Origin: Bacteroidota bacterium
GTDB taxonomy: Bacteria > Bacteroidota > Rhodothermia > Rhodothermales > UBA10348
Assembly: GCA_029262855.1 (NCBI GenBank)
Contig: JAJCYP010000022.1
Location: forward strand, 62,001 to 126,000
Length of the DNA: 64,000 bases
Direction: 5' to 3'
Part shown: positions 1 to 64,000 of the stretch, in pieces
Position numbering within the stretch: position 1 is the stretch's first letter
Layout: each line of letters starts with the position of its first letter
Notes under the pieces: model-generated
The model's database searches: none
The model's input: only the letters and a program-made list of their open reading frames with translations
Told to the model about the DNA's origin: nothing
Program-made: the position numbers and the translations under genes

Positions 1-3000
1 GACGCCGGTATCCCTGACCCGCGTTTCCACGTGGGTTTCCGTGGTCCGAATCTCGACCACGACATCACCCGACTCGGTGAACTTGAGTCCGTTGTCGACA
101 AGAATCTCGACGATTCGTGCGTAGCTGGCCTCGTCCGTATTCGCAAACACCGGCTGATCCCTTGGCGACCGAACATGGAGCGACAGGCCCTTGGCCTCGG
201 CCAGATGACGTCTGGCGTCGACAGATCGACGTACCTCGTCCGTAAGACTGAACTTCGTCTTCTCGAAGTCGAGCCCCGATGTGAGCATCGAGATCTCGCA
301 GACCGATTCGAGCGTGGATTGAAGCCGCGATGCGCCACCCTGGATGTCGTCAGTGAAGTCCCTGAGTTCTTCGGAGACCTCTTCGGCCAGAACCTGGGTA
401 GAGCCCAGGATGATCGACAGCGGTGTCCGAAACTCGTGGTTCATGTTGTCGAGGATAGTCGACTTCATGCGTGAGGCGGCCTGCGCACGGTCGCGCTCTT
501 CGATCAGTTCGGCCTCGTAGCGCTCGCGCTCGTTCAGAATAAGCTTGAGCTGTTCCTCGACCTTGTCCTCCAGACTCGTGTTCAGGACCTCCAACTCCAT
601 CTGGTGCTGGCGGAGTTTTAAGAGGTTCGCAATCCGTGCGAGCAGTTCCTCCGCGTTGAACGGCTTGGGGACGTAGTCGTCGGCGCCCACCAGAAGTCCT
701 TCGACCTTGACCTGCTGCGTGTCCCGAGCGGACACGAGAATGATCGGGATGCTCCTCAGGTCTTCGTCAGCCTTGAGAGTCCGCACCAGTTCATTTCCAT
801 CCATCCGCGGCATCATGACGTCGCTTAGGATGAGGTCGGGCGATTCGGAACGGGCCTTCTCGAGGCCATCGACGCCATCAACCGCATAGACCACGCGGTA
901 GTGCTCGGAGATAATGCTCCCGACGTAGTCCCGGACGTCCTGGTTGTCGTCAACCACGAGCAGGAGGGGCGCGTCTGCGGCGGCCTCGCTCGGCTCGTTG
1001 GCTGCGACGGTCTGCTCGTCTCCACCAAACTCGCTCGCGGCATAGGTGCTCATGCGGGGAGACTCGAATTTCAGGCTGCCCGTCTGGATGATCTGATTTT
1101 CCTGGAGATGTGCACAGCCGGCGGGGAAGACAATATTGAACGTGGTGCCCTTGCCCACCTCGGACTCCACCTCGACCGAGCCACCGTGAAGGGTGACCAT
1201 TTCCTTGACAAGTGAGAGGCCGATTCCGGTGCCTTCGTGCTGGCGTGTATTGGATCCATCCACCTGCTGGAAGCGGTCAAAAATAGTCGGGATCGCGTAC
1301 GCAGGAATGCCGCGCCCGGTATCAGATACCTTGACGAGCACGGAGCCCTCGGAGTACTTCTCGTCGGCGGGCTGGCTGGAAACATCAATGGTGAGCTTAC
1401 CACCGGTGGGCGTGAACTTGGCCGCGTTCGAAAGCAGGTTGTAGAACACCTTCTCGAGCTTGTCGGGCTCGTAGTACACCTCCATCCGCTCGTCCTCGGA
1501 CGTTACACTCAATTCCAGGCCCTTCCTGTCGGCGAAGGGGGCAATTGTCAGCATGACGTCCTGCAGGAATCCGACGATGTTTCTCGAACCGGCCCTGAGC
1601 TGCATCTTGCCAGCCTCGAGTTTCGAGAGGTCCATCAACTGGTTAATCAGGCGCATCAGTCGCAAGGCGTTGCGCAGCATGATGTCCATCTGGCGCCTGA
1701 CACGTCCCTCAACCTGACCATATCGACCGCCCAGCGCGTTCTCAAGCGGGCCAATGATCATCGTGAGCGGCGTACGGAACTCATGCGAGACGTTGGCAAA
1801 GAAGCGGGTCTTGAATCGATCCAGCTCCTGCAGCTTCAGGGCCTGGGCCTCGATGACGCTCTTGGCCTCCTCGACCCGTTCCTTTTCCTCCCGCAACTGG
1901 AAGGTCCGCTTGTCGACAATGCGCTCCAATTCGGCTGCCTCGGCCTGGTGGTGCCTGATCCGGGCCTGGAAGAATCCAACCACGAGGCCGAGTATCGCCA
2001 GGACAGACAGCACCAGGAACCACGTGGTCTGCCAGAAGAAAGAGGCGATCTCGAAGGAGACGCTGGCGATGTGCCCCTCCGGACTGGTGTTGGAAAGCGC
2101 ACCGGTGACTTCGAACGTGTAGACCCCAGGACCGAGATTGGAGTAGATAGCCTCTCTTCCGGATTCCGCCGAGATCCACTCGTCGCGGTGGCCCTGGACC
2201 CGATAGTTGAATTCCACTCTCGACGGCTGGGCCAACTCCGTCGCGGTAAAGTGAAACTGCAAACGATCGGCACCTGCCGGCAGGCTCAGGTGTTGGGTGG
2301 GATCCAGGACGGAGCCGTCGACCTTCAGGCTCTCCAATAGGATAGTGGGCTGCGGCCGGGCCGTGTCCAGCTGGCGGGGATCAATCCGGGCTGCTCCGGA
2401 ACCAGTCGGGTACCACAAGGCACCGTCGTCAGCCTCCCAAACTGCAGGTTGCTGTCCTCCTTGGGCTTCATTTACCCGGAGGCCGTCCCGGATGTCAAAC
2501 GCCACGGAGGTAATCGAGGTGATCTCCCCCCGCACGAAGGCGTCGAGCTGGCTCATGTCGACAAAGAAGATCCCCTTGTTTGAACTGATCCAGAGTCTGC
2601 CCTGCGCATCGGGAGCTGCGCTCATGACGGTATCGTTGAACAGGCCATGCTCTGTGGTGATGACCGTAATCCCGTCATCCCCGATCAGGTTGAGGCCTGC
2701 TTCCAGGCCGCCCGCCCAGACGCGACCCTTTTCATCCACCGAAACTGTCAGGATCTCGTTCGTGGAGAGCCCATCATCGGTAGTAATGGTCTTCAGAATC
2801 TGTCCACTGCTCCAGTAATTCAGGCCACCATCGTAGGTGGCGATCCACACGCCGTCGCCGTCAGAGGCGAAGTAGGTGGGGTAGGGGCTGGTAAGACCGT
2901 CATCGGTTGTGATGGATCGGAGGATGTCTCCTTCCAGGTAATTCACGCCCGCATCGGTCCCGATCCAGAGCCGATTCTTCTCATCCAGCATCAACGCAAA

Positions 3001-4296
3001 AACGGCATCGCCAGTCAGGCCGTTCGCCGTCGAGTAATGGTCGGACAGGTGCCCCTTCCACTTGTAGAGGCCACCGCCCCGCGTCCCGATCCAGATTCCA
3101 CCATCGTTTGCCGGAGCGAGCGAGAGGATGTGCGGGTCCGTGAGACCCTCCGCCAGTCCAATGGCCTGCACCACCTGGCGATCGCGGATGCCAACCAGCC
3201 CATTCTCGGTGCCGACCCACACCGTACCGTCGTTGGTCGAAGCCACCGTGTAGGTATTGTTGTGAGGCAGGCCCTCCTCGATCCCGAATGGCGTGAAGAG
3301 CCCCGAGCGGAGCCGGTTGAGTCCTCCGCCATTCGTGCCAATCCACAGCGAGCCTTCGGAGTCGACCAGAATGTCAGAGACCTGATTGTCGCTGAGACCG
3401 GTTGCCTCCGAGAACCGATCGACCAGCGTGCCTCGAACCCGGAAAAGCCCCGCACCATTATGCGCCATCCACATGGTTCCATGGCCGTCCCGAAGCATGC
3501 TGGTCACATACCCGTCATGGCCAGCAATCCAGTCCGAATGATCAATCAGTCGGCCGGGACGGACTTCATAGAGTGCTCCATTCCCGGTGGCGATCCACAT
3601 CGTACCGTCAGCATCCACATGCAGTGCGGAGATGAAGGCGTCTTTCAGCTCTTCGAACTCCGAGGCGCGAACGCTGTCACCGGATACCTCCAGCAATCCG
3701 GTATTGGTGGCAACGCGCAGACGGCCACCTCCGTCGCGAATCACAGATCCTGAATAGGTTCCGCCAAACCCGTTGGACTCGTCGAAGAGAGTGGCGCCCG
3801 CAGGCGTGATTCTCACGATGCCCCCCCGAATCGAACCCAGCCACACAGAGCCGTCAGGCGTGATGGAAATCCGGGTCACGTTCTGTGGCAACGCTACCCC
3901 TTGAGCGACTACCGGTGTAAATACTCCGTCCCGATAGGTCAGAACACCCGCTCCCTTGGTACTGATCCAGAGCGTCTTGCCATCGGGTTCCACCGCGAGG
4001 GCAAGCACATCGGAGCGCCGCATGGCCTCGACCGATCGAGAGTCGAAGACCGTGAATCTGTCCCCATCAAACCTGACAAGACCCTCCTGCGTGCCGAACC
4101 AGAGATAACCGTCGGCCGTTTCCACCAGGTCGGTGACCGAGTTCTGAGGCAGCCCATCGTTGGTCTGCCACACGTCCTGGATGTACTGCGAGAGCAGGAA
4201 TTCCGGGTCCGGTCCACGCACAGCGCCGGTCTGCGCGACCGCGGGGGCGGTCGCACAGAGTATCGCGAGGAGGAGCGATGTCTGGCGGAGGAACAT
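1..4296 (-). CDS. Hybrid two-component sensor kinase with beta-propeller sensor and two kinase modules (3' end outside window)
   Basis: At least 1432 residues are present and no stop occurs before the left edge. A signal peptide (MFLRQTSLLLAILCATAPAVAQ) is followed by the VWQTNDGLPQNSV signature and many WFGT..GL repeats of reg_prop propellers up to about residue 650. A Y_Y_Y domain (about 655-730), one membrane segment (about 760-780), HisKA with SHEFRTP (His near 838), HATPase_c (about 950-1060) and a receiver (VVDDNQ, phospho-acceptor in LILSDVMMP near 1159, KPF) come next. Where AraC-type HTH domains usually follow, there is a coiled coil, a second HisKA (NHEFRTP near 1285) and the start of a second HATPase (VDNGLKFT, RDTGV) cut at base 1. 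It probably senses a periplasmic ligand; the output partner is not visible. The ATG at 4296 is chosen because the signal peptide begins there. Confidence 0.9.
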   Translation of the reverse strand, partial: MFLRQTSLLLAILCATAPAVAQTGAVRGPDPEFLLSQYIQDVWQTNDGLPQNSVTDLVETADGYLWFGTQEGLVRFDGDRFTVFDSRSVEAMRRSDVLALAVEPDGKTLWISTKGAGVLTYRDGVFTPVVAQGVALPQNVTRISITPDGSVWLGSIRGGIVRITPAGATLFDESNGFGGTYSGSVIRDGGGRLRVATNTGLLEVSGDSVRASEFEELKDAFISALHVDADGTMWIATGNGALYEVRPGRLIDHSDWIAGHDGYVTSMLRDGHGTMWMAHNGAGLFRVRGTLVDRFSEATGLSDNQVSDILVDSEGSLWIGTNGGGLNRLRSGLFTPFGIEEGLPHNNTYTVASTNDGTVWVGTENGLVGIRDRQVVQAIGLAEGLTDPHILSLAPANDGGIWIGTRGGGLYKWKGHLSDHYSTANGLTGDAVFALMLDEKNRLWIGTDAGVNYLEGDILRSITTDDGLTSPYPTYFASDGDGVWIATYDGGLNYWSSGQILKTITTDDGLSTNEILTVSVDEKGRVWAGGLEAGLNLIGDDGITVITTEHGLFNDTVMSAAPDAQGRLWISSNKGIFFVDMSQLDAFVRGEITSITSVAFDIRDGLRVNEAQGGQQPAVWEADDGALWYPTGSGAARIDPRQLDTARPQPTILLESLKVDGSVLDPTQHLSLPAGADRLQFHFTATELAQPSRVEFNYRVQGHRDEWISAESGREAIYSNLGPGVYTFEVTGALSNTSPEGHIASVSFEIASFFWQTTWFLVLSVLAILGLVVGFFQARIRHHQAEAAELERIVDKRTFQLREEKERVEEAKSVIEAQALKLQELDRFKTRFFANVSHEFRTPLTMIIGPLENALGGRYGQVEGRVRRQMDIMLRNALRLMRLINQLMDLSKLEAGKMQLRAGSRNIVGFLQDVMLTIAPFADRKGLELSVTSEDERMEVYYEPDKLEKVFYNLLSNAAKFTPTGGKLTIDVSSQPADEKYSEGSVLVKVSDTGRGIPAYAIPTIFDRFQQVDGSNTRQHEGTGIGLSLVKEMVTLHGGSVEVESEVGKGTTFNIVFPAGCAHLQENQIIQTGSLKFESPRMSTYAASEFGGDEQTVAANEPSEAAADAPLLLVVDDNQDVRDYVGSIISEHYRVVYAVDGVDGLEKARSESPDLILSDVMMPRMDGNELVRTLKADEDLRSIPIILVSARDTQQVKVEGLLVGADDYVPKPFNAEELLARIANLLKLRQHQMELEVLNTSLEDKVEEQLKLILNERERYEAELIEERDRAQAASRMKSTILDNMNHEFRTPLSIILGSTQVLAEEVSEELRDFTDDIQGGASRLQSTLESVCEISMLTSGLDFEKTKFSLTDEVRRSVDARRHLAEAKGLSLHVRSPRDQPVFANTDEASYARIVEILVDNGLKFTESGDVVVEIRTTETHVETRVRDTGV

Positions 4297-4475
4297 GAAG
4301 GGAACGCTGATTACCCGTAGTATCGGCCAATTTCGGCGAATCTGAAGCCGTTTTGGGGGAATCGAAACCCGGGGAATGGGACGCATTCCGGTCCTGCACC
4401 GTTTGTCAATTGAAGGCGAAGGACTCCGGCGTTTGGTATGGAGTCTGCAATGTGCGGAGCAACACAATACGCTCC

Positions 4476-6236
4476 ATGCAGATCAAGACGGCCTTTACCA
4501 GCAGAAGCCGGGCACTACGTGTCCACCTGATCGCGCCAATATGCGTGATTGGGGTGGTTCTTGTGCTTGGTTTGGGGTGCGACAGCCCGGCCCAAGGCCA
4601 GCCGCAAACCGAAGTCCTTTCGGCCGCGGACCTGGGAGCCACGGCAAGAACCGACACTCCAAAGGCAAATCGTGCCCGCGCTGCGGCCGAATCCATTACA
4701 CCCAGGCCCTCGCCGATTCCACTTCCCGACGGTGTAATCATCGGGCACTCTCCGCCACATTGGTGGGGTAGCAGCTGGGGCCGGGATCGGGCGGCCTGGA
4801 TCAAAGCCATTCTCTGGGTGCTCTATTCCATCGTCGCGCTGATATGTGTGTATGCAGTCCGGCACTACTGGTTTACCTACAACCGCCTGTTTGGAAAGCA
4901 GCGCCATACCTATCTGCCCATCGATGTAGCGCAGTGGCCGCGGATCTCGGTTCTCATCCCCTGCCACAATGAGGAACGTGTCGTTGCGTCCATTCTTGAG
5001 GCGCTGCTCAAAGCAGATTATCCCCAGGATAAGCTGCGCATCGTACCGATCAACGACCGATCCACCGACGCTACCCGTGAGATCATGGACCGGTTCGCGG
5101 CCTCGTTCCCGAACCGTGTTGTCCCTTTGCACCGCTCGGGCGGACAGCCCGGGAAGGCCGCGGCCCTGCAGGACGCTCTCCAAGACATCGACGAGGATGT
5201 AATTCTGGTTTTTGACGCCGACTACCTCCCCGGAAGGGATCTGATCAAACGCCTGGCTGCCCCCTTTCTGGATCCCCAGGTCGGTGCCGTCATGGGTCGC
5301 GTGGTGCCGGTCAACACCCCACGCAACCTGCTGACCCGACTCCTTGACCTGGAGCGAGCAGGCGGATACCAGGTGGATCAGCAGGCCCGCATGAACCTGC
5401 GCCTCATCGCCCAGTACGGCGGTACCGTCGGGGGAGTCCGCGTTTCTGCGTTGGACGCCGTGGGTGGATGGCGAGAGGACTCGCTGGCCGAAGACACGGA
5501 CATCACATTCCGCCTGGTCCTGGGCGGTTGGAAGATTGCCTACTCGAATCGATACGAGTGCTACGAGGAGGTGCCCGAGACCTGGCCGGTGCGTATTCGA
5601 CAGATCATGCGCTGGGCCCGCGGACATACGGACGCAGCCCGCAGGTATATGCCGGGCCTTGCCACACAGCCGCGCCTCACGCTGAGAGAGCGTCTAGACG
5701 GAGCGCTGCTGCTGGGCACGTACATGATGTCTCCGATTCTGCTCCTGGGGTGGTTCCTGGCGATTCTGGCTTTCTACCTCGGTGCAAATCCCTTCCTCGG
5801 GGCGGTCGCTATTTTCTCGGTGGCTGCCTACAACACCATCGGAAATTTCGCCGCCTTCTTCGAGATCGGAGCGGCGGCCCACCTGGATGGGACCGAACGG
5901 AGGATCAGGATTCTGCCCCTTGTTCTGGGCGGCTTCCTGGTCAGTCTGGTAAGCACATCGCGCGCCGTTCTATCCCAGTTGCTACCCAGTCGGAGTCGCG
6001 AGTTCCACTGGGACAAGACCGAGCGCTACCGCGCCGACGCGCCCGTTCCGGTGTTCTCTCGCAAATCCCCGCCCGCTATTGCTCCGCTTCCGCCAATCCC
6101 CACCCCTGACCTGGCGCCAGCTGCGGTACATGCGCCGCGTCGGAGGGAGCGTCGCCCGATAGACGCCGCCGACCGCCCCGCGCAGCCCTCGACCTCCGGG
6201 CACCAGATTCGCATTCCGGGGAAGCCTACGTCATGA
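4476..6236 (+). CDS. Membrane-bound processive glycosyltransferase, family GT2
   Basis: This protein of 586 residues is probably an inner-membrane polysaccharide synthase of the BcsA/PgaC/hyaluronan-synthase type. It has an N-terminal hydrophobic segment, a short periplasmic stretch, a second membrane segment and a cytoplasmic GT2 domain starting near residue 155 (SVLIPCHNEE). The catalytic signature is intact: D in PINDRSTD, the DAD motif near 246, D in AEDTD near 339 and QIMRW near 376, the QxxRW that marks processive enzymes. Three or more C-terminal membrane segments follow, then a proline-rich basic tail. The frame is open upstream to 4353, but the ATG at 4476 begins a clear signal or anchor segment. 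It overlaps the next gene by ATGA. The sugar polymer made is unknown; the nearby WecB epimerase suggests ManNAc or GlcNAc units. Confidence 0.85.
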   Translation: MQIKTAFTSRSRALRVHLIAPICVIGVVLVLGLGCDSPAQGQPQTEVLSAADLGATARTDTPKANRARAAAESITPRPSPIPLPDGVIIGHSPPHWWGSSWGRDRAAWIKAILWVLYSIVALICVYAVRHYWFTYNRLFGKQRHTYLPIDVAQWPRISVLIPCHNEERVVASILEALLKADYPQDKLRIVPINDRSTDATREIMDRFAASFPNRVVPLHRSGGQPGKAAALQDALQDIDEDVILVFDADYLPGRDLIKRLAAPFLDPQVGAVMGRVVPVNTPRNLLTRLLDLERAGGYQVDQQARMNLRLIAQYGGTVGGVRVSALDAVGGWREDSLAEDTDITFRLVLGGWKIAYSNRYECYEEVPETWPVRIRQIMRWARGHTDAARRYMPGLATQPRLTLRERLDGALLLGTYMMSPILLLGWFLAILAFYLGANPFLGAVAIFSVAAYNTIGNFAAFFEIGAAAHLDGTERRIRILPLVLGGFLVSLVSTSRAVLSQLLPSRSREFHWDKTERYRADAPVPVFSRKSPPAIAPLPPIPTPDLAPAAVHAPRRRERRPIDAADRPAQPSTSGHQIRIPGKPTS

Positions 6237-7345
6237 CGCTGGGACTGATCATACTGACCGCGGTCACACTCATCGTGCTGGTATTACCCGCACTCCCGGC
6301 CTTCGCGGAATGGCGGACCGGAAACGACAAGCAGCCGCTCACGATCGCCGAGACCTACGCAGACGATCACCACGTCGTCGCAAAAGCGTTCGGCGCCGAA
6401 GTGGCGTCCCAGTTGCAAGCCGTGGTTTCAAAGTTCCTCGCTTCAGGAGGTCAGCCTGTCTCTGGGCACTCCGAGCTGAAGAAGCACTATGACGTGATCG
6501 GGCCCCACGCCTCGACCACACCCGATTTTCAGAACGGAGTCCTACCTCTTGTACTGGTCCGCAACACGCTGACCCAATGGCCCGCGGGAGCCGAACTCAC
6601 TCGTCAGACCTACATATCGGGAGCGTTTGAGTGCGGGAGCGGAGCCTACATAGAGCGCCTGTTCGTGGACGGCGATGCGTACCTGGGCGACGAGACGGTG
6701 ACCGATTCCTGGCTGCACGCACGCAGAGACGTGCGCGCCATGGCCGGCTGCGAACTCAATGGAAGCATTGCCGCGGGAAGGATGCTCCAGGTTTGGCCGG
6801 CCTGCCAGTTTGAGCGACTGGAAGGCGGAGAGATTCGATTCGGTGACGAGTGGCACTGGCCCGAGGGGCCCGTTTCGTCACGTCACGCTCCGCTCGATCT
6901 GCCACCGTTGTTTCGCCTCAACGGCCGCGCCCTCCGCCAGGGTGGCGCCCACCAGGTTGACGGCAATCTCACGATTCCACCGGCGCACGTTTGGAGCGGT
7001 GATCTCATCGTTCTGGGAAACCTCCGCCTTGCGCGGAATGCCAGGATCGAAGGCAGCATCAAGGCAGAGGGGACCATTACCCTGGAGCAGGGAGCCTCCG
7101 TTGTCGGCCACGTCTTCTCCAACGACGGGATAGAAGTCCGCGTGGGTGCTCGAATTACAGGAACAGCGGCCACCGGGGGCACACTTCGCGTGCGATGGGG
7201 AGCCGAGATAGGCTCCCACAAGATCCCGTCCACAGCCACAGGCGCGGAGATCCTGATGGAGCAGGGATCGCGCGTCTTCGGCGTGGTGATGGCGGTGGAA
7301 GCGGGTCGGGTGACCCTGAGAACCGTGGCGCGCATCGCGGCCTGA
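6233..7345 (+). CDS. Bactofilin-like polymer-forming membrane protein
   Basis: The protein has 370 residues. An N-terminal membrane helix (LGLIILTAVTLIVLVLPALPAF) precedes a long region of short beta-helix-like repeats (VDGDAYLGDE, LIVLGNLRLARNARIEGSIK, LEQGASVVGHVFSNDG, VRVGARITGT). These resemble the polymer-forming cytoskeletal/bactofilin fold. The start overlaps the glycosyltransferase stop by ATGA, so the two are very probably translated together, and the protein may scaffold or localise the synthase. That role is inference. The family assignment rests on repeat character only; another single-stranded beta-helix protein is possible. Confidence 0.65.
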   Translation: MTLGLIILTAVTLIVLVLPALPAFAEWRTGNDKQPLTIAETYADDHHVVAKAFGAEVASQLQAVVSKFLASGGQPVSGHSELKKHYDVIGPHASTTPDFQNGVLPLVLVRNTLTQWPAGAELTRQTYISGAFECGSGAYIERLFVDGDAYLGDETVTDSWLHARRDVRAMAGCELNGSIAAGRMLQVWPACQFERLEGGEIRFGDEWHWPEGPVSSRHAPLDLPPLFRLNGRALRQGGAHQVDGNLTIPPAHVWSGDLIVLGNLRLARNARIEGSIKAEGTITLEQGASVVGHVFSNDGIEVRVGARITGTAATGGTLRVRWGAEIGSHKIPSTATGAEILMEQGSRVFGVVMAVEAGRVTLRTVARIAA

Positions 7346-7380
7346 GTTCGGGGCGCCGAGGCGGCCCACGTTTTTCTTGA
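7346..7380 (+). terminator. Weak candidate terminator between bactofilin-like gene and wecB
   Basis: Just after the stop there is a GC-rich imperfect inverted repeat (GGGC...GGCCC) followed by a run of five T. The stem is short and partly mismatched, so it may only attenuate readthrough into wecB. Confidence 0.3.
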
Positions 7381-7443
7381 GTGTGCGGCTGCTCAGACGA
7401 TACTCGTCTTGTTGCAAAAAGCTACAGGACGACACTCGTTGAC

Positions 7444-8631
7444 ATGCAGAAGAAGCGCATTCTTCTATGTATGGGTACAAGGCCGGAGATCATCAAGATG
7501 GCTCCGGTCTATCACGCGCTCCAGGACGGACCGCTGGATCCCATAGTCCTGCATACGGGGCAGCACGAGGAGATGGCCTGGCCGGTCTATGAGTTCTTCA
7601 ACATGCCTCCGGACCACGTCATCAAACTGAAGCGGGAGCGTCCCACGCTCGGTCATCTTGGCGGAAAGCTGATGGACGAAGTCGATTCGGTGATCTCCCG
7701 CGAAGATGCCGCAGCCGTGCTGGTTCACGGTGATACTTCATCGGCTCTCATGGCAGGGCTTGCCGCTTCGTACGCCCAGATTCCTGTTGGACACGTCGAG
7801 GCTGGCCTCCGTTCTTACAACATGCTCGATCCTTTTCCGGAAGAGCAGAACCGTGTGCTGATCTCCCGTCTGGCGCGCTGGCATTTCGTCCCCACGGATC
7901 GGGCCAAGAACAATCTGGAAAGCGAGGGGATTACCGGCCCCGGTGTTCACCTGGTCGGCAATACCATCGTGGATGCGACGCGACTCGGGATGGACCATGC
8001 CATCATGAAATACGCCGGAGCCGGCGCCGTGGAGGGTTGTGACGTAGCCCCGTTCCTCAAGCGCAATCGGGGTCGCAAGGTGTTGCTGGTAACCGCTCAC
8101 CGAAGGGAGAATTGGGGTGCACCGTTGGCACGGGTGGCCCACACGGTCCGGGAACTCGTGGAGAGTCATTCCGAGCTGGCCGTTGTCTGGCCCGTCCACG
8201 CCAACCCGGTGGTGAAGGATGCCGTGGTCGAGATCATGTCCGGCCTGCCACAGGATGTCCAGGACCGCGTACTGCTGACCGGACCGCTGGACTACCCGCA
8301 GATGCTCTGGACGCTCCGGAATTCCTGGCTCGCGCTGACCGACTCGGGCGGAATCCAGGAGGAGGCCGCGGCCCTTCGCGTGCCCGTCCTGGTTGCACGG
8401 AAGACCACCGAGCGGCCGGAATTGATCGAAGCCGGGGCAGGGGCGATTGTCGGCACCGATCCCGGGAAAATCCGTAGATGGGTGGAGTCGCTCCTGAGTC
8501 GAGCGGACGATCATCTCCGCATGCGCGCAGGGGACAATCCCTACGGCGACGGACACTCCGGGCAGGCCATCGCCCGGGTGCTGAGCCGGGACCTCTCCGA
8601 GGTCAGAAAGATCATCACCAGGGCTGCGTAG
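7444..8631 (+). CDS. wecB: UDP-N-acetylglucosamine 2-epimerase (non-hydrolysing)
   Basis: This 395-residue enzyme interconverts UDP-GlcNAc and UDP-ManNAc in the cytoplasm, supplying ManNAc for surface polysaccharides. The family hallmarks are present: CMGTRPEIIKMAPV at the N terminus, VHGDTSSALMAGLAA, GHVEAGLRSYN with PFPEEQNR, TAHRRENWG, and DSGGIQEEAAALRVPVLVARKTTERPE, which contains the conserved Glu/Asp residues. The length is normal for the family. The ATG at 7444 gives the standard N terminus, although the frame is open to 7381. It lies in the polysaccharide locus with the GT2 synthase upstream and an outer-membrane barrel downstream. Confidence 0.92.
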   Translation: MQKKRILLCMGTRPEIIKMAPVYHALQDGPLDPIVLHTGQHEEMAWPVYEFFNMPPDHVIKLKRERPTLGHLGGKLMDEVDSVISREDAAAVLVHGDTSSALMAGLAASYAQIPVGHVEAGLRSYNMLDPFPEEQNRVLISRLARWHFVPTDRAKNNLESEGITGPGVHLVGNTIVDATRLGMDHAIMKYAGAGAVEGCDVAPFLKRNRGRKVLLVTAHRRENWGAPLARVAHTVRELVESHSELAVVWPVHANPVVKDAVVEIMSGLPQDVQDRVLLTGPLDYPQMLWTLRNSWLALTDSGGIQEEAAALRVPVLVARKTTERPELIEAGAGAIVGTDPGKIRRWVESLLSRADDHLRMRAGDNPYGDGHSGQAIARVLSRDLSEVRKIITRAA

Positions 8632-8814
8632 ACCAAGTCCCAGGTCCTTCGGCTTCTGGCCGTATCCGGGAAAAAGTTGCCTGGCTCCGAGTGTCGAGCC
8701 TGACCGCCGAGGCGATTGTGGAGCCCCTGACGGGGAATCTAAGAGGGCGGCACACCTCTTGCCCTACGACGGGAAACACCGTTATGCGTCCGGGTGAAAC
8801 TCCGGGTGTCGCTC

Positions 8815-9621
8815 ATGCAACGTTTCCTGATCGCAGCTCTCCTTTTCGCGATGCCGGTCCTGAATGCTCAGGCCCGCCAATCGCTGGGTCCGACGGATCC
8901 GCCTCGAGATCAGGTGGAATTCGGAGGGCTGAACTACACGTATAGCGCCGGGATATCGCCCTGGAAGGGGGCGGTCGTCCGGACGCAGTTCGTGCGTGGC
9001 CCCCGCATGATCTGGCACGGCGAGGCCGTAGCCGAACACCGTTTCGGTGAGCCGAGTTTCGCGTACAAGGTGCAGCATTCCGCCGACTTCGGCTCCTGGA
9101 TCACACGGGTCGCAGGTCGGACATCCAACGGCGGATTCTACAACCCCAAATTTCGGGTTGACGTGATGTTGGGCAGGAAGCTACCGCCTTCCAAAAAGCT
9201 CATCCTCATGGTGGGCGGCTTCTATCGGGAAGTGCGAGATGGACACCAGGACATGGCTGGGATCGTCGAGGCACAACTGTACCTCACTGGGTGGTTGATC
9301 ATGCAGGGCAGTGCCCGCTACCAGATCAGCAACCCTGGAAATGCGACTTCCATGTACTACGACGCGGCCGTCACGCTCGGCCGACCGCAGAAGGCAACGG
9401 TTGTCCTGCATGCGGCAACGGGCAGTGAGGCCTACCAGATCATAGACCCGCTGGTGATCTACACGAACTTTGATTCCATGATGGCCCGCGTGGTCTATCG
9501 ACAGTGGATCAACCGCTCGACCGGGTTCACGCTATCCGGCTCGTGGTACGAGAACCCCTTCTATCAACGCACCGGCGTCGAGCTCTCCTTCTTCTTCGGC
9601 TTCAACGCAGGGGGACGGTGA
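8815..9621 (+). CDS. YaiO-like outer-membrane beta-barrel protein
   Basis: The protein has 268 residues. A signal peptide (MQRFLIAALLFAMPVLNAQA) is followed by amphipathic strands and aromatic-rich turns that match YaiO-type barrels often found beside polysaccharide synthases. It ends in strand-like segments with a phenylalanine-rich stretch near the C terminus (GVELSFFFGFN). A GTG at 8794 would add seven residues; ATG 8815 is preferred because it directly opens the signal peptide. The following gene starts with GTG at 9618 and overlaps the stop (GTGA). It may be an export pore or matrix-associated barrel for the polymer made by the upstream synthase; no substrate can be read from sequence. 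Confidence 0.7.
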   Translation: MQRFLIAALLFAMPVLNAQARQSLGPTDPPRDQVEFGGLNYTYSAGISPWKGAVVRTQFVRGPRMIWHGEAVAEHRFGEPSFAYKVQHSADFGSWITRVAGRTSNGGFYNPKFRVDVMLGRKLPPSKKLILMVGGFYREVRDGHQDMAGIVEAQLYLTGWLIMQGSARYQISNPGNATSMYYDAAVTLGRPQKATVVLHAATGSEAYQIIDPLVIYTNFDSMMARVVYRQWINRSTGFTLSGSWYENPFYQRTGVELSFFFGFNAGGR

Positions 9622-12600
9622 GAAATCTACGCAAGTCATATCCGGGACAGGCAGCCACTTACCTGCACCGTCACCGGGGGATTCGACGCACCGAGGCCAG
9701 GGGACACCTTCTCGCTATGCTGACGGCAGCCGTCCTGACGTGTGGTGCCTGGATTCTACTCCTTCCGTTCACCGGTGCTGTCTGGGTCTGGATCCTGGAC
9801 GTAGTCCGAGAGCCACTCGGCCTCGCCCAGAGCACGACTGCTCTGCACTACGTGGTGGGCGATCGTCTGGCGGTGATCCTGCCCAAGCTTGACCTGCCCA
9901 GCTTCGAACCGTCCTTTGGACATCTCGTGGCCAACGGGACGGTATGTCTGATGCTGGTGGTGCTGAGTTTTTTACTCCCGGAGCGCATGGCTCCGACGAA
10001 TTACTTCCTGAGGGCGGTCGCCCTAATCCAGGGATCCGCCGTGGCGTTTTTCGCCATTCAGCCGTGGCCCTATCCCTACACGGCGGGCGACTATCTGACG
10101 GGACTCACGGGCGCGGGAATGGCACTGATCGGGATTGTCCCCCTCATTCTCGCCGCGACACATTGGATTCTGGATTTTGCCTGGTGGCAGAAGGTCGGCG
10201 TCACCGTGGCCTGCATGGGCTACCTCTTTTTCATGATTCCCATCAAATACGCGATGCACGCAGCAATCCTCTATTGGGGTGGGCTTCTGTACATGCCCGC
10301 ACTCTTTATCCTCTTCGGGTTGCCGGTTGAGGTCTTTGCATTCATCGCAATCTTTTCCTGGGGCATGAGCTGGGAGCGGGCGCGCGATCGGCAGGATCGG
10401 AATCTGTCGGCCATGCCGGCCTCCGTCGTGATCTTCGCCATGCTGGTTCTTGGAGCGAAGCCCCTGGGAGCCTCAGAGTCGACGATCCCGTCAGGCCCGC
10501 GGGCCGACATCGACATGTCGCTGGTCTCAAGTTCTTCCTCCCTGACTCCCCCCGTCGGCACAAACGTGACCTTCACGGTGGTGGCCACCGAGGACGGCGT
10601 CAGCGATGCAGCAAGCCTGGTGATCGACGCGACCCTCGCCAGTGACCTGACCTTCGTCAGCGGCACTGCGACGCTCGGTACCTATGATTCCGGCACGGGC
10701 GAATGGACGATTGGCAACCTGACTTCGGGTAGTTCGGCAACCCTGACGCTCACCGCCACGGTAAACACGTTTTCACCGGTAACCCAGGCGTTCGAGGTCA
10801 AGAGCCATGCGGACGCTGATACCGATTCGACGCCCAACAACGGGAGCACTACCGAGGACGACGACGACCAGGAGACGCTTACGCCGACCCCTGTCGGGGG
10901 ACAAGTGTGCTACGTGGTCGCGGACTCGGGCGATACCCTGCTCCGGGTAACCCGAAACGGCCTGGCCGAAGAGTCGGTGGGTGCCACCTCGACCACAACG
11001 ATTGAGGGCTCGGCGTACTGGCCGGGTACCGAAACCCTCTATGCGGCGGACGCCGGCGATTTCGGCACGCTCGACACGGATACAGGCGCCTTTACGAGCA
11101 TCGGAAGCATCGGAACGGGTGACGGAGCAGAGGGGCTCATTGATCTGAACGACGCCGACGGCCTGGCCTTCGATCCGCTGACCGGCGTCCTCTGGGCTAC
11201 CCATCGCCGCGGAGGATCTCCCAACCTCGATGACCTTCTGTTCCAAATCGATCCGACCACTGGTGCCTTCATTCCAGACGCATTTGGCGCTGGTGTCGAC
11301 TACCTGGTGATTGACGCGACCGCAGTGACCGGGCTGGAAGACATCGACGACCTGGCTATTGACGCCATCGACGGCACCATTTATGCCATCAACAACGAAT
11401 CTGGAGCGGATTGGCTGGTCACCATTGACAAGACCGATGGCAGCGTCACCGCCATCGGCTCCCTGGCGCAGGATGACATGGAGGGCCTGTCCTTCGATGC
11501 ATACGGCAATCTGTACGGATCTGTGGGCTTTCAGGCACCCGCCAACTCCAACTCCTTCGCAACCGTCAACAAGACCACGGGCGTCGCCACCATTGTGCGG
11601 GCCTTGACCACGGGTACTGACCATGAGTCCGTTGCCTGCCTTGTCGATGGCGTCAACAACATTACCGGTAATGTCTTTCAGGACAAAAACCAGAACGGCG
11701 CCTGGGATTCTGGAACGGACGCCGGGGCCTCGGGCATAACGGTCGAGCTCTACCGGGACGTGAATTCCGATGGGCTGGTCGACGGGGGTGACGTTCTGGT
11801 TGCAACCAAGGACACGGACGGCTCGGGCAACTACGATTTCGAGGTTGCGGCCGAAGGCGATTTCGCCCTTCAGATCCAGACCGGCGACCTGCCGGCCGAC
11901 GGGACGATGACCACGGACAATGCCGAGTCGGCATCGTTCACGGACTTCGGGAACGTCGATGCGGCGAACCGCTTCGGCTTCAAGCGCCCCATTGACCTGT
12001 CACTCACCAACAGCGTGGATCAACCGAGTCCGAACGTCAGCGATCCGGTGGTATTCACCATCACGCTGGCCAACGCCGGACCCGAGGACGCCACTGGCGT
12101 TGCGGTGACCAACACACTGCCGGGAACGCTGACGTTTGTGTCCGCGACACCGAGTCAGGGCACGTTTGATTCCGGCACGGGAGTCTGGACTGTAGGCGAC
12201 GTCAACGCGTCAGCCGGAGCGACACTGGCCATCACCGCAACAGTAACTACGTCTGATCCGGCAACCGACAGCGCCGAGGTGACGGCCGCCGATCAGGACG
12301 ATGTGGATTCGACACCGAACAATGACGTCCCGTCAGAGGACGACCAGGATGACGCTGCCGTAACCCCGAGCGGAGGCTCTGGCGGTGGCGGCGGCGGGTT
12401 GGAGTCGGACGGCAGTCTGGCCGGGACTCTGGCACGCGTGCTCTTTACCCGTCGTCTGGATGCCCGCAATACAGACGGGGTAGCCGGGCTTCCAAGGTTC
12501 CAGTTTGACCTCGGCGGTCTAGCCGGAAAAGCAGGGACCTCGTCTGACATTCTTCGCACTGTTATTCCCACTGAAGGTCCAGATCAGAGTCTGCCGTTCG

Positions 12601-14114
12601 AGAGCTCACCCATGGATCTTCTCCCGGTGACAAATGCGGCAGACGTCGTGGCGGCGGACTTCCTTCGGAGCCGGGACGGCCGCCGGGTTGGTGCCATATT
12701 TGCCACGCTGACACTCGAGGGAGCGCTGTACGAGCACACCAAAGTGGTCTGTGACCGTCTGCGTGGTGCGCAACTTGTCTCTGTTGAGGAGATCACCGCC
12801 GGGGGGCATCCATTCCTGCTCTCCCGCCTGGTCCACGAAGATGGATCCCTGGATCAAGCCGTGTCCTTTGTGGCGTACCGGATGGGCGACCGCTTTGTGG
12901 TTGACAGCCGTTTTCGCCTCGACGAGTTCGCGATTCCGGACGGCGCCACTGACGTGCTCAATGTTCAGGTCTGGTCGGTGGATCGCGACTACACCATTTC
13001 GATGGTGGAAGCGTCGCTGGCCCGACTGAAAACGCAAGGACCGGTCGAATTTCTCAATACCGATGCCAATCGGCCACGGCTGCCCTCGCTGTACGTCCGG
13101 ACGGGACACTATGCGAACGGGCAATTGGAGCTGACGCTCCATAACCCCGGATCAGCCACACGCATCGACCTGACAGGTGGAACGCTGCAGCGGACTGAAC
13201 TCGGGGATCGGATGACCCTCCAGCAGTCGGTAGCCGTCCCGCCGCCGGACGAGAAGGGCCTGTCGCGCGTCTCGATCCCTGTGGGACCCGTGTTTGACGC
13301 CTCGTTCTTCCTGGAAACCGATCTGGGCGACCGTGATCTGGTCTACCTGGCCGACGGCGCCTGGAGCTACACCTACGACGGTGTGGGAGCGGACGTCTCG
13401 GACTTCGATGTGGCCCCGGAGAACGGTGCCGCCAAGGCAGGTACGCACGCCATCGAACGCTCCGTTCAGATGAGTGGAGAAGTAAAGACATGGGCGGTTC
13501 TCTTCCGATATCTGCGGGCCAATGGCCAGCCTCTGGACCTCTCTGCCTATCGGTACGTCGAGTTCACGGCCTCGGGACAGGGCCAGATGAGAGTCCTCTT
13601 CGAGAAGGCCTCCATTCTGACTTCAGACCACCACGGAACCAGCCTCAAGCTGGAGCCGGAGCCCACGACGTATCGGCTCTGGTTCGACGACCTCAGGAAG
13701 CCCGACGGGACCGGGCGTCTGGACGCGAGTGACCTTGTTCTGATTTCGTTCTACATGATCGGCGAGCAGGGTCGGACAACATCGTTCGACCTCGAAGTCG
13801 GCGCGATGCGTTTCGGCGGCGGCGAGGGAGATCCACTATCTGTGGTACCCGAGGCCTACGAGCTGAAGCAGAACTACCCCAATCCGTTCAATCCGGTGAC
13901 CCGGATCAGCTTTGGACTCCCCGAGGACGGCGAGGTGACCCTTGAGATCTACGACGCGCTGGGCCGATCAGTGGGCCGGCTGGTCCGCGGGTTCATGACC
14001 GCGGGACGCCACGAGATTCCATTCGACGCATCGCGGTTGGCGAGCGGCGTCTATCTCTATCGGCTACAGGCCGGCGGAAAGTCGTTGGTTCGACACATGA
14101 CGCTGTTGCGTTAG
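9618..14114 (+). CDS. Multi-pass membrane domain fused to a DUF11/SdrD-B surface protein with a type IX sorting domain
   Basis: One open frame of 1498 residues joins two things normally found apart. Residues 1 to about 260 hold six or seven membrane helices that I do not recognise. At base 10413 an in-frame ATG starts a textbook signal peptide (MPASVVIFAMLVLGAKPLGA). Next are a DUF11 domain (about 297-386), a propeller-like region (about 430-677), an SdrD-B-like domain (about 682-788; NVFQDKNQNGAWDSGTD), a second DUF11 (about 792-881), a Gly-rich linker, an unassigned region and a C-terminal Por-type sorting domain (about 1413-1498; QNYPNPFNP, GVYLYRL). Either this is a true fusion, or two proteins are made, one from 9618 and one from the internal start at 10413. 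The GTG at 9618 overlaps the preceding stop; an ATG at 9717 is an alternative. Confidence 0.75.
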   Translation: MRNLRKSYPGQAATYLHRHRGIRRTEARGHLLAMLTAAVLTCGAWILLLPFTGAVWVWILDVVREPLGLAQSTTALHYVVGDRLAVILPKLDLPSFEPSFGHLVANGTVCLMLVVLSFLLPERMAPTNYFLRAVALIQGSAVAFFAIQPWPYPYTAGDYLTGLTGAGMALIGIVPLILAATHWILDFAWWQKVGVTVACMGYLFFMIPIKYAMHAAILYWGGLLYMPALFILFGLPVEVFAFIAIFSWGMSWERARDRQDRNLSAMPASVVIFAMLVLGAKPLGASESTIPSGPRADIDMSLVSSSSSLTPPVGTNVTFTVVATEDGVSDAASLVIDATLASDLTFVSGTATLGTYDSGTGEWTIGNLTSGSSATLTLTATVNTFSPVTQAFEVKSHADADTDSTPNNGSTTEDDDDQETLTPTPVGGQVCYVVADSGDTLLRVTRNGLAEESVGATSTTTIEGSAYWPGTETLYAADAGDFGTLDTDTGAFTSIGSIGTGDGAEGLIDLNDADGLAFDPLTGVLWATHRRGGSPNLDDLLFQIDPTTGAFIPDAFGAGVDYLVIDATAVTGLEDIDDLAIDAIDGTIYAINNESGADWLVTIDKTDGSVTAIGSLAQDDMEGLSFDAYGNLYGSVGFQAPANSNSFATVNKTTGVATIVRALTTGTDHESVACLVDGVNNITGNVFQDKNQNGAWDSGTDAGASGITVELYRDVNSDGLVDGGDVLVATKDTDGSGNYDFEVAAEGDFALQIQTGDLPADGTMTTDNAESASFTDFGNVDAANRFGFKRPIDLSLTNSVDQPSPNVSDPVVFTITLANAGPEDATGVAVTNTLPGTLTFVSATPSQGTFDSGTGVWTVGDVNASAGATLAITATVTTSDPATDSAEVTAADQDDVDSTPNNDVPSEDDQDDAAVTPSGGSGGGGGGLESDGSLAGTLARVLFTRRLDARNTDGVAGLPRFQFDLGGLAGKAGTSSDILRTVIPTEGPDQSLPFESSPMDLLPVTNAADVVAADFLRSRDGRRVGAIFATLTLEGALYEHTKVVCDRLRGAQLVSVEEITAGGHPFLLSRLVHEDGSLDQAVSFVAYRMGDRFVVDSRFRLDEFAIPDGATDVLNVQVWSVDRDYTISMVEASLARLKTQGPVEFLNTDANRPRLPSLYVRTGHYANGQLELTLHNPGSATRIDLTGGTLQRTELGDRMTLQQSVAVPPPDEKGLSRVSIPVGPVFDASFFLETDLGDRDLVYLADGAWSYTYDGVGADVSDFDVAPENGAAKAGTHAIERSVQMSGEVKTWAVLFRYLRANGQPLDLSAYRYVEFTASGQGQMRVLFEKASILTSDHHGTSLKLEPEPTTYRLWFDDLRKPDGTGRLDASDLVLISFYMIGEQGRTTSFDLEVGAMRFGGGEGDPLSVVPEAYELKQNYPNPFNPVTRISFGLPEDGEVTLEIYDALGRSVGRLVRGFMTAGRHEIPFDASRLASGVYLYRLQAGGKSLVRHMTLLR

Positions 14115-14148
14115 GCGTGCGTTAGGCGGCGTTAGGCGTGCGGTAGGC
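14109..14148. repeat. Short tandem repeat, about four copies of CGTTAGGCGTG
   Basis: Imperfect copies begin at 14109, 14120, 14130 and 14140 with a 10-11 base period. The first copy contains the stop codon of the adhesin. A similar GCGTTAGGC occurs near 15103. There is no strong hairpin; it may be a replication-slippage product. Confidence 0.55.
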
Positions 14149-14248
14149 CGAGGCCGTTGCGCACGTCCGGGCATTCCGGAAGGTACTGAGGCCCCGGCGG
14201 AAACACGGGAGGCCCACGGTGATACACTGCGTCCCAGACCGACTTCTC

Positions 14249-14920
14249 ATGCTTCGATTCCCGCTCTTCCTGCTTCTCCTGCTGACCACTGGCTGTCAGT
14301 CTTCGTCGTCACCAGAGACCACGGCTTCTCCGGCTCGGACCGTGTCCTTCACGGGCGACGCGTCCTGCGCATCATGTCACGAGTCCGAGACGGCGGGCTC
14401 CGCGTCTCCGGCCGATGCCATCGAGCCAGTGCGTCTGGCCGTAGGAGTCGACACGACTGACGTGGAGCGTCTCCTGACCATCGCTCGAGCCCTTCAGGAG
14501 ACAGGCGACTTCGCGGAAGCGGAGAAATTCTATCTGAAGGCCCTCGAAAAGGAACCCCGCAACGTGGATGCGATGACCAACCTGGGCACGCTTCGCGCGA
14601 GACTCGGAGATCTGGAGGGCGCCCTGGAGGTTCTTCGCCCGGCCGCGCTTCTGGGTAGAGAGTCAGGCAACCCGTCGCCCATACTCAATACGGGGCTGGT
14701 TGCGATGGAGAGCGGACTATGGGACGAGGCCATCCAGATGCTGGGCTTCCTGGTTGGACGGAATCCAGACCATACCGGCATGCGTGTCCTGCTGGCAAGG
14801 GCGATGATAGGCAAGGGAGACTTCATCAGTGCGTTGGCACAGGTCAACGCGGGTCTCAAGGCGAATCCGGAGCACGAGGCCGCACTCCTGCTGAAAGCCG
14901 AGCTGGAAGCCAGGCGATAG
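14249..14920 (+). CDS. TPR lipoprotein with a single CXXCH motif
   Basis: The protein has 223 residues. A signal peptide with lipobox (FLLLLLTTGC) is followed by a CASCH motif in the setting GDASCASCHESE, then at least three tetratricopeptide repeats (for example ALQETGDFAEAEKFYLKAL). The CXXCH sentence resembles the first heme motif of multiheme cytochromes that carry TPRs, but only one motif is present, so either it binds one heme c or it is a relic. A GTG at 14219 would extend it by ten residues; ATG 14249 opens the signal peptide. It probably sits in the outer membrane as a protein-interaction scaffold. Confidence 0.7.
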   Translation: MLRFPLFLLLLLTTGCQSSSSPETTASPARTVSFTGDASCASCHESETAGSASPADAIEPVRLAVGVDTTDVERLLTIARALQETGDFAEAEKFYLKALEKEPRNVDAMTNLGTLRARLGDLEGALEVLRPAALLGRESGNPSPILNTGLVAMESGLWDEAIQMLGFLVGRNPDHTGMRVLLARAMIGKGDFISALAQVNAGLKANPEHEAALLLKAELEARR

Positions 14921-15129
14921 GAGCAAGCAGCCTGGCCGCGTAGGCATTTTCCATTCCTCAGTTGCCATTCGGCCTCGCCGCGGCCTGAAGCAACGCCGCG
15001 CATGTGGCGGGAAATAGATTCCCACCTGCAACTCCGCTCGAACCGGCGATGCACCCGGAGAATCCCGAAAACGCGTCACCGGTATTTGGCGTGGCGTTTG
15101 CGTTAGGCCAGACGTAGCCAAAACCGCTA

Positions 15130-15522
15130 ATGCCGACTATTACCGAAAAGCGTCGCCGGGCACAGCACACTGTGCCGAAGCTCGAAGAGCTGTTCGAAAA
15201 CCTCGAAACTGCATCCGAGGACGAACGCGAGGAACTGCTGTTCGAGCGAGCCTCCTACGAACTTGAGACCGGGAGTCGCCGTCGCGGCGTCTATGCGATG
15301 GCGCTTACCCGAACCGATGGCGACAAAGACCGTGCGAGCGCGCGGTATATGCAACATCGTGTGGGCCAGCTCCAATCGGAGTTTGAAGCCTGGGACATGG
15401 AGCGGCGAAGCGAGGAAGAGGAGGAGGATCGCCGCCGAGAGGCATCGGCCGATTTTTTCCGTACCGTACTTGCGATTGCAATCCTGATTCTGGCCGTAGT
15501 AGCCATCGTTTCCTGGAGCTGA
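15130..15522 (+). CDS. Small charged protein with C-terminal membrane anchor
   Basis: The protein has 130 residues. A highly charged helical body ends in an EEEEEDRRRE stretch, then a single C-terminal hydrophobic helix (VLAIAILILAVVAIVSW). This is a tail-anchored layout. I recognise no family. It stands alone, about 200 bases after the TPR lipoprotein and about 110 before the sigma factor. Codon use and acidic/basic composition look like a real gene, but the function is unknown. Confidence 0.6.
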   Translation: MPTITEKRRRAQHTVPKLEELFENLETASEDEREELLFERASYELETGSRRRGVYAMALTRTDGDKDRASARYMQHRVGQLQSEFEAWDMERRSEEEEEDRRREASADFFRTVLAIAILILAVVAIVSWS

Positions 15523-15635
15523 GGCTGTCTTCGTTCTCGCGGACCGGGAGGTGTGCGACCGGAATATCAGGCGACGGATACGCATTCGTGCGAGTCCGTG
15601 TGTCTCCCTGGTGAATCCGGTCCCAAGTACTCTCA

Positions 15636-16193
15636 TTGGACTCTCTGGCACATCTCGAACCCGGCGAACTCGTCGAGCGGCTCCGTGAATCGGACCAGGC
15701 CGCATTCGGCGAGCTGTTCGATCGGTTTCACCAGCCTCTTTTTCGATACGCAGCGCGCATCGTGAGCAGGGAGGATGCCCTCGATGTGACCCAGGATGTC
15801 TTTGCCCAACTCTGGGAGATGAGGGGAGCCTTAGCCGTCCGGGTGTCGCTTCAATCCCTTCTCTACAGGATGACACGAAATCGATCTCTGAACGTGCGGC
15901 GGAAGCTCAAACGAGTCGTTCTGCCCGGCGATCTTCCGGAGGGCATCGCTCCGGAAGACGATTCGGATCCGGCGCTTCAGGCGGCTCTGCGATCGTGGAT
16001 AGATCAGCTGCCGTCTCGTCGGGCTGAGGCCTTTACGCTGAGTCGCTACCACGACCTCTCACACGAACAGATCTCCCGGATCATGGGCCTCTCGGTTCGG
16101 ACTGTACAGACCCACATTGTTCACGCGCTGCGTGACCTGCGCGCCCGCATGGAGATTTGGAATCGAGCGGCCACTGCGGCCGAACTGCCATGA
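15636..16193 (+). CDS. ECF RNA polymerase sigma factor
   Basis: The protein has 185 residues. Region 2 (AAFGELFDRFHQPLFRYAARIV, DVTQDVFAQLWE) and region 4 (RRAEAFTLSRYHDLSHEQIS, LSVRTVQTHIVHALRDLRARM) are complete, with the length typical of the FecI-like sigma-70 group of Bacteroidota. The only start before region 2 in this frame is TTG at 15636. The stop overlaps the FecR start (ATGA), so sigma and anti-sigma are coupled. With the receptor downstream it forms a cell-surface signalling cassette that probably responds to a substrate bound by the receptor. Confidence 0.88.
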   Translation: MDSLAHLEPGELVERLRESDQAAFGELFDRFHQPLFRYAARIVSREDALDVTQDVFAQLWEMRGALAVRVSLQSLLYRMTRNRSLNVRRKLKRVVLPGDLPEGIAPEDDSDPALQAALRSWIDQLPSRRAEAFTLSRYHDLSHEQISRIMGLSVRTVQTHIVHALRDLRARMEIWNRAATAAELP

Positions 16194-17185
16194 GCGAAAC
16201 CCGGGATCATACCCGTCCGGCCGCGGAAAGGGAACGGGAGTTGGACCATGCGCTTTCGCTGGAGGTGGCCGAGCACGAAGTCGCCGCCCTGAAGGATGCC
16301 TGGAGCCTTGCCGGTTCGGTGCAGATTGAACCCGACCTGGCGCGGGGCGAGGCCTCGGACCTGCGTCGTCGTCTCATGAGCGAGGTTGCGTCGTCGCCGT
16401 CCCCGAGGGACTCCCGTCGGCGAGCGGCCACCGCGGACTCGGCGCCTACGCGTTCCAATTGGCCCATCTCCGGCCGGTTCTGGGTGTCGCTTGCGGCGGC
16501 CAGCGTGGTCCTGGTGGCGCTGGCAGGGTATCTCGGCACTCGCCCGACCATCTACCACGCCCCCGTCGGGACGATCACAAGCGTCGAGTTGGGAGACGGA
16601 AGCCGCGTTGAATTGAGCCCGGGGTCGCAACTGCGCGAACCCGGATGGATGAAGCGCGGACGATCCGTGACGCTGACCGGTGAAGCGTTTTTCGACGTGA
16701 TCAAGGCCCCCGAGACGTTTCGTGTTACCACCCGGGAGGCCATGGTCACGGTATTGGGAACCCGGTTTGCCGTCCGGAGCTGGCCGTCCGAAGGACGCAC
16801 TTCCCTGTATCTGGAGGAGGGCCGTGTGATGATCGAATCGGCGGGTGGAGATCCTGAGGCAGCCATGCAGTTGAAGCCCGGAGAGTCGGTTGCGGTGACC
16901 ACGACTTCCATCGCCATCGATCCGGACTTCTCCGCCGCAGCGGCAATGGACTGGCGGACTGGCGATTTCGTCTTCGTGAATGCGCCGCTCGGTCAGGTGC
17001 TGGATGATATTGGCAGGCGGTTTGGTGCCCGGATCTCGCGTGGCTCCGGAGTGGATGGAGACAGGATGGTGAATGGTGCCTTCCGTGAGCCAAGCGATCC
17101 AGCCGGCGTTCTGGGCGACCTTGCCCTGTCTCTTGGCCTGAACTACCGTGAAACCTCCGACGGCTTTGAGGTATTTCGTCCGTAG
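16190..17185 (+). CDS. FecR-type anti-sigma regulator
   Basis: The protein has 331 residues. An N-terminal cytoplasmic sigma-binding region is followed by one membrane segment (FWVSLAAASVVLVALAGYLGT) and a periplasmic FecR domain (VELGDGSRVELSPGSQL, VTLTGEAFFDVIK, TVLGTRFAVRSWP, LEEGRVMIES). The C-terminal FecR-associated domain follows. ATG 16190 overlaps the sigma stop. It should relay the receptor signal across the inner membrane to the upstream ECF sigma factor. Confidence 0.88.
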   Translation: MSETRDHTRPAAERERELDHALSLEVAEHEVAALKDAWSLAGSVQIEPDLARGEASDLRRRLMSEVASSPSPRDSRRRAATADSAPTRSNWPISGRFWVSLAAASVVLVALAGYLGTRPTIYHAPVGTITSVELGDGSRVELSPGSQLREPGWMKRGRSVTLTGEAFFDVIKAPETFRVTTREAMVTVLGTRFAVRSWPSEGRTSLYLEEGRVMIESAGGDPEAAMQLKPGESVAVTTTSIAIDPDFSAAAAMDWRTGDFVFVNAPLGQVLDDIGRRFGARISRGSGVDGDRMVNGAFREPSDPAGVLGDLALSLGLNYRETSDGFEVFRP

Positions 17186-17197
17186 GGGGATGAGACA

Positions 17198-19813
17198 GTG
17201 ATACAGAAGCGGCTCTTGCTATTGGTGGCCTGCGCCTTTGCGCTGGCCCCCGCCTCCCGGCTGAGTTCTGCCCAGGACCCGGGCCGGGTCGAACTGGTCA
17301 TGGTGGACGTACCGCTGAGAGATGCGTTGGTGGCGCTCATGCAGCGCACGCGGATCGAGATTCTGTTCGAGACGGATCTGGTGACCGGCAGACGGGCCAG
17401 TTGCCGGATCACTACGAGCGATCCGGAGGAAGCGCTTGGGTGCCTGCTGCGGGACACGGGATTGGACTATGTGACGCTCTCCTCTGGCGTGCACGTATTA
17501 GTGGAGGAGGCGTTGCGGGCTCCGGTTCTCGCGAGTGTGCTGGGCCGTGTTCTGGATGCCGCTGCAGGGACGCCGGTCTCGCGCGCACATGTCCGGGACC
17601 TGACGACAGGAGGCGGAACCGTCACGGACGGAGACGGCCGCTTCGTGTTGGGCGAAGTCAGGTCGGGCCCACACCTGCTTGCCGTGAGTCATGTGGCCTA
17701 CGAGCCTCGGCGGGACACCATCTGGGTCGCTCAGCAGACTGTGCATGCCACGCTCTCGATGCACCAGCGCGTCCTCGATACCCAGGCCATCCTTGTCTCC
17801 GGCATACAAACCCATCCGGTGGGCCATCCCGACGTCGACCTCGCGGGAATCCTGGAGAATGCCCAGGCGCTGGCAATCGGAGCGATGGGCGGCGCGGACG
17901 GCGTGGTGGGATTTCAGAGCGATCCGGGAGGAGGAGGGTCTCACATTGAGGGCGGAGCACCGGGGGACCACGCAGTATTGCTTGACGGCACACCCATCTT
18001 CATTCCACTGCGAAACGGGGGCGTCTTCGGACCCTTCAGTCCCTTGGCGGTGCGCTCGCTGACGGTACATCGGGCGGGCTTCAGGGCGCGAGAGGGGAGT
18101 TCCCTGGCGGGCGGAATCGATGCGGTCCATGCCCTCACCCGGTCGCCGGGTCAGCGCCTGGTGGCCCAGATTTCGCCGCTGTCCTCCAATCTCTGGATTG
18201 GACGCAAGACAGGCGCCGTGTCCTGGATGATCGCCGGCCGCAATGAAATGGGGAAGTCGATCCGCCCCGCCTCTCTGGACAAACGACTCCGGGAGTGGAG
18301 CAGGCCCGACCGGTACCTGGCCGAGGAGCTGTTCGGCTCGGACCAGGCCGATTTGGCGCAGCTGTCCGGCATTCTGGAAGACCGTGATATCATCATCAGC
18401 TACGCAGACCTGCACGCCGCTGCGGACGCACCGCTCGGTTCGGGTCGGAGAATGTATGTCTCGGCGTATTTGGCGGACAACCGTTTCGGGACGCCGGTAC
18501 TGGAGACCTCGCCGTTCGATTTCCAGGCGGTTTCGGACGAATACGTTTGGCAGAACAAGGCTCTACAGGCACGATACAGTTGGCTTGCCGGGCAGCGAAC
18601 GCTCATGCGTGCCGGCACCTGGACGAGCTCCTTCATCCTGAAGCATCCCTTCGAGCAGTCTCCACAGGGAGGCACCGCCGCCTCAACCTCTGAGTTCAAC
18701 GAAATCGTCTCAGGTGGCGGCTATGTCGGTCTGGAGACCAGTCGGAGCCCGCGCTTTGCGTTCTCTGCGGAGGCGGGAGTCAGAAATCTGGATGCCGACG
18801 CCCAGATGGGGATCGATCCGCGATCAGAAGGTCGGCAGCTTCTCCCGGAGGGGCAGAGCCAGATGCGATGGTTATGGGAAACGACCCTGGATTCCGACTG
18901 GACGCCCCACCCAGATCTTCGGGTGACGTTGGGGACGCGGCTGACCTATCACCACGGCCGCCGGACCGTTTACGCCGAACCCCGCCTGGGAATCGAACGG
19001 CGGGCGCGCTTCGGGCAAGTGGGCGTGACGGGTCGCCTTTCGGCGGGCGTATATCGCCAGTTCATCAATCAGGTGGACGTGGCCAGTTGGAGTTTTTCGG
19101 CGATCCTCCCCACGTTTCGCACCTGGCTTCCGCTGAACCGATCTCAGGGTCCGGCGACGGCTCTCCACCTGGCCGCAGAAGTAGTTGCCGCGGCCTCAAG
19201 AGGCCTCTCTTTTACGCTTCAGACCTACCAGAAGCGCATGCTCCGGGTCTATGAGCTGGGCGTATTGCAGACGGATCCTGCCCTGGTTGAGGGGTCTGGC
19301 CGGGCACGGGGTATTTCCGGCGCGGGCCGATGGGAATTGGGGCGGTTCACGATGGCGCTTTCGCACGAGTGGTCTCTCTCCAGGAGGAGCCTGCCCGGCC
19401 GGTTTGGGGGCGAAAGCGTGTCAACCCCCTGGGCCCAACCTCACCGGTCCATGGCGCAGGTCAGCTGGAAGACGGCCGGCCGGTGGAGCGCATCGGCGCG
19501 GGTCGAGCGTATTGGTGGCCGGTCGTGGGCCTTCCGACGAGCGTATTACAATTACCTGCCGGCCGGCGCCACAAATGCGGTCTTTAATGTGGCGAGGCCC
19601 GACCGGGACGGATTGCCGGTACATATTCAGTTTGATGTCAGCTTCGGGAAGACGTGGGAGTTCCAGCCCGCAACCGTGACGTTGAGGCTGGACGTGCTCA
19701 ATGTTGCCGACGCCCGAAACGTGGTTGAGTACAGGCAGGACCGCGCGGGCGGGATAGTTGAGATTCCCGGTCTTCCTCGCCTTGCGGCCATGACGTTGCG
19801 CCTGGGGATTTAG
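17198..19813 (+). CDS. TonB-dependent receptor with STN signalling domain
   Basis: The protein has 871 residues and starts with GTG twelve bases after fecR. It has a signal peptide, an N-terminal secretin/TonB short (STN) domain (about 30-100; VELVMVDVPLRDALVALMQRTRI), a carboxypeptidase-like regulatory domain (about 115-200; VLGRVLDAAAGTPVSRAHVRD), a plug and a beta-barrel that ends on a strand with hydrophobic residues (MTLRLGI). The STN domain and position make it the transducer of the FecI/FecR-like cassette. No SusD partner is present, so a TonB-driven substrate other than a glycan (for example a metal chelate) is possible. Substrate unknown. Confidence 0.82.
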   Translation: MIQKRLLLLVACAFALAPASRLSSAQDPGRVELVMVDVPLRDALVALMQRTRIEILFETDLVTGRRASCRITTSDPEEALGCLLRDTGLDYVTLSSGVHVLVEEALRAPVLASVLGRVLDAAAGTPVSRAHVRDLTTGGGTVTDGDGRFVLGEVRSGPHLLAVSHVAYEPRRDTIWVAQQTVHATLSMHQRVLDTQAILVSGIQTHPVGHPDVDLAGILENAQALAIGAMGGADGVVGFQSDPGGGGSHIEGGAPGDHAVLLDGTPIFIPLRNGGVFGPFSPLAVRSLTVHRAGFRAREGSSLAGGIDAVHALTRSPGQRLVAQISPLSSNLWIGRKTGAVSWMIAGRNEMGKSIRPASLDKRLREWSRPDRYLAEELFGSDQADLAQLSGILEDRDIIISYADLHAAADAPLGSGRRMYVSAYLADNRFGTPVLETSPFDFQAVSDEYVWQNKALQARYSWLAGQRTLMRAGTWTSSFILKHPFEQSPQGGTAASTSEFNEIVSGGGYVGLETSRSPRFAFSAEAGVRNLDADAQMGIDPRSEGRQLLPEGQSQMRWLWETTLDSDWTPHPDLRVTLGTRLTYHHGRRTVYAEPRLGIERRARFGQVGVTGRLSAGVYRQFINQVDVASWSFSAILPTFRTWLPLNRSQGPATALHLAAEVVAAASRGLSFTLQTYQKRMLRVYELGVLQTDPALVEGSGRARGISGAGRWELGRFTMALSHEWSLSRRSLPGRFGGESVSTPWAQPHRSMAQVSWKTAGRWSASARVERIGGRSWAFRRAYYNYLPAGATNAVFNVARPDRDGLPVHIQFDVSFGKTWEFQPATVTLRLDVLNVADARNVVEYRQDRAGGIVEIPGLPRLAAMTLRLGI

Positions 19814-19839
19814 GTTCACGGATCCGGCCGGCTCTGGTC

Positions 19840-19902
19840 CGGTGCGGCGACGCTCTGGATCGGTGCGGCGACGCTCTGGTCCGGTGCGGCGACGCTCCCG
19901 CC
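19840..19902. repeat. 21-base tandem repeat, three copies
   Basis: Three copies of a 21-base unit beginning CGGTGCGGCGACGCTC lie at 19840, 19861 and 19882; the last ends differently. They follow the receptor stop and precede the insertion sequence. The flanking bases 19814-20009 are GC-rich and hold no gene that I can support. Confidence 0.75.
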
Positions 19903-20040
19903 CCGGCGCGAAGCCCCCGCCCCGCCATGAATCTCCCGCCCCGCCAAACGCAAGGATGCTCCGCCTGCGTTGCAGACGGAGCGCCCCGGCTTTCGCTGTC
20001 AATGTCCCCCAGTTAACCTCGTTTTCCGCACCGTTTCGCG

Positions 20041-20244
20041 GGTAGGGCCAGCATACGGGGCGTAGCTGAGGGGGTCGCACGTGCCGTTTGGACGCCGTAT
20101 GGGGCGATTTGGTAGGGGTTTTTCGCGTGCTACGGCTGAGGTGTGGGGGCCTGATCAAGACTACTGTAGGGCCAACATTTTGTATGATTTGTAGTGTGAT
20201 GGGCTTGTGTTAGTCGTTCTGGGTGTGTATTGTAGGGCCAACAT
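20041..20244. repeat. Three direct repeats GTAGGGCCAACAT upstream of the transposase
   Basis: Copies lie at 20041-20054 (one base different, CCAGCAT), 20165-20178 and 20231-20244. The last copy contains the A and T of the transposase ATG. The rest of this 200-base leader holds no gene. They may bind transposase or regulate its expression. Confidence 0.7.
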
Positions 20245-22009
20245 GTACGTCAAGCGACACACGTTCAAGCGAGGCGACAAGCACTACGTCTACCTCCGAC
20301 TCGTCGAGTCCTTTCGCGACGAAGACGGGAAGGTCCGGCATCGGGTGCTCTTGAACCTCGGCCGCGAAGACCAACTGAAGTCCTCCGGCCAACTCGATCA
20401 ACTGGCGGCTTCCTTTGCCCGGCTCGATCCGCCCCAGATTGGCACGCGCCGAGATGTGGGGGCGCTGCTCTTGGTGCACCACTACCTGGAGCGGCTGGGC
20501 CTGAGGGCGCTCATCGACCAGGCGGCGCCGATGCGGGGGCGGTCCCATCTGAAGCACGGGGAGGTGATTGCGGCGCTGGTGGCCAACCGCCTCTCGGCCC
20601 CCTCACCGCTCTACGACGTCGCCGGTTGGGCCTCCAGTGCGGCGATGGCCGAGCTCTTCGACACGCCGGCTTCGCTGCTCAATGATGACCGCCTCGGCCG
20701 GGCGCTCGAGGCGATGGCTCCCATTGCCGAGGATGTGCGCGCGGCCTTGTGTCTGGCGGCCATCGAACGCTTTGACGGGGTTGATGCCTCCCGGCTGCAC
20801 CTGGACCTGACCACGGTACGGTTCGCCGGTGCCTATGAGGATTCGGCCGTGGTCGCCAAGGGCTGGGGTGCTGACCGCCGGGTAGCCCGCCAGGTGCGCA
20901 CGTTGCAGGCCTCGACGCCGGCCGGGGTACCGCTCTACCTGCGGCCGCACGCGGGTTCATGCGCCGAACTCACCGCGCTGGCCGAGGCGCTGGGCCGGTT
21001 GCAGGCCCTCTTGCCTCCTGGCTTGATGGTGGTGGCGGACTCGGCGCTCGGGCATCTGGGCAACCTGTGCGCGGCCGATCGTGCCGGCGTCGGCTTCGTG
21101 GTCCCGCTGCGTGCTGATACCGGCTGGAGAGAGCACTTTACTGACCAGGAGGAGGGGCTTGATCACCTGGTTGACCTCGACTATGTCTCCCAGCGTGAGC
21201 GGGGCTCACCCCCTGAGCAGCGCACGCGGTGGCGGGGGCTCTTGCGCCCGTTTCCGGTCACCGACCCCGTCACCAAGGACCCGCACGATCTGCGGGTGGT
21301 CTATGTCTGGTCCAGCGAGGAAGCCCGCAGCGTCGCCCAGGCCCGGGAGCGCGCCCTCACCAAGGCCGAAGACACCCTGGCCCGGGTCAAACGTGGATTG
21401 GGTGGCCGCTACTACAAGCAGCTCGACCAGGTTAATGCCAAGGTTGCCACCACCGTCGGCAAGGCGGTCCAAGGGCTGCTGAAGGTCCGTACCGGTATGC
21501 GTGGCGGCAAACCCACCCTTACTTGGCAGCGCGATGCCGAGGCCATCACCGAGGCTGCTCGCCTCGACGGCCTCTACGCGCTGGCCACGAATCTGCCGGA
21601 TCCGCTGACGGCCTCCGGCGTGCTCCGCCTCTACAAGGACCAGTGGATCGTCGAGCAGCGCCACCGCGACCTCAAGCAGACCCTGCGGGTTCGGCCCATC
21701 TTTCTGCACAACGACGACCGGATCGAGGCCCTCGTCGCGGTGGTTGGGATCGCCCTGCTCATCTTCGGGCTCATCGAAGCGGACCTCCGTCGCCGCCTCC
21801 CCCCGGAAGAGCCCCGCCTGCCGGGTCTACTCCCGGAGAACCGGGCCGCCAAACCCACCGGACGCAATATCCTGGCCGCCTTTAACGGGCTCGGCCTTAC
21901 CTACGGGCCACAGGGACCCCTGCTGGATCCCCTTACGCCCACACAACGCCGCATCCTGGCCCTGCTCGATATCCCGCTCCCATGGGCCGAATCACAATGC
22001 CCAGACTAA
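20243..22009 (+). CDS. IS1634 family transposase
   Basis: The protein has 588 residues. The N terminus (MYVKRHTFKRGDKHYVYLRL) is typical of the family. A DDE triad can be proposed: D in HLDLTTVRF, D in VVADSALGHLGNL, and E in QWIVEQRHRDLKQTL, the IS4-superfamily Y-(2)-R-(3)-E-(6)-K-like region. The length is normal and the frame intact, so the element may still be active. The frame is open to 20207, but ATG 20243 gives the usual start and lies in the third upstream repeat. Confidence 0.9.
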   Translation: MYVKRHTFKRGDKHYVYLRLVESFRDEDGKVRHRVLLNLGREDQLKSSGQLDQLAASFARLDPPQIGTRRDVGALLLVHHYLERLGLRALIDQAAPMRGRSHLKHGEVIAALVANRLSAPSPLYDVAGWASSAAMAELFDTPASLLNDDRLGRALEAMAPIAEDVRAALCLAAIERFDGVDASRLHLDLTTVRFAGAYEDSAVVAKGWGADRRVARQVRTLQASTPAGVPLYLRPHAGSCAELTALAEALGRLQALLPPGLMVVADSALGHLGNLCAADRAGVGFVVPLRADTGWREHFTDQEEGLDHLVDLDYVSQRERGSPPEQRTRWRGLLRPFPVTDPVTKDPHDLRVVYVWSSEEARSVAQARERALTKAEDTLARVKRGLGGRYYKQLDQVNAKVATTVGKAVQGLLKVRTGMRGGKPTLTWQRDAEAITEAARLDGLYALATNLPDPLTASGVLRLYKDQWIVEQRHRDLKQTLRVRPIFLHNDDRIEALVAVVGIALLIFGLIEADLRRRLPPEEPRLPGLLPENRAAKPTGRNILAAFNGLGLTYGPQGPLLDPLTPTQRRILALLDIPLPWAESQCPD

Positions 22010-22054
22010 CACCGAAACGGTGCGGAAAACGCGGTTAACCGGCGACAGCGAGAC

Positions 22055-23077
22055 TCACTGGATGTTGGCGACATCCGCAATACTGGAGGCTGCCTCCTCG
22101 CCCAATTCGCGGGCTACGTGCTCGTCGCGCCAGGACTCCAGCTCTTCCAGAAAGCGTGCGGCAAGTTCCTCGACCATGACGGGCTCCATATTGATGAGAT
22201 CGGTGGCCTCAAGCCGCGCCAGATTTCCTTCGGCGCGCTCGTAGTCGGCCTTGGCTTCTACCGCTCTGGCGTAGGCATCCCGGGCCGAAGCAAACTCACC
22301 GGCCTGCTCCAGCGCCATGCCGAGGTTGTTCAGGAAGAGGGCCTGCGTGGGGCGAACAACCGTGGCCTGGGCCAGCGTCTGCGCGGCGTGCAGGTAGCGA
22401 CCGTCCTGCATCAGGACCAGGGCCAGATTATTCATGGCCCAGGCGTCGCGATCGTCGATGAGAATCGCTTCCCGGTAGGCGTCGGCGGCCTCGCCTGGAT
22501 TGCCTTGCTGGTGCAGGGTCCGGCCCAGCAGGCGGTAGGTTACCCCGCTCTCAGGGTCCAGGGAGCGGCCCGACTCGAGCGCCTGGAAGGCCTCGTCTGG
22601 CCTGCCTGTGTCCAAGAAGACCCGGGCAAGGTTCTGCCAACTGCGTACGTGGGTGGAGTCCAGTTCGAGGGCACGTCGGAGCGACCTCTCGGCCTGCTCG
22701 AACTGGCCCGCCTTTTGGGACGAAAGACCGAGCATGTAGTGCCCGAAGGGGTTCTCGGGGCGGGTGTCTACGTAGCTGGCAAAGAGCGATGTGGCCTGGC
22801 TGAAGTCGCCGGTGCGATAGGCTGCCTCGGCTTCCTCAAAGGTGACGACCCGAGGGGCTTCCTCGACGGGTGTGGTCACGATCTCGAAGGCGGGCACTGC
22901 GATCGAAGTGGCGGGCGGGGTTGGAGCCTGCACCGCGCGGGCGCCCTGTGCGATGCGCGGCGTCTCGGTTTCCGATGGGGATTCCGACCGGCAGCCGACC
23001 AGGGAGAGCGCGAGAACGAGAGCGCCGAGGTAGACCAGGGTGACCAGTTCGGTGAGAGGTAGGTGACGTGATTGCAT
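22055..23077 (-). CDS. TPR repeat lipoprotein
   Basis: The protein has 340 residues. The signal peptide ends in a lipobox (LALSLVGC) and a Pro/Thr-rich linker leads to about six consecutive tetratricopeptide repeats (AEAAYRTGDFSQATSLFASYV, FGHYMLGLSSQKAGQFEQAE and so on). An acidic helical tail follows. It is probably an outer-membrane-attached interaction scaffold. It lies directly downstream of the NtrC-type regulator gene, in the same orientation, with a 285-base leader that carries two related palindromes, so it may be that regulator's target. Confidence 0.82.
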   Translation of the reverse strand: MQSRHLPLTELVTLVYLGALVLALSLVGCRSESPSETETPRIAQGARAVQAPTPPATSIAVPAFEIVTTPVEEAPRVVTFEEAEAAYRTGDFSQATSLFASYVDTRPENPFGHYMLGLSSQKAGQFEQAERSLRRALELDSTHVRSWQNLARVFLDTGRPDEAFQALESGRSLDPESGVTYRLLGRTLHQQGNPGEAADAYREAILIDDRDAWAMNNLALVLMQDGRYLHAAQTLAQATVVRPTQALFLNNLGMALEQAGEFASARDAYARAVEAKADYERAEGNLARLEATDLINMEPVMVEELAARFLEELESWRDEHVARELGEEAASSIADVANIQ

Positions 23078-23244
23078 GGTAGCCTCCGATGGGAGATTGG
23101 TTTGTGACCGTGTGTGGTCAGGCCTATCTCAATCCAGGGGCCAAAAAGGGGGCTCCGGAGCCGGAGGCGCGTCGTAACACATTGGGCGGCAGCGTGTAGC
23201 GTCGAATCGCGGTGTGCGGCCCGGGCGCCTGACGAGACCCAACC

Positions 23245-23294
23245 GTGTCGATCGAGACACGCACGGATGCGGTTCGTCGTGTCCGAACGGACAC
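23245..23294. promoter_or_regulatory. Two GTGTC-N6-GACAC palindromes, candidate enhancer sites
   Basis: Both 23245-23260 and 23279-23294 read GTGTC-N6-GACAC; the second has full 7-base arms around AA. Start-to-start spacing is 34 bases, about three helical turns. They lie 170-220 bases before the TPR lipoprotein start and next to the sigma-54 activator gene, the usual placing for its upstream activating sites. A GG-N10-GC pair on the minus strand between them and the gene is a very weak sigma-54 promoter candidate. Confidence 0.45.
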
Positions 23295-23362
23295 GGCCCG
23301 GCCCGCTGGGGTCGTTCGACTCCGGGTTGGCGCCTTGGTCGTTCGATCCCGAGCCGCCCCGC

Positions 23363-24706
23363 CTACGGCCGCTCAATCCCGAGCCGGCGCATGATCTTCA
23401 GCAGGCTTGCGTGGTCGGCCAGTCCAAGCGCCTCTGCCGTCCGGGTGACGTGTCCGTGGTTTTCGTCCAAGGCCTGCAGCACAATGGATCGTTCGGCCTC
23501 GGCCTTTCTCGCAGCGAAGGTCGTCCCGGTACCCTGACTCTGGCTCACGGCCCAGTCATCCGGCAGTACCTCGGGCCCAATGACCTCGGTGTCCGACGCA
23601 ATGACCAGTCGCTCCAGGGCGTTCCGGAGTTCACGGACGTTGTTGCGACCCCACTCCTGGCCCGTCAACGCGTTCATCACCTCGGGAGCGAGGATCCGCG
23701 CCTTCAGCCCGAAGTCACGACAGATTCCGAGCAGCAGGGCCCGCGCCAGATCGGGAATATCACTTTGGCGTTCCCGCAGCGGCGGAACGCGGAGGATGTG
23801 GGTGTTCAGCCGGTACAGCAGGTCAGTTCGAAACGAACCCTCCAGCGCTGCGGCGTCCAGGTCGCGGTGAGTCGCAGCTACAACCCGGGCCGTCACCTTG
23901 ACCGTGCGTTCGCCGCCGACCCGCACCAGTTCTCGTGACTCCAGCACGCGCAGCAGCCGAGCCTGAAGGGAACCGCTGAGCTCGCCGATTTCATCCAGGA
24001 AGAGGGTGCCGTCGGCTGCACGCTCGAAGGCGCCCCGATGGAGGCGATCCGCGCCGGTGAAGGCACCCTTCTCGTGCCCAAACAGCTCGGATTCCACCAG
24101 CGTCTCGGCGATGGCTCCCGCGTTCAGCGCCACGAATGGCCGATCTGCGCCGCCCTCACGATGGATCTCGCGGGCCACCAGTTCCTTGCCAGAGCCACTC
24201 TCTCCCAGCACGAGAACCGTCGATGGGATGGGAGCTACCCGACGTATCTGAACTTTCAGTTGCTTCATGGCCGGGCTGGACCCGACGAGGGGCGATTCGC
24301 TGGCCAGCTCGGATCGGAGTGCCCTCAATTCAGACGTTACCCGGTCCTGCTCCAGCGCCCGTTGTACCTCGAGAACCACACGCAGCATGGGCTCCGCCTT
24401 GTCGATGAAGCTGACAGCCCCGAGGCGAATAGCCTGCATACACCGGTCGAAATTCCCGGTCCCGGTGTAGACAATCACCGGAGGCGCCGCAACCCAGGTT
24501 TGGAGTTCCCGAAGAACGCCAAACCCGTCCAGTCCCGGCATCTCGAGATCGAGGATCATGCAGTCCACGGGCTCGCTCCGGAGCGCCTCGATCGCCTCCT
24601 TTCCGCCTTCGGCGACTCGCGTCTCGAAGTCGCCCAATCGTCGGAGGTCGTAGGCGTACTGCTTCGCCAGGGCCGGGACGTCATCGACAATCAGGACGAG
24701 TGGCAT
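23363..24706 (-). CDS. NtrC-family sigma-54-dependent response regulator
   Basis: The protein has 447 residues. A receiver (LIVDDVP, phospho-acceptor in MILDLEMPG, conserved lysine in FIDKAEP) is followed by an AAA+ domain with Walker A GESGSGKE, the sigma-54-contact loop GAFTGA, Walker B LFLDEIGEL and R-fingers. It ends in a Fis-type HTH (VTRTAEALGLADHASLLKIMRRLGI). All elements needed for sigma-54 activation are intact. The stop codon of the partner kinase lies three bases upstream, so the two form an operon. Confidence 0.92.
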   Translation of the reverse strand: MPLVLIVDDVPALAKQYAYDLRRLGDFETRVAEGGKEAIEALRSEPVDCMILDLEMPGLDGFGVLRELQTWVAAPPVIVYTGTGNFDRCMQAIRLGAVSFIDKAEPMLRVVLEVQRALEQDRVTSELRALRSELASESPLVGSSPAMKQLKVQIRRVAPIPSTVLVLGESGSGKELVAREIHREGGADRPFVALNAGAIAETLVESELFGHEKGAFTGADRLHRGAFERAADGTLFLDEIGELSGSLQARLLRVLESRELVRVGGERTVKVTARVVAATHRDLDAAALEGSFRTDLLYRLNTHILRVPPLRERQSDIPDLARALLLGICRDFGLKARILAPEVMNALTGQEWGRNNVRELRNALERLVIASDTEVIGPEVLPDDWAVSQSQGTGTTFAARKAEAERSIVLQALDENHGHVTRTAEALGLADHASLLKIMRRLGIERP

Positions 24707-24709
24707 GGA

Positions 24710-26407
24710 TCAGTGACGGGCGGTGGGAATGTCGACGATGAACTCGGCTCCGTGTCCGGGCTCGCTGGCTACCCGAACGCTTCCGTTCAGATCCAGCACC
24801 AGACGACGGACTATCGAAAGACCCAACCCCGCACCCCCGGCGCGGGTAGTGAAGAAGTCCTCGAACAGTCGTTCCTGGATCTCTTCCGGAATGCCCGCCC
24901 CGTTGTCCTTGACCCGCAACTGCAGGCGATTGCCGTCGTGTTCCAGAACGACATCGACGCGTCCGCTGCGCGCCGGCAGGCTATCAAGGGCATTGGTGAC
25001 CAGATTTTCGACGATCCGCCTGACTCCGAGTGGGTCGACCTCTGCGCGGGCAGACTTCGGCACCGTCAGATGAACGCGGCCGTCGGCGGCCGCGAGGGCG
25101 GAGACTGTTTCCCGGATGATTGGGACCATATCCATGTCCCGCAGATCAGAATGAGATGAGATGCGGGCATAGGACCCGGAGAGTTCCTTGAGGTAGGCAA
25201 TACCGGAATCGAGGGACTTGCTGCGCTCGGCAAAAACTCGAGACAGCTCCCTCGGGTCGGACGAGACCTCTGCGAGATGGGAGACCACGTTGCTGATGGG
25301 CGTGAGGCCATTCTTGATGTCGTGGTTCGCCTGCCGCGCAAAGTCGCCAAGGGCGGCTTTGCGCTCAGCCGTCCTGATTCGCGACGCCGAAGAACGCAGC
25401 CGCCGCACCATGGCTTCCATGGTGCGGCTGAGGCGTCCGATTTCGTCGCGCCGAGTGGCGAGGAAGCGCGGGGACGCGTGGCCCAGCTCGACGGATGCCG
25501 TGGCATCCGCGAGCTGGGCCACGGGGCGCGTGAAGCGGTTCGCGGCGAGCCAGGCGCCGAACAAGCCGATAACGGTCATGGCCAGAAAGGCGCCCAGGAA
25601 CCACCGGTCCAGCGAGTCCAGGACCGTTCCCAGGTGACCGAGATCGTGAGCCACCCGGATGCTGGCCTGTCCGGGTGCGAACGTCTCGCTCATCCACGTG
25701 ACATCCAGATCGCTGGACAAGCCTGAAAGGGAGCGGCCAGCGAGCAGACGCCCGTCAACCACTAAACCGGCAGCCATGGCTGGGTCTGAAGTCAGTCCGC
25801 TCCAGAAGGCGTCGTCCAGACGTCGACCGGCCAGCAGGCGGACGGGCGTTTCGCCCAGTCTGGTGAGCTGGAGTGCAACGAGGCTGGTCGCGAGAATCAC
25901 CGGCCGATCGACCGCGGTTTCGCCGGCGTTCAGAGACGCCGCAGCTTCCCCGGGCGCAGCGGATCCCCGCAACGCCGAAGCCTCCAGGGACGCCGGAACA
26001 GACCAAGGCCCCTGCGCGGCCGGATTCGACGAGCTCGAATTCCATCCCGAATCCAGGAACGCCCGCCCATCGCCGTCCGCCAATACGAACCAATCCACAC
26101 CAGCGCGATCTGCCGCCAAATCGCCAATACTGGGCAGCACAGCGGTCCAGGACGAATCACCACCGAGCCACTCCCTCAGCCGCGGGTCCGCCGCGAGTTC
26201 GCCCTCCAACTGACCAATCCCCTGCACGAGATCGGCCTGTTCAACACGGAGTCGGCCTTCCGCCGAGGCGATGAGGGCGGAAACCCGATCCCGGTACTCC
26301 TCCGTGAGTCGGACGCTCATTTCCTCTCGGACGAGTACCAACAGGATGGCCAACGGTACCAGTACCGAAGCGGCGATCAGCAAGAGAAGCTGGGATCTCA
26401 GCCGCAC
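24710..26407 (-). CDS. Membrane sensor histidine kinase, partner of the NtrC-type regulator
   Basis: The protein has 565 residues. It has one N-terminal membrane helix (about 7-26), a periplasmic sensor of roughly 240 residues, a second helix (about 272-292), HAMP, a HisKA-like region with the NHDIKNGL phospho-acceptor motif, and HATPase_c (NLVTNALDSL, DNGAGIPEE, GGAGLGLSIV). The HDIKN type of H-box is common in kinases paired with NtrC-family regulators. It is cotranscribed with the regulator at 23363. The sensor domain resembles no family I can name. Confidence 0.88.
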   Translation of the reverse strand: MRLRSQLLLLIAASVLVPLAILLVLVREEMSVRLTEEYRDRVSALIASAEGRLRVEQADLVQGIGQLEGELAADPRLREWLGGDSSWTAVLPSIGDLAADRAGVDWFVLADGDGRAFLDSGWNSSSSNPAAQGPWSVPASLEASALRGSAAPGEAAASLNAGETAVDRPVILATSLVALQLTRLGETPVRLLAGRRLDDAFWSGLTSDPAMAAGLVVDGRLLAGRSLSGLSSDLDVTWMSETFAPGQASIRVAHDLGHLGTVLDSLDRWFLGAFLAMTVIGLFGAWLAANRFTRPVAQLADATASVELGHASPRFLATRRDEIGRLSRTMEAMVRRLRSSASRIRTAERKAALGDFARQANHDIKNGLTPISNVVSHLAEVSSDPRELSRVFAERSKSLDSGIAYLKELSGSYARISSHSDLRDMDMVPIIRETVSALAAADGRVHLTVPKSARAEVDPLGVRRIVENLVTNALDSLPARSGRVDVVLEHDGNRLQLRVKDNGAGIPEEIQERLFEDFFTTRAGGAGLGLSIVRRLVLDLNGSVRVASEPGHGAEFIVDIPTARH

Positions 26408-26562
26408 GGCCGGTCACACGTTTCTGAATCGGACAGGCAATGCATGTCGACGACTGTTGTTGAATCAAGACAACGCGCGACGGGGCCAGCCGGTCCTCGC
26501 CATGTGGAACGGGAAGGCGGCGTTTCACACATCCGGGCGCGCCCAGCCACCGCCCAGCCACC

Positions 26563-26580
26563 GCCGGCCCCGCCGCCGGC
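26563..26580 (-). terminator. GC-only stem-loop after the TauE/SafE gene
   Basis: GCCGGC-N6-GCCGGC lies two bases beyond the TauE/SafE stop. There is no T-run, so it may only stabilise the transcript end. The rest of the 175-base gap contains a short direct repeat (GCCCAGCCACC twice). Confidence 0.3.
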
Positions 26581-26582
26581 CG

Positions 26583-27350
26583 TCAGACAAAGAAGAGCAC
26601 CGCGGATACCGCGACAATCGCGATCAGCAGCCGGTGAATCCACACGTCGGCATTGGGCATCTTGACCACAAACCGGACCGCCAGCCAGGCACCGATTGAC
26701 TGGAATACAGCCATCGCAAGGCCGAAGCCCATGTGGACCTGGTCCTGCAGGAAGAAAATAGCCAGCGTGGGGATTCCGTAGGCCGCGACAATAACCAGCT
26801 TGATTCCATTCGCCGCGGAGAGTGTGTATCGCGCAAGCAGAACCAGCCCGGCGAGCAGGAAGATGCCCACGCCTGCCTGAATGAATCCTCCGTAGATGCC
26901 GATCGCGAAGAAGACTGGGAGGGCAAGCGCCCGGCGGCGAGTCGAGAGATCAAAGCCTCCTTCGTGAATCCATCGTCTCGGGTTTACCAGCAAGACCACC
27001 AGCATGAATACCATCAACCCGCCAATGGCGTAGTTCATCGCCTCTTCGTCGATGCTGACGGCAATTCTTGAGCCGAGGGCCGCGCCTGCCACGGCCGGAA
27101 TGATCAGCCGCGCCGCTCCCCTGAAGTCCACCACGCCCGATCGCGACATCCCCACGACCCCCACGGCGCTTTGCACCATTACGCCAATACGATTCGTCCC
27201 GTTGGCCACAGGTGCAGGGAGACCGCAAAGGAAAATGAAGATGGGCAGCGTGATGAGAGACCCGCTCCCGGCCAGTGTGTTGATCACACCGGTTACCACG
27301 CCGGCCAGGGCGAAAAGCAGCCACTCGAGGGCCGTCAAGTCCATCTCCAT
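26583..27350 (-). CDS. TauE/SafE (TSUP) family membrane transporter
   Basis: The protein has 255 residues with about eight membrane helices. The family repeat signatures are visible: GVVTGVINTLAGSGSLITLP in the first half and GIYGGFIQAGVGIFLLAGLV in the second. TSUP proteins export sulfite, sulfoacetate and related anions; the substrate here is not evident. ATG 27350 starts just before the first helix; the frame is open upstream without coding character. It is 11 bases downstream of corA and probably in one transcript with it. Confidence 0.85.
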   Translation of the reverse strand: MEMDLTALEWLLFALAGVVTGVINTLAGSGSLITLPIFIFLCGLPAPVANGTNRIGVMVQSAVGVVGMSRSGVVDFRGAARLIIPAVAGAALGSRIAVSIDEEAMNYAIGGLMVFMLVVLLVNPRRWIHEGGFDLSTRRRALALPVFFAIGIYGGFIQAGVGIFLLAGLVLLARYTLSAANGIKLVIVAAYGIPTLAIFFLQDQVHMGFGLAMAVFQSIGAWLAVRFVVKMPNADVWIHRLLIAIVAVSAVLFFV

Positions 27351-27361
27351 GGGCAGCGGGC

Positions 27362-28417
27362 TCAGAGCCAGTTCTTTCGACGGAAGTAGGCCACCAGGAC
27401 GCCCGCCAGCAGACCCATCACGCCGAGAGCCACGGGATACCCCCATTTCCAGGCCAGTTCCGGCATCCCGGTGAAGTTCATTCCATAGACCCCGGCAATG
27501 AACGTCAGTGGAATGAAGATCGTCCCGATGATGGTCAGGAACTTCATGATCTCGTTCATCCGGTTTGAAATGGATGCCATGTGAAGGTCGTGTATCGAAC
27601 TCACCACGTCACGAAGTGACTCGACGATGTCCATCACCTGAACCACGTGATCATGCAGGTCTCGCACGTACGGAATAGTGGTGCTCTGAAGCAGTGGCAC
27701 CTCCCGATTGAGCAGCCGCGCGACGGCCTCCCGGAGCGGCCACGCTGCCCGGCGCGTCATGATCAGCGTGGCTCGGAGCTTCCGCAAGCGTGCCGTCGTG
27801 TCGTGCAACTCGCCCTCAAGCACATCATTCTCGAGCTCCTCCAGGGCGTCGGAGACCTCCTCAAGCGAGACGAAATAGTCGTCCACGATGACGTCCATGA
27901 GTGCGTAGGCCAGGTAGTCCGGACCCATCTTTCGAAGGCGCCCGGCGCCCTTGTGGAGACGCTCCCGAACGGGACCGAAGACGTCGCCCGGGCGCTCCTG
28001 GAAGGAAATCACGAAGCCGTCTCCGACCACCAGAGTCACCTGCTCCGAAAAGAGATCGGCAACCCGTTGTCGTGAGAACATGCGGATGGTCACGAACAGG
28101 TGATCGCCGAAATCATCCACTTTGGCTCGCTGCAGTGTGGACGCAACATCCTCCATCCCCAGATCGTGGAGATTGAATCGCGCTCCGATCTCTCCCAGCA
28201 GGGCCGTGTCGTGAACGCCCGTAACGTTAAGCCAGAGTAGCCGGTCCTTGGGCACCTTGAGATGCGAGAGGAAGGCCAGCTCCAGGGCCTCCAGGTAGTC
28301 GGGCCCGTAGACGATCGCATCCATCGTCGGGGCATGCTCCCGGGGGATGCCACCATAAACAAGGGAGCCCGGCGCCAAACCGGCCTTCTGGGATCGCGTT
28401 CTGAAATAGAAACCCAT
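27362..28417 (-). CDS. corA: CorA-type magnesium/cobalt channel
   Basis: The protein has 351 residues, the usual CorA length. A cytoplasmic alpha/beta domain and long stalk helices precede two C-terminal membrane helices; the first ends in the pore signature YGMNF. The tail is basic (YFRRKNWL). ATG 28417 is preferred over the open frame extending to 28669, which overlaps the divergent kinase gene and reads as non-coding. It should mediate Mg2+ (or Co2+/Ni2+) influx across the inner membrane. Confidence 0.92.
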   Translation of the reverse strand: MGFYFRTRSQKAGLAPGSLVYGGIPREHAPTMDAIVYGPDYLEALELAFLSHLKVPKDRLLWLNVTGVHDTALLGEIGARFNLHDLGMEDVASTLQRAKVDDFGDHLFVTIRMFSRQRVADLFSEQVTLVVGDGFVISFQERPGDVFGPVRERLHKGAGRLRKMGPDYLAYALMDVIVDDYFVSLEEVSDALEELENDVLEGELHDTTARLRKLRATLIMTRRAAWPLREAVARLLNREVPLLQSTTIPYVRDLHDHVVQVMDIVESLRDVVSSIHDLHMASISNRMNEIMKFLTIIGTIFIPLTFIAGVYGMNFTGMPELAWKWGYPVALGVMGLLAGVLVAYFRRKNWL

Positions 28418-28508
28418 GATCTGATGTGCTGTTCGGTTCGGCAAAGGCCCCAGTTGGGCCAAGGCCCTGAAGTTCGGCCAACGCAATGATACCCTCGGGA
28501 CGGGCCCG

Positions 28509-30644
28509 TTGCCTATCATCCGCAAAGCCGTCGGAGGAGCAGCCATTTTACCACCTGCACAAATACCGGTATTCGTCCGCGAGGAATGGCGTCGGCTTCT
28601 GCTTGTCGTTCCCGGGGTCAGACTGCTATCTGAAAGGCCTGATCCGGACGGCCTCGTTCCCGCCGTCATCGACGAGAAGTGGGCAGAGGAGATCCTGATC
28701 GAAAAGCCCGGCTACCCCGTTGTCGTTCTGGTGGAGGCGTATGACCACGAAACCGAATGCGCTTGGCTGAGCCGGGGCGCTGACGCCTGTTTCTTCCTCA
28801 CCGACGACCTCAGGGTCAGGGTGCCGCAGAGTATAGACCGGGCCAGAGCGCGGCGCACGGCAACGAATCGGGTACGGAAGGAAGATCTTCGATATCGGGC
28901 TATGGTCGACAACCTCATGGAGGTGGTGACCCTTCTGGATGGTTTCGGCGTGATTCTCCACGAGAGTCCCTCCTTGAAGGAGGTCTTTGGCTGGGAGCCC
29001 GAGGAAATGATCGGCCGCAATTCGGTGGAGTTCGTTCATCCGGCCGACGTGCCCCGCATTCTGCAACTGATTGCAGAGGGCAGGGAAGTGCCCTCCATGC
29101 GTGTTTCCACGCAGTACCGCTTCAGGCACAAGAACGGCGATTGGCGGGTGGTGGAATCAAAGGCCGTAAACCTGCTTCACGACATGGCGGTGCAGAGCAT
29201 CGTCGTGGTCTCCCGAGATGTCACAGAACGCCATGAAGCATTGGATTCGATGCGCGCCAGTCGCGAGCGACTGGCCGCACTGCTGAATGCCATCCCGGAC
29301 GCGTACGTGCTGGTGGATGCAGATGGCAACTACCGTGATGTGCACATCCCTCAGGGCTACCCCAGCATGCAGTCGGCGGAGCAGCTGATCGGAAAAAACG
29401 TAGTCGAGGCCTTGCCGCCGCGTCTGGCGCGACAGGCGCTGGACGCAGTCGCCAGGGTCCTCGACACGGGCAAGCCGGCCGGGTTTGACTATTCCATCCA
29501 GGTAGCAGGCGTGACGCGCTACCGGGAGGCGCAAATCGTGCCGTTCTCGGACGAGTTGGTGCTCAGTGTTCAACGGGACATCACAGACCGCATCGAGGCC
29601 CTGCAGCGTGTGCGAACCAGCGAGACCCGGTTTCGCACGCTGTTTGAAGAATCTCCGGATGCCATATTTCTTGAGTCGATTGAAGGAGAGGTGCTGGATG
29701 CGAATCCGGCGGCCTGTGAATTGCACGGCTGCGACCGGGATTGGCTGATTGGTAAGAACGTCACCGACCTGGTACCCGGACGGATCCGCGCGGAGGTCGC
29801 GAAGGGATTCCAGCGATTGGTGACGGGAGAGATCATACGGGGCGAGGGAGCCAGTCTTCGGAAGGACGGCACCGTTGTTCCGGTCGAGTTCAGCGCCGGG
29901 CGCATGCTCTATGGTGACCGGGACGCCTTGCTGCTCCACGTCCGCGATATTTCCAAGCGACGGGCGCAGGAAGGCATGATTCGGAAACTGGCTTCCTACA
30001 GGCAGGCCGCCATAGAGAAGGAGCGAGCCCGGATATCCAGGGAGGTTCACGATGTGCTTGGCCAGTCCCTGACCGGGCTGCGATTCGACGTGTCGCGGAT
30101 TGGTCGAAAGCTGAAGGGACGTCTCTCTGAAGACATTTCCGCGACCACGGCCGCCATAGACACGATCATCGATGACGTGAGGCGCATCGCATCTGAACTG
30201 CGGCCGGGAATCATCGACGACCTGGGGATCGGGGCGGCCGTTGAATGGCAGGCCAAGACCATGTCAAAGCGCACGGGCCTTCGGCTGAATCTGGACATTG
30301 ATCCGAAGGCACAGTTGGATCCGGGACGGTCCATCATGCTCTTCCGGGTGTTTCAGGAGTTGCTGACGAATGTGGCGCGACACGCCGAGGCGGACGTCGT
30401 CTCGGTGACCCTTGCCTCTGAGGGAGAAACGATGGAACTCACAGTCGCCGACGACGGGCGAGGTATGGAAGGCGGCGCAGAGGTGGGGGAAGTTGAGCAC
30501 TTTTCCCTCGGATTAATGGGGATCCGTGAGCGATTGGAGCCGTGGAGCGGTACCTTCGAACTTGTAAACAACAGCCCGAAGGGTACGCTGGCGCGTGTAT
30601 CCATTCCGTTGGAACCCCATGCCGATACGAGTTCTCATCGCTGA
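28509..30644 (+). CDS. Cytoplasmic multi-PAS histidine kinase of the NarX/DegS type
   Basis: The protein has 711 residues and no membrane helix. Residues 20-110 resemble a receiver fold (LLLVVPG, VVVLVEAYDH, LSRGADACFF) but lack the aspartate pocket. Three PAS domains follow (about 125-250, 255-370, 375-495), then HisKA_3 with REVHDVLGQSLTGLRFD (His near 513) and HATPase_c (ELLTNVARHAEA, DDGRGM, GLMGIRERL). It should phosphorylate the LuxR-type regulator encoded next, whose gene overlaps its 3' end by 26 bases. The start is TTG at 28509, the first start in the frame; it is divergent from corA with 91 bases between. Confidence 0.85.
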   Translation: MPIIRKAVGGAAILPPAQIPVFVREEWRRLLLVVPGVRLLSERPDPDGLVPAVIDEKWAEEILIEKPGYPVVVLVEAYDHETECAWLSRGADACFFLTDDLRVRVPQSIDRARARRTATNRVRKEDLRYRAMVDNLMEVVTLLDGFGVILHESPSLKEVFGWEPEEMIGRNSVEFVHPADVPRILQLIAEGREVPSMRVSTQYRFRHKNGDWRVVESKAVNLLHDMAVQSIVVVSRDVTERHEALDSMRASRERLAALLNAIPDAYVLVDADGNYRDVHIPQGYPSMQSAEQLIGKNVVEALPPRLARQALDAVARVLDTGKPAGFDYSIQVAGVTRYREAQIVPFSDELVLSVQRDITDRIEALQRVRTSETRFRTLFEESPDAIFLESIEGEVLDANPAACELHGCDRDWLIGKNVTDLVPGRIRAEVAKGFQRLVTGEIIRGEGASLRKDGTVVPVEFSAGRMLYGDRDALLLHVRDISKRRAQEGMIRKLASYRQAAIEKERARISREVHDVLGQSLTGLRFDVSRIGRKLKGRLSEDISATTAAIDTIIDDVRRIASELRPGIIDDLGIGAAVEWQAKTMSKRTGLRLNLDIDPKAQLDPGRSIMLFRVFQELLTNVARHAEADVVSVTLASEGETMELTVADDGRGMEGGAEVGEVEHFSLGLMGIRERLEPWSGTFELVNNSPKGTLARVSIPLEPHADTSSHR

Positions 30645-31254
30645 CGATCATGCTATCGTCCGGAAGGGCGTCATTCAGATTTTTTCGGAAGAGCCTGATA
30701 TCGCACTCGTGGCGGAGGCAGATTCGGGAACGGCGGCAATCGACCTTGCCCGGGACCACGAGGCGGACATCTTCATCCTGGATCTGAACATGCCTGGCCC
30801 GGGAGGGCTGGCCGTGTTGGGCCAGCTCCGGATCGAGCATCCCAAGCTTCCCGTTCTCGTCCTCACCATGCATGACGAGGAACAGTACGGTGTTCGAATC
30901 CTGAAGGCAGGTGCGGCGGGTTTTCTGGCGAAGAACGCGGCACCGGACAAGCTCGTCGAAGCCATTCGCCACATCGTGGGCGGGCGACGGTACATATCCG
31001 CCGAACTTGCCGAGGCGCTTCTCGAGCACATGGAATCGCCGGATCCTGGTGCGCCGCATGAGGCGCTGTCGGATCGAGAATTCCAGGTCTTTCAGGAGTT
31101 GGCCCGGGGTAACACGCCGTCCGGTATCGCAGAGAAACTGTCGTTGAGTGTCAAGACCATCTCGACTTATCGATCTCGCGTCCTGGCCAAACTCAGCCTG
31201 AGTTCGAACGCCGAAATCGTTCGATACGCGCTGGAAAACGACATTATCCAGTAG
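30619..31254 (+). CDS. NarL/LuxR-family response regulator
   Basis: The protein has 211 residues. The receiver has ADDHAIVRKG, phospho-acceptor in FILDLNMPG near residue 55 and the conserved lysine in FLAKNAAP. The C-terminal LuxR HTH is complete (LSDREFQVFQELARGNTPSGIAEKL, SVKTISTYRSRVLAKL). ATG 30619 lies inside the 3' end of the kinase gene. Two identical-pattern palindromes immediately after the stop are candidate binding sites, pointing to the downstream lipoprotein as a target. Confidence 0.93.
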   Translation: MPIRVLIADDHAIVRKGVIQIFSEEPDIALVAEADSGTAAIDLARDHEADIFILDLNMPGPGGLAVLGQLRIEHPKLPVLVLTMHDEEQYGVRILKAGAAGFLAKNAAPDKLVEAIRHIVGGRRYISAELAEALLEHMESPDPGAPHEALSDREFQVFQELARGNTPSGIAEKLSLSVKTISTYRSRVLAKLSLSSNAEIVRYALENDIIQ

Positions 31255-31305
31255 TCCGTAGGATCGGTCCTACGGATAAGAGCTCCGCGGTAGGAGTCCT
31301 CCTAC
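31255..31305. promoter_or_regulatory. Paired palindromes with a TAGGA-N4-TCCTA core
   Basis: The first, 31255-31276, has perfect 9-base arms (TCCGTAGGA) around TCGG. The second, 31290-31305, has 7-base arms (GTAGGAG) around TC. Both contain TAGGA-N4-TCCTA, with the cores 32 bases apart, about three helical turns. They begin one base after the regulator stop and about 150 bases before the lipoprotein start. The first could also act as a terminator stem, but no T-run follows. Confidence 0.55.
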
Positions 31306-31455
31306 GCCTGTTTCAGACGGCGCCTACCACAGGTTGGTGGTGAATCCTATGCCCGATGGTTGGTGGGCGAGGTATGCTTGCACAGGTCCCGGGACAATTG
31401 TCCCTGAACCCGTTGGCGACGCCAACCTGAGATGTAAAATCAACCCAAGTCTGAA

Positions 31456-32724
31456 ATGAATACGCGCACCAATCGCTCTCTCGCAGGGCCAGCGCTTCTG
31501 GCATTTGCAATGCTGTTTACCGGATGCGACTCCGACTCAAGTGTATCGGGTCCGGACAACGGAAGCGGTGATACCACCGTCAGCGGGTTTGTTACGGATG
31601 ACAACGCCGCCAAGTCGGCTGGATCAATCGAAGGCGCCGTAGTAACGGCCGCAGAACTTAACGCCCAGGGTCAACTCAGTACGGCCACAGGGCAAGCTAC
31701 CACAGACGCCTCTGGACGCTATAGTCTGGAAACCTCGGCCAACAGCGACCTGATGGTGGTGACGGCCAGCAAGGCTGACTTCGAGTCAAAGGTACTCGTG
31801 GACGCGTCATCGTCTTCGAGCCCCAGCGCCATTACCATGACGGCCGAAACGCACGCTGAGGCTGATGTTTACACGGAGTCCAGGCGTCAGAACCAGGAGG
31901 AGGTCACCGCGGCTGATGTCGCGGCCTACGTGGACGCAGAAATCGCTTCTCGCATCAAGGCGAACGCCGAGACGGCCGCCCGCGTGGCCGTCGCGATCGG
32001 AAACGCCCAACGCGCAGAGCGTGAGTATGCTAAGGAAGAGGGTGTCGATGACGAGGAGTTCAATCGCGCTGAGGCGGAAGACGAGCGGTCCTACCGCGAG
32101 TATCAGTCAGCTATGACCGGACAGGTGTCCGCCTCTGCTGCTGTTACCGCCAGGACACGGCTGGAAACCAACGTCGCGAAAGCCAGCATCAACGCCGGTG
32201 GCTCAGCAACCACCAGTGCAAAGGCTCGCGGCTCCGCCAAGACGGCCATGAGGTCCTTCTCGGCCTCCATGGATTCGGCTACCCGGTTCCAACTTCGTAA
32301 ACGTGCGGAGCTCCTGGCGGCCATTGCCTCGGGTGCCGCGATAGAATCGCAGTTCCAGGCTGAGGGATCGTCCCGTACCTCGGCAGCTGCTCAGGCCGCT
32401 GCACAACTTGAAGCAGAGATTCGTGCCGCATCCAGTGAATCGCAGATCGAAAATTCCTGGGGGAATTTCGAGGGCCAGATCAAGGCGCTCGTCGCCGCGG
32501 AGTTGTCGGTACCCACCACGCTCGTCGACGCTGCGGTGAGCGGGACTTCTACGGTCCAGGCTACGCTGGTGGCCAACTTGCTCCTTGCGAGCACGGTCGA
32601 AGCTGTTGTCAGCGCCAAGTCCGCCTACTACTCGGCTGCCGAGTCATCCATGGCTGCCTCGCTGTCTGCCAGCACCAAGGCCGACTTTGGCTCCAAGGTT
32701 CTGGTTCTCGCTTCCGGTCACTGA
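31456..32724 (+). CDS. Alanine-rich lipoprotein with a carboxypeptidase-like regulatory domain
   Basis: The protein has 422 residues. The signal peptide ends in a lipobox (AMLFTGC), then comes a Ser/Gly/Asp-rich linker and a CnaB/carboxypeptidase-regulatory-like beta domain (about 40-120; VSGFVTDDN, TTDASGRYSLET). The remaining 290 residues are rich in Ala, Ser, Glu and Lys and predicted to be almost entirely helical, with little aromatic content. A motif KADFxSKVLV occurs in both halves (KADFESKVLV, KADFGSKVLV), suggesting an old duplication. No family is recognised. It is likely anchored in the outer membrane and controlled by the upstream two-component pair. Confidence 0.75.
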   Translation: MNTRTNRSLAGPALLAFAMLFTGCDSDSSVSGPDNGSGDTTVSGFVTDDNAAKSAGSIEGAVVTAAELNAQGQLSTATGQATTDASGRYSLETSANSDLMVVTASKADFESKVLVDASSSSSPSAITMTAETHAEADVYTESRRQNQEEVTAADVAAYVDAEIASRIKANAETAARVAVAIGNAQRAEREYAKEEGVDDEEFNRAEAEDERSYREYQSAMTGQVSASAAVTARTRLETNVAKASINAGGSATTSAKARGSAKTAMRSFSASMDSATRFQLRKRAELLAAIASGAAIESQFQAEGSSRTSAAAQAAAQLEAEIRAASSESQIENSWGNFEGQIKALVAAELSVPTTLVDAAVSGTSTVQATLVANLLLASTVEAVVSAKSAYYSAAESSMAASLSASTKADFGSKVLVLASGH

Positions 32725-32786
32725 TGAAAAACTGAGTTCGGTGCGGCTCGCCGCGCCGATTTCGATCCGGCGGGGACTCGTCGGAA

Positions 32787-32828
32787 GGAAAGGCCCGATC
32801 GCCCGGGGGGGAACGATCGGGCCTTTCC
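32787..32828 (+). terminator. Strong stem-loop terminator
   Basis: A 15-base perfect stem (GGAAAGGCCCGATCG with its complement) surrounds a 12-base GC-rich loop, 60 bases after the lipoprotein stop. The descending arm ends CTTTCC with T-rich bases after it. It separates the lipoprotein from the next gene. Confidence 0.8.
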
Positions 32829-32862
32829 TGTGTCTTCGAGGCTGCCGGGCGTATTCTGCAGA

Positions 32863-33735
32863 ATGAAAAAAGTGCTCCCTATCCTGGACGTCGCCGGACT
32901 GGCCGAAAAGCTGGCCGGCCTGGGTGCGGACTTGGACGGGAGGGCGGGGATCTACGTCCGACATCTGAAGACTGGCGAGGAGGTCCAGATAAATGCGGAC
33001 TCCCTTTTCCCGACCGCAAGCATGGTCAAGATTCCCATCCTGCTGGCTACGTTTGCGGCTATAGAACGCGGCGATCTCTCCTACCACGGGCCGCAGGTCT
33101 ATCGCGATTCCCTCCTGTCCCCTGGCGATGACCTCTTGGGCAGTTTTTCGGACGGCGAAGAAATCCTGCTGTCGAAGCTGGTGCTGCTGATGCTCTCCAT
33201 GAGCGACAACACAGCCAGTCTGTGGCTGCAGCACCTGGCCGGCGGGGGAGAGGCCGTCAACGCATGGCTGGACGAAGCCGGCTTTATCGCCACGAGGATG
33301 AACTCGCGGACCGAAGGGCGCCTGGCCGACTGGGAGCGCTTTGGCTGGGGACAGACGACCCCTCGGGAAATGGCCGAACTCCTGGTGTCGATTCGCAACG
33401 GCGAGGCTGTCAGTCCGGCAGCAAGCCAGGAAATGTACCGGTCACTCACACGGACCTATTGGGACGACGAGGCCTTGTCAGAGCTGCCACCGTGGGTACA
33501 GGCGGCTTCAAAGCAGGGAGCGCTCTCGGCTTCGAAGTCCGAGGTCGTGCTCGTGAATGCTCCTTCGGGCGACTACGTGTTCTGCGTCATTACCGAAGGG
33601 CAGTCAGATACCTGGTGGGTGCCCGACAACGCCGGTTACGTCCTGATCAGGGAAACTTCCCGTTTGTTGTGGGAGCACTTCGAGCCGGATCACCCATGGA
33701 CACCGGCACGGACCGGAGTTTACCAGGCGCCCTGA
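32863..33735 (+). CDS. Class A beta-lactamase-like serine hydrolase
   Basis: The protein has 290 residues. The three active-site elements of the penicillin-binding/beta-lactamase fold are visible: S53-x-x-K56 (TASMVKIP), S114-D115-N116 (MSDNTAS) and a KQG in place of KTG near residue 220. No signal peptide is present, unlike secreted beta-lactamases, so it may be cytoplasmic or exported by another route. Peptidase, esterase or amidase activity is as likely as antibiotic resistance. ATG 32863 fits; the open frame upstream overlaps the terminator. Confidence 0.75.
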   Translation: MKKVLPILDVAGLAEKLAGLGADLDGRAGIYVRHLKTGEEVQINADSLFPTASMVKIPILLATFAAIERGDLSYHGPQVYRDSLLSPGDDLLGSFSDGEEILLSKLVLLMLSMSDNTASLWLQHLAGGGEAVNAWLDEAGFIATRMNSRTEGRLADWERFGWGQTTPREMAELLVSIRNGEAVSPAASQEMYRSLTRTYWDDEALSELPPWVQAASKQGALSASKSEVVLVNAPSGDYVFCVITEGQSDTWWVPDNAGYVLIRETSRLLWEHFEPDHPWTPARTGVYQAP

Positions 33736-33743
33736 GAATCGAA

Positions 33744-33965
33744 CTAGTTCTTGTACCGGTAGACTATGCGACCCTTGGTCATGTCGTACGGTGACATCTC
33801 TACGTCGACCCGGTCTCCGGGAAGGATGCGGATGAAGTACTTCCGCATCTTGCCGGAGAGCAGTCCCAGGATGCTGTGTCCGTTACTCAGTTCCACACGG
33901 AACTGGGCGTTTGGCAGGGCTTCTGTCACCACCCCTTCCTGTTTTATCGGTTCTTGCTTAGCCAT
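33744..33965 (-). CDS. infA: Translation initiation factor IF-1
   Basis: The protein has 73 residues and a single S1/OB domain with the family sentence ([62 protein letters not shown]). It binds the ribosomal A site during initiation. The gene is isolated from ribosomal protein genes here and converges on the hydrolase gene with eight bases between stops. Confidence 0.97.
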
Positions 33966-34238
33966 TCAGATGATTTGATCGTGTCTTGGATTAGGCCCCT
34001 ATGGAGGCCAGCACAATAATACGCCAGACAGGTCATTTTTGGTTCTTGAGGATTGCGAGCGTGCGGGAATCCCCGGCAATCTGACGCGGAAGGGTGCCCG
34101 GTTTCCAGGGAGCGCCGCCGCCGTACCCTTGGTTTCCCGACAAGGCTACACACATCGCGACAGGACCACGGACATCGCGGTCGACCCGCAACGGCGGTCG
34201 GTCGGTCTATTCTGAGTGAAGTAGTACCCACCTGTGGT
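33966..34238. other. Intergenic region between infA and the feo operator
   Basis: This region should contain the infA promoter (minus strand) and upstream sequence of the feo operon. It holds no gene or RNA that I can support. Confidence 0.5.
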
Positions 34239-34259
34239 TATTTAGACTAATTCTAAATA
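34239..34259 (+). promoter_or_regulatory. Inverted repeat upstream of feoA, candidate Fur/DtxR-type operator
   Basis: TATTTAGA-N5-TCTAAATA is a perfect 8-base inverted repeat in an AT-rich patch inside otherwise GC-rich DNA. It lies about 57 bases before the proposed feoA start. Its form resembles boxes of metal-sensing repressors (Fur, DtxR/MntR); which regulator binds cannot be decided here. Confidence 0.6.
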
Positions 34260-34315
34260 GCTTGCTTTCAGCAACCCAAGCGCAACCGCTCGTGCTCCCA
34301 GTGTCTCTTGCCCCC

Positions 34316-34585
34316 GTGACTTCGTTCCCGACTGGCGATTCGGTCCAGATCGAGGTAATTGGCGTGGAGGAGCCGGTCGCTTCTCGTCTCCGGCAGCTGG
34401 GTGTCCGTGAAGGCTGCAAAGCCCGCATACTGTCCGCTGGCGACAAGTGCGTTTTGGCGATTGGGCATTCGCGCATCGCCCTTCGCAGGGAAGTGGCCAT
34501 GGGCCTTTTTGCAATTTGCTGCGAAGATGAGGATAGGCTGTGTATGGAGGGGATTGCCTGCTGCCAGGTAGAGCCCAAGCCGTGA
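34316..34585 (+). CDS. FeoA-domain protein with a cysteine-rich tail
   Basis: The protein has 89 residues and an SH3-like FeoA domain (GDSVQIEVIGVEEPVASRLRQL, GVREGCKARIL, IALRREVAMGLFAI). After the domain comes an unusual tail with five cysteines (ICCEDEDRLCMEGIACC). GTG 34316 is chosen; GTG 34292 and TTG 34262 are upstream alternatives, the latter touching the operator. The stop overlaps the next start (GTGA). FeoA partners FeoB in ferrous iron uptake. Confidence 0.75.
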   Translation: MTSFPTGDSVQIEVIGVEEPVASRLRQLGVREGCKARILSAGDKCVLAIGHSRIALRREVAMGLFAICCEDEDRLCMEGIACCQVEPKP

Positions 34586-34806
34586 CCACGTCACTGGACC
34601 AGCTGAAGCCAGGCGAATCGGGTCGTATCGACGGTTTTTCCGGTTCGGCCCCGGGTCGTCTTCTGGAGATGGGTCTGTTGCCCGGGACCGTGGTAGAGGT
34701 GGTTCGGCTCGCCCCGCTGGGTGACCCGATGGATCTGAAAGTTCGCGGGTTCCACCTGTCGCTCCGCAAGAAGGAGGCGGCGCACATTATCGTCCTGCGG
34801 TCATGA
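34582..34806 (+). CDS. feoA: FeoA, ferrous iron transport accessory protein
   Basis: The protein has 74 residues, the usual FeoA length. The SH3-like domain is clear (LDQLKPGESGRIDGF, GRLLEMGLLPGTVVEVVRLAP, LKVRGFHLSLRKKEAAHI). It starts at GTG overlapping the first feoA stop and ends overlapping the feoB start (ATGA), so the three genes are translationally linked. It should regulate or stabilise FeoB at the membrane. Confidence 0.9.
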   Translation: MTTSLDQLKPGESGRIDGFSGSAPGRLLEMGLLPGTVVEVVRLAPLGDPMDLKVRGFHLSLRKKEAAHIIVLRS

Positions 34807-37031
34807 GTGAGGGCGTGAGGGCGGTCACCAAGATTGCGCTTGCCGGCAATCCGAATGTTGGGAAGACAGTGCTGTTCAATGCGCTGACCGGCGCAAACCA
34901 GAAGGTGGCGAACTACCCGGGTGTGACGGTAGAACGCAAGTCCGGACGGCTCACGGGGACTGGAAAGGACGGTGTGCCGGCTGTGGAGGTGGTGGACCTG
35001 CCGGGTTGCTACAGCCTTAATCCGCGGTCCATTGACGAGCGTATCGCACACGATGTCCTGGTTGGTCATGCGCAGAACGAGGAACCGCCGGATGCGGTCA
35101 TCTGCGTGGTGGATGCCACAAACCTTGAGCGAAATCTCTACCTGATCACGCAGGTCCTGGATTTGGGCCTGCCGGCCGTGTTGGGCCTCAATATGATCGA
35201 TGCCGCCGAAGCCGCGGGCATCAAGATCGACACGCAGGCTCTGTCTGAGGCACTGGGCGTCCCGGTTATTCCGCTGGCGGCCAGACACGGCCGCGGGATA
35301 GAGGACGTCCGGGATGCCGTGCTGAACCGTGCCGTAGTCCCGCCGCTGATTGACTGGCCCGTGCGCGATGATGTCGAGGCCCAGGTGCGGCGGCTGGGCG
35401 AGATTCTGGCCAAGGAATACTCTGCGCTCGATGAGCGGCGAGTACGATTCGAGGTATTTGCCGCGCTGACGAGCGATGTGCTGCTTGACAGCTGGACCAA
35501 CAGGGCTCCCGGATTTCGGGACGCGGTTCTCGCGGCCCGCGCCGAGATGGAGTCGTCCTCGATTCCCTATCAGATGGCTGAAACCATGGGCCGATACGGC
35601 TGGGTCAGTCCCCTGGTTCAGCGGGTTGTGCAGCGCCATTCCGACGCCCACGCACGATCCCTGTCCGACAGGATGGACGCCGTCCTGATCCACCGTGTCT
35701 GGGGTCCGGCTATCTTCGCGGCGGTGTTGGTCCTGATTTTCCAGGCGGTGTTCACCTGGGCAGTCCCGGCCATGGACTTCATAGAGTGGTCCGTAAACGG
35801 CATCGGTACTGGGCTCAGGAGCGTACTTCCGGACGGAGTCTTCGAAGACGTCATTGTCGAAGGTGCGCTGACGGGAGTCGGAAACGTCGTCGTATTCCTG
35901 CCCCAGATCCTGATCCTGTTCTTCTTCCTCGGACTCATGGAGGATACCGGATACATGGCTCGCAGTGCGTTCATCATGGACCGGGCCATGCGCCGATTCG
36001 GCCTGTCCGGCGCGTCCGTGGTGCCGCTGCTGTCGGCCTATGCCTGTGCGATTCCAGGAATCATGGCGGCGCGGACGCTACCCGACGAACGCGACCGCAT
36101 CATCACCATCATGGTGGTGCCGCTCCAGGGGTGTTCGGCCCGACTCCCGGTGTATGTGCTGTTCATCGGAGCGTTCATCCCCGCTGGGACGCTGCTTGGC
36201 GTGGTGGGCTATCAAAGTCTGGCGATGACGTCCCTCTACTTCCTCGGAACGGGGATGGCGTTCGTTGCGGCCTGGGTCCTTGGCCGGTTTGTCTTCAAGG
36301 GCGAAGGCTCATCGTTCGTGATGGAACTGCCGCCCTACCGGGTGCCGCAGTGGAAGCTGGTCTTTCGCCGCATGATTGACCGCTCCCGGGTCTTCGTGGT
36401 TCGGGCCGGCAAGATCATCTTTGGGCTCAGCATTCTCCTATGGCTGCTGGCCGCATACCCTAAAACCGAGCTCACGCCGGATCTGGAAAACAGGCTTGCC
36501 ACCGCGCAGGAGGCCGTGGTTCTGGCCGAGCAGGCCGGTGATCCCGCGGTGACCACTTTGGCCCTGGATGCCCAGGCGGCGGCCCAGAATCAGGTGGCAT
36601 CCTTCCGTACCCGCAACAGCTACATCGGCCGATTTGGACGGGCGCTGGAGCCCGTCATGGCGCCCCTGGGCTTCGATTGGAAGATCTCGGCCGGCATCGT
36701 CGCCTCATTTGCTGCCCGCGAGGTGATCGTCAGCGCTCTGGCAACCATCTACAGCGCAGGCGCGGATGCGGACGAGGAAAGCCTGGCGCTCCGCGACGCC
36801 ATCAAGGCAGACACCTACCCGGACGGCACGCCGGTCTTTACGTCACTCGTGGCCGTCAGCCTGATGGTCTTCTTCGTGTTCGCCCTTCAGTGCATGAGCA
36901 CGCTGGCCATCGCGCGCCGGGAATTGAACTCCTGGTTCTGGCCGGCGGTGATGTGGGTCTACATGTTCGCCTTGGCGTACGTGTTTTCGCTTGTGGTCTA
37001 CCAGGGCGGGCTCGCACTGGGGCTTGGCTGA
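34803..37031 (+). CDS. feoB: Ferrous iron transporter FeoB
   Basis: The protein has 742 residues. The N-terminal G domain has G1 GNPNVGKT, G3 DLPG and G4 NMID. The GDI helical domain follows, then the membrane part with two Gate domains. The pore-region sentence VPLQGCSARLPVYVLFIGAF contains the conserved cysteine. The length and order match full FeoB. It imports Fe2+ across the inner membrane and should be under iron control from the upstream box. It converges on the lipoprotein gene at 37033. Confidence 0.96.
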   Translation: MSEGVRAVTKIALAGNPNVGKTVLFNALTGANQKVANYPGVTVERKSGRLTGTGKDGVPAVEVVDLPGCYSLNPRSIDERIAHDVLVGHAQNEEPPDAVICVVDATNLERNLYLITQVLDLGLPAVLGLNMIDAAEAAGIKIDTQALSEALGVPVIPLAARHGRGIEDVRDAVLNRAVVPPLIDWPVRDDVEAQVRRLGEILAKEYSALDERRVRFEVFAALTSDVLLDSWTNRAPGFRDAVLAARAEMESSSIPYQMAETMGRYGWVSPLVQRVVQRHSDAHARSLSDRMDAVLIHRVWGPAIFAAVLVLIFQAVFTWAVPAMDFIEWSVNGIGTGLRSVLPDGVFEDVIVEGALTGVGNVVVFLPQILILFFFLGLMEDTGYMARSAFIMDRAMRRFGLSGASVVPLLSAYACAIPGIMAARTLPDERDRIITIMVVPLQGCSARLPVYVLFIGAFIPAGTLLGVVGYQSLAMTSLYFLGTGMAFVAAWVLGRFVFKGEGSSFVMELPPYRVPQWKLVFRRMIDRSRVFVVRAGKIIFGLSILLWLLAAYPKTELTPDLENRLATAQEAVVLAEQAGDPAVTTLALDAQAAAQNQVASFRTRNSYIGRFGRALEPVMAPLGFDWKISAGIVASFAAREVIVSALATIYSAGADADEESLALRDAIKADTYPDGTPVFTSLVAVSLMVFFVFALQCMSTLAIARRELNSWFWPAVMWVYMFALAYVFSLVVYQGGLALGLG

Positions 37032-37032
37032 C

Positions 37033-37965
37033 CTACCATTCGTAGCCCAGCGCCCGGGCCAGGGCTCGGTCGATCGGCCACTCCTCCCTGAAAATACCCA
37101 GCGCTCCGAAGTGCCCGTAGCCATTCTGGACGTTGCCGATCAAATCCGGCTGCGCCAGAACCTCCGGGTCAAACACACCGAGGGGTGGGTCCCAGTCTGT
37201 GTCCATGATGCGAACCTGGACGCCCATTGACATCGCGGATTCGGGGGTCTGATCGTAGACGCCCTCTGCCCGGTAGTCGGCGACCAGCTGACGGACCGTC
37301 TCCGTATCCTGATTCAGATTCAGCGTGACACGCCATGCCCCGTCAGCGGTGCGCAGCCCCGAGCGTCCGTATGGCACGAAGAAGAAGGCCTGCAAAGCGC
37401 CTCCTCCCGGCTGCGAGCCGTTGTTCTGGTTGTTCAGCAGATAGATGGCGTTGATGTCCCAGGGTGACGCGACGCGCGGAATGGTAATCTCCTGCCGGAT
37501 CTGCGTCGAGTCTGGCGAAAATGTGATCGGCCCCTTCTCGAACAGGGCCGCGTCCGGAATCTCGGGAATCCGGGTCTCGGCCCACGCCATTTTCTCGTCC
37601 GCGCGGATAACCTCCAGGCGGTATCTGCGTCCTGGCATCACGATAAAACGCGAGCGAAAGATGTGCCCGTACGTGCCGTCATCCAGCTTTTCGAAACTGT
37701 GGTCCCATTCCCTGATCCAGCCCGTTGTGAGATCAGTCGAGAAGACCTTGGCGTCGATTCGGTGGTCCTCGGTCGGTGCCAGAATCAGCTCCGGATTCCG
37801 GGTGACCGGTATCACGCGGACGCTGTGGTTCTCCTCCAGCTGATCCAGGAATCCGTACACCGTGAAATACCGCTCGTCGTTGTCGAACGGGTCCAGCGTC
37901 GTATCGGAACACGCGAACGTCGAGAACGCCAGGAAGAGGAGCAGGAGCCGGACGTAGGTTCGCAA
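37033..37965 (-). CDS. DUF4249-like lipoprotein
   Basis: The protein has 310 residues. A signal peptide with lipobox-like AFSTFAC is followed by a beta-rich body (TVYGFLDQLEENHSVRVIPV, PGRRYRLEVIRADEKMAWAET) that recalls DUF4249 proteins, which usually accompany TonB receptors in Bacteroidota. The match is by general pattern only. TTG 37965 is the start that opens the signal peptide; the frame is open further without coding sense. It lies downstream of the permease gene in the same orientation, 321 bases away. Confidence 0.6.
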   Translation of the reverse strand: MRTYVRLLLLFLAFSTFACSDTTLDPFDNDERYFTVYGFLDQLEENHSVRVIPVTRNPELILAPTEDHRIDAKVFSTDLTTGWIREWDHSFEKLDDGTYGHIFRSRFIVMPGRRYRLEVIRADEKMAWAETRIPEIPDAALFEKGPITFSPDSTQIRQEITIPRVASPWDINAIYLLNNQNNGSQPGGGALQAFFFVPYGRSGLRTADGAWRVTLNLNQDTETVRQLVADYRAEGVYDQTPESAMSMGVQVRIMDTDWDPPLGVFDPEVLAQPDLIGNVQNGYGHFGALGIFREEWPIDRALARALGYEW

Positions 37966-38286
37966 GACGCTGAGAGTTGGTGTGGACGAAAAGGTAGCGT
38001 CGGGAAGGGACCCTGCTATGGCGGGCGCCACGAACGGTAATCCATCCGTCGCGAGTGGTTGCCGGGGGAGTGTTCTCCGGCTAGTTTCCCGCTCCAACCA
38101 GGTCAGCCCCATGGATCGACGCACGGCGATCAACCGGACCTCACTGCTTCTCGCCGCCGCCGTGTCTACCCTCAAGGACGCCATCAAAACACTTCGGGCC
38201 ACCCTTCTTGACCGGCCAACCGAGGACGGATCGGAGTTGACAGATGATGCCCGCGCGTCCTGCAACGAGCTACCTCCGGACCGCCC
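37966..38286. other. Gap between permease and lipoprotein genes
   Basis: This stretch should hold the lipoprotein promoter on the minus strand. On the plus strand, 38111 starts a short frame reading MDRRTAINRTSLLLAAAVS, which looks like a twin-arginine signal. It then runs into the antisense of the permease gene without a recognisable domain, so it is either a gene remnant or chance. Confidence 0.35.
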
Positions 38287-40911
38287 CTACTCGATTCGAA
38301 GGGCCGCGACGGGGTCCATCTTTGCAGCCCGGTACGCCTGGAAAGCGGTAGTAGCCACGCCTACCGCCACCGCTGTCACGGCACCCACCGCCAAGGTAAC
38401 CGGCGAGATGTCGGTTCGATACGCGAACTCCTCCAGCCATCCAGTTCCGAACAGGATGGCGAGTGGTGTCGCCAGCACGACAGCCACGCTGATCAGAAGA
38501 ACAGTTTCCCGGGTCAACAGGCGAACGATCTCCGGGACCGTCGCGCCAATCGCCTTTCGAACTCCGATTTCTCGCGTTCGACGCTCGGCAGCATGGGCGG
38601 CGAGGCCAAAAAGGCCCAGGCAGGCGACGAGAAAGGCCAAAAGCGTTGCGATTCCCAGAAGCCGGCCTGTGCGTTCATCGCCGGTATAGAGCGCCTCATA
38701 GCGGGCATCCATGAAGGATGCCGAGAATGGGTTTATGGTGTCATACTGCTTGTAGATCTCCTCCAGGTCCAACAGGGCCTCCGCCGTGCGCGCGTGATCG
38801 AGCCGGACGTTGATCATCGTGTACCAGTTCGGCGGGGCGCTAAACAGCATTATGGGGGCAATGGCCTCGCGAGCTGAGCGGAAGTGGAAATCCTCCAGTA
38901 CGCCCACGACCTGAAACGTCCGATCAACGGCGGGCATTCGAATCTCCTGCCCGATGGGGTTTTCCCACTCGATCTGCCTGGCAAACTCCTGGTTGATCAA
39001 GACGGCAGACTCCCTATCCGTCGGGTGTTGCCGATCCAGTTCTCTGCCCTCTGCAATTCGCATTCTGAACGTCTCCGGGTAAGCAGCGTCACCCACCAGC
39101 ATGCGCACGGCCGGCCGGTCGTCGTCACTGATGCCCGGAATCTCGATGGGTATCCCCCAGTCCCCTCCACCCGGACGATTGGCCGAGAGAGAGACCGACA
39201 CGACACCGGGCACGGCGGCCATCTGATTGGCGATGTCATCGAAGCGAGCAGACAGGCTGTTGTCCTGGAGGGAAATGCCGACCAGGTTGTTGGCATCAAA
39301 GCCGAGTGGCTTCTCCGAAAGGAAAGCGAGCTGGTCCGAGACGATACCAGCGCTCATGAGCAGTCCAATTGAAATCACGAACTGAACCAGGACCAGCCCA
39401 CGACGCAGGCCTCCGTTGCCTCGGCGGTCAAGCGATCCGCGCATGACGGCCACAGGTCGAAACCCGGAGAGCACGAAGGCCGGGTAGGCGCCGGCCAGAA
39501 TCCCGAGTCCGAGGACCAATCCCAGGCCGGCGGCCTGGATCGGAATGGCCAACAGGTCGGACGGACTGAACGCCTTTCCAGACAGTTCATTGAATGCAGG
39601 CAGGAGAAGGATCGCAAGGACAAGTCCCACCAGCCAGGCCATACTGACATTGGCAGTCGACTCGGTCAGAAACTGCTGAATGATCGCACCCCGGCGGGCG
39701 CCGAGGCTCTTGCGGACACCCACCTCTCTGGAGCGCAGTGCAGCCCTCGCTGTCGAGAGATTGATGAAATTGAGGGCCGCAAGCAGCAGAATGAAGAACG
39801 CAATGAGCGAGAGCATGCGGACGTTCTGCAGACTGCCCATGGTTCCGATCTCTCGAAACATGTTGGACCGCAGATAGATGTCCTCCACGTTCTGGAGATG
39901 CAGATCCCCGACCCGGGACGCCACGTCAGGCGCGAGGTTGGCGTGGACTACCCGGGTCGCGGCCGTCGCAACCGACTCAGCCTTCGCCTCAGGCCTGAGC
40001 TTGAGATAGGTATAGTACTGATTCCAGGCCACCCAGTCGTCGTGGGACGGGTTCGGGTACGCCGACATCGAGGCCAGGAATGTGGGCACAAAGTGCGAGG
40101 TCTCCGGGACATCGCGCATGACCCCGGTGATGCGGTAGTCGGTATCCGTGCCGACTCGCAAAACCCGACCCATAACGTCCGTCCGTCCGAACAGAGTTCG
40201 GGCCATCTCTTCCGAGACGACCATGGTATGGGGTGCAACAAGTGCCGCGGAGGGATCTCCGGAAACAAGTGGCCACGAGAACACCTGAAAGGTGGTGGAG
40301 TCGGCGTAGAATCCTCCCGAGAGCTGCATCCGCACACCCTCAATCTCCGCCTGCGACCGTCCGAAAAAGACGAAACGGGTCGAGGCCTCAATGTCCGCCA
40401 GCTCGGTGGCGGCGGTAGGACCATAGGGTCCGTTCACCTTCGCGATGCCGTCGTACTCGCCATCATCATGCTGGGCGACCAGGCGAAATACCCGGTCTCC
40501 ATCCGTGAGATGACGATCGTAGGATCGTTCGTGGACCACGAACAGGGCGATCAGAAGCGCCGTGCCCAGGCCGACGGCGAGACCTGCAAGATTGATGGCC
40601 GAGTAGGTCTTGTGTCGAGCCGTGAAACGCCAGGCTACTTGCAGGTAGTTCTTGATCATGATGGGTCCTGATCGGCGATGGGAATTCGTTCGAAGGGTAT
40701 GCGGACGGATGAACAGGACCGCCTCCTTGACGTAGCGAAGTCGTGCCCGCCGGGCTCCGTGATGGTCCACATCGGAGCAAAAGGATTCCTCGAGGTCGCC
40801 CAGCACCTCCTCTGCCAGTTCGGGACGACAGATTCGAAGCAGGAGTCGGCGAACCAGTTGCGGTGGGTCTGGCCGATGGCCTCGGGTGCCGTGTGGGTCC
40901 CGCTTTGTCAC
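38287..40911 (-). CDS. MacB/FtsX-type ABC transporter permease with permease prefix domain
   Basis: The protein has 874 residues. The N terminus (LVRRLLLRICRPELAEEVLGDLEESF) is the permease prefix domain typical of PadR-linked permeases. Membrane helices then frame two MacB periplasmic core domains and two FtsX domains (RSREVGVRKSLGARRGAIIQQFL; RTREIGVRKAIGATVPEIVRLL), each with three helices. No ATPase gene is adjacent, so the nucleotide-binding partner must be elsewhere. It starts at GTG overlapping the padR stop (GTGA). It probably exports a lipophilic compound or peptide, or acts in envelope stress. Confidence 0.88.
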   Translation of the reverse strand: MTKRDPHGTRGHRPDPPQLVRRLLLRICRPELAEEVLGDLEESFCSDVDHHGARRARLRYVKEAVLFIRPHTLRTNSHRRSGPIMIKNYLQVAWRFTARHKTYSAINLAGLAVGLGTALLIALFVVHERSYDRHLTDGDRVFRLVAQHDDGEYDGIAKVNGPYGPTAATELADIEASTRFVFFGRSQAEIEGVRMQLSGGFYADSTTFQVFSWPLVSGDPSAALVAPHTMVVSEEMARTLFGRTDVMGRVLRVGTDTDYRITGVMRDVPETSHFVPTFLASMSAYPNPSHDDWVAWNQYYTYLKLRPEAKAESVATAATRVVHANLAPDVASRVGDLHLQNVEDIYLRSNMFREIGTMGSLQNVRMLSLIAFFILLLAALNFINLSTARAALRSREVGVRKSLGARRGAIIQQFLTESTANVSMAWLVGLVLAILLLPAFNELSGKAFSPSDLLAIPIQAAGLGLVLGLGILAGAYPAFVLSGFRPVAVMRGSLDRRGNGGLRRGLVLVQFVISIGLLMSAGIVSDQLAFLSEKPLGFDANNLVGISLQDNSLSARFDDIANQMAAVPGVVSVSLSANRPGGGDWGIPIEIPGISDDDRPAVRMLVGDAAYPETFRMRIAEGRELDRQHPTDRESAVLINQEFARQIEWENPIGQEIRMPAVDRTFQVVGVLEDFHFRSAREAIAPIMLFSAPPNWYTMINVRLDHARTAEALLDLEEIYKQYDTINPFSASFMDARYEALYTGDERTGRLLGIATLLAFLVACLGLFGLAAHAAERRTREIGVRKAIGATVPEIVRLLTRETVLLISVAVVLATPLAILFGTGWLEEFAYRTDISPVTLAVGAVTAVAVGVATTAFQAYRAAKMDPVAALRIE

Positions 40912-41243
40912 GCGAGCTCCGGTCTCAGATTTCCGGAGATCAAGGACCGGAGGCGCTGCCGCGACTCGCGCGTCGCCCGGAGAACCGCGACACCGGACCC
41001 CGTGATATTGAACATGCGCTTCCTGCGGCCACCGCGCTCACTGGACGCCCCGGTGAGGTCGCTCCGCAGGTAGCCCTTGTCCTCCAGTCGGTAGAGGGTC
41101 GCGTGGGTGGCGCCCAGCGAGACAGATCGGCCGGCTTCTTCCTTCAACAGGTTTCGTACCGTTAGCCCATACCCGCTGCCATCCAAGGCAGCCACGGCCA
41201 GAAGCACCAGCTCTTCAAATTCGCCAATACCGTTTCGTCCCAT
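40908..41243 (-). CDS. PadR family transcriptional regulator
   Basis: The protein has 111 residues with the winged-helix PadR sentence (FEELVLLAVAALDGSGYGLTVRNLL, SLGATHATLYRLEDKGYL, RRKRMFNITGSG). It is translationally coupled to the permease, which it most likely represses. It is shorter than PadR-s2 types, as is usual for the permease-linked group. The 103 bases between it and the downstream end of the ABC exporter gene carry its promoter. Confidence 0.92.
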   Translation of the reverse strand: MGRNGIGEFEELVLLAVAALDGSGYGLTVRNLLKEEAGRSVSLGATHATLYRLEDKGYLRSDLTGASSERGGRRKRMFNITGSGVAVLRATRESRQRLRSLISGNLRPELA

Positions 41244-41346
41244 GACGAAGAATCAGCAACCCGCATAAGTTATGCAAGGTAGTAACAAATACCCTGCGGA
41301 TTGGCTTGCCCTATGCCTGACGCCCTCTGTCGGCACGGGACCGCCC

Positions 41347-43161
41347 TCAGGCCTCGCTCGCCACGTAGTCCTCGCCTGGGTTCACAAACAGGTCTTCCTC
41401 CCACCTGTACTGCTTGTCGTGAAGCTCGCGGTAGCGGCCGTTCAGGCCCATTAGCTTGGCGTGGGACCCCGACTCTATGATCTCGCCGCCCTCGAGCACC
41501 AGAATCTGGTCGGCACTTCGGATGGTCGAAAGACGGTGCGCGATCACAAAGGTGGTCCGGCCCTCTCTCAGCGAATGGAATCCTTCCTGAATGAGGGCTT
41601 CGCTCTCGCTGTCGAGGCTGGAGGTGGCCTCGTCGAGGATCAGTATGCGCGGGTCCGCGAGAATCGCGCGGGCGATGGCGATCCGTTGGCGCTGCCCGCC
41701 CGAGAGCTTGACGCCCCGCTCGCCCACAACCGTTTCGTAACCATCCGTAAAGTCGCGGACAAACTCGTCGCAGTTGGCCAGATCGGCGACGCGTCGCACT
41801 TCCTCGTCAGAGGCGTCAGGCCGCGCAAAGCGGATATTGTCGGCGACGGTCCCGTCGAACAGGAAATTTTCCTGCATCACTACCCCCAGGAGGCTCCGGT
41901 AGTCCTTGAGCCGGATGGCACTCAGGTCCACGCCATCCACCGTGATGCGTCCCTTGTCGGGCCGGTTGAAGGCCATCACCAGGCTGACCAGCGTACTCTT
42001 GCCCGATCCGCTCGACCCGACCAGCGCCGTGGTGGTGCCGGCCGGCGCGTGCAGGGACACGCCCTTGAGCACAGGCACGTTCTCATCGTATGAAAACCAG
42101 ACATCCTCGAACCCAATGTCGCCCCGCGAACTGGTAAAGGGTTGCTTGGCCTCGTCGGCCTGGTCCTCGGTCTCGTTCCCGAGCAGCTCCCTGATTCGAT
42201 CGATGCCGGCGAAGGCCTCCGAAATCTGGGTCCCGATGTTGGCAATCTGCACGATCGGTGCGGCAAGGAGCCCGATCAGAAAGACATACATTACGAAATC
42301 ACCCAGCGTCATGGACCCCGCCAGAATGGCTCGCCCGCCGACGATAATCAGCGTCACGCCGACGGCGCCGATCACCAGCCCCGCGAATGTGGATATGGCC
42401 GAAACGCCGGTAATGGACTTGCGGATGTTCTGGAAGAGATCATTGACGCCGCCCGAAAACACATCCTGCTCGCGCCTCTCCAAGCCATAGGCCTTGACGA
42501 TGCGGATTCCGTTCAGGGTCTCGTTGAGACGTCCGGTGACCTGAGCATTGATCTCGCCGCGCTCGCGAAAGATGGGGCGCAGCTTGCGAAACGCCATCGC
42601 CATGCCGCCCCCGAAAACGACCAGGATGGCCAAGGTGATGGATGTCAGTTGCCAGTTCAGCCAGAACAGGACACCCAGTGCGATGGATGCGGTGAAGAAG
42701 CCGCCTATGAGCTGTATGATGCCCGTCCCGACCAGATTTCGGATTCCCTCGGCATCGGTCATGATGCGCGAGATCAGGACACCGGTCTTTGTCGTGTCAA
42801 AGAATCGAATCGGAAGGCGGGTCACATGCTCCTGCACCCGCCGCCGCATCTCCATGATCGCGCCCTGCGCCGTGACGCTGATCACCTGGGACAGTGAAAA
42901 GGTGGTGATGCCCTGCAGGACAGTGGCGCCTCCCACGGCAATGGCCAGCGTGACCAGCATCTCGGTTTGCCCCTGAGTCACGACGTCGTCGATGAGGGAC
43001 TTGGAGGCCCAAGGCAAAACGAAGCCACTCAGGCGGTTGATGACCATCAGCCCAAGGCCGATGGCCAGCTTGCCCCGGTGGGACCACATGAGCGCGCGTG
43101 CCTCACGCCAGGTTTCGGCCGTGATCTTGGCCTTCTTTTTCTTTTCCGGGAGATCAGTCAC
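41347..43161 (-). CDS. ABC exporter with fused membrane and ATPase domains (MsbA-like)
   Basis: The protein has 604 residues. Six membrane helices (type 1 exporter domain) precede a complete nucleotide-binding domain: Walker A GSSGSGKST, Q-loop VMQENFLF, signature LSGGQRQRIAIARAI, Walker B ILILDEATSSLD and H-loop AHRLS. It works as a dimer at the inner membrane; lipid, polysaccharide or drug export are all possible. GTG 43161 gives a usual start before a lysine-rich stretch; TTG codons up to 43269 would overlap the divergent decarboxylase gene. Confidence 0.88.
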   Translation of the reverse strand: MTDLPEKKKKAKITAETWREARALMWSHRGKLAIGLGLMVINRLSGFVLPWASKSLIDDVVTQGQTEMLVTLAIAVGGATVLQGITTFSLSQVISVTAQGAIMEMRRRVQEHVTRLPIRFFDTTKTGVLISRIMTDAEGIRNLVGTGIIQLIGGFFTASIALGVLFWLNWQLTSITLAILVVFGGGMAMAFRKLRPIFRERGEINAQVTGRLNETLNGIRIVKAYGLERREQDVFSGGVNDLFQNIRKSITGVSAISTFAGLVIGAVGVTLIIVGGRAILAGSMTLGDFVMYVFLIGLLAAPIVQIANIGTQISEAFAGIDRIRELLGNETEDQADEAKQPFTSSRGDIGFEDVWFSYDENVPVLKGVSLHAPAGTTTALVGSSGSGKSTLVSLVMAFNRPDKGRITVDGVDLSAIRLKDYRSLLGVVMQENFLFDGTVADNIRFARPDASDEEVRRVADLANCDEFVRDFTDGYETVVGERGVKLSGGQRQRIAIARAILADPRILILDEATSSLDSESEALIQEGFHSLREGRTTFVIAHRLSTIRSADQILVLEGGEIIESGSHAKLMGLNGRYRELHDKQYRWEEDLFVNPGEDYVASEA

Positions 43162-43259
43162 GAGGGGAGGGGCAAAAGTGCGTTCCTGCCTACGCCGCGG
43201 CTCATAGAAGTTTCGCAGGCGGGCGCCCGGTACATTCTGGAGAGCCAACCACAACGCAA

Positions 43260-44711
43260 TTGCCTCCAAGTCTAGACCTTGCCCCGGCCGATTTCGAACT
43301 CCTGCTTCATCGGGTGGCCGCGCTGGTTCGCGAGCGGTACGAACACCTCGACGGAAGGGTCTTCTGCGGAGAAACTCCAGACGAGGTCGCGAGCTGGTTT
43401 GACGAACCGCTTCCCGAGTCCGGAGGGGATCTTGGCGAATTGCTTCTGGAGGTGAAGGCCAAGGTGATGGACACGGCCACGCTGAACATCGGATCCAACA
43501 TGTACGCGTACGTGATGGCCGGAGGAAATCAGGTCTCGGTAGCCGCAGACCTTCTGGTGTCGGCGATCAATCAGAATGTGACGAAGTGGCACCTGGCCCC
43601 GGCACTGACGGAGCTCGAGAAGAGAGTGATTCAGTGGACGGGACAGTTCGTTGGATATGGTCCCGCTGCCGGGGGCGCCATCGTGAGTAGTGGATCTGCG
43701 GCCAACCTGATGGGCCTGACGGTTGGCCGGAACGTCTTTCTCGAGCGTGCGGGGGCGCGGGAGAAGGGACTCTTCGGCATGGCGCCGACGGTGCTTTATG
43801 CGTCTACTGAAACGCATGGAAGCGTCGACAAGAGTCTGGATGTCCTGGGAATCGGCTCCGACCAGCTCAGGCGCATCCCGGTGGATGCGGACTTCCGCAT
43901 CGACGTCAACGCGCTCCGGGAGGCCATCCAGACAGATCGGTCACGAGGGCTCCAGCCGTTCTGTGTCGTCGGAAACGCCGGGACGGTCAATACCGGTGCG
44001 ATCGACCCGTTGACCCAGTTGGCGGATCTGAGTGAGGCCGAGGGACTCTGGTTCCACGTCGACGGATCGTACGGAGGGCTCGCCTCTGCCGTGCCGGAAC
44101 TCGCCGATCTGTATGCCGGAATGGATCGGGCCGATTCCATCGCCCTGGACTACCATAAGTGGTTGTACCAACCGTTCGAGATTGGGTGTACCCTGGTTCG
44201 CGACTGGGCACAACTGGAGCGGACGTTCAAGCGCTCGGCCAGCTATCTGGACACCGACAAGGAAGGCGGGGGGCGATTCGACATAAACGAGCACCATTTC
44301 CAGCTCTCCCGCAGCGGGAAGGCACTCAAGGTGTGGATGAGTCTGAAGGCGTACGGCACCACGCGCTTCATCGACATGATGCGAAAGGACGTCGAGCTCC
44401 GTGCCTACCTGTGCCGGACGCTCGACGCCGCCGAGGACTTTCGGGTGGTTTCAAACGGGCCCCTGGCTATCGCGACGTTTCAGTACATCGGGAGTCTGGA
44501 ACCCGGACACGAGAATCGGATCGCCGCCTTGAATGCCTCCATGGTGCCCGCCATAGAACGGGATGGGCGCATCTTCCTGACCGGCACCATACTGGATGGC
44601 AGGCAAGTGCTCAGAGCCTGCATCATCAATCACCGGACACAGCAGTCCGACATAGATTTCATGGTACGGGTCCTTCGGGAGGTGGGACAATCCGTGGAAC
44701 GGACCCGCTGA
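43260..44711 (+). CDS. PLP-dependent decarboxylase, group II (aromatic amino acid/glutamate type)
   Basis: The protein has 483 residues. The group II decarboxylase fold is evident: SSGSAANLMGL, ASTETHGSVDKSLDVLGI, GNAGTVNTGAIDPL, FHVDGSYGG and the PLP lysine in LDYHKWLYQPFEIGC. It would decarboxylate an amino acid (aromatic L-amino acids, glutamate or diaminobutyrate) in the cytoplasm; the substrate cannot be told. It starts with TTG at 43260, the first start in frame, divergent from the ABC exporter. Confidence 0.85.
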   Translation: MPPSLDLAPADFELLLHRVAALVRERYEHLDGRVFCGETPDEVASWFDEPLPESGGDLGELLLEVKAKVMDTATLNIGSNMYAYVMAGGNQVSVAADLLVSAINQNVTKWHLAPALTELEKRVIQWTGQFVGYGPAAGGAIVSSGSAANLMGLTVGRNVFLERAGAREKGLFGMAPTVLYASTETHGSVDKSLDVLGIGSDQLRRIPVDADFRIDVNALREAIQTDRSRGLQPFCVVGNAGTVNTGAIDPLTQLADLSEAEGLWFHVDGSYGGLASAVPELADLYAGMDRADSIALDYHKWLYQPFEIGCTLVRDWAQLERTFKRSASYLDTDKEGGGRFDINEHHFQLSRSGKALKVWMSLKAYGTTRFIDMMRKDVELRAYLCRTLDAAEDFRVVSNGPLAIATFQYIGSLEPGHENRIAALNASMVPAIERDGRIFLTGTILDGRQVLRACIINHRTQQSDIDFMVRVLREVGQSVERTR

Positions 44712-44723
44712 ACGGGGGGGCTG

Positions 44724-45398
44724 CTACCAACCCGTCCGCTTCTTCCCGGTGTTCCGGGGGGCCGGGCTTGGCGAAACCGGCGCGGCTAACTCTACCTGCG
44801 GCGCTGGCTCATCGTTAGCCAAGCCGGCGCGGATAGGCATGGGACTCAGGTCCAGTTGGTGTGGACGTCGGGCCTGCGTGTAGGCGGCCTTCCAGTAGTC
44901 TTCCGCGAGATTCGAGATCATCACACCCCGGCTGGAGGAGGCATGGGCGAAATCGCCCCCACTGAGGTAAATCCCCACGTGGTCCGTCCGTTTGGGGGTA
45001 TGGAAAAAGATGAGATCGCCGGGCTCCAGTTCGGAGCGGTCAATGGTGGACCCTTCATTCTGCTGCTGGGCCGTGGTCCTGGCGATACGCACGCCGAGCG
45101 CGTCCTCGTACACATTCTGAACGAAGGCCGAGCAGTCCACTCCGTCGCGATCGTCGCCTCCCCACTCATACGGGGTGCCGATCCAGGCCCGTATCTCTGA
45201 CCGAAGGTTGTCGAGCATCAGGGCGTCGGCACCCTGAACAGGTTCGACTCCTCGAGGCGTCACCGGCTGGACCATGGCACGCGCCCGGGTGGACGGCGGT
45301 CTGCCGACCGGGTCCTCGAAGCTGGCCACCGATACGGTGCCGCAGCCGCCCAGCAGGAAGCTGGAAAGCAGGAAAAGGTGCGAGAAGCGCGTGTTCAA
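44724..45398 (-). CDS. NlpC/P60 family cell-wall peptidase lipoprotein
   Basis: The protein has 224 residues. A lipobox (SFLLGGC) is followed by an NlpC/P60 domain with catalytic Cys in GVDCSAFVQNVYED, His in TDHVGIYLSGGDF and polar partner in AHASSSRGV. It should cleave D-gamma-Glu-diaminopimelate bonds in peptidoglycan. A proline-rich basic tail ends the protein. It converges on the decarboxylase gene with 12 bases between and is divergent from the acylase gene. Confidence 0.9.
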   Translation of the reverse strand: MNTRFSHLFLLSSFLLGGCGTVSVASFEDPVGRPPSTRARAMVQPVTPRGVEPVQGADALMLDNLRSEIRAWIGTPYEWGGDDRDGVDCSAFVQNVYEDALGVRIARTTAQQQNEGSTIDRSELEPGDLIFFHTPKRTDHVGIYLSGGDFAHASSSRGVMISNLAEDYWKAAYTQARRPHQLDLSPMPIRAGLANDEPAPQVELAAPVSPSPAPRNTGKKRTGW

Positions 45399-45549
45399 AG
45401 CAGGTACCGATCGAGGGAATGAGCAGCCGTGTATCGGGTATCGGCTGAAGCCCTTGAGTTCTTAAACGGATTCGGCCGGGCTATGCGGTCGGACCGGACC
45501 AACGATTTCGTATTCTTCGTCCCCCGTGCTACACCCAACCGCGCCTCCG

Positions 45550-47829
45550 ATGACCCGCCGCTTTCGCCCTCTCGCCGCCATTCTTTGCACCCTGCTGCTG
45601 GCCACCTCGTTCGCAGCCTGCAAGCAGGACGAGGTTTCCCGCTGGGAAGAGCGGGCTGATCGTGTGACGATAACGCGGGATGACTGGGGCATTCCACATA
45701 TCTATGGGCCGACAGATGCCGATGCGGTCTTCGGCATGATCTACGCGCAGGCCGAGGACGATTTCAATCGTGTGGAGACCAACTTCCTCAATGCGCTGGG
45801 GCGCCTGGCGGAGGCCGAGGGCGAGTCGGAGATCTACCGCGACCTGCGGATGAAGCTCTTCATCGATCCGGCGGATCTCCAGGAGATGTACACCGACAGC
45901 CCCCGGTGGCTGCGGAAACTGATGGATGCGTGGGCCGATGGCCTCAACTACTACCTGCATACCCATCCCGGGATTGCGCCACGCGTCATCACGCGGTTTG
46001 AACCGTGGATGGCGCTCTCCTTCAGTGAGGGCTCCATAGGCGGAGACATCGAGCGCATCAATACTCGCGAGCTGGGGGCGTTCTATGGCCAGGATCCCAG
46101 ATCGATGATCCAGATGCGCAGGGAAGCGGCTGACGCGGGCATCGCTTCACCGGAACGCCTGGCCATGGCTTCCGAGTCGAGGACCGCGCCTTCGATTCTT
46201 GATGAGGTGTTTGTCTCCGACACGGAATTCCACCGCGAACCAGAAGGCTCAAACGGATTCGCCATCGCACCCTCGAAGTCGGCCACCGGCGAGGCCCTTC
46301 TCTTCATCAATCCCCACACCTCGTTCTTCTTCCGCGAGGAACTGCACATGAAGTCCGACGAGGGACTGGATGCCTACGGGGCCGTGACCTGGGGGCAGTT
46401 CTTTGTCTATCAGGGCTTCAACGAGCGCGCCGGGTGGATGCATACCTCCAGCGGTGTCGACAACATCGACGAGTACCTGGAGACGGTCAATGAGCGCGAC
46501 GGACAACTGTACCACGTCTTCGGGACCGAGGAGCGTCTGGTGGAGCAGGATGAGATTGTCGTCCCCTACGCCATAGAGGGTGGACTCCAGGAACGGACGT
46601 TTACGGTATACCGGACCCACAATGGTCCGATTGTCCGTGCCATCGACGGACGGTGGGTGTCGGTCAGCCTCATGAACGAGCCCACGAAGGCGCTCATGCA
46701 GTCCTACGGACGCACCAAGGCCAAGAGCCTGGCCGACTACCGGGAGAACATGGAGATGCACACCAACTCCTCCAACAACACGGTGTACGCTGATGCGGAC
46801 GGCAACATCGCCTACTGGCACTCGAATTTCATCCCCCGGCGCGACCCCTCGTTCGACTATCTCCAGCCGGTGGACGGAAGCAATCCGGCGACAACCTGGA
46901 ATGGCGTGCTTTCCATCGAGGAGACTCCCAACGTATTCAACCCGCCAAACGGCTGGATCCAGAACACGAACAACTGGCCCTTTTCGGTGGCCGGCGAAAA
47001 CAGCCCGTCCCCCGATGACTATCCGGTCTACGTCGAGCGGGGCGGTGAGAACGCCCGCGGCGTGAATGCGCTTCGGGTTCTCAGCCGGGAGGATAGTTTC
47101 ACGCTGGAGTCGCTCACGGCTGCGGCGTATGATCCCTTCCTGTCCGCATTCGCCGAGATGATCCCACCCGTCGTGGAAGCTTGGGATCGTAGTCCCGATT
47201 CGGCCCAGAAGCGGAAGCTCGCAGGTCCCGTGGGGGCTCTCCGGGGATGGGCTTTCCGCTGGGCTGTGGATTCGGTGCCGACGACCCTGGCCGTGTACTA
47301 CGGTGAGGCGGCCAGGGCAGATCTGGCGCAGGCTGCCGCCGCCAGTCGGCTGCCGATGAACCAATTCATGACCACCGCGGGAGGTCGTGAGGTGATGCTG
47401 GCCAGTTTGGTCAAGGCGGTGGATCGACTCGAGGCCGACTTCGGGCGCTGGGACGTGCCCTGGGGCGAGGTCAACCGTTTCCAGCGGTTGACGGGAGATA
47501 TCCGGCAGCCGTTCGACGACGCCGCCCCGAGCATTCCGGTCGGGTTCACGTCATCGCGCTGGGGTTCGCTGGCCTCTTTCGGCGCGAGGGCCTACCCCGG
47601 CACCGTCAAGCGCTACGGCACGAGTGGAAACAGTTTCGTGGCCGCCGTGGCCTTCGGCGACAGCGTTCGGGCCATGGCGGTAACTGCCGGCGGCCTGAAC
47701 TCGGATCCGTCATCGGCACACTTCAACGACCAGGCCGAGCGCTACGCGAACGGAAACCTCCGCGAAGTCTACTACTACCCCTCGCAGCTGAAGGGTCACA
47801 TCGAACGCGTCTACAAACCGGGTCAGTAG
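45550..47829 (+). CDS. Penicillin acylase family lipoprotein
   Basis: The protein has 759 residues. A lipobox (LATSFAAC) precedes the alpha part (TITRDDWGIPHIYGPTDADAVFGMIYAQAED). The autocatalytic cleavage point and N-terminal nucleophile are at Ser234 (EGSNGFAIAPSKSATG), followed by the beta part (FINPHTSFFF, HTSSGVDNIDEY). Family members hydrolyse amide bonds, including beta-lactam side chains and acyl-homoserine lactones. ATG 45550 opens the signal peptide. It converges tightly (three bases) on the DUF3667 gene. Confidence 0.9.
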   Translation: MTRRFRPLAAILCTLLLATSFAACKQDEVSRWEERADRVTITRDDWGIPHIYGPTDADAVFGMIYAQAEDDFNRVETNFLNALGRLAEAEGESEIYRDLRMKLFIDPADLQEMYTDSPRWLRKLMDAWADGLNYYLHTHPGIAPRVITRFEPWMALSFSEGSIGGDIERINTRELGAFYGQDPRSMIQMRREAADAGIASPERLAMASESRTAPSILDEVFVSDTEFHREPEGSNGFAIAPSKSATGEALLFINPHTSFFFREELHMKSDEGLDAYGAVTWGQFFVYQGFNERAGWMHTSSGVDNIDEYLETVNERDGQLYHVFGTEERLVEQDEIVVPYAIEGGLQERTFTVYRTHNGPIVRAIDGRWVSVSLMNEPTKALMQSYGRTKAKSLADYRENMEMHTNSSNNTVYADADGNIAYWHSNFIPRRDPSFDYLQPVDGSNPATTWNGVLSIEETPNVFNPPNGWIQNTNNWPFSVAGENSPSPDDYPVYVERGGENARGVNALRVLSREDSFTLESLTAAAYDPFLSAFAEMIPPVVEAWDRSPDSAQKRKLAGPVGALRGWAFRWAVDSVPTTLAVYYGEAARADLAQAAAASRLPMNQFMTTAGGREVMLASLVKAVDRLEADFGRWDVPWGEVNRFQRLTGDIRQPFDDAAPSIPVGFTSSRWGSLASFGARAYPGTVKRYGTSGNSFVAAVAFGDSVRAMAVTAGGLNSDPSSAHFNDQAERYANGNLREVYYYPSQLKGHIERVYKPGQ

Positions 47830-47832
47830 CTC

Positions 47833-48957
47833 TCAGCCGAGCGTGGCTGCAAGCAGTAGGGCCAGGATGATGACGAAGAACAACGCATTGAACGTATAGA
47901 TGGTGAGGACCAGGAGGTACTTGATCAGGGTCTTGAACCATCCCTGCCCGTAGACCCTCTTCTGCGCGACGTAATAATATGCCAGGACGCCCACTGACAA
48001 CACGTTCGTTACGGCGGAGGACCACGGCGCGCCTCCGCTGAATCCGATCACAAGCGCCATCACACTGAAGATCAGAAAGGCCACCGCGCTGTTGTGGAGC
48101 GCGAAGATCAGGTGCTCGCTGTAATACCAGTCGTGCCTGATGTAGATGACCTTCAGGAGAAGGGCAAAGATCGGCAGCAGGAAGAATACGACGACGGACA
48201 GTCGCCCAATCGCACTACGACCGAGGTCAACCATGGCCTGCGTGCGCTCCGTGCCCGTGCGCGCCTCCCGAAATCGCTTGAGTGCCGGGCTTTGTCGTGA
48301 CCCCAGTCCACCGAGCGTGATGCTAAAGTTGGACTCGCCCTCCGGATAGACAAGGACGGCCGCGTCTGCCAGGTCAGCCGGCCGAATGGAGCTGTCCGCG
48401 GGAAAGGACTTGAGAACGCCCAACTGCCACTGGAGGCGCGTAGCGTTGGCGGTATTCTCTCTGACACGGGACGCGAGCCTCTCGTCGCGGGACTCGACGC
48501 GATCGGTCGTGTCCTGCAGCTGCCGCTGGGCCGTCGAGATGCCCCGGAGCTCCGACTCGATGTCTGCCTCGAGTTCGGCCATGCGCTCTGAGACCAAGGC
48601 TGTCGAGTCGCGTGATGCTCCACCGCCGACACGCGCCTCAATGGCACCGACAGGATCCAGGATTGACAGGAGGGCGAAGAAAAGCACCGTCGCCGCCAGA
48701 TATAGGCGAAGCGGCGCGAGGTACCGGGCACGGCGGCCCTGAGTATGCTCTTCCGTCAGGGCTCCTGGCTTCAGGAAAAGGAGTCGCAGCGTTACCCAGA
48801 GCCGCCCGTCGACTCCGAAGTATTCGTTGAACGCCTGTCGGACGAAGTACGACGTGCTTTGCCGGATGGGTTGGTCTCTCTGTCCACAGGCGCCGCAGTA
48901 CCGGCCGGGGCGATGAGCGCCGCAATTGGGACAGGAGGGAGAGGAGGAGTCTGTCAC
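47833..48957 (-). CDS. DUF3667 membrane protein with N-terminal zinc ribbon
   Basis: The protein has 374 residues. A zinc ribbon (CPNCGAHRPGRYCGACGQ) begins the protein, then the DUF3667 sentence (AFNEYFGVDGRLWVTLRLLFLKPGALTEEHTQGRRARYLAPLRLYL). Four or five membrane helices flank a coiled-coil middle (MAELEADIESELRGISTAQRQL region). The function is unknown. GTG 48957 starts two bases after the M14 peptidase stop, so the two genes share a transcript. Confidence 0.82.
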   Translation of the reverse strand: MTDSSSPSCPNCGAHRPGRYCGACGQRDQPIRQSTSYFVRQAFNEYFGVDGRLWVTLRLLFLKPGALTEEHTQGRRARYLAPLRLYLAATVLFFALLSILDPVGAIEARVGGGASRDSTALVSERMAELEADIESELRGISTAQRQLQDTTDRVESRDERLASRVRENTANATRLQWQLGVLKSFPADSSIRPADLADAAVLVYPEGESNFSITLGGLGSRQSPALKRFREARTGTERTQAMVDLGRSAIGRLSVVVFFLLPIFALLLKVIYIRHDWYYSEHLIFALHNSAVAFLIFSVMALVIGFSGGAPWSSAVTNVLSVGVLAYYYVAQKRVYGQGWFKTLIKYLLVLTIYTFNALFFVIILALLLAATLG

Positions 48958-48959
48958 GA

Positions 48960-51596
48960 TCAGCGTGGCTCGGCAGGCGCGGTGATGTGATTGCCCAGAA
49001 AGAGGGCGTTGATGAACAGGCGATTCGTTCCTCGCCAGTACCCCCTGAAGTTCGTGTTGTCGACCAGCAGAACGACAGTACCACGGCCCAGCCTGTCTGC
49101 CATGGCCGATGGCGACCCGGCAAGCCGCTGGCGATTTCGATCGGAGACGTACCCGGAGAGGTGGGGGTCTTCTGTGAGTTGGGCTACCGTACCGTAGGGG
49201 CTCTGACTCGGCGCAAAGAAATAGCTGTGGTCCCTCCAGACGGGCAGGAATCGATCGGTGTACCCGAACCCAAGTGGGTGAGTGATGTCCAGGTCTGCCT
49301 CCCAAATGGAGCCGCCGATACTCTGTGCGCCGGAGATTTCCGACGCCTGGTCGTAGTCTTGCCGCTCAGGTGGCTCTTCGGCCTCCTTGCTCTTCTTCTC
49401 AGCCTCTGGATCGACGGGGGCGCCAATGCCTGGGGCAGCAACGTTGGGGGTGAGCTCATTGCGAGCGGCCCAGGCTGCGGCCGAACGCTGTGCAACCAGG
49501 GTCCCGCCACCGCTAATCCAGGCCTTGAGGTCATCGAGGCGGCTTTCGAAGGCCCCTTCCGCTCCTCCGACCAGCACGAGGACGTCGAAGTCGGCCCATT
49601 TCACGCGTCCCAGATCGGTGACATCCACCTTGGTCACCGGCAGGTGCATGCGCTGGTCCAGGAGATGCCATACCTGACCGGCCTCGTAGGATGAAACGCC
49701 CTCGCCCATCGGGATGAGGATTCTCGGCGCGCGTACCGGGCGAAAGCTTCCACTTCCGAGGTCGGGACCCTCCGGGGTCATGAACGACGTCGCGGCATGG
49801 ATTCGGACACCGTGCCGGCGGGCGGCTCCCGACACGACCTCGAAGACCTGGTCCGCATCCAGGGTCTGATGACCAATCGGAACCGAAATGGACCCCCGTC
49901 CGAAGGCCACAGGCCCGGTCGGCGTCATCGCCTCAAAGGGCTGGAAGGCCGCCTCAACGCGAAGCCCGGCCGCCTGGAGGTCCTGCAACGCAGGCATGGC
50001 CGCCGAATCTCGCCAGTCCATCAGATAGGCCAGCTTGCTTCGGGTGACGGACTGGACGGGCATGGTCGGCGCCGCCTCAACACGCGATCCAAGGGGGAGG
50101 GTTCGCGTGGTGAGTTCGCCGTCCGGGATATCGAAGGCCAAGGATACCGTCCATGTGGAGGCATCGTAGAAGACGCTGTCCGCAAACTCTTCTGTGCGTT
50201 CAAAGACGGACCGTGCCAGACGATACATGGGTTGACGGGCCGGGACGACCCAGGCGCTACCAGGTCTGAATTCGCGGCCGCCCGCTGAGACCCGGCTCGC
50301 AAGCTCAAACGTCTCGATCCGGTGGCGGGCCAGGAGATCCAGAAACGCCCGGTTGGCCGCGAGATCGTGTTCGTCACCGAAGACCCATCCGGTCGCACGG
50401 TAGGCCGCGCCCTCGGTGAGGGCTGTCGCGAAGAACGCGCGCTGGTATTCCCGCATTTCTTCCCGCTTGTCGATGGCCGCACGCACGGTTCCCAGACTGG
50501 TCCGAAGGTGATTCCGAATGGCGAAGGGAAACGTCAGCACACCGTGATGGGTGCTCTCCTGAATGTGTCCTCGCGAGCTGGCCTGCTCGAAGACAAGTCC
50601 CAGTCCCCCGAGAAAATTGGGATACGTGGACCCGTACCCCGGATACGTGTTGTCGTAGACCTCGCGGGTGAAGTATAGCGACCCGATTTTGTCCAGCGCC
50701 TCGGCCCAGTACTCAGAGAATCCGACGGTGATGTCCGTATACAGCGTGGTCGGCAAGAGCGGGTTCCAGGACCCTCCGGGTTCGCTGGGCTCGAAGAAAT
50801 AGGATGAGTTGGCTCCCATCTCGTGGTAGTCCGTCACCACCTGGGCCTTCCACGCGTGGTGGAAATCGATGCGGGCCTTGCTCTCCGGATTGACCAGCGG
50901 CAACCAGTCGCGGTTGAGATCAAACCAGTAGTGATTGGTCCTTCCACCTGGCCATACCTCGTTGTGCTCGCGGTCCAGAGGATCGGCGACGAATGGCTGG
51001 GCCCGATTGGAATTGGCCCACTGGGTGTGACGGTCGCGCCCGTCGGGATTCAGCGCCGGCTCGATGTGGAAAACGCCCTGGCTGCGAATGGTATCCATCT
51101 CGGGACCGGTACCGGCCACCAGCCAATACGCGGTCAGCATGGCGGCCTCCCCGGACGACGTCTCGTTTCCGTGGACGCCGTATCCGAGGTGAACAATGGC
51201 GGGGAGGCCCTCAGGCGTCGACCCTGCCGGGAGGCCCTCGCCGGGCGACCCTGCAGGGTCGATGGAAGCCAGGTGCCGCAGTCGGATGTTCTCCAGCTCT
51301 GCCAGGTTTTGCCGCGAGGTGACGGTAAGTACGGGCATGGGCCTGTGCTCGTAGGTCATCCCAATGGACTGGTAGGACGCGCGATCCGACAGCGCCGCGA
51401 GCACCTGCATGTAGGAGACGATGCGGTCGTGCCGGGTGTGGAACGAGCCGATCTCGTATCCCAGGAACTCCTGCGGCGATGGAATCCCGTCATCGAACGT
51501 GGTCCCCTCGGGGAAGAAGTAGTCCAGGTTCTGCCCGACGGCGGGCATGGCTACAAACGCGAGGAGGAGCGGGAGCAGAATAGAACGAGAAGGCAT
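48960..51596 (-). CDS. M14 family zinc carboxypeptidase
   Basis: The protein has 878 residues. A signal peptide (MPSRSILLPLLLAFVAMPAVG) precedes a metallopeptidase domain with zinc ligands H142 and E145 (GVHGNETSSGE) and a later His in VTDYHEMGANSSYFF. A proposed catalytic Glu lies in VFEQASSRG. A large C-terminal part of about 450 residues contains an insertion ending with a segment that resembles a glutamine-amidotransferase-like fold (ADFDVLVLVGGAEGAFESR). Probably secreted to degrade peptides. The downstream DUF3667 gene is cotranscribed. Confidence 0.88.
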   Translation of the reverse strand: MPSRSILLPLLLAFVAMPAVGQNLDYFFPEGTTFDDGIPSPQEFLGYEIGSFHTRHDRIVSYMQVLAALSDRASYQSIGMTYEHRPMPVLTVTSRQNLAELENIRLRHLASIDPAGSPGEGLPAGSTPEGLPAIVHLGYGVHGNETSSGEAAMLTAYWLVAGTGPEMDTIRSQGVFHIEPALNPDGRDRHTQWANSNRAQPFVADPLDREHNEVWPGGRTNHYWFDLNRDWLPLVNPESKARIDFHHAWKAQVVTDYHEMGANSSYFFEPSEPGGSWNPLLPTTLYTDITVGFSEYWAEALDKIGSLYFTREVYDNTYPGYGSTYPNFLGGLGLVFEQASSRGHIQESTHHGVLTFPFAIRNHLRTSLGTVRAAIDKREEMREYQRAFFATALTEGAAYRATGWVFGDEHDLAANRAFLDLLARHRIETFELASRVSAGGREFRPGSAWVVPARQPMYRLARSVFERTEEFADSVFYDASTWTVSLAFDIPDGELTTRTLPLGSRVEAAPTMPVQSVTRSKLAYLMDWRDSAAMPALQDLQAAGLRVEAAFQPFEAMTPTGPVAFGRGSISVPIGHQTLDADQVFEVVSGAARRHGVRIHAATSFMTPEGPDLGSGSFRPVRAPRILIPMGEGVSSYEAGQVWHLLDQRMHLPVTKVDVTDLGRVKWADFDVLVLVGGAEGAFESRLDDLKAWISGGGTLVAQRSAAAWAARNELTPNVAAPGIGAPVDPEAEKKSKEAEEPPERQDYDQASEISGAQSIGGSIWEADLDITHPLGFGYTDRFLPVWRDHSYFFAPSQSPYGTVAQLTEDPHLSGYVSDRNRQRLAGSPSAMADRLGRGTVVLLVDNTNFRGYWRGTNRLFINALFLGNHITAPAEPR

Positions 51597-51643
51597 GGGG
51601 ACACGGTCTGTGGGGGATTGATCTAACGAATCGGCCCGCCCGT

Positions 51644-54433
51644 CTACTCGGGGAAGAGCCGGGCGATGAGCATGCCTTCCGGAATGAGGTACCGCCGCGC
51701 CGCCATCTGCAGGCGCTCGGAACTGACGGACTCCACCAACTCGTCGTAGGCCAGAATGCGGACCGGGTCGGATGCGGCCCGGTAGTAGCTCACCAGTCGT
51801 CCAGCCCAGAATCCGTTTTGTTTCAGCGCAGTCTCTCGGGCGCGGCGCTGACCTTCCCGCACTTTTGTAATGACCTCATCGCTGAAGCCCTCGCGTTTGG
51901 CCCGCTCGAATTCGGCAAAGACAGCGTTCTGCAGCTCCTGAACGTTCTCGGGGGCACAGCCAAATCCGACGAAGAAGCTGTAGGTCGAATCAGGGCGGCT
52001 GGAGGCACTCCCTGAGACGCTGACCCCGTACACGCCGCCCAATTCCTCTCTGAGCTCTTCTCGAAGTGTGATTCGGAGGGCCGCGGCCAGCGACTGGATA
52101 TCGTGCGTGTCCTGGCGATTCCAGTTGAGCTTGCCCTCAATGTCTATACGGACCCGGCTTTGCTCCTCGAGTCCTTTCCAGACATTGAGGTGTGTTACGC
52201 CCGGCGGCCGTTTGGCTGAGACATCCCTCCAGGTCTCTTCGCGCTGTGTACTCGGAAGCCCGCCAAGCCACGTCATGACGAGGGGTTTGATCTTCTGGGG
52301 TTCGAAGTTGCCGACAATGACAAACGTAAAATCACTCGCATCGGCGAACCTGTCCTGGTAGATGGAGAGCGACCTGGCCAAGTCAACCTTTGCCAGGGCC
52401 TCCTCAGTCGTGTCCTGGTATCTCGGGTGATCGCCATTCAGGGCCTTCTCGATCTCCCGGCTGAAGACCGATCCTGGATCGAGCGATGAGTTGCGCGTCT
52501 GTTCCCGGAAGCGGTCCAGGGCGGCCTCAGCCCGAACCGAGTCCAGCCGGGGTGCCGTGAAGTGAAGGTAGGTCAGTTGGAGAAGCGTCTCCAGATCTTC
52601 CGGGGAAGCACTGCCGCGCACGGATTCCTCGAGGCTGGAAATGCTCACCGAAGCACCCGCCAATTTGCCGGTCAGGGCTTTACCCAACTGCACCGGGTCA
52701 AATTCCCCGAGCCCTCCGGCTGACAGGACCGTGGTGGCAAATCTGGCCGAAGCCAGATTGGCGTCGTCGACCAACGAGCTGCCGCCGGGACTGAATCCCT
52801 GCAGCAGCACCTGGTCATTCCGGAAGTCGGTTGGCTTCATCACCACCCGGACCCCGTTGCGGAGCTCCCACTCCGTCACCCCGATCTCTTCGTGACGCGT
52901 CTCGCGGATCACAATACTGAGCCGTGGCTTCTCCTTCACCAACGGTTCCTCCAGGACGTTATCCTCCCACGGCGTGATGGTGGTGTCTGCGCTCACCTCA
53001 TCGAAGACGGCCAGGAGGTCCTCGGCCGAGGGAAGTTCCACGCTTTCCTTCTCCGGGCCGGTGACGGCAATGACGCGGCTGCCCTCGGAAGAGGTCTGAC
53101 GGGCCAGCGCGTTTACTTCCTCGATGGTGATCGTGGGGATTTCCCGTCGAGCCTGCGCGACGTTGAATTCGATTCCAGGGAGAGCCGAGCCCGTCAGAAA
53201 ATGCTGGAGGGCCTCGCCCGCGTGAGCTCGCGAAGGACGCTTGTCCTTCTCCGCCAACGCAGACTCGAGACCCCTCAATGCGTTGGCCCGCGAGCGCTCG
53301 ATTTCGGACTGCGTAAAGCCGAAACGGTCCACCCGCTCGATCTCCGTCAGGACGGCCCTCAGCGCATCCAGCATCCGGCCCTCCTTGACCTGGGCCGACT
53401 GTACGTGGCCGTCAGAGGATCGAACCAGCGAACCGCTGCCGCTGCCCGCAAAAAGGAAGGGCGCATCAGGCTCCTGGCGCAACTCGCCCAGCCGAAGGTT
53501 CAGCATGCCGTGGAAGACGGCTTCGACGAACGACCTTCGATTATCCGCTTCCGTGGTCGTGGAGCGGGTCGGGAAGAGGTGGTAGATGACGAAGCTGGTA
53601 CTCGGGACCTCCGGGTCGGCGATTACCGAGACGAGGGTCTCCTCGTGAGGCGGGATGGGGTGGGACGGCCGGTCGAGAGGCCCGTCGGGGCGGACCAGGC
53701 TTGAGAAACGCGCCTTGATGCGCGCCTCCATCTCTGCTGGATCAAAATCTCCTGCCGCGATGACAGCCATGTTGTCGGGCCGGTACCAGCGCTCGTAGAA
53801 CCGCCGGAAGGTCTCGGCATCGGCGGTCTGGATGATTTCCTCGGTCCCGATTGGGATGCGGTCCGGATACTTCGATCCCCTCAGGAGGGTCGGGAATTGC
53901 TGGTCGCGGATGCGCGCTCCGGCCCCCTTGCCGGCCCGGAGCTCTTCCAGGACAACCCCTCGCTCCTTTTCGATTTCCTCATCGCTTAGCGTGATGCCCG
54001 ACGCCCAATTCTCCATGATCAGGAGGGCGTTTTCCATGATTTCCACGCTGTCGGTGGGCACCTCGAGCATGTAGACGGTCTCATCGAAACTGGTGTAGGC
54101 GTTCAGGTCAGGACCGAACCGCATACCCACCGACTCCAGGTAGTTGACCATTTCCTGTTTGTCGAAGTCCCGGGTGCCATTGAAGGCCATATGCTCCAGG
54201 AAATGTGCCAGGCCCAGCTGATCTTCTTCCTCCAGGATGCTGCCTGCGTTCACGGCGAGCCACAGCGTGGCTCTGTTCTCGGGCCGGCTGTTCGGGCGGA
54301 TGAAGTACTGGAGCCCGTTGTCCAGCGTACCGGCGGTGTAGGCCGAGTCGAGCGGCAGCGGGTCGGCTACCTGAGCCTGGCCCGGGAGGACAAGGAAGGC
54401 GGTTAGAATCAGGAGAAAAATTCGGTGGAGCAT
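51644..54433 (-). CDS. M16 family zinc peptidase (pitrilysin/insulinase type)
   Basis: The protein has 929 residues. A signal peptide (MLHRIFLLILTAFLVLPGQAQ) is followed by the inverted zinc motif H77FLEH81 and the distal glutamate in EEIEKERGVVLEEL. Two M16 units and their C-terminal partners are present in one chain, as in periplasmic or outer-membrane members of Bacteroidota. ATG 54433 is chosen because it opens the signal peptide. It degrades peptides, perhaps together with the M14 enzyme downstream. Confidence 0.92.
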   Translation of the reverse strand: MLHRIFLLILTAFLVLPGQAQVADPLPLDSAYTAGTLDNGLQYFIRPNSRPENRATLWLAVNAGSILEEEDQLGLAHFLEHMAFNGTRDFDKQEMVNYLESVGMRFGPDLNAYTSFDETVYMLEVPTDSVEIMENALLIMENWASGITLSDEEIEKERGVVLEELRAGKGAGARIRDQQFPTLLRGSKYPDRIPIGTEEIIQTADAETFRRFYERWYRPDNMAVIAAGDFDPAEMEARIKARFSSLVRPDGPLDRPSHPIPPHEETLVSVIADPEVPSTSFVIYHLFPTRSTTTEADNRRSFVEAVFHGMLNLRLGELRQEPDAPFLFAGSGSGSLVRSSDGHVQSAQVKEGRMLDALRAVLTEIERVDRFGFTQSEIERSRANALRGLESALAEKDKRPSRAHAGEALQHFLTGSALPGIEFNVAQARREIPTITIEEVNALARQTSSEGSRVIAVTGPEKESVELPSAEDLLAVFDEVSADTTITPWEDNVLEEPLVKEKPRLSIVIRETRHEEIGVTEWELRNGVRVVMKPTDFRNDQVLLQGFSPGGSSLVDDANLASARFATTVLSAGGLGEFDPVQLGKALTGKLAGASVSISSLEESVRGSASPEDLETLLQLTYLHFTAPRLDSVRAEAALDRFREQTRNSSLDPGSVFSREIEKALNGDHPRYQDTTEEALAKVDLARSLSIYQDRFADASDFTFVIVGNFEPQKIKPLVMTWLGGLPSTQREETWRDVSAKRPPGVTHLNVWKGLEEQSRVRIDIEGKLNWNRQDTHDIQSLAAALRITLREELREELGGVYGVSVSGSASSRPDSTYSFFVGFGCAPENVQELQNAVFAEFERAKREGFSDEVITKVREGQRRARETALKQNGFWAGRLVSYYRAASDPVRILAYDELVESVSSERLQMAARRYLIPEGMLIARLFPE

Positions 54434-54502
54434 GTCTTGGACCGTAAGTGTGGGTGCCATACCTGAGGACACGCAAAATCGTGGCGCGTAACGTCAAGAA
54501 AC

Positions 54503-54530
54503 AAAAAAAGACTGCCGCCTCAGAACGGCA
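54503..54530 (-). terminator. Intrinsic terminator of the GH1-like gene
   Basis: On the minus strand TGCCG-N8-CGGCA is followed within two bases by CTTTTTTT. The first arm lies within the last codons of the gene. The stem is short but the T-run is clear. Confidence 0.6.
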
Positions 54531-55905
54531 TGCGGCTGACGGCATTGGCGGCGACGATACTGCGCATGTACCGGGCCGAATCCTTGAACAGGAATGCGCC
54601 TGAATCCGCATCCCGATGGATCAGACCGGCCTGGGTGGCAGCGCTGCCGGGAGCATCGAACCCGGACCACACAAAGTAGCCTCTCAGGTCTGCGCCCTCA
54701 TCGGCAGCCTTCTGCGCCTGGACCAGGTGGCGTCGCAGGAATCGGACCCGGAGTTCGTCACGGATTCGACCATTTTCATTCAGTTCGTCGATGGGGCCGT
54801 AGGCGGCGCCGTTGGCCAGAAGCATGATGGGCAGCGCCCCGTAGTCCGCGGCGATTCGGGTGAGCGTGTCGTAGAGCCCTTGGGCTTCGGCTTCGCCAAA
54901 TTCGGACTTGTCGCCGTCCAGATTGGGGATGAGGCGGTATCCCAGGTGCTCTGACAGGCTGTCCGCCTCGACCCGGGTCGGCGCGAAGTACTCAACGCCG
55001 ATGAAGTCGCCGGGGGAGGCCGCAATTCGGCTCGCCTCGGCGGGGTCCAGTCCCACGGGGTTCAGGGCTGTCATCACATCGGACGGGTACACTCCACTGT
55101 ACAGGGCGTCCAGGAACCACCTGTTCTCAATGCCATCCTCCAGTTCAGCGTATGCGGTGTTGACCGCTCCATCGCCCACTGCGTGGACGGGGGAGTACCC
55201 GAGCGCAATCCCGATTGACCCTTCGTGACCGCTGGCCTTGTACAGTTCCACAGCGGCTGCGTGGGCCAGCAACATGTGATGGGTTTCTACAGCCCGGGTC
55301 CGCATGGATGCCGCGGTCGACTGCCGAGGATTCATCCCGCGCGCGCGGCGCCTGGTCTGCACAAACGGTGGTGCCCGGGACAGCGCTTCACTCTGGACCT
55401 CCGGGGCCCCTGGAACCTCGGCGTGTGCCAACAACCGATCGGTGAACGGGTCGGCCATCGTCACCCAAACGGAAACGCGGTCGCCGAATGCGGCGAAGGC
55501 CTTTCCGGCGTAGTCGGCGAACCAGTCTGGCGAGTCGGGAGAGCTCCAGCCGCCCGCGTCGTGGATCCGTGCCGGGAGGCCTCGCTCGTATAGCACGACA
55601 ACCGGCTTGATACCCTCGCCAGCGAGCGCATCCAACGTCTGATTGTACGCCGCCACCGCGGCCGCATCGAGTCGCCCGTCCGCGTCCGGGATCAGTCGAT
55701 CCCACGATATTCCGAATCGGTAGTGGGTCAGTCCCACGGCCGCCAGCATCCCGGCCTCCTCCTCGCCAATCGCCACCCCATCTCGGGCGGCGTTACCGGC
55801 ACCCCAAGCAAAATCTGGTGGGAACGGCTTGGCCTGTCCAACAGGACGATTACAGCCGGACAACGCCAGGGCGCAGACCAGGAAAAGGGGAATTGGTAGC
55901 TTCAT
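54520..55905 (-). CDS. Lipoprotein related to GH1 glycosidases, catalytic residues missing
   Basis: The protein has 461 residues with a lipobox (ALALSGC). The GH1 fold is clear from FPPDFAWGAGNA, GLTHYRFGISWDRLIP, AGGWSSPDSPDWFADYAGKAFAAFGDRVSVW, THHMLLAHAAAVELYK, NRWFLDALYSGVYPSDVM, PIMLLANGAAYG and LRGYFVWSGFD. Yet the acid/base motif T-x-N-E-P reads TMADP (D152) and the nucleophile motif TENG reads LANG (A364). The sugar-binding HWD is replaced (LYERGLP), and the stretch with the early Gln and His is shortened. It is most likely a non-catalytic binding or structural pseudoenzyme. ATG 55905 is eight bases from a divergent gene. Confidence 0.82.
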   Translation of the reverse strand: MKLPIPLFLVCALALSGCNRPVGQAKPFPPDFAWGAGNAARDGVAIGEEEAGMLAAVGLTHYRFGISWDRLIPDADGRLDAAAVAAYNQTLDALAGEGIKPVVVLYERGLPARIHDAGGWSSPDSPDWFADYAGKAFAAFGDRVSVWVTMADPFTDRLLAHAEVPGAPEVQSEALSRAPPFVQTRRRARGMNPRQSTAASMRTRAVETHHMLLAHAAAVELYKASGHEGSIGIALGYSPVHAVGDGAVNTAYAELEDGIENRWFLDALYSGVYPSDVMTALNPVGLDPAEASRIAASPGDFIGVEYFAPTRVEADSLSEHLGYRLIPNLDGDKSEFGEAEAQGLYDTLTRIAADYGALPIMLLANGAAYGPIDELNENGRIRDELRVRFLRRHLVQAQKAADEGADLRGYFVWSGFDAPGSAATQAGLIHRDADSGAFLFKDSARYMRSIVAANAVSRMPF

Positions 55906-55912
55906 ACTCGGG

Positions 55913-56386
55913 ATGATACGGCCATGCATACCTTTTGGAGTGAGTAGTTCTGATTCCACCGTTAGACACCGCGTGCTGGATGCGCTGTCGCTGATAGCGT
56001 CCGTCCCGCAACTGGCGTCGGTCCGCCCCGATCTGTCGCCGGAGCGGTATGCGTTCCTGGTCTGCCAAATGTGGTTTGACGAGGTGTACACGCCGGGCAC
56101 CCGATACATGACGGGCATCAAGGGTGATAGGGACGCCGAGGCTTCAGAGGCATTCCTCGAGCACTTTGACGAGGATGAGGTCCGATGGCTGGAGCGATTC
56201 AACCGGTTTCTTGAGCTTCGGATTGATCGGCTCGCCGACATGGACGCCGGAGTGATCCAGCCCGGCGAACGCTGGGACAGCATTGTTCGGGATGCCGGGT
56301 ATCTCGTGGAACTGCTCGGCGGCAATCCAAGACAGTCCGCGTCGGCGCTGGCTGATGCGGTACGCGACTGGCTTCCGCCGGCCTGA
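55913..56386 (+). CDS. Small acidic protein of unknown function
   Basis: The protein has 157 residues from ATG 55913; GTG 55940 would give a start after a shorter leader and is equally possible. It is soluble, acidic and helical (RHRVLDALSLIASVPQLASV, YAFLVCQMWFDEVYTPGTRYM, WLERFNRFLELRIDRLADM). No family is recognised. It diverges from the GH1-like lipoprotein gene and converges on the zinc-ribbon gene at 56414. Confidence 0.6.
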   Translation: MIRPCIPFGVSSSDSTVRHRVLDALSLIASVPQLASVRPDLSPERYAFLVCQMWFDEVYTPGTRYMTGIKGDRDAEASEAFLEHFDEDEVRWLERFNRFLELRIDRLADMDAGVIQPGERWDSIVRDAGYLVELLGGNPRQSASALADAVRDWLPPA

Positions 56387-56413
56387 TCCGAGCCCGGGCC
56401 CCTGCCCGGCCGG

Positions 56414-56965
56414 CTACATCCCCATCTGGCCGCGCACGCGCTCCAGGACGCTCTCGTCGATATGGGTGGTGCCCTCGGCACGGGCGACATCCTCGATGCC
56501 CTTCTGCACCATCGGTCGAATAAAGGAAGGGATACGCTCCATCCGAGCCTGCGCCTCGGCGGTCCAGGTCAACTCGCTGGCCGCCTCGATCTGCGGGGCA
56601 ATCATCCCGCTGAACGGACACCCGGGTCCTTCGCCGACTGGCTGCGCTGATGGGGATCCGCCCATCTTCTGGGCGTACCACTCGGGGGAATGGGGCGCCG
56701 GCTCTTCGGCGGGCTCCGCGCTTTCGACCACTTCGAACCCGTCCAGGTTGTCGCGGATGGTCTCCATGGGTGCTGCCGGCTCGTTTCGACCGCCGACCTT
56801 CACGCCGAGGGAGTGAATCATCTGGGTTTCCATGTGATTCGTCAGCATCGCTGTTTCCTTGCCGCAGGACGGGCATTCGAAGATGACGCTGAGCGAGCCG
56901 TTGTCGGGACCGAGGGTTTCCCGGAGTGCCATCGGCTGATCACATTCGACGCAGAGAAACTTCAT
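56414..56965 (-). CDS. Zinc-ribbon protein with C-terminal PCP_red-like domain
   Basis: The protein has 183 residues. An N-terminal four-cysteine ribbon (C5VEC8, C31PSC34) leads through a flexible Pro/Glu-rich linker, with a GCPFSG motif near 115, to a helical domain at 134-178 (WTAEAQARMERIPSFIRPM, ending HIDESVLERVR). That domain matches the small PCP_red domain found at the end of the protochlorophyllide reductase B subunit. It is the last gene of the nine-gene minus-strand cluster, with an ATGA overlap to the Mrp-type gene. Function unknown; metal or cofactor delivery is an inference. Confidence 0.72.
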   Translation of the reverse strand: MKFLCVECDQPMALRETLGPDNGSLSVIFECPSCGKETAMLTNHMETQMIHSLGVKVGGRNEPAAPMETIRDNLDGFEVVESAEPAEEPAPHSPEWYAQKMGGSPSAQPVGEGPGCPFSGMIAPQIEAASELTWTAEAQARMERIPSFIRPMVQKGIEDVARAEGTTHIDESVLERVRGQMGM

Positions 56966-57855
56966 CGGACTACAGGTTGGTCGACGCTTTCCAGAAGCGT
57001 CAGAAGATGGTCAACAACGGAAGAGACGCCACGTGCCGCCGGGCCGCGGTCTGACAACGCGCGGTGAGCATGCCCGGCATCCAGCAGTGCCCCGAAATCA
57101 GGGTCAAACGGTACCTCGCCGAGCGAAACAGTCCCGGGCATATCCAGGCCATCGGACGTGTAGAGGGCGTGCACGTGCCCGCACTCGCTGCATTCAAAAG
57201 ATGCCATGTTCTCCACGAGCCCAATCGGCCGGTCAGCCAGTGCCTCACGGGCCAGTTTGACGGATTTACGCACCACGTACTGGGACGCCGGCGACGGGAT
57301 GGAGACCACGACTGCGGCCGAGACCCGGGCAATGATATCGTGCAGGTTGGGGAGCTTGTCGGTGCCTGGGGGCAGGTCCACGAAGAGGACATCCAACTCG
57401 CCCCAGTCGGTGTCCGCCAGCATTTCCCGGACGGCATTGACCTCGGCCATGCCCCGCCACGTGTAGGCATGCTCCTGGGACGGCGCGGCCCACTTGACCG
57501 GCATCCCGTCGGGCAGGAAGAGGTCGATGGACATCACACGGACCCCGGCGTCGGAGAGCGGTGGCCGAACGCCCAGCTCACCTGAGACCGGGAGCGTCCT
57601 GCGTACACCGGTCATGCGGACCACGGACGCGCCGTTGATGTCGGCGTCCACAATCCCCGTGCGCAGCCCGCGCATCGCCATCTCCGTGGCCAGGTTTACC
57701 GTCATGGCGCTCTTGCCCACGCCGCCCTTCCCGCTCATCACCGCCACCAGATGCCGCACTCCGGCAAGGTTCTCAGCCAGTTTGCGGTCCCGGTCAGAGA
57801 CCTGGCCGGCCACATCGGATCCGCCATCGTGGGTGATATCGTGGTAGCTTTTCAC
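56962..57855 (-). CDS. Mrp/NBP35-type P-loop ATPase
   Basis: The protein has 297 residues. A deviant Walker A (GKGGVGKS, 42-49), switch DADINGASVVRM, switch II DLPPGTDKL and a CxxC (CSECGH) near residue 233 place it with the Mrp/ApbC carriers that bind and transfer iron-sulfur clusters. Unlike many Mrp proteins there is no N-terminal DUF59 domain. It sits between the USP fusion (six bases upstream) and the zinc-ribbon gene (4-base overlap), so it probably serves Fe-S delivery for this locus. Confidence 0.85.
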   Translation of the reverse strand: MKSYHDITHDGGSDVAGQVSDRDRKLAENLAGVRHLVAVMSGKGGVGKSAMTVNLATEMAMRGLRTGIVDADINGASVVRMTGVRRTLPVSGELGVRPPLSDAGVRVMSIDLFLPDGMPVKWAAPSQEHAYTWRGMAEVNAVREMLADTDWGELDVLFVDLPPGTDKLPNLHDIIARVSAAVVVSIPSPASQYVVRKSVKLAREALADRPIGLVENMASFECSECGHVHALYTSDGLDMPGTVSLGEVPFDPDFGALLDAGHAHRALSDRGPAARGVSSVVDHLLTLLESVDQPVVR

Positions 57856-57861
57856 CGCAGC

Positions 57862-59805
57862 CTACTGGTCGTCTTCGCCCTTCTCTGCGTTTTTCTTCTT
57901 GATTGCCTCCTCCATGAGTCGGAGCCCAATCTTGACGCCCTCCTCGACCGTTGCAAGATCAATCAGGTCAGTTCCGGCGGTGTCGGCCAGCTTCTCGATG
58001 CGCCGCTTGGTGGCGTTGCGCATGAAGCCTTCGGGCACCCTGGCCAGACGAGCCACGGCATCGGGTGTCCAGGAGTATTGCCCGTCGCGTGTATTGCGCT
58101 CGGTCTCGGTGGCGGCATCAACAGCCGCGTCCACGGCACGTTGTCCCAACTCCCCTTTTTCCTCCAGCATCAAGGTTTCGATTTCGGTCACGTCCACCAC
58201 CTCGGCCACCATGGCCCGGGTGATGAGGTCAATCTTTCGAACGCGAGCCCGTTTCTCAATCTTGGCCTTGGCGCGCCGCCTCTGATAACCGTCGGGGATA
58301 GCCTTGACGATGGCCCGGGCCTCCGCGGTGTATTTGAGCTTCACCTTGTCGAATGACTGCTCCTCGATGATGGCGCCTTCAAGTGGTGCCAGTCCCTCGA
58401 TCGCAGCCTTATCCAATTTCTGAAGCTGATCCTTCGGGGAGCTGCAAACCGTGCATTTCTGGGGCTCAAAGCCCCGAGCGACCCAGCCGCAGTTGCCGCA
58501 CACCCAGGTCTGGTCATCGCCCGCCTCGATCTTGGTTCGGGCCACATCGTCGGCAATGATTCCCATCGCCATCATGGAGGACTTCGGAAGAATGGTGCCC
58601 AAGGCCTGCTCCAGGACGGATACAGTCACAACGGAGTGACCGCGCTCCATGGCCCAACGATGGACTGTGGTTCGGGCGATTCCCTTGGCGAAGTCCGGCG
58701 CGCGGTCCAGAATGCGCTGCGCAGGCTCTGTCCAGATCATCGACGACTCGGCCTGGACATCCACGGCCGGCGTGAACCGTTGCGAGGACAGGAGGACGTT
58801 GCAGGGTACCAGACGAAGCAGGTTCTCGGTGTTGGACCCGATGTCCATGGTCTCGTCACTGTGAACACCAATTCGGCCCATTACCAGCAGCCAGGGCTTG
58901 GTGCGGCGTACGTACTCGAGAATTTTCTCGAACGCCTTTCCGTCCAGCAGGGTGATCTTGAGATCGAAGTCCTCTTCCTCGGCGATCTTTACGGCCACCT
59001 CGAGGTGACTCTGGTAGATCTTGGCGAGTCCCGTGTCGATCACTTCCTCGTGCAGCTGCTCCTGCTCCTGAAATTTGAAGACCTTGGAGGCCTTCTCGGT
59101 CAGGACATGCACGATGCTGTTGAACATCGCGTAGTGCAGGTACGGGTCATAGGCCGATATCGCCTCGACGGTCTTGCCGAACGTCTTGCCGAGTTGAATG
59201 GCCGTCTTGAGTCCGGCGAAGGACTCCGGGCTTCCATCGACCGCCACCACAATGCCGCTGCCGTCCTTGTGATCGACGCCGTTGGTGTTCGGCTTGACCT
59301 GGTCCTTGATGTCGGCCAGATTCTTGATGATGAGCGTGTCGGTACGAGTGCGGCGCACGACCCGCTCGCAGACTGATCCGATCTGGCTGTCTTTAACCGC
59401 GCCGAGTCCCAGGGCGCCCATGATCACCAGATCATAGTCACTCGAGTTGATGTCGTCGGCGATGACCTTGAAGTTCTTCCCGTCGTACATCTTGGGCTGG
59501 AACTGCAGGCCGGCCTTCTCAGCCCGCGCCTGCATCACCACGAGATAGGAATCGGAGATGAGCTCCAGGCCCATCGTAATCAGCGTGTCGTGGACCTTGC
59601 GCTGCTTCTCCATCTCCTCTTCGATGAGGTACTCATCGGGCAGCGTGAACTCCATCTGCTTGAACCGATAGTCGTGAAGGCGCGCCGCGTACGCGTGCGA
59701 ACCCACCAACTCGGCATCGTAAGCCTGCGCCAGCTCCACGGCCAGATCCACCGACGTGACGGAGTGCTCTGAGTTGTCTACCGGAACGAAGATTTTCTTG
59801 TACAT
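57862..59805 (-). CDS. Double USP-rubredoxin protein with three PCP_red-like domains
   Basis: The protein has 647 residues with a rare domain order. USP domain 1 spans 1-162 (IFVPVDNSEHS, VIMGALGLG) and USP domain 2 spans 184-343 (VVAVDGSPES, LVMGRIGVHSDETMDIGSNTENLL). A PCP_red-like helical domain (357-405; MIWTEPAQRILDRAPDF) is followed by a rubredoxin-like ribbon with C436, C439, C451 and C454 (WVCGNCGWVARGFEPQKC). Two more PCP_red-like domains follow (490-540, KYTAEARAIVKAIPDGY; 578-632, SWTPDAVARLARVPEGF). The ribbon could hold Fe or Zn. The protein may sense nucleotide and serve as an electron or cofactor scaffold; this is inference. Confidence 0.82.
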   Translation of the reverse strand: MYKKIFVPVDNSEHSVTSVDLAVELAQAYDAELVGSHAYAARLHDYRFKQMEFTLPDEYLIEEEMEKQRKVHDTLITMGLELISDSYLVVMQARAEKAGLQFQPKMYDGKNFKVIADDINSSDYDLVIMGALGLGAVKDSQIGSVCERVVRRTRTDTLIIKNLADIKDQVKPNTNGVDHKDGSGIVVAVDGSPESFAGLKTAIQLGKTFGKTVEAISAYDPYLHYAMFNSIVHVLTEKASKVFKFQEQEQLHEEVIDTGLAKIYQSHLEVAVKIAEEEDFDLKITLLDGKAFEKILEYVRRTKPWLLVMGRIGVHSDETMDIGSNTENLLRLVPCNVLLSSQRFTPAVDVQAESSMIWTEPAQRILDRAPDFAKGIARTTVHRWAMERGHSVVTVSVLEQALGTILPKSSMMAMGIIADDVARTKIEAGDDQTWVCGNCGWVARGFEPQKCTVCSSPKDQLQKLDKAAIEGLAPLEGAIIEEQSFDKVKLKYTAEARAIVKAIPDGYQRRRAKAKIEKRARVRKIDLITRAMVAEVVDVTEIETLMLEEKGELGQRAVDAAVDAATETERNTRDGQYSWTPDAVARLARVPEGFMRNATKRRIEKLADTAGTDLIDLATVEEGVKIGLRLMEEAIKKKNAEKGEDDQ

Positions 59806-59814
59806 ATGGGTGCG

Positions 59815-59866
59815 GTGGTTCAGCGTGAACGCAGGGTGGGTTCAGCGCTGTCCAGTGGGTTCAGCG
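59815..59866. repeat. Three short direct repeats GTGGGTTCAGCG
   Basis: Copies at 59815 (lacking one G), 59836 and 59855 have a period of about 20 bases in the spacer upstream of the USP fusion gene. The last copy contains the stop codon of the preceding gene. Confidence 0.5.
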
Positions 59867-60199
59867 CAATCGGCGAAGTCGCTCGCGGACGTAGCCGAGT
59901 CGGTCGGCAATGTTGTCCAGGTTATTCTCGAGTCCGGCACCGGTGGCAGCAGTGGTCCCCGCCACGGCAACCCTGTCGGCGGCATCCGGACGGAAGCCCA
60001 GGGACAGGATCGCAGAGCGAAGATGTTCGTCGCAGGACTCCAGATCAGCCGTCTCAAAATCACCGAGGACCACATCCCGGAGCAGGCCCAGGCGATACCG
60101 CACGGCAACCAGCATGTTGCGGCGCTCGTCCTCGATCGGCAGCCGGTCCATCAGGCGCCCCAGACGCGAGATCTCCAGTTTCAGCACCGAGGGCGCCAT
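59861..60199 (-). CDS. Small helical protein, unknown function
   Basis: The protein has 112 residues from ATG 60199 and is helical and charged (LKLEISRLGRLMDRLPIEDERR, NNLDNIADRLGYVRERLRRL). The same frame stays open upstream to the TAG of the preceding gene. The 33 codons before the ATG read like protein (AYGLTDIALGENNEWNELHY), but the only start there is CTG at 60298, so the true N terminus may be longer. No family is recognised. It is the sixth gene in the cluster, with a 55-base gap to the USP fusion. Confidence 0.6.
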   Translation of the reverse strand: MAPSVLKLEISRLGRLMDRLPIEDERRNMLVAVRYRLGLLRDVVLGDFETADLESCDEHLRSAILSLGFRPDAADRVAVAGTTAATGAGLENNLDNIADRLGYVRERLRRLR

Positions 60200-60343
60200 C
60201 TGGGCAAACGTCTCCCGGCTGACGTAGTGGAGTTCATTCCACTCGTTGTTTTCGCCGAGTGCGATGTCGGTGAGGCCGTATGCGTCTTGGTTCTTCAGCG
60301 GGGTAGTGCGGTGGGTGGGGCGGAGCGAAAGGGCGGCGAAGGC

Positions 60344-60931
60344 CTAGACGGGTGTCGGCCGGTGGGTCTTTCCGGGATCCAGGGTCCCGATCATCTGCAT
60401 AAGCCCTCCGTATCGACGCCTGAATTCCGCAGGATCCTGTTGGATGGTACTGAACGAAAACTCCGGAAGCAGATCATCCAGCAAGGAGTCCATGGTTTCG
60501 ACATCGATCCATCCGTGGTGGATGTAGCCCAGCGCCAGGTGGTAGTCCGGTTCAGAGCCACGCGCGATAAACCGGATCGCGACCGAGTAGGGGTCGAAGT
60601 GCCGGACGTCGAGCGTCAGGCCCAGATCCTCGGAAACCGGCACCGACCGGGCCTCATGATCCGCCGGGAGCGGGACTACGTCAGCCGGGTGTTCATCGTT
60701 TACTCTGATGCCCACGGCCTGGGCGGCCTCACGAAGCGCGGCGTTGAACGCCGTACGGTCCGACTTGCGAACCGCAGAGGTCAGCTCCACTTCGGTCGTA
60801 TACCTGCGCCAGCCCTCCAGGACCTGCGAGGTCTCGCCGATCAGGTGGACGCTCCCCGGATGGCCAAATCGGCTGTCCAATCCGCGTAGAAAGTCCCGTA
60901 GTCGATCCTGGTTGACAATGCTGTGTCCCAT
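60344..60931 (-). CDS. Nucleotidyltransferase-fold protein with altered active site
   Basis: The protein has 195 residues. The beginning (GSVHLIGETSQVLEGWRRYTTEVELT) has the shape of the pol-beta-type nucleotidyltransferases of the DUF6036 group, where GG-x-A and D-x-D are usual. Here these positions read GETS and EVE, so catalysis may be lost or altered. The remainder (FDPYSVAIRFIARGSEPDYHLALGYI) is unassigned. ATG 60931 starts two bases after the ferredoxin stop, so the genes are coupled. The assignment is tentative. Confidence 0.6.
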   Translation of the reverse strand: MGHSIVNQDRLRDFLRGLDSRFGHPGSVHLIGETSQVLEGWRRYTTEVELTSAVRKSDRTAFNAALREAAQAVGIRVNDEHPADVVPLPADHEARSVPVSEDLGLTLDVRHFDPYSVAIRFIARGSEPDYHLALGYIHHGWIDVETMDSLLDDLLPEFSFSTIQQDPAEFRRRYGGLMQMIGTLDPGKTHRPTPV

Positions 60932-60933
60932 AC

Positions 60934-61110
60934 TCACGTGATCTCGTCTTCTGATACAATGGCATCTTCGGGGCAGACCGAGACGCATTCCTCGAAATCG
61001 CAGCAGGTGTCGTTGATCACGTAGATCGGCTCGCCCACCTCAATGGCCGAGATGGGGCACTCGTCAAGGCACAGGCCACAAGCCGAGCATTTGTCCGTGA
61101 TCACAAACAT
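60934..61110 (-). CDS. Small ferredoxin with two cysteine clusters
   Basis: This is a 58-residue protein. The first cluster is a classic 4Fe-4S motif (C8SAC11GLC14LDEC18P). The second reads C36C37DFEEC42VSVC46P, lacking the regular CxxCxxC spacing but keeping four cysteines. It probably carries two 4Fe-4S clusters and donates electrons to the radical SAM protein or the reductase complex. It lies between the PNPOx-like gene (11 bases upstream) and the nucleotidyltransferase-like gene (2 bases). Confidence 0.9.
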   Translation of the reverse strand: MFVITDKCSACGLCLDECPISAIEVGEPIYVINDTCCDFEECVSVCPEDAIVSEDEIT

Positions 61111-61121
61111 GCTGCGATGGC

Positions 61122-61898
61122 CTAGTCGTCGGTGTCCAATTTCCCATGGCCTTCGTTCACCGTGTTGTCACTCCGCTTTCCGGGATAGCGGCGCTTGGGC
61201 GTCTTGTTCTTGAATCCGGTAACCCAGAAGCAGTACGCGTAGGGGTACATGGTCTGAACCACGTGGAAGGGCTCATACTCAAACAGGCGCCGCATGGCCC
61301 AGGCGAAACGGTACCGCGCGTCCTCGGGCGTGATGATCTCCACCAGACAGTCCACCTGGTAGCTCACGAAAACCGGCGAGTTGCCCGTCCAGAGCACAGA
61401 GGCGTAGGGATTCTCACGAAGGTTCTTGAGGGTTGAGCCCTCGAAAATCTCCAGGAGTCCCAGACGTCGCCAGTCCGCGTGTTCGGGATTGTTGTAGAAC
61501 TGCCGGGCCGTGTTCACGCGAAGGGCGCGCGTCTCGTTCACCGCGTGCGGAGGAAGCGCCTGGATTCTTTCGACCGCGTCCTCGACCAGCGCCAGATAGC
61601 GCTCGATGTACTCGTCCTTGGGAGTGAACCCGACGCCCTTATTGGCCAGGTTCGGGAATTTGTCCTCGTGTCCCCACGTACCCACAACAGGCAGGTGCCC
61701 CGCATTGAAGGCGATGTACTCGTTCTTTTCGATGGCGTCGTAGACACTGTGCTTGTAGTCCAGCTGCCACCGGACGAAGTCGGCGGGGAGTTCCTGAACC
61801 GCGTGGGTTCGGGTACCCGAGTTCAGTTGAACCGTTGCCTCATCTCCACTGACGCTGACACGGTCGGTCATTGCTGTCTCGTCCATCACATCTGACAT
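61122..61898 (-). CDS. Conserved-looking protein of unknown function in the respiratory cluster
   Basis: The protein has 258 residues and no signal or membrane segment. The C-terminal half is very rich in aromatic residues (NPYASVLWTGNSPVFVSYQV, RRLFEYEPFHVVQTMYPYAY), which gives a weak impression of a split-barrel flavin-binding or chaperone-like fold. I cannot name a family. It sits 11 bases before the ferredoxin gene and after the radical SAM gene, so it is almost certainly part of the same operon. A dedicated maturation chaperone is one guess. Confidence 0.75.
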   Translation of the reverse strand: MSDVMDETAMTDRVSVSGDEATVQLNSGTRTHAVQELPADFVRWQLDYKHSVYDAIEKNEYIAFNAGHLPVVGTWGHEDKFPNLANKGVGFTPKDEYIERYLALVEDAVERIQALPPHAVNETRALRVNTARQFYNNPEHADWRRLGLLEIFEGSTLKNLRENPYASVLWTGNSPVFVSYQVDCLVEIITPEDARYRFAWAMRRLFEYEPFHVVQTMYPYAYCFWVTGFKNKTPKRRYPGKRSDNTVNEGHGKLDTDD

Positions 61899-61935
61899 AG
61901 GCTAACTCCTTGATCTTGGGGTGGGTTGGGTGCGC

Positions 61936-63162
61936 TCAGGATCTGGCCCAGCCCGGCAGGGCTCGGCCACTGCCGGCAATGGCAGCATCCATATCGGACG
62001 AGGTGATCACCGCGAGATTGTGGCTGGAGGCATAGGCCACCAGTCCTCGTCTCACTTTCTCGCGGATGAACGCAATGGGAATACGGTCTATTCGCTGGAT
62101 TACGGGGTCCGTAAAGGCGACGTCCTGGATTTCGGGAGCTTCGAGGGTGCCGGGCTCATACAGGCAGGCGGGGTCCTCGGCCAGGTGGTCGCCCGTGGCC
62201 GCATACGCGCGACAGCGGCAGCCGCCGCAGAGCTCGGAAAACTCGCAGTCCCCGCATTTTCCCTTCAACCGTGCGGTGTCCCGCAGGTCTTCGAAAACCG
62301 GCGAATCGTCCCACACGGCCGTAAAGCCGTCGGTCAGGACATTTCCGGCCACAAGGTCCATGTAGGGGCAGGGAGTCACGTTTCCTTCCGGGGTGATGCG
62401 GCAGTATTCGGTCCCGGCCATGCAGCCACCGGACTCCATGCCGCCGCGACCCATCTCATAAGCCAGTTGCTTGAATTGGGGAGCGCACTTGGCCCGGACC
62501 AGCATCGGTGCGAAGTCATTCTGGGAGCCGACCAGATGACGCAGGGACGCGTCGGTCTGGTCCGCGGACAACTCCTGCTCGGCCATCTGTCTGCCGCGCC
62601 CCGTCTCCACCAGGTAGTAGAGGTTGAAAGACCAGGCCCCCTTGTCGCGGGCGAAGGCCATCAGGTCGGCTACTTCGTCCAGGTTGTCCTTCATGACGGT
62701 GGACTGCACCAGGACTTCCAGGTTGTGGGTCCGGCAGATCTCGAGCGCACGCACGGAATACTTCCACGCGTCGGGCCCGCCACGAAACTCGTTGTGCTTG
62801 CAGGGATCGACCGAGTCGATGCTGATCCCGACACCCTTGACGCCGCATTCGACCATCTTGCGTGCCACGTGATCATTGACCAGTACGCCGTTGGTGCCCA
62901 TCACCACCCACATTCCCAGGCCCGAGGCGTGCCGCGCAATGTCAAAGATGTCACGCCTGAGCAGCGGCTCTCCGCCTGTCAGGATGAGCATCTCGGTCCC
63001 GAGACGCTTCATCTCGTCGACCAGGGTCAGGCATTGTTCGGTGGTCAGTTCCACCTCGGCCTTATCGCCGGCCTCCATGTAACAGTGCGGACACGCCAGG
63101 TTGCACTTCTTGGTCAGATTCCAAGAGACCAGGGCAGGGCGGTATGTCCGTTTGATCTCCAA
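61936..63162 (-). CDS. Radical SAM/SPASM protein with C-terminal PCP_red-like domain
   Basis: The protein has 408 residues. The radical SAM cluster motif is C20NLAC24PHC27, with GGEP at 63-66. Auxiliary-cluster cysteines of a SPASM or twitch region lie near 247-265 and 303-333 (CGDCEFSELCGGCRC). The shape recalls NirJ/AhbC-D heme-modifying enzymes and peptide-modifying SPASM proteins. At 349-395 a PCP_red-like domain (FTDPVIQRIDRIPIAFI) is appended. TTG 63162 is preferred as the start, 11 bases after the cytochrome gene stop; the frame is open to 63306 without coding sense. Confidence 0.85.
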   Translation of the reverse strand: MEIKRTYRPALVSWNLTKKCNLACPHCYMEAGDKAEVELTTEQCLTLVDEMKRLGTEMLILTGGEPLLRRDIFDIARHASGLGMWVVMGTNGVLVNDHVARKMVECGVKGVGISIDSVDPCKHNEFRGGPDAWKYSVRALEICRTHNLEVLVQSTVMKDNLDEVADLMAFARDKGAWSFNLYYLVETGRGRQMAEQELSADQTDASLRHLVGSQNDFAPMLVRAKCAPQFKQLAYEMGRGGMESGGCMAGTEYCRITPEGNVTPCPYMDLVAGNVLTDGFTAVWDDSPVFEDLRDTARLKGKCGDCEFSELCGGCRCRAYAATGDHLAEDPACLYEPGTLEAPEIQDVAFTDPVIQRIDRIPIAFIREKVRRGLVAYASSHNLAVITSSDMDAAIAGSGRALPGWARS

Positions 63163-63173
63163 GCTGTGCGTTC

Positions 63174-64000
63174 TTAAGCCCCGGAGTATTTGCGGCGCAT
63201 GAACGCCGTGATGCCGACGCCCAGAAGCAGCGTCAGGAATCCGTATCCGGCCATGGGCCCGACCGGAGAGGGCTTCTCGGCCACGTCCACGTAGACATAG
63301 TACCATGATGTCAGTCCGCGGCGATTGCCCGACTCGGCATTGAAGCCGTCCCAGACCGAGAAGGCCACCGGCACGAAAGCGCCCTCGTCGAAGCCGATAT
63401 GGCCCTCCACGTTGCGGTCACGCGTAAAGGTGGCCGTCCACATCCCGTCATCATAGGCGGCCCGCAATCCCAGGGCTGGCCCGCCCGCCCGCACGTTTCC
63501 AGAGCCGTTGCCGATGTAGTGCTGTCCGGTGGGACCAGCCAGGTCGGCGAACCAGAGATCGACGGACGATTTGCGGTCGCCGAACATGAAGTAGGGCATC
63601 TCGACGCCCTCGGGCGTCTCGGTCGGGAACTGGATTGCCACGGCATCAGAGAACGTGCCGGACGTATCCGGCGCGCCGATCCAACGCTCAGTCTCGTCGA
63701 CCGGGAGATCGGGTCCATTCATCCCGCGGGTGTCCGCGATCATGTCGTTCCAGCGCAGCTGAACGGCCACCTGATCGGCGGTCACCAGCGCGCGGGCTTC
63801 GATGGCGCTGATTCCAGGATAGAAAGCGCGGCCGGGCTCGACCACCTGACCCACGATGGCAAACAGGGATGGCGGGGTGGCCTCGAACGCGGCATCGTTG
63901 ATCTCGGTGACGGGCGTGGCCACGACGGCAGTTGCGTAGTTGGGCTCATCGGCAGACAGGGAAACCACGTAGTCCACCAGTGCCCACCGGTCTTCGATCG
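63174..64000 (-). CDS. Cytochrome c-ethylbenzene dehydrogenase-type heme-binding gamma subunit (5' end outside window)
   Basis: The C-terminal 275 residues are present and the gene begins beyond the right edge. The first residues (EDRWALVDYVVSLSADEPNY) look like the last helix of a mono-heme cytochrome c. The rest is the EB_dh heme b-binding beta-sandwich of type II DMSO reductase gamma subunits (RWNDMIADT, VAIQFPTETPEGVEMPYFMFG, VDLWFADL, GMWTATFTRD). A C-terminal helix and basic end (GYGFLTLLLGVGITAFMRRKYSG) anchor it, probably on the periplasmic face. It is the first gene seen of the cluster running leftward; catalytic subunits should lie beyond the window. Confidence 0.85.
   Translation of the reverse strand, partial: IEDRWALVDYVVSLSADEPNYATAVVATPVTEINDAAFEATPPSLFAIVGQVVEPGRAFYPGISAIEARALVTADQVAVQLRWNDMIADTRGMNGPDLPVDETERWIGAPDTSGTFSDAVAIQFPTETPEGVEMPYFMFGDRKSSVDLWFADLAGPTGQHYIGNGSGNVRAGGPALGLRAAYDDGMWTATFTRDRNVEGHIGFDEGAFVPVAFSVWDGFNAESGNRRGLTSWYYVYVDVAEKPSPVGPMAGYGFLTLLLGVGITAFMRRKYSGA

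Follow-up and report, generated by a model that had tools for sequence, protein, structure and literature searches.

What role can be played by a single polypeptide that carries two universal stress protein (USP) domains, three PCP_red domains and a rubredoxin-like ribbon, and is it tied to the genes around it? The question is raised by an open reading frame (ORF) in the window, by which is meant the whole 64,000-nucleotide stretch of Rhodothermales DNA that was analysed. As the first-pass annotation had reported, a 647-aa ORF was found exactly at 57862..59805; it lies on the minus strand, which that annotation had not given.

Domain architecture of the fusion protein

Domains were assigned by Pfam, profile alignment and comparison of two AlphaFold models with solved structures. 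Pfam analysis of the whole fusion gave two Usp and three PCP_red stretches, with the rubrerythrin ribbon below threshold. The composition proposed earlier (two USP domains, a ribbon and three PCP_red domains) was recovered, but not the order, as PCP_red copy 1 precedes the ribbon and copies 2 and 3 follow it. The features are as follows.

57862..59805, minus strand: USP-USP-PCP_red-ribbon-PCP_red-PCP_red fusion protein, 647 aa (ORF, Pfam, homologue alignment)
59320..59805, minus strand: USP domain 1, residues 1-162, motif G130-A-L-G-x9-G143-S
58777..59256, minus strand: USP domain 2, residues 184-343, motif G310-R-I-G-x9-G323-S
58594..58761, minus strand: PCP_red domain 1, residues 349-404 (profile, and 2kru with Z 9.0)
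58414..58512, minus strand: rubrerythrin/rubredoxin-like ribbon, residues 432-464, Cys 436, 439, 451 and 454
58186..58335, minus strand: PCP_red domain 2, residues 491-540 (profile alignment)
57940..58089, minus strand: PCP_red domain 3, residues 573-622 (profile, and 2l09 with Z 9.4)

A search of 100 genomes gave full-length homologues of about equal length in 22, a count that includes the genome of the window, and three further ones that were cut by contig ends. The closest named homologue, on a Rhodothermia MAG contig (L006), was 72% identical. Between the window's genome (G000) and G001, dN/dS of the fusion gene was 0.085 overall and 0.00-0.17 per domain, indicating that purifying selection acts on all domains and is strong for the gene as a whole. 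A chance ORF or a sequencing fusion was ruled out by this dN/dS of ∼0.085 and by the many genomes with the same length and order. The fusion is a real protein, and its domain make-up and motifs are established. Each single domain is already known, and the combination was not found described in the literature, in which no paper was found on PCP_red with USP, or on USP, rubredoxin, fusion and domain architecture together.

Both AlphaFold models, one of the full length (mean pLDDT 67.5) and a separate one of the C-terminal part (69.4), were only moderately confident. The pTM values were 0.49 and 0.27 (the latter for the C-terminal model), and the mutual placement of the domains was of low confidence in both models.

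When 395 genomes of the phylum were searched by profile, the fusion was not found outside this taxonomic order; the architecture may be commoner than this within-phylum sample shows. A pattern search of viral contigs gave 42 matching stretches, none of them a relative. No plasmid record covered 80% of the query; the best among the matches listed were tandem USPs of haloarchaea, with similarity to the USP part. Thaumarchaeota matches of a genome scan, for which weakly conserved peptides served as queries, were discarded as USP matches only.

The tandem USP unit

When the domains were scanned apart, the two Usp matches had E values of 1e-19 and 3e-17. The ATP motif G-2x-G-9x-G(S/T) was found in both halves, as GALG-x9-GS at residues 130-144 and GRIG-x9-GS at 310-324, and its glycines and serines were invariant among 20 aligned homologues, the whole of the homologue alignment. 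USP domain 1 contains a conserved insert of ∼60 residues (37-98) and domain 2 a similar one (217-280). Nowhere in the chain was conservation higher than in these inserts, with 70-73% of their positions invariant, and the two halves could be aligned to each other with the insert included.

The closest folds of residues 1-343 were tandem USPs, with TTHA0350 (3ab8, ATP-bound) giving Z 24.0 and an rmsd of 3.7 over 259 residues; the full fusion model matched Rv2623 with Z 23.9. Weak matches to KCC/NKCC folds were taken as common folds. The known tandem USPs (TTHA0350, 3ab8, with ATP; Rv2623, 3cis; UspE, 5cb0) resemble this part with Z 21-24 and, like the fusion, keep the nucleotide motif intact in each half. 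The tandem USP unit may bind ATP. The fusion differs from the known proteins in the two highly conserved inserts and in being extended at the C-terminus by 300 residues that hold the PCP_red and ribbon domains.

PCP_red domains and the ribbon

Scanned apart, PCP_red copies 1, 2 and 3 gave 1.8e-10, 1.4e-5 and 4.5e-12, respectively. Copies 1 and 3 were above the Pfam cut-off and copy 2 was below it (25.4 of 32.5 bits); copy 2 could be profile-aligned to copy 3 with an E value of 3.6e-13. Within the whole fusion, which matched the BchB equivalog models with 1e-13, copy 1 was also the best-matching stretch. The C-terminal model was compared with the NMR structures of PCP_red domains, in which copy 1 matched 2kru (Z 9.0, rmsd 2.2) and copy 3 matched 2l09 (Z 9.4, rmsd 1.6). 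The repeated C-terminal segments suspected in the first-pass annotation are indeed similar domains. The PCP_red fold also resembles AAA+ lid domains, which are common folds, and weak RuvB/MCM matches were taken in the same sense. Because of this likeness, the fold says little on function. We know of no proven binding function for PCP_red; it may act as a docking module.

The PCP_red family is common to the fusion, the C-terminus of BchB/ChlB (2kru), Asr4154 (2l09) and other nitrogenase-like reductases. Unlike these proteins, the fusion has no nitrogenase-like catalytic domain and carries three copies in one chain, and its gene lies outside any bacteriochlorophyll gene set. Identity as a light-independent protochlorophyllide reductase was rejected, since the nitrogenase component 1 type domain (PF00148) is absent.

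For the ribbon scanned apart, the RUBY_RBDX match was 9.5e-6, with 25.4 bits versus a cut-off of 26.5. The four cysteines noticed earlier (436, 439, 451 and 454) are all present and were also invariant in the 20 aligned homologues, in which the ribbon region apart from them was among the more variable parts. They lie in a rubrerythrin-type knuckle with the exact rubrerythrin spacing CxxC-x11-CxxC, aligned to 3mps and 1nnq, and in Foldseek the ribbon of the C-terminal model matched nigerythrin and rubrerythrin. Spacing and fold are those of the C-terminal ribbon of these proteins (3mps, 1nnq, 1yuz), but the fusion is without their ferritin-like di-iron domain. The metal may be iron rather than zinc; zinc could also be bound.

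Gene neighbourhood of the fusion

Since the window ends inside the operon, the upstream sequence was taken from the same genome (L009). Upstream on the same strand are CoxI, CoxIII, a CoxIV-like protein and CoxII, followed by a 604-aa protein whose N-terminal part is a CydA core. Two cytochrome c proteins of 270 aa each come next, then a di-haem cytochrome c-EB_dh protein and the genes surrounding the fusion.

L009:4299-6113, minus strand: CydA-like protein, 604 aa
L009:1175-2680, with its 3' part in the window at 63174..64000, minus strand: di-haem cytochrome c-EB_dh (haem b) protein, 501 aa
61936..63306, minus strand: radical SAM/SPASM protein with C-terminal PCP_red, nearest to the NirJ2/AhbD families
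61122..61898, minus strand: p258, 258-aa conserved protein with weak PNPOx/split-barrel resemblance
60344..60988, minus strand: p214, 214-aa conserved protein, no confident family match
59861..60199, minus strand: p112, 112-aa weakly conserved ORF
57862..59805, minus strand: the fusion
56962..57855, minus strand: Mrp/NUBPL-type iron-sulfur carrier ATPase with invariant K43/K48 and C222xxC225
56414..56965, minus strand: p183, 183-aa protein with N-terminal CxxC..CxxC ribbon and C-terminal PCP_red

The fusion and Mrp genes are separated by 6 bases, and those of Mrp and p183 overlap by 4; this close spacing fits co-transcription. A promoter and terminator scan gave nothing above chance. By hydropathy, no TM-like segment was found in the fusion, the radical-SAM protein, Mrp or p183. 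Between its Cys4 ribbon and PCP_red, p183 has a CPF(S/T)G motif of the Cys-Pro type known as haem-regulatory, and the Cys of this motif, C116, is invariant. The radical-SAM protein scored below the NCBIfam cut-offs of its best matches (NirJ2, 343 of 500 bits; AhbD, 311 of 500), so that a haem substrate is a guess. These nearest families (NirJ/AhbD) are haem/d1 synthases.

The CydA-like protein matched PF01654 with 3.6e-25 over its N-terminal half only and could be aligned to solved CydA chains; a second protein of the CydA family was not found in the genome. Its histidines 76, 182, 237, 269, 372, 388, 389, 536 and 538 were invariant. The CydA N-terminal core and the cytochrome c neighbours are reminiscent of the OR-N type cytochrome bd-like oxidases of Nitrospira and Nitrospinota (PMC10839748, PMC12342949, PMC8115632). 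No mention of universal stress proteins was found in two of these three papers; in the third, on N. marina, USPs are reported to be induced at low O2, and in its passages on USPs no link to a bd-like operon was seen. No characterisation of the present CydA-type complex was found in the literature. Elsewhere in the genome (G000), four NrfD-family proteins were observed on contigs C50, C59, C76 and C123, possibly of alternative complex III or similar. A 1205-aa ORF (L072:5601-9218, minus strand, contig C31) showed a likeness to alpha subunits of the DMSO-reductase family that stayed below the family cut-off; ORFs of 516, 241 and 242 aa come after it, in an arrangement possibly like that of a nitrate reductase or nitrite oxidoreductase.

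Conservation and co-inheritance of the operon

The order CydA-like protein, cytochrome c, cytochrome c, cytochrome c-EB_dh, radical-SAM/PCP_red, (p258, p214), p112, fusion, Mrp, p183 was kept across families f1, f11, f14 and f15, with a fusion identity of 63-87%. The position of the fusion was fixed in the 12 operons compared, and the set from the CydA-like protein to p183 was kept in the other genomes compared. Closely related terminal-oxidase genes adjoin the operon in the window's family; in f14 those upstream are all divergent, and in f11 and f15 none was seen within the stretch compared. In some operons, p258/p214 could not be found. Because their adjacency or presence varies, the terminal-oxidase genes, p258 and p214 were placed outside the operon core.

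The fusion and PCP_red occurred in the same 25 of the 100 genomes of the order, and the CydA-like protein in those 25 and in G014, where a 5,082-base contig ends inside the operon. The co-occurrence had a Fisher probability of 1e-22 over the 100 genomes, a value that ignores shared ancestry; presence was patchy within families. In the operon-bearing genomes, nearly all PCP_red matches fell on three proteins encoded by the operon.

Of the many PCP_red matches found elsewhere in the phylum, a few were examined; these were on nitrogenase-like reductases, a flavodoxin and a split-barrel flavin-type protein, C-terminal on redox or tetrapyrrole enzymes. The flavodoxin-PCP_red fusion (226 aa, L084:976-1653) belongs to a genome of family f27, in which PCP_red ORFs of similar length occur in many genomes and longer, reductase-size ones are also present. 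The split-barrel protein (L090:1483-2355, minus strand) had a weak C-terminal match, the sole PCP_red match of its genome.

The conserved operon and the co-inheritance bear out the tie to a nearby complex that the first-pass annotation had assumed, the complex being of the CydA superfamily. The link of the fusion to this CydA-type respiratory complex is well supported.

Possible function of the fusion protein

Co-inheritance with one respiratory gene cluster suggests that the fusion helps to build or control the haem protein complex of that cluster. The radical-SAM protein, the Fe-S carrier, the Cys-ribbon/PCP_red protein and the fusion look like a maturation set serving the haem-rich membrane complex, and a scaffold was therefore favoured over a regulator or an electron-transfer adaptor. 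It is tentatively proposed, at a probability somewhat short of even, that the fusion may be a cytoplasmic ATP-binding scaffold that builds or maintains the CydA-superfamily and cytochrome c complex. This soluble protein would serve one respiratory complex, composed of the CydA-superfamily membrane protein, two cytochrome c proteins and the cytochrome c-EB_dh protein. As an intramolecular USP dimer, the tandem USP unit would hold ATP and set the conformational state, and the PCP_red domains would dock like those on the radical-SAM protein and p183, so that the maturation proteins would be gathered. The rubrerythrin-type Fe(Cys)4 ribbon would pass electrons (or iron) to the radical-SAM/haem step, the Mrp-type carrier would serve Fe-S clusters, and the cofactor would then pass to the membrane complex. 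Cofactor delivery, ATP dependence and the direction of the effect are what we infer from sequence. It may be, as suggested in the first-pass annotation, that assembly of the complex or its electron flow is coupled to ATP or energy status.

Regulation of the complex once assembled would also be compatible with the operon linkage. The tandem USP unit would then sense ATP or stress, and the C-terminal domains would dock on the finished complex or the cytoplasmic face, tuning activity or turnover. USP proteins are usually regarded as regulators, and the exceptional conservation of the inserts and the retention of both nucleotide motifs would suit this role; however, it leaves unexplained why PCP_red is common to the radical-SAM enzyme and the Cys-ribbon protein beside the Fe-S carrier, and it was judged rather unlikely. 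A slightly lower probability was given to an adaptor in which the ribbon would be a rubredoxin that takes electrons from some cytoplasmic donor and gives them to the radical-SAM protein for its reductive activation, with PCP_red docking redox partners and the USP unit as holder. The rubrerythrin spacing of the ribbon and the C-terminal PCP_red of the flavodoxin, the split-barrel flavin-type protein and the nitrogenase-like reductases speak for it, but such an adaptor needs no two intact ATP motifs, and radical-SAM enzymes usually take their electrons from flavodoxin or ferredoxin. That a general stress-protein fusion stands in the operon by chance, without a specific tie to the complex, would be in line with the many partners to which USP domains are fused in nature. 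It was considered very improbable in view of the fixed position and of a co-inheritance with the CydA-like protein without real exception.

With the scaffold as the preferred reading, the whole operon might be a dedicated cofactor assembly line for the CydA-type complex, in which the ATP-binding USP part, the Cys-ribbon part and the radical-SAM part would be gathered through PCP_red as a general tag and a special haem would be made or modified by the radical-SAM enzyme; this idea is a doubtful one.

If this idea is true, a universal stress protein would act as an ATP-gated cofactor scaffold, and PCP_red would be used outside chlorophyll biosynthesis. The questions raised are whether PCP_red docks redox or tetrapyrrole partners and whether a USP unit can gate cofactor delivery. 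Candidate maturation genes can be named for the CydA-type complex, and USP and PCP_red, whose roles as domains are unsettled, are linked here to a single conserved set of respiratory genes, so that both roles can be tested.
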